Below, one piece after another: positions 1 through 64,000 of a stretch of DNA of 64,000 bases. The stretch lies in assembly GCF_025370755.1 (NCBI RefSeq), contig NZ_JAMXFC010000013.1:1-64000 (forward strand), read 5' to 3'. This DNA comes from Laspinema sp. D2d. Its GTDB lineage: Bacteria; Cyanobacteriota; Cyanobacteriia; Cyanobacteriales; Laspinemataceae. The notes under the pieces were generated by a model that was given only the letters and a program-made list of their open reading frames with translations, made no database searches and was not told the DNA's origin. Made by a program: the position numbers and the translations under genes. Position 1 is the stretch's first letter. The number at the start of each line of letters is the position of its first letter.

Positions 1-60
1 CTCTGTTGTTTTCTAGTCATAAGGAGAGGATTGAATTGCCATCTTTTTTACTTTTTTTAA

Positions 61-210
61 AATGAGCGAACCGTAAGTCTCAGTTCCGGCATGACCCATG
101 CTGAAATTTTAGCCGATTATGAAGACTTGGAAGAAGCCGATATTTTATCCGCCTTACTCTTTGCGGCGCGGTTAAGTCAGATCAAGCGAGTTTATACCCT
201 AGCATCATGA
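61..210 (+). pseudogene. DUF433 antitoxin-like fragment, 5' end lost
   Basis: The reading frame gives a peptide with the C-terminal hallmark of DUF433 proteins: a GMTHAEILADY stretch, then EADILSALLFAA. The open frame is closed upstream by a TAA at 58-60, so the N-terminal half of the domain (the usual RGTR-type region) is missing; an internal ATG at 91 would give only 39 residues. DUF433 proteins are normally about 75-110 residues and sit directly upstream of a DUF5615 partner, as here, where the stop overlaps the next ATG at 207. I read this as a decayed antitoxin. Fairly sure about the family, less about whether the short form is expressed. Confidence 0.7.
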
Positions 211-561
211 AATTTCTAGTTGATGCTCAACTCCCCCTTCAGTTGGCTTGTTTTCTCCAAAGTGCCGGTTATGATGCCATTCATACCAGCGATTTACCCC
301 AGAGCAATTCTACCCCTGACTCTGACTTGAACACCTTGTTACTTCAAGAACAGCGAATTTTAATTAGTTAAAGATGCAGATTTTGTTAAGTCATTCTTGC
401 TCCAAAAAAAGCCGTATAAACTTTTATTGATTTCTACTGGGAATATTCAAAATAGTGAGTTAAAAAATTTATTTCAAAACAACCTGGAACAAATTACGAC
501 TCTTTTAGAAAATCACAGTTATATCGAAATTAGTCCAGATGCAATTATCATTCATCAATAA
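207..561 (+). pseudogene. DUF5615 PIN-like toxin, frameshifted
   Basis: ATG at 207 overlaps the stop of the DUF433 fragment. Frame one reads MKFLVDAQLPLQLACFLQSA and continues to a stop at 369-371. The neighbouring frame immediately continues the family's conserved KDADFVKSF motif and runs to TAA at 559-561. One extra base around 363-369 therefore splits a gene of about 117 residues. DUF5615 proteins are PIN/Mut7-C-like putative RNases that pair with DUF433 antitoxins. The acidic residues of the first half (LVDAQLP) and second half (KDADF) both survive, so the decay looks recent. A sequencing error is the main alternative. Confidence 0.8.
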
Positions 562-652
562 GCTATCCGAAAAACAACGGTTGATGAAAAAATAGTGATT
601 AATTAATCATTTAAAATAAGGCTATAAATTCAAATTTCCATTTATCCTTTAA

Positions 653-2050
653 GTGCCGATGTCTCCTATACTCCCGGTGAAATCGTTGTTTAAACGCCGT
701 CAGTTCCTTCAGTTGAGTTTGTTTGCTAGTACCTTGGGTTTGAGTTTAGCTTGTGCTGAAAACCGGGCGCAATCTTCACCGCAAAAAGTGCTAGTGATTG
801 GGGCGGGAATTGCTGGGTTAGCAGCAGCGCGAGAACTTCAGGGTCAGGGGTTTCAAGTGACGGTGTTGGAAGGACGCGATCGCATTGGCGGCAGAATCCA
901 CACCAGTCGCACTCTGGGGTTTCCGGTGGATTTGGGGGCATCCTGGATTCATGGAATTACGGACAATCCCATTGCCACTTTAGCGAAAGCGTGGCAAATT
1001 CCCATCTTACCCACAGATTTTGATAATATTATACTATACAACAACCAAGGAAATCCGATGAGCGATCGCGATTTTGAGGTGAGCTATGCACTCTACGAAG
1101 AAATTCGCGATCGCGCTGCATCTATAGCAGAAAACTCCGAACAGGACCTTTCCCTGGGGGCAGCATTACAACAAGTTTTAGCCGCCCAAACTCTGACTCC
1201 TCAACAAGCACAACTGATTGAATGGGGGTTCAATTCTGAATTTGTGACGGAATTCGGGGCGGATTTAGAGAGTCTCTCTAGTTGGTATGTGGATGAGGGT
1301 TCAGAATTTGATGGAGGGGATTATCTCTTTCCCCAAGGATATGACCAAATTATTACGAGATTAGCGAATAATCTGGAAATTCAGTTGCAACAAAAGGTAA
1401 CTGAAATCCGTTACAGTAGTTCCGGTGTCTCTGTCACGACAGAACGGGAAAGTTTTACAGCAGATGCGGCGATCTTGACGTTACCCGTCGGCGTTTTGAA
1501 ATCAGGAACTATCCAATTTTCCCCGGAATTACCGAAACATAAACAAGCCGCTATCACTCGCTTAAATATGGGACTTTTAAATAAAGTTATTTTTAAATTT
1601 TCCGAACAGTTTTGGAGTCAAGACTATCAAAGATTGGGCTATCTTCATGAGAATAGTCCCGATTTTTATGAGTTTTTAAATGGGTCATTTTATAGCAAAA
1701 ACCCCGTATTAATTGCATTTATAGGGGGGAGTTTTGCGCGGGAAATTGAACAACTTTCTGAGGAGAAAATTAGGGAACGAGTGCTGCGTGTGTTGCGCCG
1801 GAGTTACGGCGATCGCATTCCCGAACCCGAAAGCATGATGGTGACACGATGGAGTCAGGATCCCTTTGCTTTTGGGTCCTACTCTCATATTGCCGTCGGG
1901 GGAGAGAGTAGCGATCGCGATATTTTGGCTGAACCCATCGGCGATCGGCTGTTCTTCGCCGGAGAAGCAACCTCTAGGGACTATCCCGCCACCGTACATG
2001 GCGCTTACCTCTCCGGCATTCGCGAAGCGAAACGATTGGTTAAGCGTTGA
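653..2050 (+). CDS. Tat-exported FAD-dependent amine oxidase
   Basis: A flavin monoamine/polyamine oxidase family protein of 465 residues. The N-terminus has a twin-arginine motif (KRRQFLQ), a hydrophobic stretch and a lipobox-like LSLAC, so it is probably exported folded and perhaps lipid-anchored. The Rossmann FAD motif [15 protein letters not shown] and the following [11 protein letters not shown] are intact, and the C-terminal FAD contact [22 protein letters not shown] is recognisable as the family signature. The substrate (an amine or polyamine, oxidised with release of peroxide) cannot be told from sequence. GTG at 653 or ATG at 659 could be the start. It stands alone; the next gene begins about 110 bp downstream. 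Confidence 0.85.
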
Positions 2051-2159
2051 ATAACCCTTTCACTCCTCTCAATTCTTACCCTGATCGAGTAAGATCTAAA
2101 GAGTAACCAATGCTAGAATACCCAAGTGGTTACTGAGTTGAGCGCGAAAAACAGCAAAA

Positions 2160-3860
2160 ATGTCAACCCAAAATCGGCGTCAGAAAAATCAGCGAATAGA
2201 GAGAAAAAAAGCCCGGTTTAACCTGCTCAAGACAATCATAAAGTGGAGCGTCGCTTTTCTTCCGGTAAAATTTTTTATCCGGAAGTTTCAGCGTTTTTTG
2301 GACCCTCATTCCATGCAACCCGCTGCATTTCCAGACAATGAAGAAGAACGCTTACAAGCTCTTTACCGCTATAGCATTTTAGATACTGAAGCGGAAGACT
2401 ATTTTGATGACTTAACCGCCTTAGCTGCTTCAATTTGCGGGACTCCCATTGCCTTAGTGAGTCTAATTGATGCCAATCGTCAATGGTTTAAATCCAAAGT
2501 GGGTTTAGATGCATCCGAAACCCCCAGAAATATGTCATTTTGCGCTCATGCGATTCTCAATCCCAATGATATTCTCGTTGTCCCGAATGCGTTAGAAGAT
2601 GAGCGGTTTATTGGCAATCCCCTGGTGACTTCTAATCCCAATATCCGCTTTTATGCGGGAACGCCGGTTGTCACCCCCGATGGATTTCCTCTGGGAACCC
2701 TTTGTGTCATCGATACCATTCCGCGCCATCTTACCCCAGAACAACTAGAAGGACTGCGATTGTTAGGACGACAGGCGATCGCCCAAATGGAATTACGACT
2801 CCAAGTTAAACGATTAGAACGTCAAATTGCTCGACAAAAAGACGCCCAAGCCAAACTGCGGGCGACCGATTCCCAAATTGTTGATTCATTAGAAAACATG
2901 ACTGATGCTTTTTTCGCCGTTGATCGCCAATGGCGCTTTAGTTATGCCAATCAAAAAGTTGGAGAAATTTTACAACGAAACCCTAATAAGCTGCTAGGAA
3001 AAATTATTTGGGAAGAAGTGCCCGAAACCGTGGGTTCTAAGTTTGAACGAGAGTATCGAAAATCCGCAGCGGAACAAATCAGCATCACCTTTGAAGACTG
3101 TTCTCCCATCACCAAGCGCTGCTTTGAAGTTCGAGTTTTTCCATCCTACGAGGGACTTTCTGTATTTTTTCATGACATTACCCAACGAAAAGAAACTGAA
3201 GAGGCACTCTGCCGAGAACAAGAAAAAGTCCAAGAATTACTCTTAAATATTTTACCGCCAACTATCGCCCAACAGCTTCAAAAACAACCAGGGCTAATTG
3301 CAGAAAAATTTGATGCCGTCACTATTTTATTTGCAGATTTAGTTAAATTTACGGAACTCTCTACCCAAGTTTCTCCCCAAGAATTGGTGACGCTTCTCAA
3401 TACCATTGTTTCCACGTTTGATCGCCTCACGGAAAAACATGGATTAGAGAAAATTAAAACTATTGGGGATGCCTATCTCGTAGTCGGTGGCGTTCCCCTC
3501 TCTCGACCGGATCATGCTGAAGCGATCGCAGAAATGGCCTTAGATATGCTAGAGGCGATCGGGCAGTTCAACGCCGAGTATCTCACAAACTTAAGTCTAC
3601 GAATTGGCATCAACACCGGACCCGTGGTTGCCGGTGTCATTGGCATCAAAAAATTCACCTACGACCTCTGGGGAGATGCGGTCAACACCGCTTCTCGCAT
3701 GGAATCTCACGGAATCACGGGAAAAATTCAAATCTCGGAAACCACCTATCATTTATTGCAAGATAAGTATAAAATTGAGGAACGCGGTGTAATTGATATT
3801 AAAGGCAAAGGAGAAATGAAAACCTATTTTCTCACAGGCCGAAATGGGTCTGATCTCTAA
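2160..3860 (+). CDS. GAF-PAS class III adenylate cyclase
   Basis: A 566-residue signalling enzyme. After a basic N-terminal 50 residues comes a GAF domain (about 75-215), a short coiled coil, a PAS domain (about 240-345, ending [13 protein letters not shown]) and a class III nucleotidyl cyclase domain (about 375-560). The cyclase has the first metal Asp in [12 protein letters not shown], the second in [13 protein letters not shown], and the transition-state Asn and Arg in [12 protein letters not shown]. The Lys of KTIGDAY and the Asp of YDLWGD fit the purine-selecting pair of adenylate rather than guanylate cyclases. No transmembrane segment is clear. It probably makes cAMP in response to a GAF or PAS signal; the ligand is unknown. 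Confidence 0.88.
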
Positions 3861-4231
3861 ACGTTCCTCCATCCGGTTTGCGATCGCCTCCCACCGGCAG
3901 CAACTCCAGACCCCATTCAACATTTCCCTCTAATTGTAAAAAAATATTACAATTTGGCTGTTTCCCAAAAAATGTGATTTTTCTTTAGGCAGAGGGAATA
4001 GTAAAGATTAACAGAGGGCGACATCGGTGCTTCCCTAGAACAGGGACCTAATGATGAGCGGCGATCGCCGTTGCATAATTTAGCAGTCGCTCTCCTAGTA
4101 AAAGAATAAGCAGGGCAATTTAGCTTGGGTAAAACCACTCAATCTGTGACTCCATCACGGTTTGGGGGTTTTCCTGAAGTCAGAGCGCCCACCAGTAGGG
4201 GTTCGTAAATTGTATTAATTCAGAGGGCATC
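3861..4231. other. Intergenic region, no gene seen
   Basis: About 370 bp with scattered HIP1 sites. No convincing ORF or strong hairpin was found. It presumably contains the promoter of the large protease gene, with a purine-rich GAGGGC about 6 bp before the ATG at 4232. Confidence 0.5.
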
Positions 4232-7200
4232 ATGTTTGAACCACAAAACATCTCAGGAACTTCCAATCTGCTCACTGGCATGATGGGTGATACCCCTGCC
4301 ACAGACAATATTTTGGGTTTGGAACCTGTACAAAATTGGAACCCGGGGAGTGGAGGTCCTACCCTTGATGTCTCTACCCTAAACCCAGGTGCCCTCACCA
4401 ACCAGGAAGGAACACTCATTCAAGAGGAAACCCTACAAATTGCGCCAACGACTGGAACAACCGACGATATTGACCCAGTTACCAGAGAATCTTCCATACC
4501 CGTTGGACTAACCGCAGAAGCAGGCGATCGGCTATTTGATCCAGAGTATTACGCCCAAATTAATCCAGACTTAAGTGCCGCAGGTTTGAACACCGTCCCC
4601 CAACTCTTTCAACACTTCAAAACTCATGGATTAGGCGAAGGACGAGACTTTTCCCTCTGGACCAATCTGGAACATTACGCCGCCCAAAATCCCGACTTAG
4701 AGGCTGCTGGGTTAACGTTCCATGAACAAATTTATCAACATTTGCAGACATTTGGCCTAGCCGAAGGGCGCGAGTTTTCCCCTTGGGTCGATTTGCAATA
4801 TTATTTAGACAATAACGCCGACCTTAAAGCCGCATTCGGCGAGGATACCGCCAAAGCATTCGAGCATTTACAAATATTTGGATTAGAGGAAGGACGGCGC
4901 TTTTCTCCTAAACTTGACCTCAACTATTATTTAAGCCATTACAGCGATTTATCTGCGGAATTTGGTGACAATAAAAAACTGGCCTTTGGTCATTTGCAGC
5001 AATTTGGCGTAGCAGAGGGACGGCAATTCCTGCCCGAAATTTCCGAAGCAGCGACAGTCCAATCTTCCGAGGTAGAAAACTCGGCAATTGCCGAACAGAC
5101 GCAGGAGGGGATTTCAATCGTTTTTGAGACTCAAACAACTCCCACCACCAGCATTACCACAGCATCAGATGTGGAAGAAGAAACCAATACATCTGGCGAT
5201 TTAGATACGTTACCCGATGAAAGCGAAACCGCTGCCAGTGTCTCGATTGAAGTAGAAGAAGAAACCATTCCCGACACCTCTGATGAAGTAGAAGAAGAAA
5301 CCATTCCCGACACCTCTGATGAGTTAGAAGAAGAAACCATTCCCGACACCTCTGATGAAGTAGAAGAAGAAACTATTGCCGACACCTCTGATGAGGTAGA
5401 AGAAGACGAAGACAATGCCACCGCGTCCGATGATGAAGTAGAAGCAGAGCAACTGTCCCCAACGGTAACACTCTCTCAAACCTTGATGGGGTTAGAAGAA
5501 GAACCCACACCGCCTTTAGATTTGCCCGAGAATGCCGGAGGTGCTAATGCCAAGAAAAATCCCGCACCAAAACATTTAAAATTGGATGCCACTCAAGAAG
5601 AATATTATAAAGGAGGAACCGTTCGCCTGAATGGGTGGATATTTGACGCCAGTGGTGCCAACGATGTGGAACGAGTCGAATTTTCCCTCCACAAAACAGG
5701 GGAACAGTGGGAAGAAATTGAGAATTGGACGACCTTTAATATTTCCACAAAAGATGACCGATGGGCCTTTTTTGACTATTCCACCTTTGGGTTAGAACCG
5801 GGCAAATATCAGATTAAAGGATTTGCCTACGATAGCGAAGGCGGTAAGAGTAATGCAGCGGTGGCACACTTCAGCGTCAGTGCAGAAAATCCCCTGCCAC
5901 TGGTGGGAGTCATCGATACTGGATTTAATGCTAATAACATCGATATTGACTACAAACGGGCCGCATTAGGAACCGACTTTGTAGATGGCGATGATAACCC
6001 CTTGCTGGAAGAAGGCGAAGGCAGCGAACATGGAACGCATACGTTAGGAATTATCGGTGCAACCCAGAATAATGGGGTAGGAATATATGGGATTAATGAC
6101 CAAGCGCCCTTGTGGTTGAGTCGGGCGATCGGGTCGGGAAAATGGGGCGATGCCCTGATAGAATTTGTGGATTATGCCATTGCCTCGGAACAACCGACAG
6201 CTATAGCCAACCTCAGTTTAGATTTAACCCAAGTCGAGTCCGATGGAAGCATCAAAACCCGCTACGAATTCACACCAAAAGAACGGGAAGCGCTGGAATA
6301 TGCGCGTCAGAATGGCATCTTGGTCGTCGTTGCTGCCGGAAACGATGGCAGCGTCATGTCAGTATTGGGACAAGCATCCCAAGAATTTGACAATATTATC
6401 ACCGTAGGCGCGACCAACGGCAATCAACGGGCGGATTATTCCAGCTATGGTCGTCGCGGACCCGATATTATGGCAGAAGGCGGTAGTAGCGCTTCACCCA
6501 TTCTCTCCACTGCCGGTGAAGATGTCGGCACAATGGCAGGAACATCCATTGCAGCAGCACAAGTAACGGGTGTAGCATCTCTCGTATGGGAAGCAAACCC
6601 CGAGTTGAACTATCGGCAAATCATCGAAGCACTCAAGTCTACCGCAACAGATTTGAACATCCCAGGGGAAGATAGTGAGACAGGTGCCGGTTTGGTCAAC
6701 CCCGATGCAGCGGTAGCAAAAGCCAAGCAGATGACCCCGGAAGAATACGATCCAGAGGACTTTTTGACCCCAGATACTTGGGGTGGGGAAGGTCTGGTGA
6801 CCCCAGAGGAGCGAGCGGCTTATGACCTTGTTATGGGAGATTTTACTTCTATTATTTGGTCAACCAATGGTGTAAACCTCCGGAGTAGCACAAATTTAAG
6901 CGATCGCACCGATTTCAGTGTAGGCTATAACCAACGTCTGAATTTTGATGCTTGGACTTACGGTGAAGCAGTCCCCGATCTCACCACCAACGAACTAGAT
7001 GCTTTATGGTATCGGACAAACATATATGGAACTAATTATTGGGTGCCAAGCGCCTATACAAATGGCTATCCACCTGGAAACCCTCCTCTGCTTCCCCCCA
7101 ACGATTCTGCTCCGATTACAGATGATAACAGCGACACCTCGATTGAAGATCCAATTGTTAATGATGATATAGTTTCACCTCCTGTTAATGAACCTACTTT

Positions 7201-7912
7201 CAAAGTGCATAATTTTTTCTCTGCTGCTTATGGTGAAAACTCTTGGTTGGGTCAGCCAATTGGTGAACCGAGAATCGATGCAAGTGGATTCGTTTCTCAG
7301 GAATTTCAAAATGGGCGAATTGAGACCAATGGGCCTGTAACTTCCTGGTATGAAATTGGCGGCAGTGAATTCCCTTCCTATACGCCGCCCAATGAACCTG
7401 TTTACACTCCACCCGAAGCGTCTAATTCGGGTCTACAGATTGAAATATCCGATCATTACAATGCGTTTACTGATTCTGAATTAGCAATTATCGAACAGGC
7501 AGCACAAAATTGGGAAAATATTATTGTAAAAGATGTTACTGAAAGTGGCTTATTGAAACTTGCAGTCGTCAAAAAACCTTTGACGGGCGAGGAGGCTTAT
7601 TGGTTAGCTGGCACAAATCAAGGACAGCTCCCCGAGCGAAATTTTAACTTTGTAGAAGTTGATTTGGATGGAATAGACTATCATAATGTGATAGATTTCA
7701 ATGAATTCAAATTTGATGAATTAATAAACAATACCTACTTATTTACAAGAGTAGCTATGCATGAAATAGGTCATACATTGGGACTCCCCCACAGAGATGA
7801 TATACATAACTTAATGAATCATGATAGAATAGATGCTATCATGGAGCCAGTCTATCCTGTGTTAGAAAACCTTGGGTATGGGGTAAATCGGAATACTTTT
7901 ATTAAGTGGTAG
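4232..7912 (+). CDS. Dual-protease protein: subtilisin domain plus C-terminal metzincin
   Basis: 1226 residues, no classical signal peptide. In order: four roughly 45-residue repeats (about 100-270; pattern [17 protein letters not shown] ... GLGEGRDFS); a Glu/Asp-rich segment with 12-residue repeats [12 protein letters not shown] (about 315-405); an Ig-like beta domain (about 445-550); a peptidase S8 domain with Asp562 (VIDTG), His600 (HGTH), oxyanion Asn704 (AAGND) and Ser772 (GTSIAAAQV, Ala in place of the usual Pro); an SH3b-like domain (about 878-945); an LGFP-like stretch (about 1005-1035); and a C-terminal zinc protease with [11 protein letters not shown] at 1177-1187 and Met-turn Met1204 in AIMEP. 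Both catalytic sets are complete. It is probably secreted and Ca-binding through the acidic repeats (inference). It has no clear operon partner. Confidence 0.88.
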
Positions 7913-7984
7913 TTCTTTAGATAACAGGTAACCTGTTTTTTAGATTTGTTGTTTTTACCTGATCACCCCCGCTCTATAAAAAAA

Positions 7985-8097
7985 GCGATCGCCCTTTCTC
8001 CCACAGAGCGATCGCCTCTTTATCCCAGAGAGTGCTCGCTTTTTCCCACAGAGCGATCGCCCTTTTTCCCACAGAGCGATCGCCTTTTTCCCACAGC
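7985..8097. repeat. HIP1-anchored tandem repeat, about 5 units
   Basis: Five consecutive units of 21-24 bp. Four begin with the octamer GCGATCGC followed by CCTTTTTCCCACAGA-type sequence; the third has a degraded octamer (GTGCTCGC). Two similar units reappear at 8964-9010. The array lies directly downstream of the dual-protease gene. Confidence 0.85.
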
Positions 8098-8109
8098 CAA
8101 AAGCCGCTC

Positions 8110-8439
8110 TTAAAAGCCCCCCTTCCCAAGGGGGGTTGGGGGGATCCAACCCTCTAACTCCCGACAAACACCCTCAAAATTCTGTAACACATCAACATTG
8201 ATAAACCTAACTACCGTTATCCCATACCCTTCTAAAATCCGCGTCCTCTCTTCATCATAATTTTTGCCCTGTTGGGTAAAATGACTCTCTCCATCAATTT
8301 CAATAACCAACTTCAAACTCGCACAATAAAAGTCCACAATAAAGTTATCAATCGGGCGCTGTCGCAAAACACGCAAGGGAAAATTTCTCAAGCAATCCTG
8401 CCACAGTTTTTTCTCGGCAGGTGTGGGATTTTGCCGCAT
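8110..8439 (-). CDS. DUF559 endonuclease-like protein, C-terminus made of repeat DNA
   Basis: The protein matches the DUF559/Vsr-like nuclease fold: TPAEKKLWQDCLR, then RQRPIDNFIVDFYC and LKLVIEIDGESHF (Asp and Glu of the PD-(D/E)xK-like core), then YDEERTRILEGYGI. Family members usually begin with an FHLPYNPKL segment; that segment is encoded in frame upstream (about 8440-8495) but no ATG or GTG precedes it, so the start at 8439 may be a fallback and the true N-terminus damaged. The last residues, PPTPLGKGGF, are encoded by the dispersed CCCCCCTT...AAGGGGGG repeat, a common way for these genes to end. Function is unknown; it may be a remnant. Confidence 0.65.
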   Translation of the reverse strand: MRQNPTPAEKKLWQDCLRNFPLRVLRQRPIDNFIVDFYCASLKLVIEIDGESHFTQQGKNYDEERTRILEGYGITVVRFINVDVLQNFEGVCRELEGWIPPTPLGKGGF

Positions 8440-8574
8440 TTGTTTAGCAATGGAGATGAGTTTGGGATTGTAGGGTAGGTGAAAGTTGGAGTTGTTATGG
8501 TTTGGCGCGCTCCCCCCTGGCTTTCCGATGAATGATAGGGATTAAGATATTGTTAGTTCTATTTTAGGGGAGAT

Positions 8575-8710
8575 TAGACCTCTTGCATACATCTCTTAAG
8601 CCCCCGGGGAATAAACATTTATTCCTCTGGCTTCCCCCTTCTTAAGGGGGACGGGAGGGGGATAATCAGGGGGGTTGGGGGGATCAATCCGGAATTTTGC
8701 AAGAGGTCTA
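8575..8710. mobile_element. Small inverted-repeat element (MITE-like)
   Basis: The element is bounded by 13-bp perfect inverted repeats, TAGACCTCTTGCA at 8575-8587 and its complement at 8698-8710. The 136-bp body is C/G-rich and encodes nothing. A shorter relative with the same ends lies at 14919-15002 and a partial right end at about 26130-26187. No transposase is present in the window. Confidence 0.7.
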
Positions 8711-8754
8711 TTGAGCCTTCTCTCAGAGGGGAGATCTTGAGATACTACTAAGAG

Positions 8755-8963
8755 GCGATCGCGGGTGGGATCCCCCCAACCCCCCTTGGGAAGGGGGGCT
8801 AATTCATTGATATCTTGATGTATTGCGATCGCGGGTGGGATCCCCCCAACACCCCTTGGAAAGGGGGCTAATTCATTGATATTTTGATGTATTGCGAGCG
8901 CGGGTGGGATCCCCCCAACCCCCCTTGGGAAGGGGGGCTAATTCATTGATATCTTGATGTATT
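8755..8963. repeat. Three tandem 70-bp repeats
   Basis: Copies at 8755-8824 (70 bp), 8825-8893 (69 bp) and 8894-8963 (70 bp). Each has a HIP1 or HIP1-like octamer (the third is GCGAGCGC), GGGTGGGATCC, the palindromic CCCCCCTTGGGAAGGGGGG core and an AT-rich tail ending TTGATGTATT. Copy 2 has a few substitutions and one missing base. It lies just upstream of hicB. Confidence 0.92.
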
Positions 8964-9107
8964 GCGATCGCCCTTTTTCCCCACAGTGCGATCGCCTCTT
9001 TTTTCCCAGAGTTTCCTCCCTTTTATCGGCAGGAGGGCGATTGTAGATTATAATAGGCAAAGATTGACTTTTGGCTAACCCTGATAAAAATCAACTTGCC
9101 TCCAAAA

Positions 9108-9350
9108 ATGCTGACTCAATACATTCAAAGTGTTATGCACCGGGCCACTTATGAGTTGCTTGAAGATGATACGTTTTACGGCGAAATTCCTGGGTTTCCT
9201 GGGGTCTATGCTAATGCCGAAACCCTGGAATCCTGTAGAGACTTATTGCAGGAAATTTTGGAAGGCTGGATTATCTTAGGATTGCGATTACAGCATAACC
9301 TCCCACCTATCGAGGGCATTGATCTAACTCCACCACAAGAGGTCGCTTAA
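9108..9350 (+). CDS. hicB: HicB-family antitoxin
   Basis: 80 residues when begun at ATG 9108 (MLTQYIQSVMHRATYELL), the usual start for this subfamily; a TTG at 9096 is possible but adds four atypical residues. The HicB partial RNase H-like fold is seen in YGEIPGFPGVYANAETLESC and LLQEILEGWI. No long C-terminal DNA-binding domain is present, so this is the short form common in cyanobacteria. It overlaps hicA by one base (TAATG), so the two are translationally coupled, antitoxin first. It presumably binds and blocks HicA and may repress the operon. Confidence 0.9.
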   Translation: MLTQYIQSVMHRATYELLEDDTFYGEIPGFPGVYANAETLESCRDLLQEILEGWIILGLRLQHNLPPIEGIDLTPPQEVA

Positions 9351-9568
9351 TGCCCCCATTTGGACCCATTCAACGGCAAGATTTAATCCGTAACTTCAAA
9401 AAGTTGGGATTTGAAGGCCCCTATTCCGGTGGCAAACACCAGTATATGATTCAGGGAGAACTGAAGGTATGGATTCCTAATCCCCATCAAGGCGACATCG
9501 GCAAGAGCTTACTCGCTAGAATATTGACTCAGGCTAATATTACTAGAGAAGAATGGGAGAGGCTTTAA
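9350..9568 (+). CDS. hicA: HicA-family mRNA interferase toxin
   Basis: 72 residues with the double-stranded RNA-binding-like HicA fold. The signature is RQDLIRNFKKLGFEG followed by GGKHQYM, whose His is the catalytic residue, then WIPNPHQGDIGKSLLARIL and a C-terminal TREEWERL helix. Length and order fit a functional toxin. HicA cleaves mRNA and tmRNA in characterised systems. The ATG shares its A with the hicB stop. Unlike the DUF433/DUF5615 pair at the left edge of the window, no lesion is visible. Confidence 0.92.
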   Translation: MPPFGPIQRQDLIRNFKKLGFEGPYSGGKHQYMIQGELKVWIPNPHQGDIGKSLLARILTQANITREEWERL

Positions 9569-9685
9569 TTAGGCGTTACCCGCATCCAATGCACCAGGAA
9601 TAAGCTTTTAAAAAATCAGATTTTAAACATATCTTTTGACGGTTCACCGACGTTTTGTGGAAACAATCGGGTTGTGAGACTCCAG

Positions 9686-9776
9686 GCGATCGCCCCACAT
9701 CTCAGAAATGCGATCGCCCCAAATCTCAGAAAGGCGATCGCCTATTTTTCTACAAGCGATCGCCTCATTCTCTCAC
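9686..9776. repeat. HIP1-anchored tandem repeat, 4 units
   Basis: Four units of 21-24 bp, each starting with GCGATCGC. Units 1 and 2 (9686-9709, 9710-9733) are nearly identical (CCCCACATCTCAGAAAT against CCCCAAATCTCAGAAAG); units 3 and 4 diverge. The array ends where the pyrE stop codon begins. Confidence 0.85.
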
Positions 9777-10397
9777 TTATAATCCCAACTCCTGATAGCG
9801 AGCTTGAATCTGGGCGATGGTGAAGACGGCGCGAAACTTTAATCCCTCTTTTTGATACAACTCCGCACCGCCTTGTTCGCGATCGACCAGGGAAATCACT
9901 TCCTCTACTTTGTACCCCGCGTCGCGCAAACGGTGAACCGCTTTCATAGCGGAGGCCCCAGTGGTGACCACATCTTCTAGGACGACAACCTGGGTCCCGG
10001 GAGCCAGTTCGGGTCCCTCGATATAGGCTTGGGTGCCATGTCCCTTGGCTTCTTTGCGAACAATTAGGGCGGGAATCGGACGGTTTTCGTAGGCAGAAAC
10101 GATGCTGACGGCGGTTACAATCGGGTCAGCGCCCAAGGTTAACCCCGCCACAGCGAGGGTTTCTGGGGAGAGCATGGAGAATAGCACCTGACCCGTGAGG
10201 AGTGCGCCGATCGCGTCTAGGGTGACTTGTTTACCATTGATATAGTAGCGGCTGCTCTGGCCGGAAGATAGGGTGAAGTCCCCCTCGCGATAGGCTAACT
10301 GGCAGAGTAAGTCCAGAAGCTGTTGGCGTTGGTCGTTTAAATCGGTAGGGTGAACTGAGACCGATGTCTCATCCAATCCTTGAGTAATCTCGGTCAT
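9777..10397 (-). CDS. pyrE: Orotate phosphoribosyltransferase
   Basis: Transfers the phosphoribosyl group of PRPP to orotate, giving OMP, the fifth step of UMP synthesis; cytoplasmic. The PRPP-binding loop VVVLEDVVTTGASAMKAV is intact. The N-terminal FTLSSGQSSRYYINGKQVTLD and VAGLTLGADPIVTAVS contact the substrates, and the catalytic-loop region is RKEAKGHGTQAYIEG. ATG at 10397 is preferred over TTG at 10415; length is about 206 residues, normal for the family. It is not next to pyrC, which lies about 30 kb away. The opposite-strand hypothetical gene starts 94 bp away, so promoters may be shared. Confidence 0.95.
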   Translation of the reverse strand: MTEITQGLDETSVSVHPTDLNDQRQQLLDLLCQLAYREGDFTLSSGQSSRYYINGKQVTLDAIGALLTGQVLFSMLSPETLAVAGLTLGADPIVTAVSIVSAYENRPIPALIVRKEAKGHGTQAYIEGPELAPGTQVVVLEDVVTTGASAMKAVHRLRDAGYKVEEVISLVDREQGGAELYQKEGLKFRAVFTIAQIQARYQELGL

Positions 10398-10491
10398 GGT
10401 TAATTGTAGTGACAAGAGGAAAATTTCAGCCGATAATTATCTTATCGTGGAAGTTGAGCTAATATCGAGCCAAAAGGTGAGGAGAAAATTA

Positions 10492-10896
10492 ATGAGACTC
10501 CAGTTAAAAAGCGCAGTCGGGGTGTTGGCACTCCTAGGTGCGTCTGTGGTGGTGGCACCAGAGGCAGTCGCCCAAAGCCAGCCTCGAACCATTTCTGAAC
10601 AATTCGAGCGGGCTTTCTTTCGTAGTTCTGATACGTTTTACCAGAATCGCTCAATTTTTGACCAAATCAGTTATTATCTGTTGCCGATGACTTACCCGGA
10701 AAGACAGGCGGAACGGGATGCGGAACGGGTCAACAAGCTCTATGAGGCTGTCCTGCAAGTCCAGACTTCTAGCGATCCTACTATTAGAACCCGGGATTTG
10801 ACGAACCCGTTTAACGAGTCTTTGCAGACGATGCCCAGTTATACCCCAAGTGGGATCCCTTTTAATCCTCAAAACGAAATCCTGCCTCTGCGGTAA
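10492..10896 (+). CDS. Exported small hypothetical protein
   Basis: ATG 10492 follows a GGTGAGGAG ribosome-binding site and gives 134 residues. The first 28 residues form a clear Sec signal peptide (basic MRLQLK, hydrophobic VGVLALLGASVVV, cleavage near AVAQ). The mature part is polar, with QFERAFFRSSDTFYQNRSIFDQI and a Pro-rich C-terminus and no catalytic motif I recognise. It resembles short conserved cyanobacterial periplasmic hypotheticals. The frame extends upstream to about 10396, but that would bury the signal peptide. Confidence 0.75.
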   Translation: MRLQLKSAVGVLALLGASVVVAPEAVAQSQPRTISEQFERAFFRSSDTFYQNRSIFDQISYYLLPMTYPERQAERDAERVNKLYEAVLQVQTSSDPTIRTRDLTNPFNESLQTMPSYTPSGIPFNPQNEILPLR

Positions 10897-10904
10897 GCAG
10901 AAAG

Positions 10905-10930
10905 TAGGGGCAGTTGATGTACTGCCCCTA
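10905..10930. terminator. Hairpin after the exported hypothetical gene
   Basis: A perfect 10-bp stem, TAGGGGCAGT/ACTGCCCCTA, with a 6-nt loop begins 8 bp after the stop codon. The U-run is absent, so its efficiency as a terminator is uncertain. Confidence 0.55.
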
Positions 10931-11032
10931 AAAAGGGGGTGAACTCGCGAAATTGACGGGAGTTCTGAATTGCTTCTGGGCGATCGCCCAGAAGAAGTGG
11001 GGTTCGTGTTTGATTCCCGCTCTCTTGTTTAA

Positions 11033-11105
11033 TCGGCAGTGCAGGAGTTGAACCTGCCTAAGGCGAATTATGAGTTCGCTGCCTCATCCGCTCGGCCAAC
11101 TGCCG
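11033..11105 (-). tRNA. tRNA-Met (anticodon CAT)
   Basis: The reverse complement folds as a 73-nt cloverleaf. The acceptor is CGGCAGT/ACTGCCG with discriminator A; the D-arm begins GGCCGAGCGG; the anticodon stem is GCGAA/TTCGC with loop CTCATAA (anticodon CAT); the variable loop is 5 nt and the T-arm is GCAGG-TTCAACT-CCTGC. The anticodon stem lacks the three G-C pairs of initiators, and position 1 is paired, so elongator Met is preferred. A lysidine-modified tRNA-Ile2 cannot be fully excluded. CCA is not encoded. Confidence 0.92.
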
Positions 11106-11457
11106 TGTTTTTTTACTGATTGTAGCAGACTCCTGGCAGAGTCGGGGGAAAATTTGCGGTTCAGAATTAATCCAAAAGGTCGGAATTCTGAGTTAAGCAA
11201 CAGACCCCACTTAAAATTGTAACCCTTGGGGGTGTAACCTGTCTAGGGGTTAAGGGTAACGGGATAGATCATGAGTTGGAGCCAAGCGGGGAACGGATTC
11301 GATGAGAACCTGATGGAATCAAAAAAATAGGGATTAAAATCGAGATGCCTGGGTTTATCAAGGGTTTGTGTCATTTTCCACCCGGGAAAGGCCAGGTACT
11401 CTTGAAGCTAGAACAATGAGTCGGTATTGCGGCGATCGCATAAAAGAAAAAAACACT

Positions 11458-12141
11458 ATGAAAGTCAACCCAACTGTCATCCTGACATTTTTGCTGTTAT
11501 CCATGATGTTTGGCGCGGGTGCCTTGAGTGCTTCCCTGGGATTAGAGTTAGGCAAAGCGGCGCTCAAGGAAGTAACCCAGCCTGACGTCCGTCCGAATAC
11601 CTCGGGAGAGTCAAATTCTCCGGCGACAGCGAAAGGTAAAGGACTGAAGCTTTTGAAGGAAGACGAAGTAATTAAAACGGTCAAGGCGAGAATTTCGGGT
11701 AAAGAAGTGGAACCGGAACCCGCCCAAACCAAAGCGGTGGAACCGACAGCAGAGCAGTCCGCAGAAGCCAAAGCTGCGGAAGAACCGAAGAAAGACGAGC
11801 GGTTTCCCATCGGCACCAAGGACCAGGACGTGAGTTTGGAGGTCACCGGGGTGCGGCGAGAAGGGTCCTCCCTGGTGCTGGATGTCAGTTTAAAGAATGA
11901 GAGTTCGCGATCGGTACAGTTTCTTTACAGTTTCTTGAATGTGACCGACGATAAGGGCCGATCGCTCAGTGCGACAACGGAAGGATTGCCTGGAGATTTG
12001 CCCCCTAGCGATGAGAGCTATAAGGGCACCGTCAGCATTCCCACGGCGTTGCTGGACAATGCCCAGAAGCTGTCGTTGACCCTGACGGATTATCCGGATC
12101 AGGAGCTTGAACTAAAAATGTCAGAAATTCCGGTTCAATAA
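11458..12141 (+). CDS. Membrane-anchored hypothetical with C-terminal Ig-like domain
   Basis: ATG 11458 gives 227 residues; the frame is open from 11368, but the hydrophobic segment VILTFLLLSMMFGAGAL lies right after this ATG. It is followed by a low-complexity Glu/Pro/Ala/Lys linker (about 40-115). The C-terminal ~105 residues alternate hydrophobic and polar like a beta sandwich (VSLEVTGVRREGSSLVLDVS, then a QFLYSFLNVTDDKG strand pair), similar to DUF4352-type domains. It is probably tethered to the membrane facing the periplasm. No enzyme motif was found; function unknown. Confidence 0.7.
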   Translation: MKVNPTVILTFLLLSMMFGAGALSASLGLELGKAALKEVTQPDVRPNTSGESNSPATAKGKGLKLLKEDEVIKTVKARISGKEVEPEPAQTKAVEPTAEQSAEAKAAEEPKKDERFPIGTKDQDVSLEVTGVRREGSSLVLDVSLKNESSRSVQFLYSFLNVTDDKGRSLSATTEGLPGDLPPSDESYKGTVSIPTALLDNAQKLSLTLTDYPDQELELKMSEIPVQ

Positions 12142-12306
12142 ACGGGGAAATCTAGTCCGGATAGAGGCCCTCGAAGCAACCTGAGCATGGGGTTTAAGTG
12201 CGGGGGATGTTCTAGCAGGGCGATCGGGCCTAATTTCTTGGGGGTCCGGTTCCGGTATCAAGCGGTCAACGTTAAAATGGGTAATCCAAATGTTTCAAAA
12301 TGAGTT

Positions 12307-14037
12307 GTGGTGGTGCGTTCTTTAAGCTATTTTTCTGCGTTGGGTGGGATGGTGACCCTAGGGGTTGTGGGATTGCAGTCGCCTAGGGCGATCGCCACTG
12401 GTTTAGCGGTTGTGGTCCCCGAGAGTTCCCTTCAGACCTGGCAAGATATCGTTCTGCGCTTGCTTGCGGTATTTGGACTGATCGCCATTAATGCTTTTTT
12501 CGTGACGACAGAATTTGCGATCGTGTCCGTGCGGCGATCGCGGATTAATCATTTGGCCGATAATGGCGACTTGCAAGCCAAAATTGTCCAACATCTCCAT
12601 CGCAATATTGAGCGACTGCTCTCTACGACTCAGTTAGGCATTACCCTCTCCAGTCTGGCCTTGGGGTGGATTGGGGAAAATACGATGGCGGTTTTAGTCG
12701 TCGAATGGATCGTCGGGTTGCCGATTCGACCGGATATTGCTCAGGTGATTGCTCATTCCCTGGCAATCCCCCTGGCCTTTTTAATCGTGGCTTATTTGCA
12801 AATTGTCCTCGGGGAATTATGTCCCAAAACCTTGGCTTTGCTCTATTCTGAGCAACTGGCCCGACTCCTGGGCCCCCCGAGTTTGGCGATCGCCCGGTTT
12901 TTTCATCCCTTTATCTGGATCCTGGACCGCTCAACCCGTTGGCTACTCAGTCTAGCGGGTATTCGCTTTAACGCTCAGGCTTGGTCCAATCGCATCACTC
13001 CCGAAGAGTTACAGCTTATTATCGCCACGGAACGCGAATCCACGGGCTTAGAAGCGGAGGAGCGAGAACTGCTCAATAATGTGTTTGAATTTGGGGAAGT
13101 CTCCGCTCGGGAAGTGATGGTCCCTCGGACGAGCATTCATGGGATCTCTTATGACGCCACTTTTCAAATGTTGCTCAATGAGGTCGTGAGTACGGGTCAC
13201 TCCCGCTATCCCGTGATCGGGGAATCCTTAGATGACGTTCGCGGCATTGTCTATTTTAAAGAATTGGCCGGACCTTTAGCCCAGGGAATCCTGACCCCAG
13301 ATACTCCCTTAGCACCCTGGATTCGTCCGGCGCGGTTCGTTGCCGAATATACTCCTTTAAGCGAGTTGTTGCCGATCGTTCAGCGATCGCAACGACCGAT
13401 GGTCATGGTGGTCGATGAATTTGGCGGGACTGCCGGTTTAGTGACCATTAGTGACTTAGTGGCTCAAATTATCGGCGAAAGCCCCGAACTCTCCGATTCT
13501 GAAGAGTTAACGATCCAAATGGTCGATGAGCAAACTTGGATGGTCCAAGCTCAAATGAACTTGGAAGAAGTCAATGAATTGCTCAATTTTGATTTACCCC
13601 TGACCGATGAATATCAAACCTTGGGCGGTTTCCTCCTCTATCAGTTTCAAAAAATCCCAGCGGAGGGGGAAACCCTCCTCTACGATAATTTGGAATTTAC
13701 GGTGGTCTCGACAGAAGGCCCTCGTTTGAACCAAATTCGGATTTATCGTCCAGAAGTGACGAACCCTATCTCTTCTGACCTCGACTCGTTTGACTCCTTA
13801 CCCCAGGATTTAGAGCTAAATACCCTTGAGCAGGAGTCTCCTTCGTCAGAAGCGGATTTCAATGTCAATGAATCCGAGACTCAATCCTCCTCTGCATCCC
13901 AAGATATCGAGCTGGAGGAGGACGAATTGCTCTTATCTTCTTCACAGCATTTCGATTTCTATGAAGATGAGAATCAGGATGAGGATGAGGAGCCTCTCCC
14001 CTCTTCCCCACCCGATTTAGAGCTTGATGATCATTAG
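12307..14037 (+). CDS. CNNM/CorC-type membrane protein (DUF21-CBS-CorC_HlyC)
   Basis: 576 residues. A DUF21 transmembrane domain (about 40-230; FFVTTEFAIVSVRRSRI, TQLGITLSSLALGWIGE) is followed by a CBS pair containing the ...NNVFEFGEVSAREVMVPR motif and VVDEFGGTAGLVTISDL, and then the CorC_HlyC domain ending ...NQIRIYR. The family is often misnamed hemolysin; characterised members handle Mg2+ or Co2+ and related cations. The last ~90 residues are an unusual acidic Ser/Glu/Asp tail with LELD-like repeats. The start is uncertain: GTG at 12307 is the first of three GTG codons in a row. Confidence 0.9.
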   Translation: MVVRSLSYFSALGGMVTLGVVGLQSPRAIATGLAVVVPESSLQTWQDIVLRLLAVFGLIAINAFFVTTEFAIVSVRRSRINHLADNGDLQAKIVQHLHRNIERLLSTTQLGITLSSLALGWIGENTMAVLVVEWIVGLPIRPDIAQVIAHSLAIPLAFLIVAYLQIVLGELCPKTLALLYSEQLARLLGPPSLAIARFFHPFIWILDRSTRWLLSLAGIRFNAQAWSNRITPEELQLIIATERESTGLEAEERELLNNVFEFGEVSAREVMVPRTSIHGISYDATFQMLLNEVVSTGHSRYPVIGESLDDVRGIVYFKELAGPLAQGILTPDTPLAPWIRPARFVAEYTPLSELLPIVQRSQRPMVMVVDEFGGTAGLVTISDLVAQIIGESPELSDSEELTIQMVDEQTWMVQAQMNLEEVNELLNFDLPLTDEYQTLGGFLLYQFQKIPAEGETLLYDNLEFTVVSTEGPRLNQIRIYRPEVTNPISSDLDSFDSLPQDLELNTLEQESPSSEADFNVNESETQSSSASQDIELEEDELLLSSSQHFDFYEDENQDEDEEPLPSSPPDLELDDH

Positions 14038-14109
14038 AATTCGTTCTTAAGCGCCAGCTCAAATTCAAGATACTATCTTGCTGAAAATATTCTGATATAA
14101 CAGAAATTT

Positions 14110-14298
14110 TCATTCCACCATTGCTGGCGTTTGAACTTCATCTAAGAATCCATCTGAACCTTTTTTTGGTTTAGGCATTCGTTTAATGTAGTCTCGAATT
14201 ACTTCTGACATTGAAAGTTCACGCCGTTCAGCTTCTGCTTTCAGGCGGTCTAATTCTTGAGTATTTAATCGAATCCGAAGCATATAATCTCTAGCCAT
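14110..14298 (-). CDS. Ribbon-helix-helix (CopG-like) protein, orphan antitoxin candidate
   Basis: 62 residues. MARDYMLRIRLNTQELDRLK forms the DNA-binding beta strand and first helix, and SMSEVIRDYIKRM the second helix, the standard RHH layout. Such proteins are usually antitoxins or plasmid-type repressors. No toxin ORF lies beside it: downstream on the same strand only about 70 bp separate it from the convergent CorC-type gene. The C-terminal tail (KGSDGFLDEVQTPAMVE) could be a toxin-binding remnant. Confidence 0.8.
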   Translation of the reverse strand: MARDYMLRIRLNTQELDRLKAEAERRELSMSEVIRDYIKRMPKPKKGSDGFLDEVQTPAMVE

Positions 14299-14918
14299 GT
14301 CGTTCCTATCGTTGCTACAACAATTCTAGGTTAACAATTAGGCTGAGAATATGACAACAAACCAGAGGAAGATGATAATTTAGAAAAAAGTTAGATTGGA
14401 AATAGTTGGTTATGATTCTCCAGATAGAGGAAGCTCTGTCTAAAGGGTCTGCACCAGTATAAAACTCTACTTTTTGAGGCAGCTTTAGGCCAGCCGATAG
14501 CGGCGGACAATGAGGCAGGGAGTCGATTTCAGAAAGGTTTGGGCTTCTCCACAACCGAGTCCGGGCTTTCCTACCTAATTTAGGCTTTAGACTTTAACAT
14601 TTTAAATCCTTTGAGAAAGGTAACCCTCTATCTTAAGGAATGGTTTTCCACTTTTGCGATCGCAGGGCATGGCCTAGCTGTGGCTGTGTTTTTTCGGGAT
14701 TCCCTGCGGGGTTCGTTTGATTCAACATTTTCAAGCGATCGGACGGAAAACTGTTTCTTTAAATCGGTTTTTTTAACCGGGAGATGGGTTGCCCTTCAAG
14801 ATTCAAGTCAAAAACCCGCTTTCTTGGGGCTTTCTTTTAGGGGTTGGACTGCTTTAAAGTCGCGTCCGTAGACGGACCGATCGCCCCCCTCTCATCCTCT
14901 ACTTGATGCCATCCTAAA

Positions 14919-15002
14919 TAGACCTCTTGCAAAAAAAGGATTGATCCCCCCAACCCCCCTTAAAAACGCCAATCGGCTTTAAAGAATTGTGCAAGAAGTC
15001 TA
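14919..15002. mobile_element. Small inverted-repeat element, 84 bp
   Basis: The ends are TAGACCTCTTGCA and TGCAAGAAGTCTA (12 of 13 pair). The body carries GATCCCCCCAACCCCCCTT. It has the same ends as the 136-bp element at 8575-8710, so both belong to one non-autonomous family. Confidence 0.65.
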
Positions 15003-15062
15003 AATGTAGGGACAAGCAAATAAATCCCCCTGACGGGATGTCGGGGGAATGAGTAAATACTC

Positions 15063-15088
15063 CCGGTTTCTCAGTCTTGAAAAACCGG
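15063..15088. repeat. CCGGTTT palindrome
   Basis: A CCGGTTT/AAACCGG stem with a 12-nt loop. The sequence resembles the longer GAAACCGGGTT inverted repeat at 48866-48930 and is probably a dispersed intergenic palindrome. Confidence 0.45.
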
Positions 15089-15157
15089 ACAGCCTCTCGG
15101 GGGTGCGATCGCCTTTTAAAACTCCTCAATCTCAGCCAGATTCACCCTGATTTGGCT

Positions 15158-15844
15158 TCAGGAACCCCCTTGAAGGTAGGGCAAAGGATCGGTTAATCCC
15201 AATTCTGCAAATGCGGATAAACGTAACTGACAAGAGTCACAAACGCCACAAGGGCGATCGCCTCCGGCATAACAGGACCAAGTTTTTTCCCAGGGGACCC
15301 CTAAGCGGTTCCCCAGTTGGATGATTTCGGTTTTTTTCAGATCAATCAGCGGGGTGACAATCTCTGTTGTTTCAGATTCTCTCCCCTGTTTTGTCCCCAG
15401 TCGAAAGACTGTCTGCATGGCTTGGATGTAGTCGGGACGGCAGTCAGGATAGCCGGAATAGTCGATAGCATTCACCCCGATGTAAACCCGACGGGCATCG
15501 GTGGCTTCGGCGTAGGCGAGAGCAAAGCTCAAAAAGATGGTATTTCGCGCAGGAACGTAGGTGATGGGAATACTTTGAGCCATTTCCTCCAAAGAGCGAT
15601 CGCAGGGGAGGTCTAGTTTGTCGTCGGTGAGGGCGGACCCTCCCCACTGTCGCAAGTCAAAGGAGACGATTTGATGTTCTATGACCCCAGCGGATAAGGC
15701 GATCGCCCTTGCCGCTTCCAGTTCGCGGCGGTGCCGTTGTTGGTAATCAAAGGAAATCGCATAACAGGTGCAGCCATCGGCTTTGGCTTGGTAGAGCACC
15801 GTGGAGGAGTCCAATCCTCCGGATAATAAAATAACTGCTTTCAC
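15158..15844 (-). CDS. queC: 7-cyano-7-deazaguanine synthase
   Basis: Converts 7-carboxy-7-deazaguanine to preQ0 with ATP and ammonia, in the queuosine pathway; cytoplasmic. 228 residues, normal length. The PP-loop ATP motif LSGGLDSSTVLYQA is at residue 7. The C-terminal zinc site is CYAGGDRPCGVCDSCQLR with four Cys. The internal VPARNTIFLSFALAYAEA and IGVNAIDYSGYPDCRP are diagnostic. No other queuosine gene is adjacent, and no preQ1 aptamer was recognised upstream. Confidence 0.96.
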   Translation of the reverse strand: MKAVILLSGGLDSSTVLYQAKADGCTCYAISFDYQQRHRRELEAARAIALSAGVIEHQIVSFDLRQWGGSALTDDKLDLPCDRSLEEMAQSIPITYVPARNTIFLSFALAYAEATDARRVYIGVNAIDYSGYPDCRPDYIQAMQTVFRLGTKQGRESETTEIVTPLIDLKKTEIIQLGNRLGVPWEKTWSCYAGGDRPCGVCDSCQLRLSAFAELGLTDPLPYLQGGS

Positions 15845-16093
15845 GCTTTTTTCTAGGTTAGCCTTTTGTACTATTTTGGCAGGGAGTGGAATGCGATCGG
15901 TCCTCGACCTCTCTCCCGGTCCGAGGACCCCACTCCTCGCCTCTCTTGAACCGCCTGCAATAAATGTTTACATTTAGAACCGTAATTACCTTCATTTTAG
16001 TAACATTTTGTATCCTTTTGAAATGTTACTTTATGGATTTTCCCGGGCTGATTGGTTAAGCTAAAAAAAAGACGGAGCGGAAGAGGAAATATT

Positions 16094-16609
16094 ATGGCAA
16101 CTAATCCGACGGTTACAATCAAACAACCGATGTGGCAAACCATCGTCCTATTCAGCCTGGGGTTCTGGCTGAGTGCCTGCCTATTGCTGGATCTGGTCAT
16201 TCTGCCGAGTATGTATGCAGCCGGAATGATGAATGCAGCCGGGTTTGCTTCCGCCGGTTATCTGCTCTTTGGGATGTTTAATCGGATTGAATTATTATGT
16301 GCCGCGTTAGTTTTAACCGGAATTCTTACAGTGGTTAAACGGCATCAATTAAACCCTCAGTGGACTATTCCTGCTATTATCCTATCCGTTATCCTCCTAT
16401 TCATTGTGTTGATTGATACCTATGGCTTAACGCCGCAAATGAGCGCGTTGGCGATGCAACTGAATGTATTTGAACCCGTCCAAGGGATTCCATCGGGTAT
16501 GAATCAAATGCAGCAAGGATATTGGCTGTTGGAATTGTTCAAACTGGGTAGCAGTGGTATTTTACTCAGTTGGATGTATCGCAATCAACAACAACGCCTC
16601 GCTTCATAA
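16094..16609 (+). CDS. DUF4149/TMEM205-like membrane protein
   Basis: 171 residues from ATG 16094, preceded by AAGAGGAAAT; the open frame reaches 16052 but lacks a better start. There are four hydrophobic segments: IVLFSLGFWLSACLLLDLVI, a segment around SAGYLLFGMF, IELLCAALVLTGIL and a segment in IILSVILLFIVLIDTYGL, with a C-terminal amphipathic helix. The conserved N-terminal LPSMYAAGMM and central FNRIE match the DUF4149 pattern. Function is not established. A strong terminator follows within 30 bp and is shared with the convergent exporter gene. Confidence 0.75.
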   Translation: MATNPTVTIKQPMWQTIVLFSLGFWLSACLLLDLVILPSMYAAGMMNAAGFASAGYLLFGMFNRIELLCAALVLTGILTVVKRHQLNPQWTIPAIILSVILLFIVLIDTYGLTPQMSALAMQLNVFEPVQGIPSGMNQMQQGYWLLELFKLGSSGILLSWMYRNQQQRLAS

Positions 16610-16638
16610 GAGTTTCGCGATAGTAAGTTTAAGTCAGC

Positions 16639-16666
16639 AAAAGCCCCCAGGTATCTGGGGGCTTTT
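16639..16666. terminator. Bidirectional rho-independent terminator
   Basis: The AAAAGCCCCCAG/CTGGGGGCTTTT stem has a tiny loop (GTAT) and A/T runs on both sides, between two convergent genes. Confidence 0.9.
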
Positions 16667-16695
16667 GCGTAGGCTTAGGAAGGACTTAGGTCGAT

Positions 16696-17034
16696 TTAAT
16701 CGGGGTCTGAGAGGGCAATTGCGGGGGTTTCTGCGTCGGATGAAGCGTCTTCCTCATCCTCTTCATCTTTGCTGAAGAGGAGACGCAGGGCCATGATTGC
16801 AAAGCCGATCGCCGCGATCGCCTTAAGAAGATGAGCCGGAAGGAGTTGCGCCACCCCTTCTCCGGCTAAAACCCCTAACAAACTGGCTAAAAGAAGTGCG
16901 CCAGCGGTCCCGAAAAATACGGACTGAGGGAATTTTGAGCTACCCCCGAGGGCGATCGCCGCGACTTGGCTTTTGTCTCCTAATTCTGCTAAAAAAATCG
17001 TGAGAAAACTTACGCCGAGAAGTTGCCAGTCCAT
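16696..17034 (-). CDS. Half-size UPF0016 (GDT1/TMEM165) manganese exporter subunit
   Basis: 112 residues with one copy of the family motif, FLAELGDKSQVAAIALG, in the first helix, then two more transmembrane segments (GTAGALLLASLLGVLAGEG and AIAAIGFAIMALRLLF) and an acidic tail. Eukaryotic members have two copies. In cyanobacteria, single-copy proteins occur as pairs (hemi manganese exchangers) thought to hetero-oligomerise and move Mn2+ out of the cytosol. The partner gene is 82 bp upstream on the same strand, so an operon is likely. Confidence 0.88.
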   Translation of the reverse strand: MDWQLLGVSFLTIFLAELGDKSQVAAIALGGSSKFPQSVFFGTAGALLLASLLGVLAGEGVAQLLPAHLLKAIAAIGFAIMALRLLFSKDEEDEEDASSDAETPAIALSDPD

Positions 17035-17116
17035 TGTCTGCTCTCCTGCTTGATGTTTTAAAGGATTCTGAAAAAAGAAACGAGGGAAAGGGTAGGGCTT
17101 TTAGGCGGTGGGGAAT

Positions 17117-17599
17117 TTAATGCAGAATATCCCAGATCAGCATTGCAGAGACAAACAGCAGCACGACTCCCGCTGATTTTTCGAGGGTTTTGGGGGAGAT
17201 GCGGCTGGCTAACCAACGACCGAGGAGGACCCCTAATAAGCTAGTCGCGACTAATGCGGAACCGGCACCGGCAAAGACAATCCAGGGCGATTGGGATTCA
17301 GCGGTCATTAACAGGGTGGCGACTTGGGTTTTGTCTCCTAATTCAGCCAGAAAAATGGTGACAAAGGTAGAGGCGAAAACACTCCAGGCTCCCGGACGGG
17401 CTTTAGGAGTTCGGGTTTTCGGTGCAACCGGGGATGAGGGGGTAGGTGGGAGTTCTAGGCCAGTGGGGAGGGTTAGAGCGCGTTCTAAGCAGGCTTCCGC
17501 ATCGGAGGGGACAGGAGACAAGGTGGGAAGGGTCTCGATCGCATCGCTGACAGAAGAAGGGTTTGCTGGCATGGAGGGTAACTGCTGTAGTTTTTTCAT
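17117..17599 (-). CDS. Half-size UPF0016 manganese exporter subunit with N-terminal extension
   Basis: 160 residues from ATG 17599 (MKKLQQLPSMPANPSS). The longer open frame to 17848 overlaps the YkgJ gene and is not used. A Pro/Ser-rich N-terminal ~75 residues precede the transmembrane core, which has FLAELGDKTQVATLLM, then AGAGSALVATSLLGVLLGRW and SAGVVLLFVSAMLIWDILH. The core is about 85 residues, half of a TMEM165-type protein. The extension is probably cytosolic and poorly structured. It is first of the tandem exporter pair. Confidence 0.87.
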   Translation of the reverse strand: MKKLQQLPSMPANPSSVSDAIETLPTLSPVPSDAEACLERALTLPTGLELPPTPSSPVAPKTRTPKARPGAWSVFASTFVTIFLAELGDKTQVATLLMTAESQSPWIVFAGAGSALVATSLLGVLLGRWLASRISPKTLEKSAGVVLLFVSAMLIWDILH

Positions 17600-17644
17600 T
17601 GTTCTTTCATTATTCCCGACTCTCCCCCCAAAGATCAACCGAAA

Positions 17645-17681
17645 GGTAGAGAAGAGGTTGCCTAGAGCCACAGCCTCTACC
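17645..17681 (-). other. Structured leader upstream of the exporter pair
   Basis: GGTAGAG at 17645-17651 pairs with CTCTACC at 17675-17681, each flanked by a CGAAAGG copy. It lies 46-82 bp before the exporter start. I compared it by eye with the yybP-ykoY manganese riboswitch and could not match the consensus, so it is listed only as a hairpin. Confidence 0.4.
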
Positions 17682-17729
17682 GAAAGGAATAGGCGGGAGG
17701 AGAGAGAAATTGCGGGAAAGAGAATCGGC

Positions 17730-18122
17730 TTAATCGAGAGGGGGGAGTTCCAGGAGGGAAGCCCCAACGGCTTCATTAAACCGGAGCATTTCCAAGCTGC
17801 GATCGCCATGAACGGCCTCGATTTGCTGCTGACAGCATTCGATGGCAAACTCGTCTAATTCCTCGGGTTCGATGCCGTACATCTCCTCAAACACATCCGG
17901 GAGGACCCGACAGAAGCGGGGGCGATCGTCGTAGATCGTACATTCCCGGTTCAACGGATCCAGATGGATACACCATCCATCTGGCCCTACCATACTCAAA
18001 TATAAGGCCAAATCTTCCGGGGATAGATACTCGGCCAACTCCGGACGTTCCTCGGGATCCAGATGACAGCACGCTCCACACTGCTTGACACATCGCCAAC
18101 TCGCCACGGTTAAACACCCCAT
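17730..18122 (-). CDS. YkgJ-family cysteine-cluster protein
   Basis: 130 residues. The conserved metal-binding pattern is CVKQCGACCHLDPEERPEL, followed by WCIHLDPLNRECTIYDDRP, with FCRVLP after it and a late CC pair. YkgJ/UPF0153 proteins are predicted Zn or Fe-S binding proteins of unknown role. It reads into the two exporter genes 130 bp downstream on the same strand, so a shared transcript is plausible. The link to Mn is only positional. Confidence 0.88.
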   Translation of the reverse strand: MGCLTVASWRCVKQCGACCHLDPEERPELAEYLSPEDLALYLSMVGPDGWCIHLDPLNRECTIYDDRPRFCRVLPDVFEEMYGIEPEELDEFAIECCQQQIEAVHGDRSLEMLRFNEAVGASLLELPPLD

Positions 18123-18386
18123 ATAAAACCCTCGTGCCTTTTTACAATAGCGCTTTTTACTCCGCGATCGCTGGGGAGTCTCTGACCCGGGGGGAAATCA
18201 AAACCGGGTCTAGGTTGATGTTTTTTCAGATTTTTGTAAACTTCCTTAAAAAAATGGACCATTCACTTGTAAGATTGTATGCGGATTTTGATTTACAGTG
18301 CGGCAAATCCCCTCTCCCATTCGGGGTAGGGTAAAGCGCTGTTAGTTTTAGATATCTACTCAGGACAGGCACCGTTGGGAGGAGAA

Positions 18387-18518
18387 ATGGATTTTTTAAG
18401 TAGTTTTGCAAGTAACCTCAATCTGGAAGTAATTCTTCAACTCACTTTCGTGGGATTAATCTTGATTGCGGGTCCAGTGGTCATCTTTTTGCTGGCATTT
18501 CGCGGCGGCGATATGTAA
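18387..18518 (+). CDS. psb30: Photosystem II protein Psb30 (Ycf12)
   Basis: 43 residues. The protein reads [10 protein letters not shown], then [11 protein letters not shown], then a single hydrophobic span ending [13 protein letters not shown]. The EVI-QLT segment and the [13 protein letters not shown] ending are the Psb30 signature. It is a single-span thylakoid protein at the PSII periphery near cytochrome b559. The ribosome-binding site GGGAGGAGAA sits just before the ATG. It is monocistronic, with long spacers on both sides. Confidence 0.93.
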
Positions 18519-19002
18519 CAACATAAGCTCAAATCGCCGCTGCCTAAACCCTGTAGCGCTTGATTTTCGGGCTGTTTTGTCACCATCCCCGCTTAGATAA
18601 GGGCGATCGCCAAGGAAGTGGCGATTTCTAGGTCAAACTCTGCCCCTTGCAGTGTTTTGTTCTGGCTGCTCGTAGTCCCCTCTAGGACCCTTGATGATCA
18701 AGGCAGAGCCTAAAAACTCACCCCTGCACCAAGAACCTGGGAGAATGGCTCCAGTAAGACTCCATCAGAGTCTTCCTTTTTCCTAACTCCCAGGGTTTAC
18801 TGTAGGGTTCTCGAAATGCTCACTCCGGGATAAAATTCAGGGATAAACTTTTCCCAAAGGGCGATCGCTGAATTGAGGGTTCCATCTTCCCGCTTACCCA
18901 GGCCCGCAGACTCACCGTGATCAAGGTCCCGCCCCCTACACCGGGTGTTCAGTCAAAGGGTACAAAAATTGGGGTTGAACGGCTTAAAGAATTGGAACAA
19001 TA
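18519..19002. other. Intergenic region downstream of psb30
   Basis: About 480 bp without a supported gene. It contains a terminator-like hairpin at 18756-18774, nested inside an imperfect AACCTGGGAG/CTCCCAGGGTT arm pair (18734-18797). Confidence 0.5.
18756..18774 (+). terminator. Terminator-like hairpin
   Basis: AAGACTC/GAGTCTT stem, 5-nt loop, followed by TCCTTTTT. Forward orientation; it would end a transcript from psb30 about 240 bp after the stop. Confidence 0.6.
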
Positions 19003-19239
19003 TCAGAATAAGATCTGGCTCAATAGCCCTGATTCTTCCATCAACTGTTTCAACCGCAAGTAGGCTTGTTCTGCCGTTAAAGGTTCAGAGTCGCTCTCAC
19101 TGGGTAAATAAAATCGACGCTGTTGACCCTGATAGCGAACCATAAAACTAGAAATCACGCCTAGGGAAACGGTGGTTTCTGCAAGTTCTTCTACTGCATC
19201 GGATAAGCTATCCTGTTCAGCAAACCATTGTTGGCTCAT
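19003..19239 (-). CDS. Small conserved-looking hypothetical
   Basis: 78 residues from ATG 19239 (MSQQWFAEQDSL), preceded by AAAGAGGCGAAT, a fair ribosome-binding site; an ATG at 19260 would add seven residues. The sequence is acidic, with ETTVSLGVISSFMVRYQGQQ forming likely beta strands and EQAYLRLKQLMEESGLL a C-terminal helix. No motif known to me. Composition and helix pattern look protein-like, but no family support is visible. Confidence 0.55.
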   Translation of the reverse strand: MSQQWFAEQDSLSDAVEELAETTVSLGVISSFMVRYQGQQRRFYLPSESDSEPLTAEQAYLRLKQLMEESGLLSQILF

Positions 19240-19490
19240 ATTCGCCTCTTTATGCTCCAATCGCTTGTCACGGACACAGGAGACTGTAAAAACTGGTCAT
19301 TCTGTGTGTTTTCTATTGTTGGCTTAACCCCGTTAGGGAAGCGTACCCCTTCATCTGGTGCCATACCCAAATGACTGCTTTTTTGAGAATTCCCGAATTT
19401 AAGACAATTGGATCAACCCTGAGACTTCATTTTACCCCGAATTAGAATCTTGATTCTCAATCAACCCGTTAGACAAGCACACCGATTGAT

Positions 19491-19530
19491 GTCCTGCTTT
19501 TAGAGGTTTGGGGACCTCTAAAAGCAGGAC
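19491..19530. terminator. Perfect 17-bp hairpin
   Basis: GTCCTGCTTTTAGAGGT at 19491-19507 pairs without mismatch with 19514-19530 around the loop TTGGGG. There is no flanking U-run on either strand, so it could be a processing or attenuator structure, a terminator, or a small RNA rather than a simple terminator. Confidence 0.55.
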
Positions 19531-19578
19531 TGTGACCCTTGCCGGAACCTCTTGGTGATGAGCGCAACACTGTTCCAC

Positions 19579-19613
19579 AACCCGCAATCCAATTCATGAG
19601 TGGATTGTGGGTT
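19579..19613 (+). terminator. 13-bp hairpin, terminator-like
   Basis: AACCCGCAATCCA pairs with TGGATTGTGGGTT (one G-T wobble), loop ATTCATGAG, followed by TAATAAAAC. It lies 48 bp after the 17-bp hairpin. Confidence 0.5.
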
Positions 19614-20148
19614 TAATAAAACTTTAGCCAAGTGAGACAAGATTGTACTGACCTCACTCCGATGCTAATCTTGATGCTTCATTCAGAAGTAGTCTGGAGG
19701 CAATTTATGAATTTCCCTGACCCTGGGGGACAGGATGAGCCAGAAGTTGAAGTCAACCGGGGTTTAGACTCACTATAGAGTTAAATTTATCCCAACTACC
19801 CTGTTCCCTAGGATAACGGGTTTTAGACCTTAATATTTCTATCTGAAGACAGGAGTCGATGTAAAGCACTAACGTAGCGACTGATACGCGAAAGTTTGGG
19901 GCGATCGCCTTCAGTCCGGTTAAAGCAGTTTTTAACCCGTTCAACAGCTACCAATCCTGATATTCCTGCGGTGAATTGACCAGCAGATAGATTAGAACGT
20001 TATAAAAGTTGGAAAAAGATATTCAAACCTTGAATTGAACCCCAACAATAGAAAACAAGCTCAAAATGGGTCTGTTCTGGGCAATAACAATAAAGAAAGA
20101 CCCGGTTAATCTCCAAGTCTCTCTCGGTTTTGAATGATTGATTGAGGG

Positions 20149-20610
20149 TTATTCAACAATGTGAGCTTCACTGGGTTTAAGTTGCTTAAGGGTTTGATTC
20201 AGGTGGTTTAATAAGTCTTGAATCGTTAAGGGCTTAATAAAATAATAATTTGCCTTTAAGCTCTTAATAATTTCCAGCTCTAATGTCTCGATATAGCTAC
20301 TCATTAGGATAACAGGTAAGTGTTGCAAATGAGCCGTTTGTCGAACCCACGCCAGTAATTCTAATCCCGACAAATGGGGCATATTGATATCGGAGAGAAT
20401 CAAATCGGGTAACTGGCCGCACTCCGGGCGATCGCCTGAATTTTCTTGAATCTGCGAGAGATAATCGATAGCTTCTCTGCCATCATTGACTATTTTTATT
20501 TCTGCTTCTGCCCAAAATGTTGAGTATTCAAAAGTGAGTTTTAAGATATTGGCATAAGCGAGATTATCTTCAACGACTAATATTTGGGGGCGCGTGGCTA
20601 CTCGATTCAT
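20149..20610 (-). CDS. Single-domain response regulator (CheY-like)
   Basis: 153 residues, receiver domain only. The acidic pocket is VVEDN, the phospho-acceptor Asp is in LILSDINMPHLSG, the switch Ser pair is in VILMSSY and the conserved Lys in FIKP. It resembles the Rcp-type regulators that take phosphate from phytochrome or hybrid kinases in cyanobacteria, with a long insertion before the phosphorylation site (QENSGDRPECGQLP). No kinase is adjacent, so the partner is unknown. No output domain is present. Confidence 0.9.
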   Translation of the reverse strand: MNRVATRPQILVVEDNLAYANILKLTFEYSTFWAEAEIKIVNDGREAIDYLSQIQENSGDRPECGQLPDLILSDINMPHLSGLELLAWVRQTAHLQHLPVILMSSYIETLELEIIKSLKANYYFIKPLTIQDLLNHLNQTLKQLKPSEAHIVE

Positions 20611-21566
20611 AATTTGTTTCTCTGCATCTATATTAATTAGTGTTCCGATCCGGTAGAGATACTCTCTACTTGGGATGAATAGAAATTCGTTGTCCCGTAA
20701 TCTTCTTCCTGTCTAAAAATTAACAATACTGATATCTGGAGATGATTTTTAATCAACGTTTATAAAATTAAAAATCACCGGGGTGCGAAATTTCCATCAA
20801 TTGATTAAGGGTCATCATGGTCCTGCAGTTAACTCCTTGACAGCCATTTAAATGCCCAGTTGTTGAAAAACATACCTTGTTTTATACTTAAATTTTACTA
20901 AAAATAGAGTGACTCTAAACCCCAGGAAAAAGTTCCCGGTTTTGAGGTAACTTTATTCAGGCTAGAGTCAAATTTACTTTGTAAAATATTTAAGTGTTAA
21001 CTAATTTTAAAGTCTAGTCCAGAGTTCAAACTCTATCCCGAGAGAGAATTTTTGTTAACCTTTTTGGTATCTGGGGCTACAGTAAATCCAGAAACCCTTG
21101 TGGATGATGAAGTTGATCCGGCTACCCTACCCCGGACTAGGGTCCTCAATTTTTTGGAGACTCGGTGACTGGGCAATCCCCGGTTTTGCACTCGGGCCCG
21201 ATCGCCCTTGGGCAGGATGACTGCCTCAAAAGGGGGGAAGAACAGAGGATTTGATCCCTCAGTCTGGAGGGTTTAAAACACCTGGGGCAAAATTGTGAAG
21301 CGGTCCCCTCAACCCCCAACCCCCGATCAAACGCTAATCGGCTTTTTACCCTTCTGCAACCCCTTTAAACAAACCCCTTCAAAACTTGCATCTTGATCAC
21401 AACTAGGGTATAATTTTACTATAACTAATTTTTAAGATTTCTGATTCTAAAGGCTAGAAAATGAACAATCAACTCAAGTAAACCCACTAACTCATACCAA
21501 ATCGAGAAGATTGATCAGGAGGGAGGTATTTTTAAACTCGATTTATTTACCCAGTATGTTACGGCG
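20611..21566. other. Long intergenic region
   Basis: About 950 bp, AT-rich in its first half, then C-rich with fragments resembling the CCCCAACCCCC dispersed repeat (about 21300-21350). No gene is supported. A promoter for the downstream regulator is annotated at 21386-21414. Confidence 0.5.
21386..21414 (+). promoter_or_regulatory. Sigma-70-type promoter candidate
   Basis: TTGCAT, a 17-bp spacer and a perfect TATAAT at 21409-21414. It lies about 150 bp before the PAS-Crp gene, leaving a fairly long leader. The -35 match is weak (TTG only). Confidence 0.5.
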
Positions 21567-22703
21567 ATGAATCAGCGAATTGAAAACCTGTATCACCGGA
21601 GTGCTGAACATTCGGGGATGCAGCACCAGGGTGAGTTATTGCCGATCGCCTTTAAAGAACTCGGAACCGCTTCGGAAGAATTACTCGTTGCCTTAGAACA
21701 ACTGGCGGAACAACAAGAACAACTGGTTGAATCTCGCACCCAACTCGAAGCCGAATGCAAGCGTTATCAAATCCTGTTTGAGCAAGCACCTCATCCTTAC
21801 ATTGCCCTGGATAGCACTTGCACAATTACCTCGGTGAATCGTGCGGCAACCCGATTATTTGACTGCACTCACGGATTGCTACTGCACAAACCCGTCAGTA
21901 TTTTGGTTCCGATGGAGGCACGCCGGGAGTTTCGGGAACAACTGAAAAGGCGGCAACAGGTTGAGGACGATCAGGAGTGGCTTACGAGACTCTATTCCCC
22001 CCATCGGGAACCGTTTGATGCGGCGCTGACCCTCACGGTGGAACGGGATGCGTGGGGTAACATTGTTTCTAGTTGCCTCTGTATTCGAGACATCAGCGAG
22101 AGCCAGCGCGCACGGGCCCAGAAAAAAAAGAACACCGAGGACCTGTTCTGCGATCGCACTAGGCATAGTTTTTCTAAAGGAGAAAATATCCCTTTACAAC
22201 CGGATGCCCTCTGGCTGATCTGTAAAGGGTGGGTGAAATTGAGTACCTTGACGGAAAATAATGGGGAGGTGCTGATGGGAATAGCGGGTAAAGGAATCCC
22301 CTTTTGTCGGACTTTAACGGTTCTTCCTCTCTATCAAGTGACTGCTCTTTCCCAAACCGTAGAATTAATCGCGATTTCTCACCTAGAACTGGCTCACTCT
22401 CCTCATCTCACTCAGTTGATTGCTGAAGGAATCACCCAGCGATTACAGCAATCTGAATTGTTGTTATCCGTCTGTGGGAGAAGGCGCGCCAGCGATCGCC
22501 TGCTGACCCTCCTCCAGGTTTTAAAAACCATTTTAGGGGAACCTGTTGCCAACGGAACCCGCTTGAGTCTGCGCTTCACTCATCAGGAACTCGCCGAGGC
22601 TTCCTGCACAACTCGCGTTACTGTTACCCGCCTCCTGAGCGAGTTACAACACCAGGGAAAAATTACTATCGATAACACCAATCATATTACGATTCTGGAA
22701 TAG
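21567..22703 (+). CDS. PAS-Crp/Fnr fusion transcriptional regulator
   Basis: 378 residues. A coiled-coil-like Gln/Glu-rich stretch (ALEQLAEQQEQLVESRTQLE) precedes a PAS domain (about 65-175; FEQAPHPYIALDSTCTITSV, ending CLCIRDISESQRARAQ). The second half is Crp-like: a shortened effector region with little of the cyclic-nucleotide phosphate-binding cassette visible, then the Crp helix-turn-helix (RFTHQELAEASCTTRVTVTR) with a LLSELQHQGKI wing. PAS is not usual in this family. It may couple a redox or small-ligand signal to DNA binding. It converges on recJ with only 5 bp between stop codons. Confidence 0.83.
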   Translation: MNQRIENLYHRSAEHSGMQHQGELLPIAFKELGTASEELLVALEQLAEQQEQLVESRTQLEAECKRYQILFEQAPHPYIALDSTCTITSVNRAATRLFDCTHGLLLHKPVSILVPMEARREFREQLKRRQQVEDDQEWLTRLYSPHREPFDAALTLTVERDAWGNIVSSCLCIRDISESQRARAQKKKNTEDLFCDRTRHSFSKGENIPLQPDALWLICKGWVKLSTLTENNGEVLMGIAGKGIPFCRTLTVLPLYQVTALSQTVELIAISHLELAHSPHLTQLIAEGITQRLQQSELLLSVCGRRRASDRLLTLLQVLKTILGEPVANGTRLSLRFTHQELAEASCTTRVTVTRLLSELQHQGKITIDNTNHITILE

Positions 22704-22708
22704 TGCGA

Positions 22709-25171
22709 CTAATGCAAGGGCGATCGCCAATTAATTTGCGCTAATTTCCCGGGGGGAAAGGCATACCAACGATACAACCGTTCTAATTCGCAATCAAGGG
22801 TTTGGGTGGGAGGAAATTCCGGATAAGAATCGCCCAATTCCCGTAAAGCCGCCAGCAAGGTACTCGGTGCAACCCACAATTCTTGACCCATTTGTAACAG
22901 GTTCAAGGGTTGAGTCCCTGCCTCCTGGAGGCGATCGCGTAGGTGCGATCGCACCTGCATCGGTGATGGCAAAGGCGGTAAGTGATTATAAACATATACC
23001 TGACGGGGCATCCCTTTCCCCAGTAGCCATTGCAAATGTGTACCCGAGGGAGGTAACGTCCAGAGTAACAACGTATCACAGGGATGTTTAGGAAAGTTCC
23101 ACTCAATTTCGCAGGCTGTCGCGCCAATTTCCGGTCTACCGGCACCATAGAACAACACCCGACCCTGTAAGTGAGGGAGTAAGGATTGTAAGGCAATTCC
23201 GGATAACCATTCTGGATCAACGGTAACCGGAGGTGCTTCGGGGATCACTGGGGTAACCCGAGACATAGTAACGCCCACCGTTGTTAGGGGAAGTGATTCC
23301 TGGACGGCTTGTTTCGGTGGCGTTTTCAGCGATCGCCGGACTGGGGGTTGGGGGGGCCCGGACTGTCGGATCATCTCACTCGGGTGACTCTCTTCGTGCT
23401 CAGGCAAACGGGCACTGATCAGTTCTACTTCTACACTGGTATTCCCATTCCAAGTATTTTCCCGCAACTTATACGCTACATCAATGTATCGAGGCAAGGG
23501 AAAATAATCCCCCCAGCGCCATGCAATCCCTTGAATCCGTCGCGGCGTGGCAATTTTTGACGAATTGGGGTGGAAACTTTGAGTCGAGCTTTCTAGGGTA
23601 ACTTTGATATGTCCTTTGCCGACGATACGCTGTTCCACTACTTCTACATTCGGCGTCCAGAATACTGGGGAGGGGTTTTCAATGCCGCAGGGGTGGAGGC
23701 GATCGATTTCTCGGTATAAGTCGAGGTCAATTTGCTCAAATTCTGCCAGCACATTAATAGCGATCGCCGGTTTGAGATGATGGGGTTCCAGACATCCATG
23801 AGCAAACTCACTCAACCCTTGGCGAAACCCGTCTAAGTTCTGTACACTTAAGGTAAATCCCCCTGCTGCGCGATGTCCGCCATATTTTCCCAACCAGCGA
23901 TCGCAATGTTGCATGGCCTCAAACACATGAAATTCGGGAATACTCCGCGCTGATCCGCGAATATGTTCCTGGCGATCGTCCTCATAAGTACCAATAAATA
24001 CCGGCACTCCGTAGCGTTCCACCAAGCGAGAAGCAACAATACCAATAGTACCATGATGCCAACCCGGTTGGACTACAACTAACACACGACTCCCTAAATA
24101 GTCCATACCACTGCTTTCAATCCAGGCAACTGCCTCCGCCTCGATGGTTTCGCACATCTGCTGACGGTCCTGATTGATTTGTTCGCACTGCATCGCCCGC
24201 GTTAACGCAATCCCTGGATCATCCGTCGTCAGTAGTTCGATCGCAACCTGCGGATCACCAATCCGTCCCACCGCATTAATGCGCGGGCCCAACCGAAACC
24301 CGATTTCATCCGGTTTCATGGTTTTCCCACTGCTACTGGCACCGGAAACCTGAATTAACGCTTGTACCCCCGCTAACTCCGACTCCGGTAATTGGCGCAA
24401 TCCCCGTTTCACCCAGCGGCGATTCACCCCCGTTAATGGGGCTAAATCCGCAATAGTCCCCAGGGTTAATAATTCTCGTAAGGGTTTGATTAAAGGTTGG
24501 GATTGACCTAACTTTTGTGCTAAACAAATGGCTAAAATATAAGCAACTCCCACCCCAGCAACTCCCCGATAGGGAGAGGTTTCTGGAATCAGTTTTGGGT
24601 TAAGAATGGCTGTCGCCGGAGGGAGTTCATCGGGGAGTTCATGGTGGTCCGTAATAATTGCATCCATCCCCAATTCTCGCGCCAGGGCGATGGGTTTGAC
24701 GGCGGCGATGCCATTATCCACGGTTAAAATAATTTTTACCCCTTCACTGTGGAATTCCTTGACAATCCGCTCATTGATCCCGTAACCTTCTGCCATGCGA
24801 CTGGGAATGGCATAATCCACATTCGCACCTAATGCCCGTAATGCCCGCATGAGTAAGGCAGTGCTCGTCATTCCATCGGCATCATAGTCGCCACAAATCG
24901 CAATTTTTGCCCCAGTAGCGATCGCCTTTTCTAATCGTTCTACCGTCAATGCCAAGTCGGGAAACTCATCTACAGGAGAGGGCAAAATCACCGATTCAGG
25001 GTCTAAAAAGGCCTTGACTTCTTCTATAGTTTCGATGCCGCGATCAATGAGTGCTTGCGCCAAAATGGGTGGCAACGCCACTGCCTCAGCAATCTGCTGG
25101 GCGAGTTCGGGTTTTTGAGGATAAATCTGCCACCTGTGATTGGGTAAGCGGATCGCGGTACTCGGAACCAT
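22709..25171 (-). CDS. recJ: Single-stranded-DNA exonuclease RecJ
   Basis: 820 residues, longer than the ~580 of E. coli because of a C-terminal extension common in cyanobacteria. The DHH-family motifs are present: CGDYDADGMTSTALL, KIILTVDNGIA, IITDHHELPDE, and the DHHA1 region with GKYGGHRAAGGFTL. The OB-fold follows (about 470-560). The last ~220 residues hold a Pro-rich linker and a separate domain (LPHLQGRVLFYGAGRPEIG) of unknown function. It degrades ssDNA 5'-3' in recombination and mismatch repair. ATG 25171 is preferred. Confidence 0.93.
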   Translation of the reverse strand: MVPSTAIRLPNHRWQIYPQKPELAQQIAEAVALPPILAQALIDRGIETIEEVKAFLDPESVILPSPVDEFPDLALTVERLEKAIATGAKIAICGDYDADGMTSTALLMRALRALGANVDYAIPSRMAEGYGINERIVKEFHSEGVKIILTVDNGIAAVKPIALARELGMDAIITDHHELPDELPPATAILNPKLIPETSPYRGVAGVGVAYILAICLAQKLGQSQPLIKPLRELLTLGTIADLAPLTGVNRRWVKRGLRQLPESELAGVQALIQVSGASSSGKTMKPDEIGFRLGPRINAVGRIGDPQVAIELLTTDDPGIALTRAMQCEQINQDRQQMCETIEAEAVAWIESSGMDYLGSRVLVVVQPGWHHGTIGIVASRLVERYGVPVFIGTYEDDRQEHIRGSARSIPEFHVFEAMQHCDRWLGKYGGHRAAGGFTLSVQNLDGFRQGLSEFAHGCLEPHHLKPAIAINVLAEFEQIDLDLYREIDRLHPCGIENPSPVFWTPNVEVVEQRIVGKGHIKVTLESSTQSFHPNSSKIATPRRIQGIAWRWGDYFPLPRYIDVAYKLRENTWNGNTSVEVELISARLPEHEESHPSEMIRQSGPPQPPVRRSLKTPPKQAVQESLPLTTVGVTMSRVTPVIPEAPPVTVDPEWLSGIALQSLLPHLQGRVLFYGAGRPEIGATACEIEWNFPKHPCDTLLLWTLPPSGTHLQWLLGKGMPRQVYVYNHLPPLPSPMQVRSHLRDRLQEAGTQPLNLLQMGQELWVAPSTLLAALRELGDSYPEFPPTQTLDCELERLYRWYAFPPGKLAQINWRSPLH

Positions 25172-25616
25172 AGCGGTATCCCTGGATCGGATGGGTGTTA
25201 AAGGTTATCCTATCAGTTCCGGGAACGTCTGAAAAGACCGACCCTCGATTCTGATTATCCCTCCCTCAGAAATATTTCGGCCAGATTGCTGAGTAATCAT
25301 ACTTGCTTTATTTCTCAAGGCATAGGTCCTCTTTCAGCTTCTCCTTCCTTAGAAACGCCGTAAAGGGCGTAAAACGGGCGGAAACCCTAACTAACGGAGT
25401 AGTCTTTAGGGTCTCATTCCAGAAGGGGCGATCGACCTACATCAGTCCCTGTCTTACTTTTCTGTAATTAATTTGACATTTTTCGGAAAAATCTTTGCAT
25501 TTATACCGCAAGGATGACACGACTCATTTTTTTGTGCGGCTTAATGTAATCAATGCTTTGAAAACCAAAGCCATTTTTTCATTCAGAATTCAAAAAAAAT
25601 AAGGAGAGCCAAAATC
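25172..25616. other. Intergenic region before the leader-peptide gene
   Basis: About 445 bp. No gene is supported. It ends with a strong ribosome-binding site (AAGGAGAGCC) 8 bp before the peptide ATG, so the peptide is efficiently translated if transcribed. Confidence 0.5.
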
Positions 25617-25841
25617 ATGAAAATTCAAGACATCAATCTCAGCACTGAACTTTCTAATTTAGATTTCTTGGAGCCATTGTCCGAGGAAGAATCAGCTAAT
25701 CTATCCGGCGGCCAAAGTTCTTTAATTGAAGTGTCAAATATCAAGGCTTTAAACAACGTCAATGTTGGCGTCAATGCTAATGTCTTTTCCCAGGATACCT
25801 CTCAAGAAAATCTCTTCCCCTTACGCCAAACAGTGGTGTAA
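25617..25841 (+). CDS. Double-glycine leader peptide, bacteriocin/RiPP-like precursor
   Basis: 74 residues. The N-terminal 32 form a leader of the class cut by C39/PCAT peptidases: EPLSEEESANLSGG with the Gly-Gly at 31-32. The 42-residue core is Asn/Val/Ser-rich (ALNNVNVGVNANVFSQ) with no Cys, so lanthionine or disulfide chemistry is unlikely. This looks like the CTB-type cyanobacterial bacteriocin-like precursors. No maturation enzyme, PCAT transporter or HlyD is in the window, so processing must be encoded elsewhere. The next genes are on the other strand. Confidence 0.8.
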   Translation: MKIQDINLSTELSNLDFLEPLSEEESANLSGGQSSLIEVSNIKALNNVNVGVNANVFSQDTSQENLFPLRQTVV

Positions 25842-26189
25842 TTCTCAAACATTTAAGTTAAACCTTTAGAGGAGTGTGAGCCTCTTAAAAATAGTTAGCC
25901 AGATGCTCGCACTCCCCAAAGGAATCTCATGAATGGGGAACCTCTGTATCCCTTTCACCGGGGATTATGCGGATATTTAGCGTTACCTTAAATGAAACTT
26001 TCTGATTGATGATATAAAGATATGAGTTTAAAAATTTAAAGTCACAATCCCCACCCCCTAATCCAGGGAAAACTTTTAAGATGTTTTATATAATTTATCA
26101 ACCTTACTACACCTTTTTTATAAATCTTTAAGCCCCCATTAACAAAGTGGTTTTGGGGGAGTAATCTGTAATTTTGCCAGAGGTCTAAT
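25842..26189. other. Intergenic region with a partial inverted-repeat element
   Basis: About 350 bp. The last ~60 bp match the right end of the 8575-8710 element. Nothing else was recognised. Confidence 0.45.
26130..26187. repeat. Partial right end of the small inverted-repeat element
   Basis: The stretch ends AATTTTGCCAGAGGTCTA, close to the AATTTTGCAAGAGGTCTA end at 8693-8710, and starts with AAGCCCCC as in that element. A matching left end was not found. Confidence 0.5.
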
Positions 26190-28466
26190 CTAATCTATAA
26201 ACCATAATCCTGGTTCAGGTTTCAACCTTTGTGCAAAGGCGTTTAGGGGGAAAAATGTACCGCGTTCCATCTGTTGGACTGGATTTCCTGCGGTTTCCCA
26301 ATCAAACAGGAGTAGCGGTGCTAATCCCTCTTCTGGATTGCGCTGTTCTTCTCCCCCTAAATAAAAGAGCAGATTGCTATCCTGACAAATTCCTGTGGAC
26401 TGTTCGACTAAACAAACTGCATTATTATTATGAATTCGTCCCGTAGCTAGTGCCATTGTAGATAACTCTTGACCATTTAAGGCCAGAATTTTATTTAAAC
26501 TAGAAGTAACCAAGCGACAACGGTTTAATCCCGAGTCAGAAGCCGTATGATTCCAGTTTAAAAAGGGCAGCGGAATCGACCCCTTACCCGTGTAAGCAAA
26601 GGTGGCTAAACCCCCGTCATATTCCAGGCAACCAAATATCGTCGAGTTAACAGTTCTTGGGGGAATATCTCCTGCCCAATCTTGAATTCTAGCGGTGATT
26701 TGACTACTGATTCCATTATTTCTAAACAAGTTGTTATCCCCGAGGGTGGGTTGGGCCAATCCAAGGGTTAAAATCCCATAATTCTGATTATTTTCCAGAA
26801 TATTCCCTTGAATAGTCGGTGTTGCTGAGGCGGTAACAACGATTCCATTGCGGTTGCCGCGAATATGATTGTCCGCAATTGAGGGATTTGCCATACCTGC
26901 GATCGCCAACCCAATTCCATTGTTAGTAAAATCATTATTTCTAATCTCTCCTCGCCCTTGCTGGATGACGGAAATCCCATTTCCGCCATTATTAACAAAC
27001 CGATTCTTTTCAATGATTGGGGTAGCGGTTCCTCCGATTAAAATTCCCTCTCGGGGATTATCCATCAAAGTATTATTGCGAATCAAAGCAGTGGTTGTAT
27101 CTTCAATCCAAATTGCCGTTCCGTTTGGGTCCGGATTCGTCAGGGTTACCCCTAAAATTTGGCTATTGTTTCCGGCAAATAGGGTATAATTTTGTCGTCC
27201 AGCGGTGCGCGTGGACGTAATTCCTCCCCCGCGAATAATTACCCCTTCTCCCTGCTGGGATTCATTACCGATTAAAATCACCCCTGGATTCAGTTTCAAG
27301 GGAAAAGTTTCCCGGGCGCTATACAATCCAGGGGCGAGATAAATTACTGTTCCGGGACGCGCACCTTGTAGCGCATAGGAGATACTCCGAAAGGGATTTT
27401 CGGGAGTGAGTCCCGCAGTAGCGCCATTGGTGCCGTGATTGGGGTCAACATAATAAATCGTTTGTGCTTCAGCGATCGCCTCATGAGAGGGCGTGGGAAA
27501 ATCTGCCACGGGAGGAGGGGATGGCGATGTCTGAGGGGTCTGCGGGGTGAGAGTTGGGGGGATGACAGGGGGTGGGGTACTCCGCGCCACAGGAGAACCA
27601 TTGACGCGATCGGTTTGACTGGTATAAGTCAATCCATATTGAATCATCCCCAGATCGACTGGATTGCGATTCCAGGATAACTGGAGACTTTGCACGCGAT
27701 CGTCTGCTAAAAACTCACCGATATACATTCCACAACTATTGTTGGCATTGACTTCTGGGGTACTACAATTATTTTGAACTCCCCGTCCCCTGCCATGAAT
27801 CCCGATGAGTTCCCCATTGGCATTAAAAATACCGCCTCCACTCATGCCACTGCGCGTCGGATTGCTGTAGAGTAACCGATAACCGCCATCATTGGAAGGC
27901 GGAGTCACTTCAGCGATCGCACCTTCGACTAACTGGCGATCGCGAATTTTTTGCCGCAAATCGTCGGGATTGGGCCATCCACTCACAAACACCGGAGTTC
28001 CTGACTGGAGAGGATTCGAGGCAATTCTCGCCAAGGGATAGGTGCGATCGCTTTGCACCCGCAGCAGGGCCAAATCCAATCCGGCGATCGTTTGTCCCAA
28101 CTCCCCCGAAGGGTGACCCAGGGGAATGATATCCCGACTATTTTCCGAAGCCTCAACGTAATACACCTGCCCATCTGGCATGGCGATCGCATGAAATCCC
28201 CCCCGTTTCCAAACGACGTGCAAAGCAGTCAGCACATAGTAACTATTCCCCTCCCGCGCTACAATCACCCCACTCCCTGTTTTTTCTCCTTCAATCAGAA
28301 ACGCATCTCCCTGTTGGGTCAAATTCGGACTAATTAACACCGAAACTTGCCATGCCACCGCATCCACTTCCGCCGGAGTCAATGCCAAAGCGATTAGATT
28401 CCAGCTTCCCACTGTAACGGTTACCATTCCTGCCAAAAATTGATAATTAAAATTCATATTGTGCAT
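26190..28466 (-). CDS. Exported trypsin-like protease fused to a beta-helix (DUF1565)
   Basis: 758 residues. A hydrophobic N-terminus (MVTVTVGSWNLIALALT) acts as the signal. The protease domain (about 35-265) has His83 (TALHVV), Asp131 (AGLDLALL) and Ser209 (SGMSGGGIF), with a likely disulfide pair around CSTPEVNANNSC. A Pro/Thr linker (about 295-330) leads to a DUF1565/pectate-lyase-like right-handed beta-helix (about 337-620; IYYVDPNHGTNG, FRSISYALQGARPGTVIYLA, then repeated NNxxxNNxxG turns), and a C-terminal ~130-residue domain shared with the neighbouring paralogue. It presumably acts on a surface polymer or protein; the substrate is unknown. Confidence 0.86.
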   Translation of the reverse strand: MHNMNFNYQFLAGMVTVTVGSWNLIALALTPAEVDAVAWQVSVLISPNLTQQGDAFLIEGEKTGSGVIVAREGNSYYVLTALHVVWKRGGFHAIAMPDGQVYYVEASENSRDIIPLGHPSGELGQTIAGLDLALLRVQSDRTYPLARIASNPLQSGTPVFVSGWPNPDDLRQKIRDRQLVEGAIAEVTPPSNDGGYRLLYSNPTRSGMSGGGIFNANGELIGIHGRGRGVQNNCSTPEVNANNSCGMYIGEFLADDRVQSLQLSWNRNPVDLGMIQYGLTYTSQTDRVNGSPVARSTPPPVIPPTLTPQTPQTSPSPPPVADFPTPSHEAIAEAQTIYYVDPNHGTNGATAGLTPENPFRSISYALQGARPGTVIYLAPGLYSARETFPLKLNPGVILIGNESQQGEGVIIRGGGITSTRTAGRQNYTLFAGNNSQILGVTLTNPDPNGTAIWIEDTTTALIRNNTLMDNPREGILIGGTATPIIEKNRFVNNGGNGISVIQQGRGEIRNNDFTNNGIGLAIAGMANPSIADNHIRGNRNGIVVTASATPTIQGNILENNQNYGILTLGLAQPTLGDNNLFRNNGISSQITARIQDWAGDIPPRTVNSTIFGCLEYDGGLATFAYTGKGSIPLPFLNWNHTASDSGLNRCRLVTSSLNKILALNGQELSTMALATGRIHNNNAVCLVEQSTGICQDSNLLFYLGGEEQRNPEEGLAPLLLFDWETAGNPVQQMERGTFFPLNAFAQRLKPEPGLWFID

Positions 28467-28719
28467 TTCAAATATTCCTTTATTCTTGTTAATTTTTTCT
28501 AAAAAAATGCCCGTAATAGAAGGCTTTTTTCCAGTTTTTCAATTAGAATATAATTAAGACAAATGTGCCAATCATACCCTAAACAACTTTTGCATTCCCA
28601 ACTTTGTAGCAATTAAATAAACAAAAAAAGCGCAGAATAAACCGCGCCTTGATAGAGGCAAATTGCCCAAGGTGTTGAGAGAAAAAGCACTAAAGAAAGA
28701 GTGGCGATCTCCTGCACTG

Positions 28720-30162
28720 TTATGGAGTTAACCCACTAACAAACCACAATCCCAATGCCGGTTGTAAATTGTGAGCAACCGATTCTAAGGGCGCGATCGC
28801 CTCCTCACCAAACTCTTGTACCGGATTGCCCTTGCCTTCCACACTAAACGCAATCAACTGGCGTAACACTTGAGTCGGATCACTGGCATTAAATCCGCTT
28901 AAAGTGAACAACATATTATCGGGCTGACAACTGTCTTGTAAATCCTTAACCAAACAAATCACCCGGTCATTATTCACCCGTCCCGTAGCAAATAACATTT
29001 TATGCAATTGACCCCCATAAGCCGTCACCTTTTGGTTTAACTTCTGAGTCACTTCATTGCAGCGATTTTCAGGTAAATCCACCTCCGAACTCTTCCAAAC
29101 AATCATCGCTTGGGGAATCGAAGCATACCCTTGTTGAGCCACTGTTGCATAATTGTTGCCGTAGGGTTCGCAGGTGAAATAAGCCTGCTGAATGCCTGTC
29201 GATTCGTCCGGAGTCGGGGGAATTCCCTGGGGATTGCGGGCGATCAGTTGATTTTCTCGTTCGTTCCCACGAAACGTATTACTCGCCGCAATCTGGGGCT
29301 GAGATTCTGCGATCGCCACTAACCCATAATCGCTATTATTTTCGATAATATTCCCCTCTAAAATCGGACGCGCCGCTTGCGTCACCACAATCCCAATTCG
29401 ATTTTGATGAATATGGTTACCGGCAACAACTGGGGCAGCATTATGCCCGATCGCCAGGGCAAAACCCGTATCCTGAAACACATTCCGGCGAATTTCCCCT
29501 TTCGACTCCTTCGTTACCGAAATTCCATTTCCTCCATTATACATAAACTGATTATTTTCAATAATCGGGTGAGCCGTCCCTGATACAAAAATCCCCTCGC
29601 GATTATTATTGGTAAAGGTACTATTTCTCACAATCGCATTGGCATTTTCTATCCAAACTCCTGTCCCGTAAGGATTCGGGTTTGTAACCGTCACCCCCAG
29701 AATTTGGCTACTATCCCCGGCTAATATCGTAATATTTTGACCCGCCCAAATCCGGCTGAGATGGGTTTCTCCCCCAGTAATGACCACCCCATCACCCCGA
29801 CTACTTTCATCCCCACGCAGAATCACCCCCGGTTGCAGTTTCAAGGGAAAAACTTCCCCCGCATGATAGCGTCCCGGTGCTAATTGAATCACCGTTCCCG
29901 ACTGCGCCCGCCCCAAAGCAGCGGTAATGGTTCGTAACGCATTCGCCTCACTTTGACCGGCACTTCCTGAGTCATTTCCCCGCTTCGGATCAACATAAAT
30001 AATCTGTTGCTGAACACTCATACTCGGCTGAATCGTGGGAACATTTGCCAGGACTTTACCCCCATCTACGTTCTCTCCCTGACTCCCGAGAATAACCGTT
30101 ACTGCACTCAGCAACGATAAGGTAATTAAAACGAGGGGATAGCTGCTGATTTTATTCATCAT
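28720..30162 (-). CDS. Exported beta-helix (DUF1565) protein, paralogue without protease
   Basis: 480 residues with an N-terminal signal or anchor (LVLITLSLLSAVTVILG). The DUF1565 beta-helix matches the protease-fused neighbour almost motif for motif: IIYVDPKRGNDSG, ALRTITAALGRAQSGTVIQLAP, then NNQFMYNGGNGISVTKES, and the same C-terminal domain with Cys residues (NRCNEV, VICLVKDLQDSCQ). The protease half is simply absent. A local duplication and loss, or acquisition, of the protease domain explains the pair. The genes are 253 bp apart on the same strand, possibly separate transcripts. Confidence 0.85.
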   Translation of the reverse strand: MMNKISSYPLVLITLSLLSAVTVILGSQGENVDGGKVLANVPTIQPSMSVQQQIIYVDPKRGNDSGSAGQSEANALRTITAALGRAQSGTVIQLAPGRYHAGEVFPLKLQPGVILRGDESSRGDGVVITGGETHLSRIWAGQNITILAGDSSQILGVTVTNPNPYGTGVWIENANAIVRNSTFTNNNREGIFVSGTAHPIIENNQFMYNGGNGISVTKESKGEIRRNVFQDTGFALAIGHNAAPVVAGNHIHQNRIGIVVTQAARPILEGNIIENNSDYGLVAIAESQPQIAASNTFRGNERENQLIARNPQGIPPTPDESTGIQQAYFTCEPYGNNYATVAQQGYASIPQAMIVWKSSEVDLPENRCNEVTQKLNQKVTAYGGQLHKMLFATGRVNNDRVICLVKDLQDSCQPDNMLFTLSGFNASDPTQVLRQLIAFSVEGKGNPVQEFGEEAIAPLESVAHNLQPALGLWFVSGLTP

Positions 30163-30300
30163 AGACCAGTTCTTGTGGATTATATTGATAGGAATTGCAT
30201 CAAATGAACCCTGACGCTACCGATTAGCTACTTATCTTAATGCCCGTCTAAATAAGCCAATTTTTTATAAATTTTCCGGATCTTTTTTTTCTTTATTCAA

Positions 30301-30426
30301 GGGATGGGGTGGATGGGGGAGATGGGGTGGATGGGGGAGATGGGGTGGGTGGGGTGGATGGGGTGGATGGGGTGGATGGGGGAGATGGGGTGGATGGGGT
30401 GGATGGGGGAGATGGGGTGGATGGGG
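30301..30426. repeat. G-rich 9-bp minisatellite, 14 units
   Basis: Fourteen exact-length units, mostly TGGATGGGG alternating with GAGATGGGG. The + strand has dense GGGG runs spaced 5 bp apart, so G-quadruplexes are possible. It lies between the 5' end of the beta-helix gene and the 3' end of apcD. The period keeps one reading frame open on the minus strand (HPI/SPI repeats), but no gene is called there. Confidence 0.93.
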
Positions 30427-30539
30427 GAGAATCCTACATTTAGTCCAAAAGAATAGCGGATAGGTATTAATGCTTGCTGCACTAAGATCTATCCGCTACA
30501 ATCTAGCTAATCAAAATTAGATTTGAAATGCTCTTTGAC

Positions 30540-31025
30540 TTAGGACATCGCTTGAACGATGTAATCAAAGTAGGGGGCAGCAGCGTTGGCGTCTTCTTGA
30601 CTTAGAAGTGCCAGGGACGCTTCTTTGAGGCAAACAATGGACTCGGCCATTCCTGCCATTGGAACGCCCAAGGCGTTGTACATTTCCCGAGCACCAATGA
30701 TCCCGATTTTTTCAATGGGTTCTTTGTCTCCGGCGAGGACGCCATAGGTGGCTAGACGCAGATACCAGCCGAAGTCCCGGAGGCACTGAGCCCGTTGACG
30801 TTGGCCGTAGGCATTGCCCCCCGGAGAGATAAAATCGGGGCGCTTTTGCCAAAGGCGTTTGCTGGCTTGCTCCACAATTTTCTTCTCGTTCTCAGCTAAC
30901 GTGGTGGCAATTCGCACCCGTTGCTGGCCGGTTTGAAAAAATTGTGTTAAACTGGTGAGTTCCCCGTTCGTCGGATAACGGAGTTCATCGTCGGCTTTGA
31001 GAATAACTTGACTAACTACACTCAT
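30540..31025 (-). CDS. apcD: Allophycocyanin alpha-B (phycobilisome terminal emitter)
   Basis: 161 residues from ATG 31025 ([18 protein letters not shown]); the open frame reaches 31169, but the alignment-like start is the phycobiliprotein one. The chromophore Cys is in [14 protein letters not shown], with the typical [19 protein letters not shown] and [15 protein letters not shown]. ApcD lies in the phycobilisome core and passes energy to photosystem I. It is divergent from rlmD with 78 bp between starts. No other apc gene is near. Confidence 0.94.
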
Positions 31026-31103
31026 GGTTTTACAAAACATCGGAGATCCATTTCTGTAGTTTAGCCATTGAGGGGAACACAAATAAAGAGAGGTAAATTT
31101 ACA

Positions 31104-32534
31104 GTGAATGCCACTAATGGGCAAAACAAGTACGGAGTCGGGGATCGGCAGGATGAAAATTGGCAACAAGGTTGCGCGATCGAAGTAGAAATTGAGGATT
31201 TGAGCGACACCGGGGACGGGGTGGGGCGCTATGAGGGGCGAGTGGTTTTCGTTCCCGATGCGGTTCCCGGGGATCGCCTACTGGTCCGGCTGGTGCGAGT
31301 GAAGCCTCAATATGCCAGTGGTAAGCTCCTAGAAGTCCTAGAACGCTCTCCTAACCGGATTCGCCCTCATTGTATCGTCGCGGATAAATGCGGCGGCTGT
31401 CAGTGGCAAAGTGTCGCCTATTCTGCTCAACTCCAAGCGAAGCAAAATCTCGTCACCCAAGCGATCGCCCGGATTGGCGGAATTGAACAGGCGACCGTAG
31501 AACCGATCCTGCCCTCTCCTTCCCCCTTTGGCTATCGCAACAAAGCTACCTATCCCCTGAGTCGTTCCGCTTCGGGGAATGTCCAAGCGGGGTACTATGA
31601 AAAAAATAGTCATCGTCTGGTCAACTTAAATCAATGCCCTGTGCAGGATCCGCGATTAAATCCTCTTCTGGCTGAGGTGAAACAGGACATTCAGGACCGG
31701 GGATGGTCGATTTACAATGAAACGGAACACCGGGGCAATCTACGGCACCTGGCGCTGCAAATTGGTCGCCGTACTGGACAGATTTTGCTTACTTTGGTCT
31801 CTGCAAATCGCAAGGTGATGGATATTGAGGCTCAGGCGGAAGAATGGTTGAGCCGCTATCCGGATTTGGTGGGAGTTTGCCTTAATTACAATCCCAACCG
31901 GACTAATGCGATTTTAGGGGAGGAAACGCGCTGTGTGGCGGGTCAACCCTATTTTGTGGATGAATTTGCCGGAGTGCAGTTACAACTCCGCTCAGATACG
32001 TTTTTTCAGGTGAATCCGGAAACGGCGGAGGTCCTGTTAGAAACGATCGCCTCTCGCTTGGATTTGCAGGGAACTGAGCGATTGGTGGATGCCTATTGTG
32101 GAATAGGGACCTTTACCCTACCCCTGGCTAAACGGGTAAAACAGGCGATCGGCTTAGAAATCAATCCGGCAGCGATCGCGATCGCCCAAGAAAATGCCGC
32201 ACTCAATGGATTGACTAATGTCTCTTTTCAGGGGGGTTCCGTTGAAAAATTATTGCCCCAATTAGAAAATCTGGGATTACCGGCGGGAGAGAAACCGGAT
32301 ATCGTATTACTGGATCCCCCAAGAAAAGGGTGCGATCGCAGCGTTTTGGATACCTTGATTCAAATTGCACCTCAGCGGATTGTTTACATCAGTTGCAAAC
32401 CCGCCACCCTCGCCCGGGACCTGAAAATCCTCTGTGATAGCGGAATTTATCGGCTAAGTTTCCTGCAACCGGCAGATTTCTTTCCCCAAACCTCCCATGT
32501 CGAAGCCGTCGCGTTCCTTGTGGCTGAGGGATAA
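31104..32534 (+). CDS. rlmD: 23S rRNA (uracil-C5)-methyltransferase, RumA/TrmA family
   Basis: 476 residues from GTG 31104, preceded by AGAGAGGTAAAT; an upstream TTG at 31068 lacks a site. It has a TRAM domain (about 25-80), a [4Fe-4S] Cys set ([12 protein letters not shown] and later NQCPVQ), the SAM-binding [15 protein letters not shown], and the catalytic DPPRKGCD plus [13 protein letters not shown]. It methylates C5 of a uridine in 23S rRNA or possibly tRNA; in cyanobacteria the exact target is less certain. It starts back-to-back with apcD and may share a promoter region. Confidence 0.9.
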
Positions 32535-32694
32535 ATTGCCATTGGACCCGATGAATTGAAGGGGGAGTATTTTCCCGTCTCCAAGACAGCGATCGGTCAA
32601 TAGTAGAACTTCCCAGGCAAAAATAGGGGGGTTATCTACACCGACAATTGGGCGATCGCTTTGTCAAGATTGAAGAGTAACTGGAGGACAAACT

Positions 32695-33015
32695 ATGAAT
32701 AACTCTATTCAATCAATTTACAACTGGTATCGCAATACCCTTCGCAACCCCAAATATCGCTGGTGGATTATTTTGGGAACCGTGGCTTATTTCTTCAGCC
32801 CAATTGATGTTGCTCCCGATTTCATCCCCGTGATTGGGCAACTTGACGATATCGCCCTAGCCACCTTGTTAGTGGCTGAGTTATCTCAAATTGCAATGGA
32901 TTATTTCAAAGCCAGAAAAGGTGAAGTCGGAGAATCCGCCAATCCTGTCAATACCGCCTCAACAGTGGGGGGTTCTACGGTAGTAGATGTAGAAGCCAGT
33001 TCCGTCAATCAATAA
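32695..33015 (+). CDS. DUF1232 (YkvA-like) membrane-associated protein
   Basis: 106 residues; ribosome-binding site GGAGGACAAAC before ATG 32695. The DUF1232 core is WWIILGTVAYFFSPIDVAPD followed by FIPVIGQLDDIALATLL. The conserved SPIDxxPDFIP turn is characteristic. There are two hydrophobic helices and a charged, Ser/Val-rich tail. Function is unknown for the family. A hairpin 29 bp after the stop closes the unit. Confidence 0.85.
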   Translation: MNNSIQSIYNWYRNTLRNPKYRWWIILGTVAYFFSPIDVAPDFIPVIGQLDDIALATLLVAELSQIAMDYFKARKGEVGESANPVNTASTVGGSTVVDVEASSVNQ

Positions 33016-33043
33016 TTCATTTCTTGAATAAATAGCACCCCTC

Positions 33044-33066
33044 AAGCCTGCTGCATAAGTAGGCTT
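33044..33066 (+). terminator. Rho-independent terminator after the DUF1232 gene
   Basis: AAGCCT/AGGCTT stem around an 11-nt loop (inner GCT/AGT partly pair), followed by TGTTTTTTG. It lies 28 bp past the stop. Confidence 0.7.
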
Positions 33067-33334
33067 TGTTTTTTGATAGAGGTAGGGATTGCCCAAAGAT
33101 TAAAAACTGCAACAAGTTTTATGGTATTTTTAGCGGTTGAATCCTTGGGGAGTGGATACTTTAGTGCCACCAATAACCGAGAGAAAAGACTCGACTTCTT
33201 GGAGAATTCTAAGGGTGTCAACACCCTAACAATACTCTGGTAGCCTGCCTTCCCAGGCTTCATCCTGTGAGCCTCCACCCTTGAGGGTGCGGGTTTTGAT
33301 GACCCGGGCCAACCTTCGATAACCGCCGATCGCT
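33067..33334. other. Intergenic region before lpxD
   Basis: About 270 bp with two short hairpins, AGGGTG-TCAA-CACCCT near 33208 and CACCCT-TG-AGGGTG near 33277. No gene is supported. Confidence 0.45.
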
Positions 33335-34387
33335 ATGATGAAATTTAGTGAAATTGTCCAAAAACTTGCCATTCATCTGCCGGAGAGTCCCGCCGTTTCT
33401 CAGGGGGATGACCCGGAAATTACTGGAGTAGCAGCAGTAGACGAGGCAACTCCCGGGACCCTGAGTTATATCGAAGGCGGTAAATTTGCCGATCGCATCG
33501 CGGTGACTGCTGCTACGGCGTTAATTTTGCCGATGAATCCTCAGTTCCAGCAACAGGCGAACGATCGCGGGATTGCTTGGATTGCAACCCGGGAACCGCG
33601 ATTATTATTTGCTCATGCGATCGCCTTGTTTTATCAACCCTTTCGACTCCCCGCAGGCATCCATCCCACCGCCTCGATTCATCCTGATGCCACCTTGGGA
33701 GAAAATGTAGCGATCGGGGCCTTTGTCTCCATCGCCAATGGGGTCAAAATTGCCAACAATGTTTGTATTCATCCCAACGTCACCCTCTATCCCCATGCCG
33801 AAATCGGGGAAGGGACCGTTTTGCATAGCCATTGCACCATTCATGAACGCACCCGCATCGGCAAAGACTGTACCATTCACGCCGGGGCCGTGATTGGGTC
33901 TGAAGGGTTTGGATTTGTGTCCTCTCGCGCCGGTTGGGTGAAAATGGAGCAATCGGGCTATACCGTCCTAGAGGACCGCGTAGAGGTCGGTTGTAACAGC
34001 AATATAGACCGTCCCGCAGTTGGGGAAACTCGGATTGGGGAGAATACCAAAATTGATAATTTAGTACAGATTGGTCATGGCTGCAAAATTGGCAAAAATT
34101 GTGCGATCGCCGCCCAAGTGGGATTAGCCGGTGGGGCCAAGTTAGGGAACAACGTGATTTTAGGCGGTCAAGTAGGGGTTAACAATCAGGTGAAAGTCGG
34201 AGATGGAGTGATCGCCTCTGCTAAAACCGGCATTACCAGTGATGTTTCTCCCGGGGCGATCGTCTCTGGTTTTCCAGCCGTTCCTAACAAACACTGGCTG
34301 AAAACTGTCGCCCTCTCCAACCGTCTTCCCGAAATTTATCAATCCCTCAAGCAACTCCAGCGCTTGTTAGGTTCCAAGTCAAATTAG
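33335..34387 (+). CDS. lpxD: UDP-3-O-acylglucosamine N-acyltransferase
   Basis: 350 residues, normal for LpxD. The N-terminal uridine-binding domain (about 1-110) is followed by a left-handed beta-helix of hexapeptide repeats (about 115-310; LGENVAIGAFVSIANGVKIA), then a short helical C-terminus. The catalytic His is expected in NLVQIGHGCKIGKNC. It adds the N-linked acyl chain in lipid A synthesis on the cytosolic side. ATG 33335 or the adjacent ATG 33338 is the start. The other lpx genes are not here. Confidence 0.93.
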   Translation: MMKFSEIVQKLAIHLPESPAVSQGDDPEITGVAAVDEATPGTLSYIEGGKFADRIAVTAATALILPMNPQFQQQANDRGIAWIATREPRLLFAHAIALFYQPFRLPAGIHPTASIHPDATLGENVAIGAFVSIANGVKIANNVCIHPNVTLYPHAEIGEGTVLHSHCTIHERTRIGKDCTIHAGAVIGSEGFGFVSSRAGWVKMEQSGYTVLEDRVEVGCNSNIDRPAVGETRIGENTKIDNLVQIGHGCKIGKNCAIAAQVGLAGGAKLGNNVILGGQVGVNNQVKVGDGVIASAKTGITSDVSPGAIVSGFPAVPNKHWLKTVALSNRLPEIYQSLKQLQRLLGSKSN

Positions 34388-34652
34388 TATTCCGATTCCG
34401 CACAGACCTAGGCAAATTTGTCAAGGGGGAGTGGGTTTTTGGGAAAGGGGAGAGAGTCGGATCCAAGGACTTCAGGGATGTTCACCCCGGTCGATTCCCG
34501 TGAACCGGGGTTGAAAATTGAGCCGTCTAATTTTTTTATAAAAAATTATGGTTAAAAATCACAGGTTTGAGGATATATTTTTAACTAGGCCAAATTGAAT
34601 GATGCGGCTGAATTTTCAGTTTTTAGATCGGGAAGGATAATCATTGAAAGCA

Positions 34653-35078
34653 ATGAGTGAAATTGCTACAACCCCCCTTAAAGGAAAGGCGCTGCTTCAA
34701 AAAGTAAAAGAACTCTCGCACTTACCCCGCCGAGAAACCGCCAAGCGCTGTGGATACTACAGTAAGTCAAAAAATGAAGAGTTTCGGGTAAACCTCACGG
34801 ACTTTTATGATGCCGTGCTGGAAGCTCGCGGGATTCCCCTGAGTCCAGAGGGCTCAAAAGATGGTCGCGGTCGAGAGGCAACTTATCGAGTCAGCGTCCA
34901 CAAAAACGGGCAAATTGTGATTGGTTCAACTTATACCCAGTCAATGGGATTAAAGCCCGGTGATGAGTTTGAAATTAAGCTGGGTTACAAGCACATCCAC
35001 CTGATTCAGGTCGATAGTAGTAAAAATGACTTCCTCAACGAAGACGATGAGGAGATCGACGAAGACGATGAGGATTAG
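34653..35078 (+). CDS. Cyanobacterial AbrB-like regulator (cyAbrB2 type)
   Basis: 141 residues from ATG 34653. The N-terminal KALLQKVKELSHLPRRETAK and GYYSKSKNEEFRVNLTDFYD region and the C-terminal SpoVT/AbrB-like DNA-binding fold (YRVSVHKNGQIVIGSTYTQS, KPGDEFEIKLGYKHIHLIQ) match the cyanobacterial family; the GRGREATYRVS segment points to the cyAbrB2 branch rather than cyAbrB1. Such proteins are abundant, low-specificity regulators of carbon and nitrogen genes. The acidic C-terminus (NEDDEEIDEDDED) is unusual in length. Confidence 0.88.
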   Translation: MSEIATTPLKGKALLQKVKELSHLPRRETAKRCGYYSKSKNEEFRVNLTDFYDAVLEARGIPLSPEGSKDGRGREATYRVSVHKNGQIVIGSTYTQSMGLKPGDEFEIKLGYKHIHLIQVDSSKNDFLNEDDEEIDEDDED

Positions 35079-35138
35079 AGAACTGTAAAACAACCCATTG
35101 TTTTAGTCGAGTTTTCTAAATATTCCCTCAAAATTTAG

Positions 35139-35189
35139 ACCAGTCCCCCTCCTTCCCGGCTCAATTTAGCCTCAAGGTGGGGGACTGGT
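35139..35189. terminator. Terminator between cyAbrB and MCE genes
   Basis: An 11-bp stem ACCAGTCCCCC/GGGGGACTGGT around a 29-nt loop, followed by TTCTTTA. It could serve both convergent genes. Confidence 0.7.
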
Positions 35190-35232
35190 TTCTTTATGGT
35201 TAACCCGTTTTCCCCGGGATGGGTCCGGGGAA

Positions 35233-36912
35233 TCAACGGTTACCTGCCGTGGGTTTATCCGGATTAGGGCCTGGAGATGCAGAGGGGGGGCTTTGTTTCT
35301 CGTCAGAAGCTGGGGGGAGGAGTTGGGACTGTAAGGAAGGGTCGCTGACGGTATGAGAAAGGGGCGCTAAAGCCATCGCAAACCGCGCGTGTTCTTCCAG
35401 TTGTTCTGTAGAAGAGAGCAGATCCCCCAGAATTAGCAAAATATTCCGAATACTTTCAAATAAAGCGGGGTCGCCGGTTAACTCTTCCAAATCCGAGGTG
35501 ATTTTTTGGACATTTTGGAAGGTGGCGCGGGCTGAATCTAAAGTTTGTTGTAATGACAGCAGATTGCTCGGGGAGATGGCGGTATCGGTAAGTTGGGCGA
35601 GATTGGCCGAGGCAGCGGAGGCATTGGCGGCGAGTTCATTGGCGGTAACCGAGAGGGTATCTAGGTTCGCTAAGAGTTGAGAATCCTCAAATTGCGTGAG
35701 TTGTTGTTCAACCCGGGCGACGAGGGGGGTAATCTGTTGCGCGCTGATTCGCAGTTGTTCGCTGGTGGTGTTGATGTTGTTGAGGGTGGTGACGAGGGTA
35801 CCGCGATTGGTGGCAACGAGTTCATTGACACTGCCAATCAGGGTGCGGAGGTCCGCAGCGGTGAGGTTGAGTTCTCCAGCGGTGCCGCCGAGTCCCTCGA
35901 CGGTGCCACCGACGCGATCGAGGGTGAGACTGATGCGATCGGCACTGGCCCCAAAGGTTCCGGCAACGCCTCTATATTCCTCAGCGGCGGCCCCAATTTG
36001 ATTGACCGTCCGTTGGAGGTCCCCGGCGATCGCCCCATAGCGATTGGAGATAGCGGTAATTTGATTGGTGGCGGTGCGGATATCCCCGGCGATCGCCCCA
36101 TATTGATTGGCAGTCGCCCCAATTTGATTGGTGGCGGTGCGGATATCCCCGGCGATCGCCCCATATTGATTCACCGTCCTCCCCAGTTGAGTCGAAATTG
36201 CCCCCACCTGATTCGCCGTATTCCCAATTTGTCCCGCAGCGGTATTCAGGGCCGAAGCTGATTGGAGGGCGGCAGTGGAGAAAATCCCTAACTCTCGTTC
36301 TACCGATTGGCTCAAGATATTCATTTGGCGGCTGAGTTGGGTAATTTCACCCGTGGCAACCGTGGAGTTTTTCACCAAAGCATTCAGATTGGCAAAAAAT
36401 GCAGGATCGGAAAATAAATTCGTAAACCGCATTGAACCGCGAATCAGTTCGTCAAAATTCACCCCAATCTGTCCCTCAAGACGCTCCCGATTGCACAAAA
36501 TTAACTCGGTATTGCAATCCGAGGCGAGGGGAGTTGTGGTTTTAATAATTTGAGGCGGTAAAGCCTGGAGGGGGTTGATATCCACCCAGGTTTCCCCAAT
36601 TAACCCCCCCTGATTGGCCTCAATCAACACGGCATTAGGAATCACCAGGGTTGCGGGAGATACGATCAGCTCCACATCCACTCCATTGGTTCCAGGGATA
36701 ATATTGGCAATCCGGCCCACGCTGACACCCCGGTAACGTACTGGACCCCCCACTTGCATTCCCGCCACGTTAGGGAATGACACAACCAGGGTATAGCTTT
36801 CGCGGCCTAATCCGACCCCGCGCAGCCATAAGATAATGCCCCCAAATAATCCTAGACCGGCTAAAAGTAATAAACCAATCGATCCTTCTCTCAGCTTTCG
36901 TGACGAACGCAT
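35233..36912 (-). CDS. MCE-domain lipid-transport protein (MlaD/TGD2-like)
   Basis: 559 residues. One N-terminal transmembrane helix (IGLLLLAGLGLFGGIILWL), one MCE/MlaD domain (about 40-115; VAGMQVGGPVRYRGVSVGR), then a long helical region. Within the latter, 21-residue repeats recur (QYGAIAGDIRTATNQIGAT type, about 240-315), giving a likely extended coiled coil, and a Pro-rich tail. MCE proteins carry lipids between membranes; in plastids the TGD2 homologue works with a TGD3 ATPase and TGD1 permease. The ATPase gene is 141 bp upstream on the same strand; the permease is not here. Confidence 0.9.
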   Translation of the reverse strand: MRSSRKLREGSIGLLLLAGLGLFGGIILWLRGVGLGRESYTLVVSFPNVAGMQVGGPVRYRGVSVGRIANIIPGTNGVDVELIVSPATLVIPNAVLIEANQGGLIGETWVDINPLQALPPQIIKTTTPLASDCNTELILCNRERLEGQIGVNFDELIRGSMRFTNLFSDPAFFANLNALVKNSTVATGEITQLSRQMNILSQSVERELGIFSTAALQSASALNTAAGQIGNTANQVGAISTQLGRTVNQYGAIAGDIRTATNQIGATANQYGAIAGDIRTATNQITAISNRYGAIAGDLQRTVNQIGAAAEEYRGVAGTFGASADRISLTLDRVGGTVEGLGGTAGELNLTAADLRTLIGSVNELVATNRGTLVTTLNNINTTSEQLRISAQQITPLVARVEQQLTQFEDSQLLANLDTLSVTANELAANASAASANLAQLTDTAISPSNLLSLQQTLDSARATFQNVQKITSDLEELTGDPALFESIRNILLILGDLLSSTEQLEEHARFAMALAPLSHTVSDPSLQSQLLPPASDEKQSPPSASPGPNPDKPTAGNR

Positions 36913-37053
36913 GGGTTCTCCTTCTGCGATAGTTGCTCTTTTGACGTTGTTGTGATGATTTTGACTCCCACCTGTACAGTCCTACCCAGACTCTGATGAT
37001 GCCATACCACCGCAGCACTGCTACCTCCATGCTGCCTTGCGATCGCCTGATGC

Positions 37054-37836
37054 TCAACCCGCTAGTTGAATCGGTCCGGTAATGCTCCCACTGAAAAATT
37101 GTCGGACTAAGGGGTTCTCGGTGGTGTCAATCTCCTCAATTCCACCTTGCCACTGCACTTTCCCATCAAATAAAAACACAATGCGGTCAGAGGTGCGGCG
37201 AATGGTGCTATCTTGGTGCGTCACCATGACATAGGTACTACAGCCGCCTCGGGCCGCCTGTAACTCTCGGATTAAATCTTCAATCACCGTAGAGGCGATC
37301 GGATCTAAACCTGCCGTCGGTTCATCATAGAGCAACACTTCTGGACTGGCGGTGGGGTCGTCTGGATTCGCCATAATCGCCCGGGCAAAACTCACCCGCT
37401 TTCGCATCCCTCCAGACAGTTCGGCGGGGTATTTATTGCCGATTCCTGGCAACCCTACCATTTCGAGCTTCTCGGTGACCAGTTGGCGAATTTGCTTGCG
37501 AGATAATTTGGAGTGTTCGTAGAGGAAAAATCCGACATTTTCATCGACGTTTAAGGAATCAAAGAGGGCCGCATTTTGAAAGACCATGCCAATGCCAATG
37601 GGATCGGCCAAATCGTCCATCCAGCGATCGCGGCGCATTCCCTGTACATAAACTTCCCCGGCATCAGGCTCCAGCAGTCCCGCAATAATCCGCAAAATTG
37701 TCGATTTGCCAGTCCCAGAGGGTCCAATGATTGAAAGGGCCTCGTTGTGGTAAATGTTTAAATCCACATCTTTTAAAATCACGTTCCGCCCAAAGGACTT
37801 AGACACTCCCTTCAATTCAATCAATGGCTCACTCAT
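37054..37836 (-). CDS. ABC transporter ATPase, MlaF/TGD3-like
   Basis: 260 residues. Walker A GPSGTGKST, Q-loop VFQNAALFDSLNV, signature LSGGMRKRVSFARAI, Walker B VLLYDEPTAGLD and switch His in MVTHQDS are all intact. The sequence type is that of the ATPases powering MCE-dependent lipid uptake. It precedes the MCE gene in the same direction, so both probably form one transporter. ATG 37836 gives the expected length. The permease partner must be elsewhere. Confidence 0.92.
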   Translation of the reverse strand: MSEPLIELKGVSKSFGRNVILKDVDLNIYHNEALSIIGPSGTGKSTILRIIAGLLEPDAGEVYVQGMRRDRWMDDLADPIGIGMVFQNAALFDSLNVDENVGFFLYEHSKLSRKQIRQLVTEKLEMVGLPGIGNKYPAELSGGMRKRVSFARAIMANPDDPTASPEVLLYDEPTAGLDPIASTVIEDLIRELQAARGGCSTYVMVTHQDSTIRRTSDRIVFLFDGKVQWQGGIEEIDTTENPLVRQFFSGSITGPIQLAG

Positions 37837-38245
37837 CGGCTCAACTACGGTAACGCTCTACGGACTAATCACTAAAGGTTAAGTATAGTAGTCCAGCCAC
37901 GGGGCTGGTGGGAAGTTCATCGTCGCTACTCTCCCCAGGGATGGAACGCTCTAGCTTCCTGTCAGACTGGAAAATTATTGAGCGACATCGCCTCACCCTG
38001 ATCGATTCTAATCCGGACCCGCACCCTCAACCGGGGCGCTTCTGGCCGGGGTCTCTCGCCATTGGGGAACAATCCCGATATCCTGGTAAGCATATTCTCC
38101 TATTTAACCGATGGAGATGATCTCTAATCCGTGACAGGCAATTGTCCCATTGAGTTCGGAACAGACCTTTTGCAATTAGAATCAAAACCAAAAAGGTCTA
38201 AATTTCGGCTCTATCCTTTTTTAATCCCCTCTCCTAAAATTAATC
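37837..38245. other. Intergenic region between divergent genes
   Basis: About 410 bp separating the ABC ATPase gene and the YvcK-like gene. It has only a short hairpin (38163-38199). No gene is supported. Confidence 0.45.
38163..38199. repeat. AGACCTTTT hairpin
   Basis: AGACCTTTT/AAAAGGTCT 9-bp stem with a 19-nt loop, 47 bp before the YvcK-like gene. The outer bases resemble the TAGACCTCTTGCA ends of the small inverted-repeat element, so it may be a very short relative. Confidence 0.4.
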
Positions 38246-39643
38246 ATGTCAATTGGTTTACTCAAACAAGCTTTCCATGCCCTCAAACCGGAGCCCCTGT
38301 TCCGGCGAGGGATGCGATTTAACCATTGGTTTAAATGGTTAGCCCCTGGATTATTCGTCAAACGCTGGCTGCTCTTAAGTGCGGTTGGGGTCTTATTAAC
38401 CCTTCTCGGTCTGGCAATATGGGTTAAACTGACCCCGATTTTTTTCGCGATTCAGTTGATTGAAAAAACACTGACCCAACTGGCAACGGTGATTCCTAGC
38501 TATATTAGCGGTCCCTTTGTCCTCCTGTTTGGGATTTTCTTTATTCTCTGGGGCCAAACCCGCACTGTGGGCTCAATTACGGAAGTATTAAGACCCGGTG
38601 CGGAGGACGAGTTGATTGATGTGCTGCTGCATCACCGGAAGTTAAATCGAGGCGCGAAAATTGTAGTAGTTGGAGGTGGCACGGGTCTTTCTACCCTACT
38701 CCGGGGACTCAAGACTTACAGTGCTAACATTACCGCGATTGTGACCGTAGCCGATGATGGCGGGTCTTCGGGACGGCTACGCCGGGAAAATGGGGTGTTG
38801 CCACCGGGAGATATTCGTAACTGTTTAGCGGCCCTCGCTGATGAAGAAAAGTTATTAACGGAACTATTTCAATACCGATTTAAGGCGGGAAATGGTCTGA
38901 CGGGACACAGTTTTGGGAATCTCTTTCTGACGGCGATGAGTGATATTAGTGGGGATTTGGAACGGGCGATCGCCACCAGTTCTAAAGTTCTGGCAGTCCG
39001 GGGTCAAGTCCTCCCCTCAACCCTCTGTGATGTTAATCTCTGGGCGGAGTTGGCCGATGGTCGGCGCATTGAGGGAGAATCGAGTATTACGGAAGCGAAT
39101 GGCAGAATTGTCAAAATTGGTTGCACTCCCGCTAATCCACCCCCGCTGCCTAAAGCTATTCAGGCGATTCGTGAAGCTGATTTTATTATTTTAGGCCCGG
39201 GAAGTCTCTATACCAGCGTAATTCCTAATCTATTAGTCCCCGAAATTGCCGAAGAAATTGCCAAGCGCAACGTTCCTAAAATCTATGTCTGTAATATCAT
39301 GACCCAACCGGGAGAAACCGATGGTTATACCGTTGCAGATCATATTAAAGCGATTGATCGAGCTTGTGGATTAAAGCTGTTTAGTTCTGTATTGGTTCAA
39401 CAGCAAATGCCTTCGGCTCAATCCTTAATTCGCTATTCCCAAGATAACTCCCATCCGGTCTATGTCGATCGCCCCACCATTACTGAACTTGGCCGTAGTG
39501 TGGTGTTTGCCAATGTCATGCAGGAAGACCGGGAAACGGGTTATGTCCGTCACGATCACCAACTCTTGGCTCAGGTATTGATCCGCTGGTACGCTCACGT
39601 TCATATTAAAAGCAGTGCCAGAATTCTCTCTGCCGCCCGCTAG
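38246..39643 (+). CDS. YvcK/CofD-like protein (gluconeogenesis factor family)
   Basis: 465 residues. Two N-terminal hydrophobic segments (about 32-60, 80-105) precede the soluble CofD-like domain, whose Rossmann region is [19 protein letters not shown], then [14 protein letters not shown] and [13 protein letters not shown]. Later, [20 protein letters not shown] and [16 protein letters not shown] are diagnostic. In Bacillus, YvcK binds UDP-sugars and affects carbon use and cell shape. The N-terminal membrane extension is typical of the cyanobacterial branch. It is probably transcribed separately from tsaE, since 282 bp separate them. Confidence 0.9.
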
Positions 39644-39863
39644 GCGCGATCGCCATCTCAATTCCTCGCTACTCTTTCACGGTTTCTGTCTCCTCACACG
39701 CCTTTCATTGACACCGTTCCTCTGGTCCAGACTAATAAATTTCTAACCGTTTCCCAGGACACTGAACTGGACTAAATCACGCTACTATTTAACCGCTAAA
39801 CTATTCCATATTTAACGGCTCAATAGGGAGTCCAATTAATCGTCTTTTTATCGGCCATTCTGT

Positions 39864-39869
39864 TATAAT
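39864..39869 (+). promoter_or_regulatory. Extended -10 element upstream of tsaE
   Basis: TGTTATAAT: a perfect TATAAT preceded by the TGn extension, 56 bp before the tsaE ATG. No good -35 was seen, which is usual for extended -10 promoters. Confidence 0.5.
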
Positions 39870-39925
39870 TTTTAGGACTTTATTCACGGATTCCCCAGTT
39901 CCGGTCTACGCTTATTCTTTCATCC

Positions 39926-40402
39926 ATGAGTCAATCCATCGTTAAGTTAGTGTTGCCCGATGCAGATGCGACGAAATCTCTGGGCTTTACCCTCGGACAA
40001 TGCTGCCCTCCCGGGACCACAATTTTACTCGAAGGAGACTTAGGCGCGGGTAAAACCACCCTGGTTCAAGGGATTGGGTCCGGTTTGGCGATCGCTGAAT
40101 CCATTGTCAGTCCCACCTTTACTTTAATTGTGGAATATCTGGAAGGGCGCATCCCTCTCTATCATTTGGATCTCTACCGCTTGGACCCCACCGAAGTCTC
40201 AGGACTGAATCTGGACAGTTACTGGGAAGGGACTGAGACGGAACCGGGTCTGGTGGCGATCGAATGGGCGGAACGCTTACCCTACAAGCCTCGCGATTAT
40301 TTGCGCCTGGTCCTGACTCATCAGGAAGAGGGTCGTCAGGCTGAATTAATCCCCGTTGGGGACTTTAATTTGGATGCCCTAATGCCCTTGGCGATCGAGT
40401 AG
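39926..40402 (+). CDS. tsaE: tRNA t6A37 synthesis ATPase
   Basis: 158 residues, standard length. Walker A LEGDLGAGKTTLVQGIG, then SPTFTLIVEYLEGRIPLYHLDLYRL and VAIEWAERLP, the family signature. TsaE works with TsaB and TsaD to make threonylcarbamoyladenosine at A37 of ANN-decoding tRNAs. Its 3' end converges on the dihydroorotase gene across a short hairpin (40414-40435). Confidence 0.94.
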   Translation: MSQSIVKLVLPDADATKSLGFTLGQCCPPGTTILLEGDLGAGKTTLVQGIGSGLAIAESIVSPTFTLIVEYLEGRIPLYHLDLYRLDPTEVSGLNLDSYWEGTETEPGLVAIEWAERLPYKPRDYLRLVLTHQEEGRQAELIPVGDFNLDALMPLAIE

Positions 40403-40413
40403 TCGCGACCCCG

Positions 40414-40435
40414 GGCGGGGTTTTAAACCCCCGCC
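40414..40435. terminator. Terminator between tsaE and pyrC-like gene
   Basis: GGCGGGG/CCCCGCC stem with loop TTTTAAAC. It lies between convergent stop codons; T-tracts are weak. Confidence 0.55.
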
Positions 40436-40451
40436 AGCTTTCTAGGAGAGA

Positions 40452-41795
40452 TTAACCGCCAAAGGATAAGGCTTTGCCGCGAATGTCAGTGTTAAGTTTT
40501 CCGTGATCATAGACCACTTGACCGCCGACAATCGTTACCACGGGCCAGCCGGTGAGGTTCCAGCCCTCGAAGGGGCTCCAGCCACATTTGCTGACGACTT
40601 CTTCCCGTAATACGGGACGGTAGGTGCTTAAATCCACCAGGACTAAATCCGCATCATAACCCGGGGCGATCGCCCCTTTGTTGGGAATTCCATAGCCTTT
40701 GGCAACGGCAGTGGACATCCAGTGGGCGACTTGGGGAACCGTACAGCGGCCCTGCATGGCTTGAGTCAACATCAGAGGCAGGGAGGTTTCCACTCCGGGC
40801 ATTCCCGAGGGGGTATTGGGATAGCCTTGGGCTTTTTCTTCCAGGGTATGAGGGGCATGGTCCGTGGCAATAAAATCAATCACGCCATCGAGGAGGGCTT
40901 GCCAGAGAATTTCATTATCCTGGGGCGATCGCAAGGGGGGATTCATCTGCGCCAGGGTGCCGATAGTATCGTAGGCACTGGTATTCAGCAGCAGATGTTG
41001 GGGGGTGACTTCAGCGGTAACCCAACTGGGTTTATCTTCCCGCAACAGCAGGGCTTCATCTCCAGTGGAAAGATGCAAAATATGGAGGCGGCGTTGGTAT
41101 TTTTTAGAAAGGCTTAAAGCGCGCTTGGTGGCGATTAAGGCGGCTTGAGTATCCTGAATTTCCGAATGAACCGCTGGATCAGTGCGATCGCTAAACTGTT
41201 GACGGCGTTCCTCAATACGGGCGCGGTCCTCAGCATGGACGGCTATCAGGCGATCGCCTTGACTAAAAATTGCCTCCAATGCCTCCTGATCATCCACCAA
41301 CAACGGGCCCTTCATCGACCCCATAAAAATTTTAATCCCGCATGAGGGATGGGCTTCCACCAAATCCGGTAAATGTTCTGGCGTTGCCCCAATAAAAAAG
41401 CCATAATTAACTAAGGACGATCGCGCCGCCCGGGCCAATTTATCATCCAGAGTCGCCTGAGTGGTGGTTAGGGGTCGCGTGTTGGGCATCTCCAAGAAGG
41501 ACGTTACCCCTCCCCTCGCACAAGCGCAACTGGCTGTAAACAGGTCTTCCTTATATTCCAGTCCCGGTTCGCGGAAATGAACCTGGGGATCGATAACCCC
41601 AGGCAACAAAGTCAGCCCCACTGCGTCAATCACCTCCAGATTTTCGTCAGGGTTGGTATCAACACCCACCACCGGAATATCGGGTTCAATCTGGCGGATT
41701 TTTCCCCCTTGGATGAGGACATCACCCTGGAAAAATTCCCCATCGGGCTGTAAAATCCGGGCTTGTCGGATTAATAAATAGTCTGTCATGGTCAA
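40452..41795 (-). CDS. pyrC: Dihydroorotase-family amidohydrolase (Gln variant of HxH site)
   Basis: 447 residues. The fold motifs are LLPGVIDPQVHFREPGLE, GIKIFMGSMKG, IAVHAEDRARI, LHILHLSTGDEA, and IATDHAPHTLEEK (metal Asp312). In classical class I enzymes the first motif reads HxH; here position 71 is Gln and only His73 remains. His187, His238/241 and Lys155 are present. Similar QVH forms exist in other bacteria, so activity is possible but unproven. If active it closes carbamoyl-aspartate to dihydroorotate, upstream of PyrE in UMP synthesis. ATG 41795 or 41789 starts it. Confidence 0.85.
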   Translation of the reverse strand: MTMTDYLLIRQARILQPDGEFFQGDVLIQGGKIRQIEPDIPVVGVDTNPDENLEVIDAVGLTLLPGVIDPQVHFREPGLEYKEDLFTASCACARGGVTSFLEMPNTRPLTTTQATLDDKLARAARSSLVNYGFFIGATPEHLPDLVEAHPSCGIKIFMGSMKGPLLVDDQEALEAIFSQGDRLIAVHAEDRARIEERRQQFSDRTDPAVHSEIQDTQAALIATKRALSLSKKYQRRLHILHLSTGDEALLLREDKPSWVTAEVTPQHLLLNTSAYDTIGTLAQMNPPLRSPQDNEILWQALLDGVIDFIATDHAPHTLEEKAQGYPNTPSGMPGVETSLPLMLTQAMQGRCTVPQVAHWMSTAVAKGYGIPNKGAIAPGYDADLVLVDLSTYRPVLREEVVSKCGWSPFEGWNLTGWPVVTIVGGQVVYDHGKLNTDIRGKALSFGG

Positions 41796-42327
41796 GTTCC
41801 TTGTGTTATGTTTAACCCGGGTTCGGTCAAGTCAAGGATATCCCGTTCAGGGGTGTTATGGGGGGAGTCTGTTTGCCCTTCTAGTTGCCAAAATTAGACC
41901 GACATTTTACACTAGATTAAGAAGTGGACCTTGATACAATAGACGATCGATGTTGGGGCGTGATTCACCCGCTTCCCGGATCGAGGGGCGAGATCTTCGT
42001 ACTCCCAGCTTAACTAGGATTTTCAGGTGAATGTTTTCACCCTGACTTGGAAAGGGGTGAGGGACGAAGACCGAGGGGAAAAGCGTAGACGGTTTAATCC
42101 GAGTGAGGTCAACATTACCCTATGAAGATCCGGCGTCAATCTCTCCATAATCCCACTCATTGGGTTGTTAAAAATACACAGAAGGTTCAAGCTATAATTG
42201 ATGATTAAAGGTTCAAGGAAGTGGGTGGGATTTTCAGCCCCCTCTACTTCTCCCGGGAGATACAATTTCCCATGCTTCCTAATATTGTGTTAAAAACCAG
42301 CAGCACTCTTAGGTCAACAGTTCAAAC
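41796..42327. other. Intergenic region between pyrC-like and lepB
   Basis: About 530 bp. Short ORFs here lack support. A TATAAT occurs at 42193-42198 without a clear -35; it could drive lepB. Confidence 0.45.
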
Positions 42328-42957
42328 ATGACTCGTGCAAAAGAAACCGTGTCTGATATAAATTCTCAGCAACCTTCCTCTAAAAGCGTCCCACTCAATC
42401 TGGAAAATTCTTGGGTTGAAGCACTTAAAACGATTGGTTTGAGTGCGATTTTAGCGATCGGGATTCGTCACTTTGTGGCCGAAGCACGCTATATCCCGTC
42501 GGGTTCGATGCTACCCACCCTGGAAATTAACGATCGCCTGATTGTCGATAAGTTGAGCTATCGCTTCACCAATCCAGACCGAGGCGATATTGTCGTATTT
42601 TATCCCACCAAAACCCTACAAGAACAAAATTTTAAAGATGCTTTTATCAAGCGGGTGATCGGGCTGCCTGGGGAAACGGTAGAGGTCAGAGGGGAACGAG
42701 TTTACATTAATAATATTCCCATCAAGGAACGCTATATTGAAGAAGGACCCAACTACCAATATGGGCCGGAAACTGTTCCTGATGATCAATATTTAGTTCT
42801 CGGGGATAATCGCAATAATAGTTACGATAGTCATTACTGGGGTTTCGTCCCTCGGGATAAAATTATCGGTCGTGCGGTGATTCGATTTTGGCCCCCTAAC
42901 CGCATGGGAGAATTGAATCCACAGCCGGTCTATATCCAGGAAGCTCAAGAGGAGTAG
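42328..42957 (+). CDS. lepB: Signal peptidase I
   Basis: 209 residues. One N-terminal transmembrane segment ([20 protein letters not shown]), then box [10 protein letters not shown] with the nucleophilic Ser, box [14 protein letters not shown] with the general-base Lys, and box [17 protein letters not shown]. It cleaves Sec and Tat signal peptides on the outer face of the cytoplasmic or thylakoid membrane. It could process several exported proteins in this window. Confidence 0.95.
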
Positions 42958-43390
42958 TGATCTAACAGAGTTCGAGTGTTTCTATTTTCTGGGGGAAACA
43001 CTCGCCTGAAAACAAGTGGGCGAACTGCGGCAGTGTTGTGAAAGACTGGGTATTTTTCTGGTTTTACCCGATGTCATATCCCGGGGTATAACCATGATGA
43101 GAACTTCTTAAACTTGACCCTCTCCTGGGCTTCAGGGGGTCATCTTCGGGGTTGCACCCAGATACAACCCTCACCCTAAATCCCTCTTCCATTTGGGAGA
43201 GGGACTTTGATTTTTTTGCCCAACAGAATACAGAATGGAAAGAAGGACGATCTCAATCGGGCGATCGCAACCTTTTAGTTTATGATGAGTGCACTCAGGT
43301 CTAACGGCGATCGCCCCAAGGGTGGACAACCCATCTACCACCCCATTTTAACTCTACTGTTTAGGCGTCGGTGTTGACCGGCGATATCCT
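42958..43390. other. Intergenic region with dispersed CCCTCACCC repeat
   Basis: About 430 bp. Only the repeat at 43168-43210 was recognised. Confidence 0.45.
43168..43210. repeat. CCCTCACCCTAAATCCCTC dispersed repeat
   Basis: The stretch CCCTCACCCTAAATCCCTC is followed by a CCCTC/GAGGG-type hairpin and GGACTTTGAT. A diverged copy is at 60904-60940 (CCCTCACCCTCAATCCCTC ... GCACTTTGAT). Confidence 0.6.
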
Positions 43391-44806
43391 TTGCTCGTGC
43401 CAAATCAACCCCCTTCTGAACTCTCAAAGCCTGTATTTTTTGAAGGAAGTTATCGAGATCTACGCGTCGAATCAACCCTGGGAGAATTACCCCTGTTTGA
43501 TTTTCAGGTGGATGTCACCCGCCGCTGCTGTGATGTCGTTCGCACTTTTGAAAAATATCCCCTTCTGACTGGGGTGATTTTGCGAGATGCGGGAGAATTT
43601 GTCGGGATGATGTCTCGACAGCGACTGCTAGAATATTTAATTCGTCCGCGCGCAAGTGAGTTGTTTTTAAATGCTCCTTTGCAAATGCTTTATAGCTACG
43701 CTCGGACTCAAATTATGCTCCTAAGTTCCGAGACAACGATTGTCCAAGCGGCACGACAGGCATTACGGCGATCGCCTGAATTATTAGGCGAGCCCCTCGT
43801 TGTCCAAACCAGTTCCGATAACTATTTATTACTCAATATTCATGAGTTGAACCTCGCCTATTGGCAAATTCGCGGCATTGAAACTCAATTGCGATTTGAG
43901 CAAATTCAAGCGCAACTGGTACAAACGGATAAAATGGCGAGTTTGGGACGGTTGGTGGATGGGGTGGCTCATGAAATTCTCGATCCGGTGGGATTTATTT
44001 GGGGAAATTTAACCTACGTTGCCAGCTATTCTGAGGAGTTAATGGAGTTGGTGGCAGTTTATGAAAAATATTTACCGGAGTCGGTGCCAGAAATTGAGGA
44101 TTTTCAAGAAGAGATTGAATATGAGTTTTTAAAAGAAGATTTACCTCGGGCGATCGCCAGTCTCAAAAATGGAGCAGACCGCTTAAAACAATTAGCTACT
44201 AGCTTGCAAAACTTTTGTCATATTGATGAAGTTTATCCCAAACCTGCGGATATTCATGCCTGCATTGATAGTGTTTTATTGCTGCTCAAAAGCCGGATGA
44301 GTGGCGAAATTGAAATTACTAAAAATTACGGACATCTCCCGCCTATATCTTGTTACGCCTCTCAACTGAATCAAGTATTTATTAATATCCTCAGCAAAAC
44401 CATTGAGGGATTAATGCACGAAGCGGTGCATCAAAAATTTTCTTTAGAGTTCAGCGAAGCGGGCTTTCGAGCCAAACCTCAACCGGCTCCAACTCGGTCG
44501 AAAATTGTCATATCCACAGAATTGATATCTCGACCCGCTTTAACGCCGAGCCAGCCGGATTCCCGCTGGGTTTCGATTAAAATTTCGGACAATGGCCTAG
44601 GGATTCCTCAAGCTAAAATCAATGAAATTTTAGCCTCGTTTGGAATGTCTAAATTAGCGGAAAAAGAAACAAGCTTTGCGGTGAGTTATTGGATTGTCAC
44701 CGCCAGACATGGGGGAGAACTTTATCTGCGATCGCGCACCTTGAATGCAGAGGATTTACCCCCAGATATTGGCACTGAGTTTGAAATTCTCTTGCCGGGA
44801 GTTTAA
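43391..44806 (+). CDS. Histidine-kinase-like protein with CBS-like N-terminus, degenerate ATPase
   Basis: 471 residues. The N-terminal ~150 look like a CBS pair (LTGVILRDAGEFVGMMSRQRLL). A coiled-coil QIQAQLVQTDKMASLGRLVDG leads to the H-box GVAHEILDP with its His, a long insertion, then the N-box LNQVFINIL and G1 ISDNGLGIP. The G2 box, usually GTGLGL, is ETSFAV here, so ATP binding may be weak or lost. It might act as a phosphotransfer or scaffold protein, or use its partner's ATPase. No ATG is available: TTG 43391 or GTG 43397 would start it. Confidence 0.75.
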   Translation: MLVPNQPPSELSKPVFFEGSYRDLRVESTLGELPLFDFQVDVTRRCCDVVRTFEKYPLLTGVILRDAGEFVGMMSRQRLLEYLIRPRASELFLNAPLQMLYSYARTQIMLLSSETTIVQAARQALRRSPELLGEPLVVQTSSDNYLLLNIHELNLAYWQIRGIETQLRFEQIQAQLVQTDKMASLGRLVDGVAHEILDPVGFIWGNLTYVASYSEELMELVAVYEKYLPESVPEIEDFQEEIEYEFLKEDLPRAIASLKNGADRLKQLATSLQNFCHIDEVYPKPADIHACIDSVLLLLKSRMSGEIEITKNYGHLPPISCYASQLNQVFINILSKTIEGLMHEAVHQKFSLEFSEAGFRAKPQPAPTRSKIVISTELISRPALTPSQPDSRWVSIKISDNGLGIPQAKINEILASFGMSKLAEKETSFAVSYWIVTARHGGELYLRSRTLNAEDLPPDIGTEFEILLPGV

Positions 44807-45475
44807 CTCGGATGAAGTCATCAAAAAATTCCCTCCGACGGGATTGCCGAACTGGAATGTTTCAGTGCCTTGGGGAGAGTAGGATTGACTCATCTTCTAG
44901 CTCTCCTCACGGTTGCTTGCCGGATAACTCTTCCCCATTACAGGCAGAACCGCCAAAGGGCTTAGTCCAGGGAAACCCTCAAGGGAAGATAAACGGGGCT
45001 TTTCAGGCCATTTTGGCTCAGAAAGCATTCACTTTGGGCCAAAAACCGAGTTTTTTGTCCCGGGTCTCTCTAAACGATACCGATGCTCTCGGTCGTGGAT
45101 TCAGGGAAGATGAAACGGCCAAAGGGATAGTTTTGGAGACTCCCTTGGGCTGCGTCCGAGGCTACGGGAGACTCCCGCCCGGTTGTCCAACGCGGTGCAA
45201 GGGCTGAAGCACAATTAAATTTTGTGACAGAATAGCCCTTATAATTTATCGTAGATACGCCAGTATCTTAAAGGGTTGGTTATTTTGTTTTTATAGTTTT
45301 TTCAATCATTAATCTGGGCAGGAATCCCTTAAAAAGGCAGCACCTCTAAGGAAAAACCGCAGGAAATCTAGTCTGCTGCTTTTCCCCGATCGCCCGATAG
45401 AAAAGGTCAAAATAAAAGCAGCGGATCCAACAGTAAGTTTATAACGTAGAAAATTTCAGGGGAGGCACTGGCATC
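44807..45475. other. Intergenic region between signalling genes
   Basis: About 670 bp. An ORF at 44812-45207 starts 6 bp after the kinase-like stop, but its composition is Ser/Pro/Gly-rich, with no motif, so I do not call it. Nothing else was recognised. Confidence 0.45.
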
Positions 45476-48184
45476 ATGAATGGTAAACCCCAATTAGTTC
45501 AACAGGAATCTTGGACGGAACCCAGTTCTGAGTCCAATCAGGGGCCCGAACTGGATACTCCTCAACCGAGTCGATCGCCCCAGGCGGCTGAAAGGGACGG
45601 AATAGACCGACTCTTGGGCGATCGCCCCCTGTCCCAGTGGCTCAAACCTTTAGTTCAGAGCATTTCAGAAAGTGTCATCCTCAAAGATGACCAGGGATGT
45701 TGGCTGCTGGCAAACGAAGCCGCATTGAGGCTATTCCAATTAATGGGGGTCGAGTATGCGGGTAAAACCAACCTCCAGTTAAGTCAAGACTACCCCCTCG
45801 CTCAAGAAATCTTGAGGGCTGATGCAGAATTAGATCAAACCGCTTGGGAACTGTCCAACACCATTTATCACCCGGTGGAATTTCCCACGGTTTCCGGGGA
45901 ACTGCGGTCCGTGGAAATCAAAAAAACCCCCCTATTCAACAGCGATGGCAGTAGGCAAGGGACCATTACGGTGGTTTGGGACCCTGACTTCAGCGATCGC
46001 CTCCAAATTGAGGAGTCATCCCGAGGGAACCTGGGCAAAAATAAGGACCCAATGGAAACCATTCCCGATTTGATGCTGTATTTAAAAGCCGATGGCACGA
46101 TTTTGGACTGCAAAAATGTGCCGGACCAGACGACAGCCATCCCCCCCAATTTTGAAATCGGGCTTTCTATCTATGAAATTTGGCCCCTATCCATCGCCAC
46201 GGAAGCGATGAAATATATACTTCAAGCCTTGGAAACTGGGGAAGTTCAAACCTGGGAATATGAGTTAACCGTTCATGGCAACTGCTACAGCCGGGAAGCC
46301 CGAATTATGGCTTGTGCGGAAGACCGGGTTGTCGCAATTTTGCGGGATATCACGGAACGCAAACAGGCGGAAGCCGCCCTAGAGTATGTGGCCCAAGCAG
46401 TGGAAAGTGCCAGTGATGCGATCGCCATCAGCGATGCCAATGGCAATCATATCTATCACAATTTGGCCTTTTCTACCCTGTTTGAGTATGGCACGGTTGA
46501 AGAGTTGAAGGCCGCCGGGGGTCCCTCTATTCTTTATACTGACCCCGAAATTGCCCAGGAAATCTTTGAGGCGATCGCCCCGGGTCAATCCTGGATCGGT
46601 TCGGTGGAACAGCGCACCCGCAGCGGTAAAATTGTTCAGGTGTTCCTCCGCGCCGATGCAATTAAAGACCCCACAGGTAAAATCATCGGACGGATTGGGA
46701 TTAGTACCAATTTGACGGCTCAAAAACAGGTGGAAGCGGCCCTGCAACAATCCAAACAAAAACTCTCTCTGCACCTGGAACAAACGCCCTTAGCCGTGGT
46801 GGAATTCAATCTCAACGGAGAGATTGTGGAATGGAATCCAGCGGCAGAAGCAATTTTTGGCTATAGCAAAGGGGAAATCCTCGGACGGGGGATGACGTTG
46901 CTATTCCCCGCAACGGAAGAAGTGGAGGCGGGTCAACGATGGCAGGAGTTGTTGCATCAAAAGGGAGGCGCTTGCTCAATTTGTGAAAATGTCAGGAAAG
47001 ATGGACAGCGGACTATTTGTGAGTGGTACACCACTCCTTTGATTGACCGGGATGGGGAGACGATCGCCGTAGCCTCTCTGGCCCAGGATATCACGGAACG
47101 GGTCCGGGCGGAGGAAGCCATGCGTCACCAGTCCGACCGGGAACGACTGGTCAGGGGGACTTTGACCCGAATTCGCCAATCCTTGAATTTAGAAGAGATT
47201 TTGAATACAGCGGTTTCGGAAGTGAGACAATTTCTGGATTGCGATCGCGTGGTAATCTATCAGATTTGGCCCAACCAGTCGGGGAGTGTGGTGACAGAAT
47301 CTGTGATTCCGCCTTGGCCCTCAATGCTGGGACAAAGTTTTGGAGAAGAAATTTTCCCCCCCAGTTGTTATGAGCGCTATTGTAATGGAACGGTTAAGGC
47401 GATCGATGATCTCAAGGCGGCGAATTCCCCGGAGTGTTTGATCGAGTTTTTGCAATCGTTTGGGGTGAATGGGAAAATGATTGCCCCGTTGTTACATGAG
47501 AACCGCCTCTGGGGGTTGTTGGTGGCGCATCAATGTAATGGGATTCACCACTGGCAACCGTTTGAGATTAGCGCATTTGAGCAGTTGTCCGCGCAACTGG
47601 CGATCGCCATTCAACAATCGACCCTATTTAAACAGTTGGAAGCGGCGAATGAAGAACTACAACGCATTGCTTCTTTGGATGGCTTGACTCATGTCGCCAA
47701 CCGTCGGGCCTTTGATGAATTTCTCCATCGGGAATGGCGGCGCACCATTCGGGAACATTCGATGATGTCTTTGATATTATGTGATATTGATTTCTTTAAA
47801 TTATACAATGATACTTACGGGCATCAAGCCGGGGATACTTGTTTGAAACAAGTCGCCCAGGCGATCGCGGATTCCGTCAAGCGTCCTGCTGATTTAGTCG
47901 CCCGCTATGGTGGAGAGGAATTCGCCATCATTCTGCCCCATACCAATGCCGACGGCGCGATGCAAGTAGCGCAGATTATCCGAAATCAGGTCAAAGCCTT
48001 ACGGATTCATCATGCTAAATCCCCCGTGGGTTATGTGTCGATTAGTCTGGGAGTTTCGGTAACTTTACCTCGGCCTCAAGACTCCGTGGAGAAATTAATT
48101 TTGAGTGCAGACCGCGCACTATACAAGGCGAAATCCCTGGGACGCGATCGCGCAGTGTTGGAAAAATATTCCCCCTCCCTCTAA
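45476..48184 (+). CDS. Multi-PAS, GAF, GGDEF diguanylate cyclase
   Basis: 902 residues. PAS-like domains lie at about 60-180, 190-300, 305-420 and 430-550, each ending in a DITERK- or TAQK-type motif; a GAF domain follows (about 555-720; phytochrome-like region with DCDRVVIYQIW), then GGDEF (about 735-900) with the active GGEEF in ARYGGEEFAIILP and an RxxD inhibitory site five residues upstream (RPAD). No EAL domain. It should make c-di-GMP under sensory control, with product inhibition. No bound-chromophore Cys was obvious in the GAF domain. Confidence 0.9.
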   Translation: MNGKPQLVQQESWTEPSSESNQGPELDTPQPSRSPQAAERDGIDRLLGDRPLSQWLKPLVQSISESVILKDDQGCWLLANEAALRLFQLMGVEYAGKTNLQLSQDYPLAQEILRADAELDQTAWELSNTIYHPVEFPTVSGELRSVEIKKTPLFNSDGSRQGTITVVWDPDFSDRLQIEESSRGNLGKNKDPMETIPDLMLYLKADGTILDCKNVPDQTTAIPPNFEIGLSIYEIWPLSIATEAMKYILQALETGEVQTWEYELTVHGNCYSREARIMACAEDRVVAILRDITERKQAEAALEYVAQAVESASDAIAISDANGNHIYHNLAFSTLFEYGTVEELKAAGGPSILYTDPEIAQEIFEAIAPGQSWIGSVEQRTRSGKIVQVFLRADAIKDPTGKIIGRIGISTNLTAQKQVEAALQQSKQKLSLHLEQTPLAVVEFNLNGEIVEWNPAAEAIFGYSKGEILGRGMTLLFPATEEVEAGQRWQELLHQKGGACSICENVRKDGQRTICEWYTTPLIDRDGETIAVASLAQDITERVRAEEAMRHQSDRERLVRGTLTRIRQSLNLEEILNTAVSEVRQFLDCDRVVIYQIWPNQSGSVVTESVIPPWPSMLGQSFGEEIFPPSCYERYCNGTVKAIDDLKAANSPECLIEFLQSFGVNGKMIAPLLHENRLWGLLVAHQCNGIHHWQPFEISAFEQLSAQLAIAIQQSTLFKQLEAANEELQRIASLDGLTHVANRRAFDEFLHREWRRTIREHSMMSLILCDIDFFKLYNDTYGHQAGDTCLKQVAQAIADSVKRPADLVARYGGEEFAIILPHTNADGAMQVAQIIRNQVKALRIHHAKSPVGYVSISLGVSVTLPRPQDSVEKLILSADRALYKAKSLGRDRAVLEKYSPSL

Positions 48185-48348
48185 CTCAATTAATCAGAAA
48201 GAAACATTTAGCCCTAGGGCGAGAACACCCGTCTAATCTACCCCATTTCTCCCCTCAAAACCCCCTCAAAAGAAAAGGAAAAAGCAGGTTGCTTTTTCCC
48301 ATTCACTCCGGTTATAACCGGAATATCGGCTGATAATTGAGCGGCACT

Positions 48349-48726
48349 TTATTCCCAAGAATCAAGGTCAAGGGCTTTGGAACCACCGCGTTGGAGTTGC
48401 ATCAAGAGATTACCCAACTGAGACCAAACCAGCCAAGCGGTTAAAATGGTTAAGGGGAAGGAAAACACGTAGGAAATAAACACCGTAAATCCGAAAACCT
48501 GTAACCCGGATGCCAGAAAGACACAAATCGCCCCAGCCATTCCCAAAAAAGGCAGTTGTAATTCCATACCTCTGGCTTGAGAGAGACTGCGGGTTGAGCG
48601 ATTCCGAGACCAGGCTTGCACCAATTGGGTGAGGGTGGCATAGAAGGCCGTTCCCGAGGCGATCGCCGCGATAAACGCAGCGGCTAACAGGAAATAAGGT
48701 GGCTCTGGATAGGGAAAGTTAGGCAC
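48349..48726 (-). CDS. Conserved cyanobacterial membrane protein
   Basis: 125 residues with two or three hydrophobic segments: FLLAAAFIAAIASGTAFYA, LGMAGAICVFLASGLQVF and SYVFSFPLTILTAWLVW. A cytosolic loop (QAWSRNRSTRSLSQARGMEL) is basic. No enzymatic motif. It is the kind of small membrane protein found only in cyanobacteria; function unknown. Start ATG 48726, ribosome-binding site GTAGGAGAGA. Confidence 0.7.
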   Translation of the reverse strand: MPNFPYPEPPYFLLAAAFIAAIASGTAFYATLTQLVQAWSRNRSTRSLSQARGMELQLPFLGMAGAICVFLASGLQVFGFTVFISYVFSFPLTILTAWLVWSQLGNLLMQLQRGGSKALDLDSWE

Positions 48727-48865
48727 GAATCTCTCCTACAAGACTGTCAACTCAGAAGGGTCAACTATCAACGGTAAAGGGGAAAGGCTCAACTGTAAAG
48801 AGGAAACCACACCGGGTCAATCAAAAATGCCCATTCTTCCAGGTAACTGGGGACCCTAGAGAAAA

Positions 48866-48930
48866 GAAACCGGGTTGCTTGAGAAAATCTGGAACAGTTC
48901 ACAGCAATTTTCCGTGAGAAACCCGGTTTC
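48866..48930. repeat. GAAACCGGGTT inverted repeat
   Basis: The ends GAAACCGGGTT and AACCCGGTTTC, each followed inward by matching GAGAAAAT/ATTTTCCGT-like bases, form a long imperfect stem of about 22 bp. It is intergenic; a shorter relative is at 15063-15088. Confidence 0.65.
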
Positions 48931-48968
48931 GGATCAAGGATGATGGCTCAGGAAATCGCTTTTTGAGA

Positions 48969-50723
48969 CTACTTTTCCTCGAAAAAGGGGATTCCCGTAG
49001 GCATGGAAGGTAACAATGCCGCTGCATTTTCCCGAGAGAAATCTGCCAAAGCGCCCCAAGCGGCATCGAATATGCGATTGGGATGGATATCTTCCTTGAT
49101 CAAGTTCCATAGACGGCGCACTTCTTCCGTATGCAGTTTGTCATCTTCTACTAATGCCAGTAAGATTTGACGGCGCAGAAATGCACCTTCTTCCGAGAGG
49201 AGATAGCGCAACCCTAACTCTGCCGTAGGGATAATATCAAAATTGGTGTCCGAACGGGCAATCGCAATCAAGTTTTCCAGGCGACTCCATTGGAACTTGC
49301 CATCTTTAAATAAGACATCAATCAACCGGCGTCGTAACTGGGGTGATTCTCCTGCCAGTAACCGTTTTGCCACATAAGGATAGGCGACATCGACGATTTT
49401 GAAATTAGGATCCATCGTCAAGGCTAACCCTTCTTGAGTCACCAGGGAGCGAATAATCAGCGCAAACTTAGCCGGGACCCGGAAGGGATACTCGTACATC
49501 AACTCCGAAAAGCGATCGGTAATCGTCTTAAAGTTGAAATCCCGCACACTTTGGCCGAGGATATCCCCTAATACCGCTTCTAAAGCGGGGACGATCGGCC
49601 AGATATCCGTCTCGGGGGTTAAAAATCCCAGTTTGACAAATTGTTCGGCTAATTCTACATAGTCTTTATTGATCAGATGAACGATCGCCTCCACCAGGTT
49701 TTCCTTGGTGGTTTCGTCTAGCTGATCCATCATGCCAAAATCAATGTAGGCCATGCGACCATCTGCCAGACCAAATAAATTCCCGGGGTGCGGGTCCGCA
49801 TGGAAAAACCCAAACTCCAAAAGCTGCTGTAACCCCGTGGTGACCCCCACTTCGATTAAGGCATTGGTGTCGATTCCCGCCCCTTGCATGGTGGGAATAT
49901 CATTGAGCTTATACCCCTCAATCCACTCCAGGGTGAGGACCGTATTGCTGCTATATCGCCAGAAAATACTGGGGACTTTGACCATTGGATTTCCGCTGAA
50001 GTTGGTCGCAAATTTTTCGGCATTGCGTCCTTCGTTGAGATAATCCACTTCTTCAAAGAGTTTGGTCCCGAATTCATCGACAATTAAACCTAGGTCATGA
50101 CCTAAATTCAAGGGCAGCCAAGGTCCGATCGCCTTTGCACCCCAACGCATTAAAAATAGGTCCAGGGTCAGAACGGGTTTCAAATTCGGACGCTGTACTT
50201 TGACCGCGACTTTTTCGCCACTGTGCAAATAGGCTTGATACACTTGGCCTAAGCTGGCTGCGGCAACAGGTTCGGGGGTAATTTTAGCAAACAGTTCTTC
50301 AACGGTTTTGTCGAGTTCTCGCTCAATGATGCGGTAGGCGATCGCACTATCAAAGGAAGGGAGTTGATCTTGTAGCTTGATCAGTTCATCGAGGAAGTCC
50401 TTGCGGATCAAATCCGGACGGGTGGAAAGGGCTTGACCAACTTTGATGAAGGTGGGTCCTAGATTGGTTAAGATGTTTTGGAGCTGGTTAGCTCTTTTTG
50501 GGCGCTGTTGTTCCGCTTGGTTTGTCCACTCATCCCACTTCAAGCCCAAAATAAAACTAGACAAATACCAAATAACGGTAATGGCTCTCCAGATCACTTT
50601 CCAGGGACGGGAGCGATAATAACTGGCGATCGCCTGCGGATCATACCGCCGCATCTGGGCTATGGTTTTAGAACTCACGCCTTTCCTTGCCTCTAATACT
50701 TGGGTTGGATCTGAAGTGACCAC
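48969..50723 (-). CDS. ABC1/UbiB-family atypical kinase
   Basis: 584 residues. The family's KxGQ motif is in PTFIKVGQALSTRPDLI, the nucleotide-binding Ala-Lys in EKVAVKVQRPNL, and the catalytic loop and metal site in FHADPHPGNLFGLADGRMAYIDFGMMDQL. Homologues in plastids regulate prenylquinone and carotenoid pathways in plastoglobules; in bacteria UbiB helps ubiquinone synthesis. In a cyanobacterium a role in plastoquinone or tocopherol is likely. The C-terminal ~150 residues are helical. Standalone gene. Confidence 0.9.
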   Translation of the reverse strand: MVTSDPTQVLEARKGVSSKTIAQMRRYDPQAIASYYRSRPWKVIWRAITVIWYLSSFILGLKWDEWTNQAEQQRPKRANQLQNILTNLGPTFIKVGQALSTRPDLIRKDFLDELIKLQDQLPSFDSAIAYRIIERELDKTVEELFAKITPEPVAAASLGQVYQAYLHSGEKVAVKVQRPNLKPVLTLDLFLMRWGAKAIGPWLPLNLGHDLGLIVDEFGTKLFEEVDYLNEGRNAEKFATNFSGNPMVKVPSIFWRYSSNTVLTLEWIEGYKLNDIPTMQGAGIDTNALIEVGVTTGLQQLLEFGFFHADPHPGNLFGLADGRMAYIDFGMMDQLDETTKENLVEAIVHLINKDYVELAEQFVKLGFLTPETDIWPIVPALEAVLGDILGQSVRDFNFKTITDRFSELMYEYPFRVPAKFALIIRSLVTQEGLALTMDPNFKIVDVAYPYVAKRLLAGESPQLRRRLIDVLFKDGKFQWSRLENLIAIARSDTNFDIIPTAELGLRYLLSEEGAFLRRQILLALVEDDKLHTEEVRRLWNLIKEDIHPNRIFDAAWGALADFSRENAAALLPSMPTGIPFFEEK

Positions 50724-50951
50724 CAGCCTTGTGGTCTGGCTTATTCAGATTATTTACTTATTTCTTAATATCTTAACCCATCTTTACAATTCTTTAACCC
50801 TTTTTGACCGATAGAATTCACTCTATTGACCGCACGGGTGGTATTGATGGATACAGGGAAAGAAGACGCCGGAGTTCGGGACTCGGAGTGAATAGAGGAA
50901 ACCTGTTTTCCCTTTTGTAGCAAAGCCTTCAGACGGTCTTCCCCCTGGAAT

Positions 50952-52076
50952 TTACAGAAACGACTTCAAAGCATAAACGACCTCTTGCTGCTGTTCCTCC
51001 GATAATTCAGGGAACATGGGTAGAGAGAGTACCTCCCCAGACGCCTGTTCGGCGATCGCCAAGTCACCGACGGCATAGCCCAACTCTTGGTAAATCGGCT
51101 GTAAATGGAGCGCCAGCGGATAGTAAACCGTAGCAGCAATTCCCGACTCATTTAACTGCTGCTGAAGCCGATCGCGCCGTTGATTATTATTTTCTTGACT
51201 TTTTACCCGAATCGTGTATTGATTCCAAACCCCTTGACCCCCGGGTAATTCCTGGGGAGGGACAATTCCTGCTAGAGGTGCGAGGAGGCGGTGATAATTT
51301 TGGGCGATCGCCCGTCGGCGATCGTTCCAAAAATCCAGATGGCGTAACTTAATCTGAAGAATTGCCGCTTGCAGCGCATCCAGACGGCTATTAATCCCGA
51401 CCGATTCATGATAATAACGCCCACTGGCCCCATGCTCTTTTAAAATCCGCATTTGAGCGGCGAGCGCCGGGTCATTCGTCGTGACTGCGCCGCCATCGCC
51501 AAAGGCCCCTAAATTCTTCGTCGGAAAAAAGCTAAAACAGCCCACATGACCCATACTTCCCACCCGCTGTCCCGCCCAAGTGGCCCCCGTGGATTGGGCA
51601 CAGTCTTCGATAACGGCAAGATTGTATTGATTCGCGATCGCCATTAACCGGGTCATTTCCACCGGCTGTCCATAGAGATGCACCAGCAGAATCCCCCGAG
51701 TTTTTTCCGTAATCGCCGCCTCTAGGCGTTCTACATCCAAATTAAACGTCTCGGGGACAATATCGACAAAAACCGGCGTTGCACCCACCCGGGAAATCGT
51801 TTCACTCGTGGCAAAAAACGTAAAGGGGGTGGTAATCACTTCATCCCCAGGGCCAATCTCCAGCGCCCTCAGTGCCAGATATAAGGCATCAGTGCCCGAA
51901 TTGCAGGTTACACAGTGATCGGTTCCAATATAAGCAGCAAACTGCTGCTCGAATTCTGCCACAACCGGACCGCCAATATACCGTCCCGAGGCCAACAGTG
52001 CTAAAACTGAGGCTTCCACGTCTTGGGCGATCGTGTGGTACTGCAAAGAGAGATCCAGGGGGGGGATATGATTCAC
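50952..52076 (-). CDS. DegT/DnrJ/EryC1/StrS aminotransferase
   Basis: 374 residues. The PLP-binding Lys is in SFFPTKNLGAFGDGGAV, and the phosphate-binding turn in VTCNSGTDALYLALRALEIG. The Asp pairing with the PLP nitrogen is in VIEDCAQSTGATWAG. These enzymes transaminate keto-sugars on nucleotide carriers for lipopolysaccharide, S-layer or exopolysaccharide sugars. No sugar-nucleotide gene is adjacent, so the substrate is unknown. Start ATG 52076. Confidence 0.9.
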   Translation of the reverse strand: MNHIPPLDLSLQYHTIAQDVEASVLALLASGRYIGGPVVAEFEQQFAAYIGTDHCVTCNSGTDALYLALRALEIGPGDEVITTPFTFFATSETISRVGATPVFVDIVPETFNLDVERLEAAITEKTRGILLVHLYGQPVEMTRLMAIANQYNLAVIEDCAQSTGATWAGQRVGSMGHVGCFSFFPTKNLGAFGDGGAVTTNDPALAAQMRILKEHGASGRYYHESVGINSRLDALQAAILQIKLRHLDFWNDRRRAIAQNYHRLLAPLAGIVPPQELPGGQGVWNQYTIRVKSQENNNQRRDRLQQQLNESGIAATVYYPLALHLQPIYQELGYAVGDLAIAEQASGEVLSLPMFPELSEEQQQEVVYALKSFL

Positions 52077-52337
52077 GCCTCTACACCATCATTTTTTAGA
52101 TACAATCAGATTTTGCCAGGGGGACCAACGCAGAACAGGACAAAGGTTACCGTCTAGGAGTGGCCCCATCCCCATTCAACCCATTGATGGGCGATCGCGC
52201 CCAGGCAGCTACGCTACATCGAGATCATCGGAAGGGTGGATTCAAAAAACTTCTCAGGCATTTTATAGTTAATCGGCAGTGGCGCACAAGTCATCTTTCC
52301 TTAAGCATTAGAAAAACTATCACCAATCAGAACCCTT

Positions 52338-53117
52338 ATGGAGCGCATTGAACTAGATTTTATCGATTTGGGATTGGCCCTGGGATTGATGGGGTTGGCG
52401 ATCGCTCTATCCGCATGGCAACGCTTGGGATTAGAGGGTCAATTGGCGTTAGCGAGTGCCCGGACGATGATCCAGTTGCTAATGGTGGGATTTTTCTTAG
52501 AAGTGGTGTTTACTTGGAAAAATCCCCTAGCGGTGTTAGCAGTCCTGATGGTCATGCTCACCATTGCCGCAATTGTTGCCCGCAATCGGATTAGTCAAAA
52601 GGTGCCTCGGTTGTTACCTTGGGTCTGGGGTTCAATCGCAATTAGTAGTGCCATTACCTTGGTTTACGTTAACTTGTTGGTCCTGCGACAGCCACAAGCT
52701 TGGACCAATCCCCAATATATTATTCCTCTAACCGGGATTGTGTTAGGAAATGCCATGAACAGTGGGGCGATCGCCGGGGAGAGATTTGTCAGTACCCTGA
52801 ATGCTTCCCCAGTGGAAATTGAAACCCATTTAGCTTTAGGGGCGACTCCAGAACAGGCGATCGTCACCTACCGTAAAGATGCCATTCGCGCCGGACTCAT
52901 TCCCACGATTAATACCATGATGGTGGTCGGACTCGTCACCCTCCCCGGAATTATTACAGGCCAATTACTCAGTGGGGTCAATCCCCTGAATGCCGCCGCC
53001 TATCAAATTTTAATTATGTTTATGCTGGCGTTTGCTTCTCTTTTGAGTACCCTATTAATTACCAAAGGAATTGCCCGAGAGTTTTTCAATTCAGCGGCAC
53101 AACTTCAAAAATTTTGA
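52338..53117 (+). CDS. FetB-like permease (UPF0014 family)
   Basis: 259 residues with about seven transmembrane helices. The conserved LALASARTMIQLLMVGFFLE at the N-terminus, LTGIVLGNAMNSGAIAGERF and ETHLALGATPEQAIVTYRKD, then MMVVGLVTLPGIITGQLLSG are the UPF0014 pattern. In E. coli, FetB pairs with the FetA ATPase and exports iron; plant STAR2/ALS3 relatives are linked to aluminium tolerance. No FetA-type ATPase is adjacent here. It may share its ATPase with a distant locus. Confidence 0.88.
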   Translation: MERIELDFIDLGLALGLMGLAIALSAWQRLGLEGQLALASARTMIQLLMVGFFLEVVFTWKNPLAVLAVLMVMLTIAAIVARNRISQKVPRLLPWVWGSIAISSAITLVYVNLLVLRQPQAWTNPQYIIPLTGIVLGNAMNSGAIAGERFVSTLNASPVEIETHLALGATPEQAIVTYRKDAIRAGLIPTINTMMVVGLVTLPGIITGQLLSGVNPLNAAAYQILIMFMLAFASLLSTLLITKGIAREFFNSAAQLQKF

Positions 53118-53663
53118 ACCCGTGCCCCTATTTGTAGGGAATAGTCCAGTTTGGGACTTTTTATGACCACAGGAACAGAAGGCAGGGCATATAACGGTTC
53201 CCAGACTCAGAGGTTATCAGGAGTGCAAGCAAGGTGATTGCACTGTCCAGAGTTGAACTTGAGTTGGGGCGTACCCCCAGAAGTTCAAGGGCGATCGCAT
53301 GGCAATTTTCCAGATACTTCTTCACCCGTTCAGGTCCTAATCTCTTCCTCAAGGAGGAACAAATTAGGCGTTTTTTTACCTAGAATTTTCTTAAGTAAAC
53401 CTTAAAACTCTGCTACTACTGTTCTAAAAAAAATCTATTTATTGCAAGCCGCTAAAAGTTAAACCCTTTTTAATTTTAAGCTGAAAATGCTTGTAAATTG
53501 CTGGACAAATTGTTACTAACGAGTTTTTAAAATTTCTAAAATCAACTGTAATTTGAAATTAAATTCACCGAGGAGTTCCAGGGATAAAAATAAGCAGATA
53601 AACAATTAAAAGTTAAAAGCCCTGAGTATTTTATAAATTCACCAAATTTACATCCTATTTATT
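53118..53663. other. Intergenic, AT-rich region
   Basis: About 545 bp, mostly AT-rich from 53370. No gene is supported; a minus-strand ORF at 53161-53352 has no motif. Confidence 0.45.
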
Positions 53664-54398
53664 ATGAACCCTTACTTAAGCACCCTAGCTCTATCCGCGA
53701 TGCCAGCGATCGGCAGCTATATAGGCGGACTCCTCTCCGAATTTATTCCTCCTTCTAAAGGGAATTTAAGTTTAACCCTTCATGCGGCAGCAGGAATTAT
53801 CCTCTCCGTAGTGGGAGTGGAAATTATGCCTCAAATGTTGGCAGCCGACCCCCCTTGGCTAATTTTCCTCGCCTTTTTTGTAGGAGGTGGCTTCTTTATT
53901 CTGATGAGAAGAGGGATTAAATTTTTACAAAACCGCTCTAAAAAATCGGAAAAGCAATCCTCAGCCTGGGTACTTTCCTTAGCCGTAGGCATCGATTTAT
54001 TTAGCGATGGTTTAATGGTGGGGACGAGTTCAACCATTGCCTTTAGTCTAGCCCTGATGGTTGCAGTAGGTCATATCCTAGCCAATATCCCCACAGGTAT
54101 AGCAGTCGTTTCCAGTTTTAAACATAGTAAAACATCCGCCCTATTTCGGCAACTGTTATGCGCATCCTTTATCTTTCCGCCGGTGATTGGGGCAACTCTA
54201 GGATACTGGATCGTCATCGGTCAACCGGAAGTCATTAAATTTATGCTCTTGGCATTCACCGCTGGGATTTTGACCACCTTAGTGGTTGAAAATATGGTGC
54301 CGGAAGCCAGTGAACATGAAAAAGAAAACGATCAAGAAACACTCTGTTTTGTGGGAGGATTTGCCTTTGTAGCACTCCTGTCTACCTATTTAGGCTAG
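53664..54398 (+). CDS. ZIP-family metal transporter
   Basis: 244 residues, eight predicted helices. The conserved metal-site helices are LHAAAGIILSVVGVEIMP and LAVGIDLFSDGLMVG, with GHILANIPTGIAV and VENMVPEASEHEKEN. The usual His-rich HNxxDG helix is altered: Asp and Ser-Asp (GIDLFSDG) replace His and Asn. It could move Zn2+, Mn2+ or Fe2+ into the cytosol, but substrate selectivity cannot be predicted. It lies near the FetB-like gene, which suggests a metal theme only by proximity. Confidence 0.85.
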   Translation: MNPYLSTLALSAMPAIGSYIGGLLSEFIPPSKGNLSLTLHAAAGIILSVVGVEIMPQMLAADPPWLIFLAFFVGGGFFILMRRGIKFLQNRSKKSEKQSSAWVLSLAVGIDLFSDGLMVGTSSTIAFSLALMVAVGHILANIPTGIAVVSSFKHSKTSALFRQLLCASFIFPPVIGATLGYWIVIGQPEVIKFMLLAFTAGILTTLVVENMVPEASEHEKENDQETLCFVGGFAFVALLSTYLG

Positions 54399-54479
54399 GT
54401 TTCAACATGGAAGTAAATGCTGTATTGATAAACAGATTAAACCCTCTAAATTCATGTTGTTGATTGATGAAATAACCCT

Positions 54480-55463
54480 ATGACTGAATTTGCTTATCAC
54501 GCTTCTCATGAACAATTTAAACCCAGCGTCCTGCTTAAGTATATCCAGATGGCGGAACAGGCTGGATTTACTGCTGGGTCTTCGTCTTATCACTTCAAAC
54601 CCTGGAGCGATCGCCAGGGAGAGAGAGGGTTTTCCTGGGCCTGGTTAGGGGCGGCTATGCAGGCCACTTCCCTACCCTGTAGCGTCGTTTGCGCCCCAGG
54701 TCCACGCTATCACCCGACGATTATCGCCCAAGCGGTAGCCACCCTGGCGGAAATGTTTCCCAAGCGCTTTTCCGTGGCATTAGGCAGCGGAGAGGCGATT
54801 AATGAGCGGATTACAGGCGATCGCTGGCCGAGTAAAGCCGAACGAAACGCCCGCCTCAAAGAAAGCGTAGATATCATTCGGGCCTTATTTGCCGGAGAAA
54901 CCGTTAACCACTCCGGGTTATTCACTGTCGAACAGGCTAAACTTTATACCCGTCCCGATGATTTCCCGCCCATTTTTGGGGCAGCGATTACGTTAGAAAC
55001 AGCAGAATGGGTAGGGTCCTGGGCCGATGGACTGTTGACCACCTCTCGTCCGCCAGAAGAACTTCAAAAAGTCGTCGAAGCCTTTCATCGAGGAGGGGGA
55101 AAAGGGAAACCCATGCACCTCAAGGTGCAACTGTCTTACGCTCAAACATTGGAACAGGCAAGGGAGGGTGCTTATGAACAGTGGTACACGAATATCTTTA
55201 AAAGTTCAGTTCTAGCGGAACTGTCCACCCCAGAAGAGTTTGAGGCTGCCGCACAGTTCGTCAAACCCGAGGACCTGGACGATCATGTGAGAATTTCTGC
55301 GGATTTAGAACAGCATATCCAGTGGTTGCGTGATGATATGGACCTGGGATTTAACCGACTGATTCTGCATAACGTCAACCGACAACAGGAGGAGTTTATC
55401 CAAGCCTTTGGCGATCGCGTCTTACCGGCTTTATCAGGCGATCGGGTTGCCAGCTTTGTATAA
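54480..55463 (+). CDS. LLM-class flavin oxidoreductase (non-F420 type)
   Basis: 327 residues in the luciferase-like TIM barrel superfamily. The N-terminal MTEFAYHASHEQFKPSVLL, the flavin-contacting LGSGEAINERITGDRWPSKA, and ADGLLTTSRPPEELQKVVEA match the TIGR03885-like group, believed to bind flavin rather than F420. Substrate unknown. ATG 54480 directly follows CTATG after the ZIP gene, 81 bp away. A cytoplasmic oxidoreductase role is inferred. Confidence 0.87.
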   Translation: MTEFAYHASHEQFKPSVLLKYIQMAEQAGFTAGSSSYHFKPWSDRQGERGFSWAWLGAAMQATSLPCSVVCAPGPRYHPTIIAQAVATLAEMFPKRFSVALGSGEAINERITGDRWPSKAERNARLKESVDIIRALFAGETVNHSGLFTVEQAKLYTRPDDFPPIFGAAITLETAEWVGSWADGLLTTSRPPEELQKVVEAFHRGGGKGKPMHLKVQLSYAQTLEQAREGAYEQWYTNIFKSSVLAELSTPEEFEAAAQFVKPEDLDDHVRISADLEQHIQWLRDDMDLGFNRLILHNVNRQQEEFIQAFGDRVLPALSGDRVASFV

Positions 55464-55568
55464 AAAATTCCGGCTTTAAAACCATCCCAAGACAAGAGTA
55501 GAGAGGTAAAATTTTACCTCTCTACTGGGGATTTATTGGACTACTGAAAATAGAAATTCGGTATCAAT

Positions 55569-58538
55569 TTACCCCACTCCTGCTCGTCCTTCCGTAGATC
55601 CAAGCCGCAAAAAGTGATCATATCCACTAGGGAAATTACCGCCTGCTACGGCTGCGGCGACATCAGGATAAGTGGCCCGATAAAACTGTTCATTAAACAG
55701 AGGACTCGGTTGCCGTCCCTCCCTTTCCCCGGCGAAGGCAAAATGCTCAAAGCCACTGGCAATATTTCCGGCGGCGATCGCTGCGGCAACATCGGGATAA
55801 ATTGTCCGATAGAAGCCTTCATCAAAGAAACGGTTCGGATTGCGTCCCTCTTGTTGTCCAAACTGAATGTAATGGTTAAACCCGAGATTAATCAGATTTT
55901 CGGCAACAGCCGCTGCAATATCTGGGTAAGTATTCAGATAGAACCCTTCGTGGAATAATTGAGTCCGGCGATCGCGTCCCTCAAAGAATCCAAAATTTAA
56001 AAAATGTTCAAATCCACTCCGAAATCCTCCGGCGGCCACTGCTGCCGCTACACCCGGATTTTGGGATAAATAACGCCCTTCATTATAAAAAGGACTAGGT
56101 TGCCGTCTTTCAAGTTGCCCGAAGGAGAAGAAGTGATCAAATCCATTAATGAAGACACCCGAAGTTACTGCCTCAGCGACATCAGGATTATTGGACAGGT
56201 AAAAGCTTTCATCAAATAAGATATTCCCCAAGGGAGTGCCTATCAAGATCGATCCGCCACTGGAGGTTGAGAAGGCATCGATTAAATTGATAAAAGGTAA
56301 TTCTATCCTGGGGCCAGGTTGGGGCGTAATTTTAGCAAGAAAGGCATTGAAATTCCCCCCAAACTGATTCAAACTATTGGGTAAATCCGGTGAATAAGTA
56401 TTTCCAGCTAGATAAACTGTTCCTGCATTATCAACTTCAATGCCAGTACCCGTATCCTGAGCACTCCCACCTAGATAAGTGGAATATTCCACAGTACCAT
56501 CGGCAGTAAATTTCGTAACAAAGGCATCTCCTTCGCCGCTATAAGCTTGAAAGCCATTAGCAGCCGGGAAATTGGCAGAATTAGTTGTTCCAGTTACATA
56601 AGCATTACCGCTATTATCAACGGCAATTCCAGTGCCGTTATCATTACTGGTTCCTCCGAGTAATCTGGAATAAATCAGCCGACTGCCATCGTTCGCCAGT
56701 TTAGTGACAAAGGCGCTTTGTGAGTCACCGAGATTCGCTTCAAAGGGATTGATGGGGGGAGGAGACAGGAAGGTGCGGGGACTCCCGTTTTCGTCGGGGG
56801 AAAGCAGAATAGTTGATGGGTCAGAGAAGGTGCGATCGCCGATCGCCGGTACAGAGGGTAGAGGCACGAAAACCGGCAGCAACGGTGCATTTACCGTTCC
56901 GGTGATATACACATTTTGGTTAGTATCTACGGCGATACTTTCTCCCAGTTCACTTCCCGTTCCCCCGATATAGGTGGAGTAAACTAAATTTCCATCGGAA
57001 GCAAGTTTGGTGATAAAGGCATCTTGCACCCCGCCAAAGCTACTTTGAACGGCATTTTGGATGGGGAAGTTATTAGAATAAGTCGCGCCGGTTATATAAG
57101 CATTGCCGTTGCCATCGGTGGCAATTCCTAAACCTCCGTCATCATTATTACCCCCGAGATAAGTCGAGTACACTAACTGACCCTCAGGAGAAAGTTTCAC
57201 CGCAAAGGCATCTCCCAGGCTCAAGGAAAAATTGTTCTGAGCCCCGCCATAAGCGGGTTGAATGGCATTGAGGAGGGGAAAATCTGATGAAGTCGTTTCG
57301 CCGGTGATAAAAACATTGCCATTATTATCGGCAGCAATACTGCGAGCAGCATCGTAACTACTGCCCCCAAACAAGGTGGAATAAACTAAACTTCCGGTGC
57401 TAGAAAGTTTAGCGATAAAGGCTTGGTGGGATAGGGTTGAATTCCCTTGAATTGCATTCAGAATGGGAAAATCATTAGAAAGAGTTAAGCCAGTTACATA
57501 GGCATTTCCTGCATTATCGGTAGCAATTCCCTCCCCCTGATTAAACCCATTACCCCCCAAAAATGTGGTATAGAGTAATGTGCCATTATTAGACAGTTTG
57601 GAAATAAAAGCTTTTCCAGGAACTGCCGGGTTGCCTGTCGTGGGAAAGTCCGGTGAACTAACCGCTCCGATTAGATAAATATTTCCCGCGTCATCTACAG
57701 AAATATCCTGGGCTGAGTCAAATTGGCTACCCCCGAGATAGGTTGTATATTCTAAAGTGGGGTCGATCGCCAGAGGGACAGACGGATCATACTCGCCAAT
57801 GGTAAAGCCAACTTGTGCATTGTCTAAGAGTTGATAAGCCCCGCTGACGGTGACCCGTTCTCCGTTGATATCCTGGTAGAGATAGGGGGCAGATTCGACT
57901 AATTCACCGAAGGGAGTCTCGATTACCAATGCACCATCTTCTCGGATATTCAGGCGATCGCTCCCTTCATAGTTCATCCGAATTTGTCCGGGATCTACAC
58001 CCGGATTCACGATAAACTCACTCTTGAGTTCTCCCTCATTCCCCCCATAAATTAAATCAATTCCATCATAGAGATTTTGGTAGGCAATGCCTTGATAGGT
58101 AGGGATATTTTCATGCCATTGGGACGGATCATCTCCGGTGATAAAGTTAGCTACTCCCGGCAATGGTGCGACTGCCTCAATGGTCGGGTCTGGGTTAGCA
58201 TCGGCAAATGAAACCTTGACTTGATGAGAGATGGTTTCATCATTGATGATTTGGGATTTGCTTAAGACAATTTCATCCGGGGTAAAGAAAATATCATGTT
58301 GTGCGCCTTGGACAAGAAACTGCACCTCGGGGTCAAGTTGTCCAACATTGGCAATAAAACTTAAAGGAAGATTGTCAAAATCAACAGGAATCGAATCTGT
58401 TGCGGGGCTAAAAGAAACCGTGTTTTCAGCCATTCCCTGGGGATTTTGAAGGGAAGCAAGCTGATGATCAGAGGGAACCAGGGTACTTGGAATAGTTGGA
58501 GTCAGATCCCAAACTGACTCGGGTACAAGATTATCCAT
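55569..58538 (-). CDS. Large SBBP beta-propeller protein with C-terminal 45-residue repeats
   Basis: 989 residues. After a leaderless N-terminal 50, a beta-sandwich domain (about 55-245; FIANVGQLDPEVQFLVQGAQ) is followed by about nine SBBP blades (about 265-775) with the recurrent YSTYLGG ... DNNGNAYVTG ... FVTKL pattern. The last ~215 residues hold five copies of a repeat that pairs FDEGFYRTIYPDVAAAI with FEHFAFAGEREGRQPS. The same repeat type occurs in the dual-protease protein. It is probably a secreted or surface protein, possibly exported by a type I system. A hairpin lies 24 bp before the start. Confidence 0.85.
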   Translation of the reverse strand: MDNLVPESVWDLTPTIPSTLVPSDHQLASLQNPQGMAENTVSFSPATDSIPVDFDNLPLSFIANVGQLDPEVQFLVQGAQHDIFFTPDEIVLSKSQIINDETISHQVKVSFADANPDPTIEAVAPLPGVANFITGDDPSQWHENIPTYQGIAYQNLYDGIDLIYGGNEGELKSEFIVNPGVDPGQIRMNYEGSDRLNIREDGALVIETPFGELVESAPYLYQDINGERVTVSGAYQLLDNAQVGFTIGEYDPSVPLAIDPTLEYTTYLGGSQFDSAQDISVDDAGNIYLIGAVSSPDFPTTGNPAVPGKAFISKLSNNGTLLYTTFLGGNGFNQGEGIATDNAGNAYVTGLTLSNDFPILNAIQGNSTLSHQAFIAKLSSTGSLVYSTLFGGSSYDAARSIAADNNGNVFITGETTSSDFPLLNAIQPAYGGAQNNFSLSLGDAFAVKLSPEGQLVYSTYLGGNNDDGGLGIATDGNGNAYITGATYSNNFPIQNAVQSSFGGVQDAFITKLASDGNLVYSTYIGGTGSELGESIAVDTNQNVYITGTVNAPLLPVFVPLPSVPAIGDRTFSDPSTILLSPDENGSPRTFLSPPPINPFEANLGDSQSAFVTKLANDGSRLIYSRLLGGTSNDNGTGIAVDNSGNAYVTGTTNSANFPAANGFQAYSGEGDAFVTKFTADGTVEYSTYLGGSAQDTGTGIEVDNAGTVYLAGNTYSPDLPNSLNQFGGNFNAFLAKITPQPGPRIELPFINLIDAFSTSSGGSILIGTPLGNILFDESFYLSNNPDVAEAVTSGVFINGFDHFFSFGQLERRQPSPFYNEGRYLSQNPGVAAAVAAGGFRSGFEHFLNFGFFEGRDRRTQLFHEGFYLNTYPDIAAAVAENLINLGFNHYIQFGQQEGRNPNRFFDEGFYRTIYPDVAAAIAAGNIASGFEHFAFAGEREGRQPSPLFNEQFYRATYPDVAAAVAGGNFPSGYDHFLRLGSTEGRAGVG

Positions 58539-58561
58539 TTGCTTAGAATAGAACTGAATTC

Positions 58562-58597
58562 AATAGACAAGGAGATAGACTCCTTTATTTGTCTATT
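58562..58597 (-). other. Hairpin in the leader of the SBBP gene
   Basis: AATAGACAA pairs with TTGTCTATT (9 bp) and GGAG with CTCC inside, 24 bp upstream of the SBBP start on the minus strand. It could affect translation; function unknown. Confidence 0.45.
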
Positions 58598-58612
58598 AAA
58601 TTCAAGGAAAGA

Positions 58613-58648
58613 CTCAATTAAATCTATCTTGGGGTAGATTTAATTGAG
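58613..58648 (-). terminator. Perfect 14-bp hairpin after the upstream gene
   Basis: CTCAATTAAATCTA pairs with TAGATTTAATTGAG around TCTTGGGG, just past the stop of the minus-strand gene at 58664. No T-run was seen. Confidence 0.65.
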
Positions 58649-58663
58649 CCTATTTTACCCAGG

Positions 58664-60562
58664 TTAATTGGGTGTATGACGTCCGATAAAGGACCCGTAG
58701 GGGTCGTACAGTTCCAGGGGAAGCTGGGCGTTATCCGCGATCGCTTCTAAGGCGGTTCGCAGAGTATTGACGTGCAGATCCAAGCTTTGACGGACTTTTG
58801 GGTCGCGGTTGGTGGTGGCAACTGTAGCCGTTTGTTGAATTTTCCGAATGTAGTCAGCACTTAACCAAACGCTGATCACACTATCGGTCAAGGTATATTC
58901 ACAAACTTTGGGATTGCCTTGACAAGTAGTGTTCAGATCTGCCCGGGTTTTAGCGATGAGGTTAGCTTTTTTGAGTTCCTCTTGCGCTACTTCCCGTTGT
59001 GCCTTGAACTCCTGGAGGGAGGCAGCGGTTTTGGGATAATAGTAGGTGCCGGTGGGGACTTGTTCTGCTGAAGTAACTGCCTGATTCCACTGGTCTACCG
59101 CTTGGGACCATTGATTGTTGAGGGCGGCATTTTCGGCGCGATCGGCAGCGAGAATGGCGGACTCATAAGCTTCCGTCGCGATTTTCTCCTTGGTTTTGCG
59201 ATCGCGGGAGAGTTCAAGCTGCGATCGATAACTCGGCAAGAGTTGACTTGCTTCCTGATGAGCCATTGTCCCTCGTGGCAGGGCCTCTAACTGTTTAATT
59301 ACCTGTTCCCAACTGGTATAGATAGTTTCCCAGCTTTCCACGGACTGAGCAACGCCGCTGCGCGCTTGGGCGACTTTAGCTACAGATAGAATCGCCTGCA
59401 TTTGTTCGCGTCCGGTTTTTTCCGCCTGAATCCGTTGTTTAATTTCAGTTAAATTAGCCCGATAAGTGGGTAATTTTTCTAACGCCAGAGGATAAACCGG
59501 ACTATCGGGGGGAACGGATTCCAGAAAGGCGATCGCCTGTTGCCAGTTTGAGGCAACTCCCTCCCACACTTGCAACGGATGGGGCGGATTTTTCCCTTGA
59601 GCAACCGCACTCAAGGCGGTATCTAAGGCATTGACCATTTCATCTAAACCAGCGGTCAGATTGCGATTTCGTCGGAGTAGGCGTTGAGCGGTTCCGTAAT
59701 CTTTGGACCAGAGGGGAATTCCGGTTAACAGTTGACTGGCGGAGGTAAGTTGGGCTCGGGCAGCTTGAATTTGTTGTTGATATTGAGCCGCTTGCAGCAA
59801 TTCCGCAGAATCCTGGGTCAACTCGTTGGCGGTGACGAGTTGCTGACAGGTGCCGATCGCGCAAGGACGAGACAGGGCATAAAATGTGGCTGACCCCAAA
59901 ACTAGGGCGATGGAAGCACAAGCACTAAAGGGCAGTAACCAAGAACTGGGCTGGTTTCCCAACTTCTGTTGCCGTTGCGGTTCCCGTTGCTGTGCTCGTT
60001 GCCGTTGGGATGACCGTTGCTGTGGTCGTTGCCGTTGCCGTTGGGGTTCCGGTTCCAGTTCCAGTTGCTCCTCAAAAGCGTCCTCCGGTGGAGGGGCATC
60101 AAAGGGATTGAGGGGAAAAGCGGCGGCGGCCAAATCCATTGCCTGCCTTGCCTCTTCACTAACCGGAGGTGCGGCTTCCCGGCGATGGGTAGCACGATGG
60201 GGAGGGCGATCGAGCAGGAGTACGGGTTGGCCCCCTTCCGGATCCATGACCGCCCCGAGGGGTTGAGGGGTTTTGAAGGCATGGTAAGCGTAGGGGGTTT
60301 TTTGACCCTTGACTCGCAGATAAAGTCGTAACTGACCCGGGAGATAGCCCACCAAAGCCAGAATCGCTTGTTGAATGGCTTTAAAGGTCGGTGGCAGGTC
60401 GAGTTTGACCTCGGGAGTATGTTCTCCCAAAACGATTAAATTGCCTTGCTTGTAAGCGCACCGAATTCGCAACGGCAAATTTTCCGGCAATTCGGCGTGC
60501 AAGCGTTCTTCGATGAGTTCGGCGATCATTTTTAAATCGCCTGGGCGGACTGCAGTTGTCAT
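58664..60562 (-). CDS. Membrane-anchored hypothetical with coiled-coil periplasmic part
   Basis: 632 residues. An N-terminal globular domain (about 1-120; MIAELIEERLHAELPENLPL, GQLRLYLRVKGQKTPYAYHA) is joined by a Gln/Arg-rich low-complexity linker (about 172-200) to one transmembrane segment (about 208-231), then a mostly helical region with repeated W/Y-spaced segments (ESWETIYTSWEQVIKQLEAL, NQWSQAVDQWNQAVTSAEQV), which resemble TPR-like helices. The C-terminus is a small domain with two Cys (NTTCQGNPKVCEYTL). No named family that I can identify. Possible envelope or signalling scaffold; speculative. Confidence 0.75.
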   Translation of the reverse strand: MTTAVRPGDLKMIAELIEERLHAELPENLPLRIRCAYKQGNLIVLGEHTPEVKLDLPPTFKAIQQAILALVGYLPGQLRLYLRVKGQKTPYAYHAFKTPQPLGAVMDPEGGQPVLLLDRPPHRATHRREAAPPVSEEARQAMDLAAAAFPLNPFDAPPPEDAFEEQLELEPEPQRQRQRPQQRSSQRQRAQQREPQRQQKLGNQPSSWLLPFSACASIALVLGSATFYALSRPCAIGTCQQLVTANELTQDSAELLQAAQYQQQIQAARAQLTSASQLLTGIPLWSKDYGTAQRLLRRNRNLTAGLDEMVNALDTALSAVAQGKNPPHPLQVWEGVASNWQQAIAFLESVPPDSPVYPLALEKLPTYRANLTEIKQRIQAEKTGREQMQAILSVAKVAQARSGVAQSVESWETIYTSWEQVIKQLEALPRGTMAHQEASQLLPSYRSQLELSRDRKTKEKIATEAYESAILAADRAENAALNNQWSQAVDQWNQAVTSAEQVPTGTYYYPKTAASLQEFKAQREVAQEELKKANLIAKTRADLNTTCQGNPKVCEYTLTDSVISVWLSADYIRKIQQTATVATTNRDPKVRQSLDLHVNTLRTALEAIADNAQLPLELYDPYGSFIGRHTPN

Positions 60563-61088
60563 AAGTTTTTACCCCCGGTACACATCCTGTAGTGCAGGTT
60601 TGGTGCTTACCGGCACGGGTTACGAACTGGCAAGCCTTCAAGTTAATTAATTAGATAGCATACAACATCCTCAAAACGCTCAGATGTTAGCTTTTTTTGA
60701 CGCAAGGGGGGAAGTTCGGAGATATCCCGACTGGCAAGGGTTTCGGCGAATGGGGGAATGGGGGCGATCGCCCCTGTGGGGTAACCGAATGTGGTATTCT
60801 ATCAAGTTTGGTGGGTTTGAGACTTGACAAATCCCGATTAGAGATGGCAAATCCCCTAGGGAACACTCCCGATCGCCAGTCGGGTCTGGCGGATGCGCTC
60901 CTGCCCTCACCCTCAATCCCTCATGGATTGGCACTTTGATCAAAAGTAGGCCACACTACAAACGGAGTAAACCCCAGATATCGAGAAGCCCCGAATTGCG
61001 ATAATTGAATGGCGATAATTTAAACCGGCTTTGATGCCTTTTATTGTTCAGCGTTTGATCGTTCACCCCCACCGTTTTTCATACATTC
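60563..61088. other. Intergenic region before sucC
   Basis: About 525 bp. It has a HIP1-containing stretch near 60760 and a diverged CCCTCACCC repeat at 60904-60940. No gene is supported. Confidence 0.45.
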
Positions 61089-62273
61089 ATGGATTTATTA
61101 GAGTATCAAGCAAAAGAACTATTCAGGGAAATGGGCATCCCAGTTTTGCCCTCGCAACGGATCGACCATCCCAAAGACTTAAAGGGACTGAAGATTCCCT
61201 ATCCGGTTGTACTTAAATCCCAAGTCCGGGCCGGAGGACGAGGGAGAGCAGGTGGTATCAAGTTTGTGGCGAATACGATTGATGCAGTGGCAGCGGCTCA
61301 AAATATTTTTCATCTTCCCATCAATACGGAATATCCCGAGGTGCTTTTAGCTGAGGCTAAATATGACACCGATCGCGAATTTTATTTGGCGGTAGTTCTC
61401 GATCGCGCCGCCCGTCGCCCCCTGTTATTAGGGTCCAGCCAAGGGGGGACCAGTACAGAATTGGCGATGGAACAGATGCAGCAGGTTGTCGTAGATGAAG
61501 GGTTTTCGCCCTTTTATGCCCGTCGCTTAACTCTGAAGATGGGTTGCACGGGTCCCCTGATTGAGGCGGTGAGCGATATCGTCGAAAAGATGTATTTGCT
61601 ATTTGTGGAGAGGGATTTGGACCTGGTAGAAATCAATCCCCTCGGAATTAGTCCAGGGGGGGAAGTGATGGCCCTGGATGGCAAGGTGACGGTGAATGAT
61701 GAGGCCCTGGGACGTCACCCGAGTTTGTTACAGTTACTGCCCAAGACTCAGCTTGATGAGGGATTGGTGGCGGGGTCCGAGTATCCGGTGATGGTGGTGC
61801 CACCGGAATTGAAGTTTGTGGAACTCGATGGAAATATTGGGTTGTTATGTAATGGCGCGGGCCTGACAATGGCGACTCTGGATTTGGTGTATGCTGCCGG
61901 AGGCAAGCCTGCTAATTTTGTGAATATTGGCGGAGAATGTCGTTGGGATTTGACCCCGGAACTCCTGTGCGATCGCATCAAGCTCGGGTTGGCCCTGGTG
62001 AGTCAGAAAAAAAATGTCCAGGTTGTGTTGGTGAATTTGCTCGGGGGTCTCTGTTCCTGCACTCAGGCTATTGAGGCGATCGCCCATTACCAAAAACAGA
62101 GTCAGCGGGAAACTGCCACCGGAAATCCTCAAACCCAGGTCAAGGTGATCGTGCGGTTATATGGGAGCGAAATTGACCAAGCGCGAGAAATTTTGCAGGC
62201 GGTAGAAGTCACGGTCGTGGAAAACTTGGATGAGGCGATCGCTTTGTCCGTGTCGTTGGCAACGAATGCCTAA
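61089..62273 (+). CDS. sucC: Succinyl-CoA synthetase beta subunit
   Basis: 394 residues. The ATP-grasp region starts MDLLEYQAKELFREMGIPVL, with KSQVRAGGRGRAGGIKF the nucleotide-binding loop and LVEINPLG the metal site. It pairs with sucD 10 bp downstream, forming one operon. It links succinyl-CoA to succinate with ATP synthesis. In cyanobacteria, which use alternative TCA routes, the direction of flow is debated. ATG 61089. Confidence 0.93.
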   Translation: MDLLEYQAKELFREMGIPVLPSQRIDHPKDLKGLKIPYPVVLKSQVRAGGRGRAGGIKFVANTIDAVAAAQNIFHLPINTEYPEVLLAEAKYDTDREFYLAVVLDRAARRPLLLGSSQGGTSTELAMEQMQQVVVDEGFSPFYARRLTLKMGCTGPLIEAVSDIVEKMYLLFVERDLDLVEINPLGISPGGEVMALDGKVTVNDEALGRHPSLLQLLPKTQLDEGLVAGSEYPVMVVPPELKFVELDGNIGLLCNGAGLTMATLDLVYAAGGKPANFVNIGGECRWDLTPELLCDRIKLGLALVSQKKNVQVVLVNLLGGLCSCTQAIEAIAHYQKQSQRETATGNPQTQVKVIVRLYGSEIDQAREILQAVEVTVVENLDEAIALSVSLATNA

Positions 62274-62283
62274 AGGAGGGTTG

Positions 62284-63201
62284 ATGAATTTTACGCCGGA
62301 TACCAAAATATTAATTCAAGGCATTACCGAGGTGATCGGTGCCACTCATGCTGCTTTAATGAAAGCCTATGGAACCAATGTGATCGCCGGAATTAGTCCG
62401 GGCTTTGGGGGTCAAACGGTTCAGGAGATTCCCGTTTTTGATATGGTCGAACAGGCCCTACGCCAGGTCGGTCCGGTAGATGTGACGGTGATTTTTGTTA
62501 AGCCTTATGCGGTCCTAGATGCAGCGTTGGAGGCGATCGCCGCTGGCATCCGTCAGATTATTATCATCACCGAGGGAATGCCGCCTCTGGATATGGTCAA
62601 ACTCGTCAGAAAGGCAGAGGCGACAGATACTCTAGTCCTCGGTCCTAATACCCCGGGAATTATCGTCCCGGGAAAGGTTTTGTTAGGGATTCACAAGAGC
62701 GATTTTTATACCCCCGGTTCCGTGGGGTTAATCAGTCGCAGTGGTACTCTCACCTATGAAATTGCTCTGCAACTCACTCAGGCTAAGTTAGGTCAATCGA
62801 TCGCCGTGGGGATTGGCAGTGATGCAATTTTGGGTTCTTCCTTTGCCCAATGGCTGCAAATTCTGGATGAAGATGACCAGACGGAGGCGATCGTCTTAGT
62901 CGGTGAAATTGGCGGCAGTAGTGAAGAGGAAGCGGCACAGTATATCGCCGCTGCTATTGATAAACCTGTGGTGGCTTATGTCGCCGGTCATCATGCACCG
63001 AAAGGCAAGCGCCTCGGTCATGCCGGGGATATTATGGCGGCCCGACTTTCTACGGGTAAAACCTTTAACATTATTGGGGCTGATCCAGATACAGCTCAAA
63101 GCAAAATTCAGGCGTTTAAGTCCGCAAAAATTCCCGTGGCTTCTAGTCCTGCCGAAATTCCAGGGCTGGTTAAAAAAGTCATGAAACAAAAGAAAAAGTA
63201 A
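62284..63201 (+). CDS. sucD: Succinyl-CoA synthetase alpha subunit
   Basis: 305 residues from ATG 62284, with ribosome-binding site AAGGAGGGTTG in the 10-bp gap after sucC; the longer frame to 62230 overlaps sucC and is not used. The CoA-binding Rossmann region (KILIQGITEVIGATHAALMK) and the phosphohistidine motif (RLGHAGDIMA) are present; most homologues read GHAGAI, so a single Ala-to-Asp change sits beside the active His. The lysine-rich tail KKVMKQKKK is odd. The enzyme works as an alpha-beta heteromer. Confidence 0.92.
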   Translation: MNFTPDTKILIQGITEVIGATHAALMKAYGTNVIAGISPGFGGQTVQEIPVFDMVEQALRQVGPVDVTVIFVKPYAVLDAALEAIAAGIRQIIIITEGMPPLDMVKLVRKAEATDTLVLGPNTPGIIVPGKVLLGIHKSDFYTPGSVGLISRSGTLTYEIALQLTQAKLGQSIAVGIGSDAILGSSFAQWLQILDEDDQTEAIVLVGEIGGSSEEEAAQYIAAAIDKPVVAYVAGHHAPKGKRLGHAGDIMAARLSTGKTFNIIGADPDTAQSKIQAFKSAKIPVASSPAEIPGLVKKVMKQKKK

Positions 63202-63255
63202 GGGTAATTTTAGGATGAAATTCCTCCCTTTATGGGGAGAAAATTTAAACAATCA

Positions 63256-63273
63256 AGCCCGCCTGAGCGGGCT
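63256..63273 (+). terminator. Hairpin after sucD
   Basis: AGCCCGC/GCGGGCT stem with loop CTGA, 55 bp after the stop. No U-run follows. Confidence 0.55.
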
Positions 63274-63340
63274 AAACTAAGCGATTATTTAATCCATCAT
63301 TCATTGGATTTTGATTTTTCATTTCTGATTCGGGCATCAA

Positions 63341-64000
63341 ATGGATAGTGAAACAGTTAGTTCAATTCAATATTTAGAAATTAAAGCAGCCTCTTTATTG
63401 CTGTATCAAGGAGTTTTTAACAGTGAACTGGGGAAATCTTTTATAAAACTGATCCAGTTGATTTATGAAAGTTCCGGGGGCGGCGCTGGGGGCCGGATCG
63501 GATTAAATTGTCTGAAGGCTTATGGTTGCTGGTTTAAGCGTTTAGCGGCAGAAGAAATGAGCTGGCAAGACTATCTGCTCGATCGCATCCTGAAAGATGA
63601 AAATCCCTTTACCTACCAGATACAACGTCAGCCGTTTGAAGAAATCCCCCCGCCATTAATCGCGGCGGTTATGAATGATTTAGAGGGGTTGCAATGTTTT
63701 TATGACTGTTCGGGCGATCGCCTCCGGCAGTGGGTAGAATCCGCCAGTGGTATCCCCCTTCCTCCCGTACTTTGGAATGAATCTTTTACCGAACCCGAGG
63801 CGATGGATCAATTCCCTCTGGGTTCCCGAAAACGGGCGATCGCAGCCCTCAAATCCCAAAAAAAATGGCCTGATACTCTCCAGGAGTTAGTTGCCTATTA
63901 CCAAACACAGGGTACCGGGCAATTTACAGAGTATCAAGCCTTTACTTCACAGTCAGGGAAACTAAGAGCCATCCCACACCCTGACCCGGTGCGCTTGACG
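63341..64000 (+). CDS. DUF815-like AAA ATPase, N-terminal part (runs off the window)
   Basis: 220 codons open to the window edge from ATG 63341 (MDSETVSSIQYLEIKAASLL). Toward the end it has the GKLRAIPHPDPVRL segment typical of DUF815 proteins just before their P-loop; the Walker A is expected beyond 64000. The Gly-rich SSGGGAGGRIGLN is a family-like loop. DUF815 proteins are AAA-type ATPases of unknown role. Incomplete at the 3' end. Confidence 0.8.
   Translation, partial: MDSETVSSIQYLEIKAASLLLYQGVFNSELGKSFIKLIQLIYESSGGGAGGRIGLNCLKAYGCWFKRLAAEEMSWQDYLLDRILKDENPFTYQIQRQPFEEIPPPLIAAVMNDLEGLQCFYDCSGDRLRQWVESASGIPLPPVLWNESFTEPEAMDQFPLGSRKRAIAALKSQKKWPDTLQELVAYYQTQGTGQFTEYQAFTSQSGKLRAIPHPDPVRLT

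What the first reader, a model, noticed from the sequence alone, without database searches (positions are those of the whole stretch)
4232..7912. Two complete proteases of different classes in one polypeptide
A full subtilisin triad (Asp562, His600, Ser772) and a full metzincin site ([11 protein letters not shown] at 1177-1187 plus Met1204) occur in one 1226-residue chain, with SH3b-like and LGFP-like modules between them and an acidic repeat block before. Both active sites are seen directly; that both are active, that the chain is cut apart, or that one matures the other is inference. The subtilisin GTSMAxP motif has Ala for Pro.
Basis: partly seen in the sequence, partly recalled or inferred. 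Interest (0 to 1): 0.78.

Follow-up and report, generated by a model that had tools for sequence, protein, structure and literature searches.

The report
Cyanobacterial protease chassis with swappable hydrolases
A cyanobacterial protein really does carry two different proteases in one chain, and its relatives suggest that the first is a fixed carrier onto which different enzymes, many of them wall-cutting, have been exchanged, much as in known swappable bacterial weapons.

Summary
The ORF (4232-7912, 1226 aa) and both proteases are real. The subtilase has Asp562, His600, Asn704, Ser772. The last 159 residues model as a metzincin (pLDDT 89; best PDB matches MMPs). The Met-turn is most likely Met1195, not Met1204, and Ala for Pro after GTS is a clade trait. 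A chimeric assembly is unlikely: 7 of 16 distinct proteins with this metzincin also hold an S8 domain.

The larger finding: the subtilase is a chassis with exchangeable C-termini. A same-genus gene has a 98% identical S8 but LysM-M23 instead of the metzincin, with the downstream flank shared. DNA similarity to three related genes stops at the end of a junction motif, [14 protein letters not shown]. Among 81 chassis proteins, 43 carry M23, CHAP or lysozyme domains; payload follows the chassis tree barely better than shuffled labels. The window tail also models as an SH3b domain like those of lysostaphin and endolysins.

Best reading: a secreted, SH3b-targeted lytic exoenzyme with a swapped payload, like a polymorphic toxin, perhaps released by its own subtilase. 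Exchange is well supported; export, cleavage, target and activity are inferred. No immunity gene was found. Not mature enough to call a polymorphic toxin.

The parts
4232..7912 (+). whole gene, 1226 aa, S8 chassis plus metzincin tail
4535..5035 (+). four repeats of about 42 aa (starts at residues 102, 146, 188, 230; end approximate); no Pfam match; similar repeats at many other places of the own genome
5248..5406 (+). acidic 36-nt (12-aa) tandem repeat, 4.4 copies
5549..5887 (+). domain before the subtilase, called Ig-like here on weak matches only; DNA similarity to G003:C106 ends at 5887 and a different S8 follows there
5900..6691 (+). peptidase S8 domain (residues 557-820) with D562, H600, N704, S772
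6779..6820 (+). junction motif [14 protein letters not shown] (residues 850-863); DNA similarity to L041, L040 and L038 ends at 6818-6819
6815..7171 (+). SH3b-like module (stretch modelled, residues 862-980; confident to about residue 958)
7247..7321 (+). LGFP-like stretch (weak match)
7433..7909 (+). metzincin domain, residues 1068-1226; zinc motif 1177-1187, Met-turn M1195
8987..9545 (+). downstream flank shared at 95.7% with the M23-bearing gene of G004:C64; holds the UPF0150/HicA pair

Best explanation
The protein is one member of a cyanobacterial family of exoenzymes built as fixed chassis plus exchangeable payload. The chassis is an N-terminal region, a beta-type domain and a subtilase ending in a W-[SGDT]-G-E-G..T..ER junction motif. 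Behind the junction come wall-binding modules (SH3b, LysM, LGFP) and one or more hydrolases: M23, CHAP, lysozyme, C39, lipase or, here, a metzincin. Steps shown by sequence: both proteases have intact catalytic residues, and the payload has been replaced behind nearly identical chassis. Steps inferred: the protein is exported without a Sec signal, the SH3b module holds it on peptidoglycan or a similar wall polymer, the metzincin cuts a protein or peptide there, and the subtilase may cut the linker to free the payload. My odds: exchangeable payload 0.85; lytic or predatory action on other cells 0.5; self-release by the subtilase 0.35.
For: Chassis in 32 of 99 relatives and 20 of 386 phylum genomes at E <= 1e-60 (one search scored at most 4 candidates a genome, a lower bound). 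S8 97.9% identical to L041, which carries LysM and M23; DNA 95.8% up to nt 6819, then a gap, then the downstream flank at 95.7%. Two more genes stop matching at 6818-6819, which is the last codon of the junction motif. My own regular expression for the motif, written after seeing the rows, fits 45 of 49 proteins with a recognised payload and 8 of 31 without. Payload labels on the chassis tree: 19 changes among 48 rows, shuffles mean 20.6, 23 of 200 as low; of 18 pairs with S8 >= 90% identical, 9 differ in payload. 43 of 81 chassis proteins carry M23, CHAP or lysozyme (my seeds; Pfam on 68 tails: M23 24, CHAP 13, lysozyme 3). L191 and L192 hold S8, CHAP, lipase and the metzincin in one chain. 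SH3b model matches wall-binding domains of ALE-1, lysostaphin and endolysins. GC falls from 50.9% in the S8 part to 36.8% in the metzincin.
Against: 32 of 81 tails have no recognised payload. L042 keeps DNA similarity through the SH3b region to 7087, so the junction is not the border in every relative. The window payload is a protease, not a wall hydrolase. I found no downstream family tied to one payload within 2.5 kb, so no immunity candidate. The metzincin also occurs without S8 in 9 of 16 proteins, and once with a different S8 (L034). Three of the 16 metzincins have lost the second zinc His and 11 have an acidic residue at the third ligand place, so not all may be active. The leader motif of half the family is missing in the window protein. 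No expression, export or activity data.
Confidence: 0.5

Rival explanations
1. A digestive exoenzyme for scavenging: a multi-enzyme secreted protein that degrades dead cells or sheath for nutrients, with payload shuffling as ordinary domain shuffling of exoenzymes and no attack on living rivals.
For: Mixed cargo of proteases, lipases and wall hydrolases in one chain; no immunity gene found.
Against: Sharp replacement behind a nearly identical chassis at one motif and near-random payload on the tree are more than usual shuffling would need, though they do not exclude it.
Confidence: 0.3
2. Own-wall or sheath remodelling: the proteins act on the producer's own peptidoglycan or sheath, for example in filament breakage or gliding.
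For: M23, amidase and lysozyme domains are common in self-wall enzymes (established knowledge); producers are cyanobacteria.
Against: Patchy presence, 32 of 99 relatives and 1 chassis gene in the own genome, and rapid payload exchange fit poorly with a housekeeping role.
Confidence: 0.15
3. The subtilase is only a maturation protease for the metzincin, a two-step zymogen.
For: Both sites intact; subtilisins are listed as processing proteases of polymorphic toxins (PMC3482391, passages).
Against: The same chassis carries payloads that need no proteolytic activation as far as known; no cleavage site was identified here.
Confidence: 0.2
4. Assembly chimera of two genes.
For: Composition changes inside the ORF.
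Against: S8 plus this metzincin in 6 other distinct proteins; open frame without stop.
Confidence: 0.02

Closest known systems
Polymorphic toxins (CdiA, Rhs and others; PMC3482391, passages seen)
   Same: constant N-terminal part, exchangeable C-terminal enzyme behind a fixed junction motif; subtilisin listed there among processing proteases
   Different: no known trafficking domain, no immunity gene found, payloads are mostly lytic hydrolases; the words lysostaphin, CHAP and lytic do not occur in the held text
Lysostaphin, ALE-1 and phage endolysins
   Same: SH3b module of similar modelled fold next to a hydrolase; M23 and CHAP payloads in relatives
   Different: carry no subtilase chassis (recalled); the window payload is a metzincin
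Matrixin-like metzincins (MMPs, karilysin, myroilysin)
   Same: HExGHxLGLxH, Met-turn, best fold and profile matches
   Different: about 20% identity; two thirds of the relatives lack the third His
Pseudoalterin of Pseudoalteromonas sp. CF6-2 (PMC6962226, abstract and outline seen)
   Same: secreted metalloprotease that binds peptidoglycan and kills Gram-positive cells
   Different: not a metzincin (recalled: M23 family), type II secretion
Operons or chains with several peptidases (PMC7159879, passages seen)
   Same: precedent for two protease classes, trypsin and subtilisin, in one polypeptide
   Different: there they flank a NucA nuclease in NTP-dependent conflict systems

Membership tests
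Peptidase family S8 | Asp-His-Ser triad and oxyanion Asn in a subtilase domain | tested here: met
Peptidase family S8 | GTSMAxP around the Ser, with Pro | tested here: not met
   GTSIAAA; Ala at that place in 69 of 70 relatives with a residue; not needed for S8 membership, a trait of this clade
Metzincins | HExxHxxGxxH zinc motif | tested here: met
   1177-1187
Metzincins | Met-turn and metzincin fold | tested here: met
   M1195, model and Foldseek matches, TM only 0.44-0.60
Metzincins | zinc-dependent proteolysis | not testable with these tools
   needs protein
Polymorphic toxins | constant N-terminal part with exchangeable C-terminal domains | tested here: met
Polymorphic toxins | adjacent immunity gene matched to the payload | tested here: not met
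   no payload-linked family among ORFs of at least 45 aa within 2.5 kb downstream; a distant or very short gene would be missed
Polymorphic toxins | recognised trafficking domain or secretion system | tested here: inconclusive
   no known leader; LExIxTP motif in 36 of 72 5'-complete relatives, not in the window; HlyD genes near 2 chassis genes
SH3b wall-binding domains | SH3b fold | tested here: met
   model and best matches, no E <= 0.001; Pfam negative

The most novel reading that the evidence does not exclude
Cyanobacteria hold a polymorphic lytic-exoenzyme system: a subtilase chassis, marked by GTS[VI]A[TA]A and a W.GEG..T..ER junction, onto which wall hydrolases, lipases and metzincins are exchanged by recombination at the junction, exported by a non-Sec route led in many members by an N-terminal LExIxTP motif, and self-processed by the subtilase into a set of separate lytic enzymes.
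Probability: 0.35. Interest if true: 0.8.

Novelty: new variant of a known kind. Interest (0 to 1): 0.62.

Why it matters
If it holds, filamentous cyanobacteria own a family of modular lytic exoproteins, annotated in the two named plasmid records seen here only as an S8 family serine peptidase and a peptidoglycan binding domain-containing protein. It would extend the logic of polymorphic toxins to secreted lytic enzymes with a protease as carrier, offer natural chimeras for new wall-lytic enzymes, and give a simple test: does the subtilase free its own payload? Two protease classes in one chain would then be one case of a general rule rather than a curiosity.

Tried and rejected
Assembly error: rejected. 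Dead subtilase because of the Ala for Pro: rejected. Met1204 as Met-turn: rejected. Orphan payload cassettes downstream of the window gene: tblastn of 68 tails found none between 7913 and 16000 of the window at E <= 1e-4; the one window hit outside the gene is at 56328-57761, in a DUF7948/SBBP protein. Adjacent immunity genes: none payload-linked. The leader motif as a general export signal: the DNA pattern hit 5 places in 29 genomes, and by position all 5 lie at the start of chassis genes that I had fetched, so it looks family-specific; it is absent from the window protein. Control with non-chassis S8 proteins: none of 5 from the genus carries a recognised wall hydrolase, but L127 is cut by its contig end, in two others the S8 lies near the C-terminus, and L034, with a non-chassis S8, does carry the metzincin, so the control is weak. 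First genome-contig scan with one sequence found no relative; the scan with an alignment found 17 loci, of which I used the 6 long cyanobacterial ones and not the 11 short matches. Rows left out: 10 of 77 chassis tails (cut off or under 60 aa) from the Pfam tally; 7 of 81 S8 domains from the tree by length, and 26 further rows without a recognised payload from the change count; 4 weak or partial metzincin rows (G621, G634, G519, G591) were not fetched. Paper searches showed, in their listings, no paper on this architecture; that is the whole basis for calling it undescribed, and most subscription papers are not held.

Full report
Observation. The ORF at 4232-7912 is open for 1226 residues. Pfam finds Peptidase_S8 at 557-820 (E 1.1e-37) and Peptidase_M10 at 1159-1196 (E 2.2e-5, barely above its cut-off). 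Aligned with subtilisin BPN', D562, H600, N704 and S772 fall on the catalytic places. The S8 part is 50.9% G+C, the metzincin 36.8%.

The metzincin. Sixteen distinct proteins with this domain were aligned. H1177 and E1178 are invariant. The second His is lost in 3 of 16. The third ligand place is His in 5 of 16, the window among them, and acidic in 11. The column of M1195 is Met in 14 of 16, that of M1204 in 4 of 16 (counted by eye), so M1195 is the better Met-turn; its distance of 8 residues from the third His is that of matrixins (recalled). All 16 match Pfam M10 at E <= 0.1, the profile matches MMPs, karilysin and myroilysin at E about 0.001-0.002, and the AlphaFold2 model (pLDDT 89) has MMPs as best fold matches, with moderate TM of 0.44-0.60 in the rows shown. 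Of these 16 proteins 7 also hold an S8 domain, 6 of them of the window's chassis kind and one, L034, of another kind. The family was found in 18 of 388 genomes of the order, four of these rows weak or partial, and in six named cyanobacterial records.

The chassis. With residues 440-835 as query, 32 of 99 relatives and 20 of 386 genomes across the phylum match at E <= 1e-60 (the second scored at most 4 candidates a genome). I extracted 77 ORFs, with three from the metzincin search and the window 81. In 72 aligned S8 domains Asp is kept in 65 of 69 with a residue, His in 66 of 70, Asn in 70 of 72 and Ser in 67 of 69; Ala stands for the Pro of GTSMAxP in 69 of 70.

The tails. Pfam on 68 tails (the window and 67 complete ones, at most the last 600 residues) found M23 in 24, LGFP 17, SH3_3 13, CHAP 13, LysM 12, lysozyme 3, lipase 3, Amidase_3 2, SLT 2, M10 2. 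With my own seeds on all 81: M23 28, CHAP 14, metzincin 6, lipase 5, lysozyme 3, C39 1; 43 of 81 carry M23, CHAP or lysozyme, 32 carry nothing recognised. Some chains combine them: L046 CHAP, lysozyme and lipase; L188 M23 and metzincin; L191 and L192 CHAP, lipase and metzincin.

Exchange. L041 of the same genus has an S8 97.9% identical to the window's but ends in LysM and M23. Its DNA matches the window at 93-96% from 3934 to 6819, then not until 8987-9545, where the flank matches at 95.7%; upstream it does not match. L040 and L038 stop matching at 6818 and 6819. That is the last codon of [14 protein letters not shown], residues 850-863. L127, which shares the upstream genes, matches until 5887 and then has a different S8; its ORF is cut by the contig end. 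Against a universal border, L042 matches through the SH3b part to 7087 and L045 stops at 6781. A regular expression for the motif, written after seeing the rows, fits 45 of 49 proteins with a payload and 8 of 31 without. On a tree of 74 S8 domains, 48 rows with a known payload need 19 changes; 200 shuffles gave 20.6 on average and 23 were as low, so payload follows the chassis barely better than chance. Of 18 pairs with at least 90% identical S8, 9 differ in payload, of 70 pairs with at least 80%, 45. Pairs are not independent, combined labels raise the number of classes, and one row (L131) is cut off.

SH3b. The stretch after the junction models with pLDDT 82, and its best fold matches are bacterial SH3b wall-binding domains, among them ALE-1, lysostaphin and phage endolysins, though none at E <= 0.001. 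Pfam is silent.

Export. The window N-terminus shows no evident Sec signal by eye; no predictor was run. In 36 of 72 5'-complete chassis proteins an LExIxTP motif stands within the first 130 residues, not in the window protein. A strict DNA pattern of it hits 5 places in 29 genomes and the reversed control none; by coordinates all 5 are chassis genes. A PPIC-type isomerase gene follows four chassis genes (Pfam on three), and HlyD genes lie near two of the seven flanks that I listed, of ten fetched. This suggests, and does not show, export through an HlyD-type route.

Interpretation. Constant chassis, junction motif and exchanged enzyme are what polymorphic toxins show; subtilisin is among their listed processing proteases (PMC3482391, passages only). 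But no immunity gene was found within 2.5 kb downstream, and the cargo is mostly lytic enzymes. I therefore say that it works like a polymorphic system in its exchange, and do not file it as a polymorphic toxin. A secreted metalloprotease that kills by cutting peptidoglycan is known (pseudoalterin, PMC6962226, abstract).

Verdict. The architecture is recurrent in cyanobacteria, and it is part of a wider modular family. I found no description of it in eight paper searches, judged from their listings.

Noticed in passing
window 9096-9565: UPF0150-like gene followed at once by a HicA toxin gene, a likely HicBA-type pair, just downstream and conserved in G004:C64.
   Followed up: partly
window 8110-8439, minus strand: short DUF559 protein; 23-, 25- and 70-nt tandem arrays with GCGATCGC sites surround it (7984-9012).
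   Followed up: partly
L038 and L040, C-termini (also L145): a shared C-terminal region without Pfam match, about 300-500 aa, found on window-like chassis: perhaps an undescribed payload.
   Followed up: no
L191, L192, L195: metzincin domains with HEIGN instead of HEIGH: probably inactive copies.
   Followed up: partly
window 55569-58538, minus strand: 989-aa DUF7948 protein with SBBP beta-propeller repeats; its start region matches the same repeats as the window protein's N-terminus (G000:C10:55779-56249).
   Followed up: partly
own genome: the about 42-aa FDxxYY..NPDL..EGR repeat recurs at many places and has no Pfam family in the copy tested.
   Followed up: no
L214, Allocoleopsis franciscana PCC 7113 plasmid pMIC7113.03: a chassis gene with a CHAP tail lies on a plasmid among CRISPR-associated genes.
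   Followed up: no
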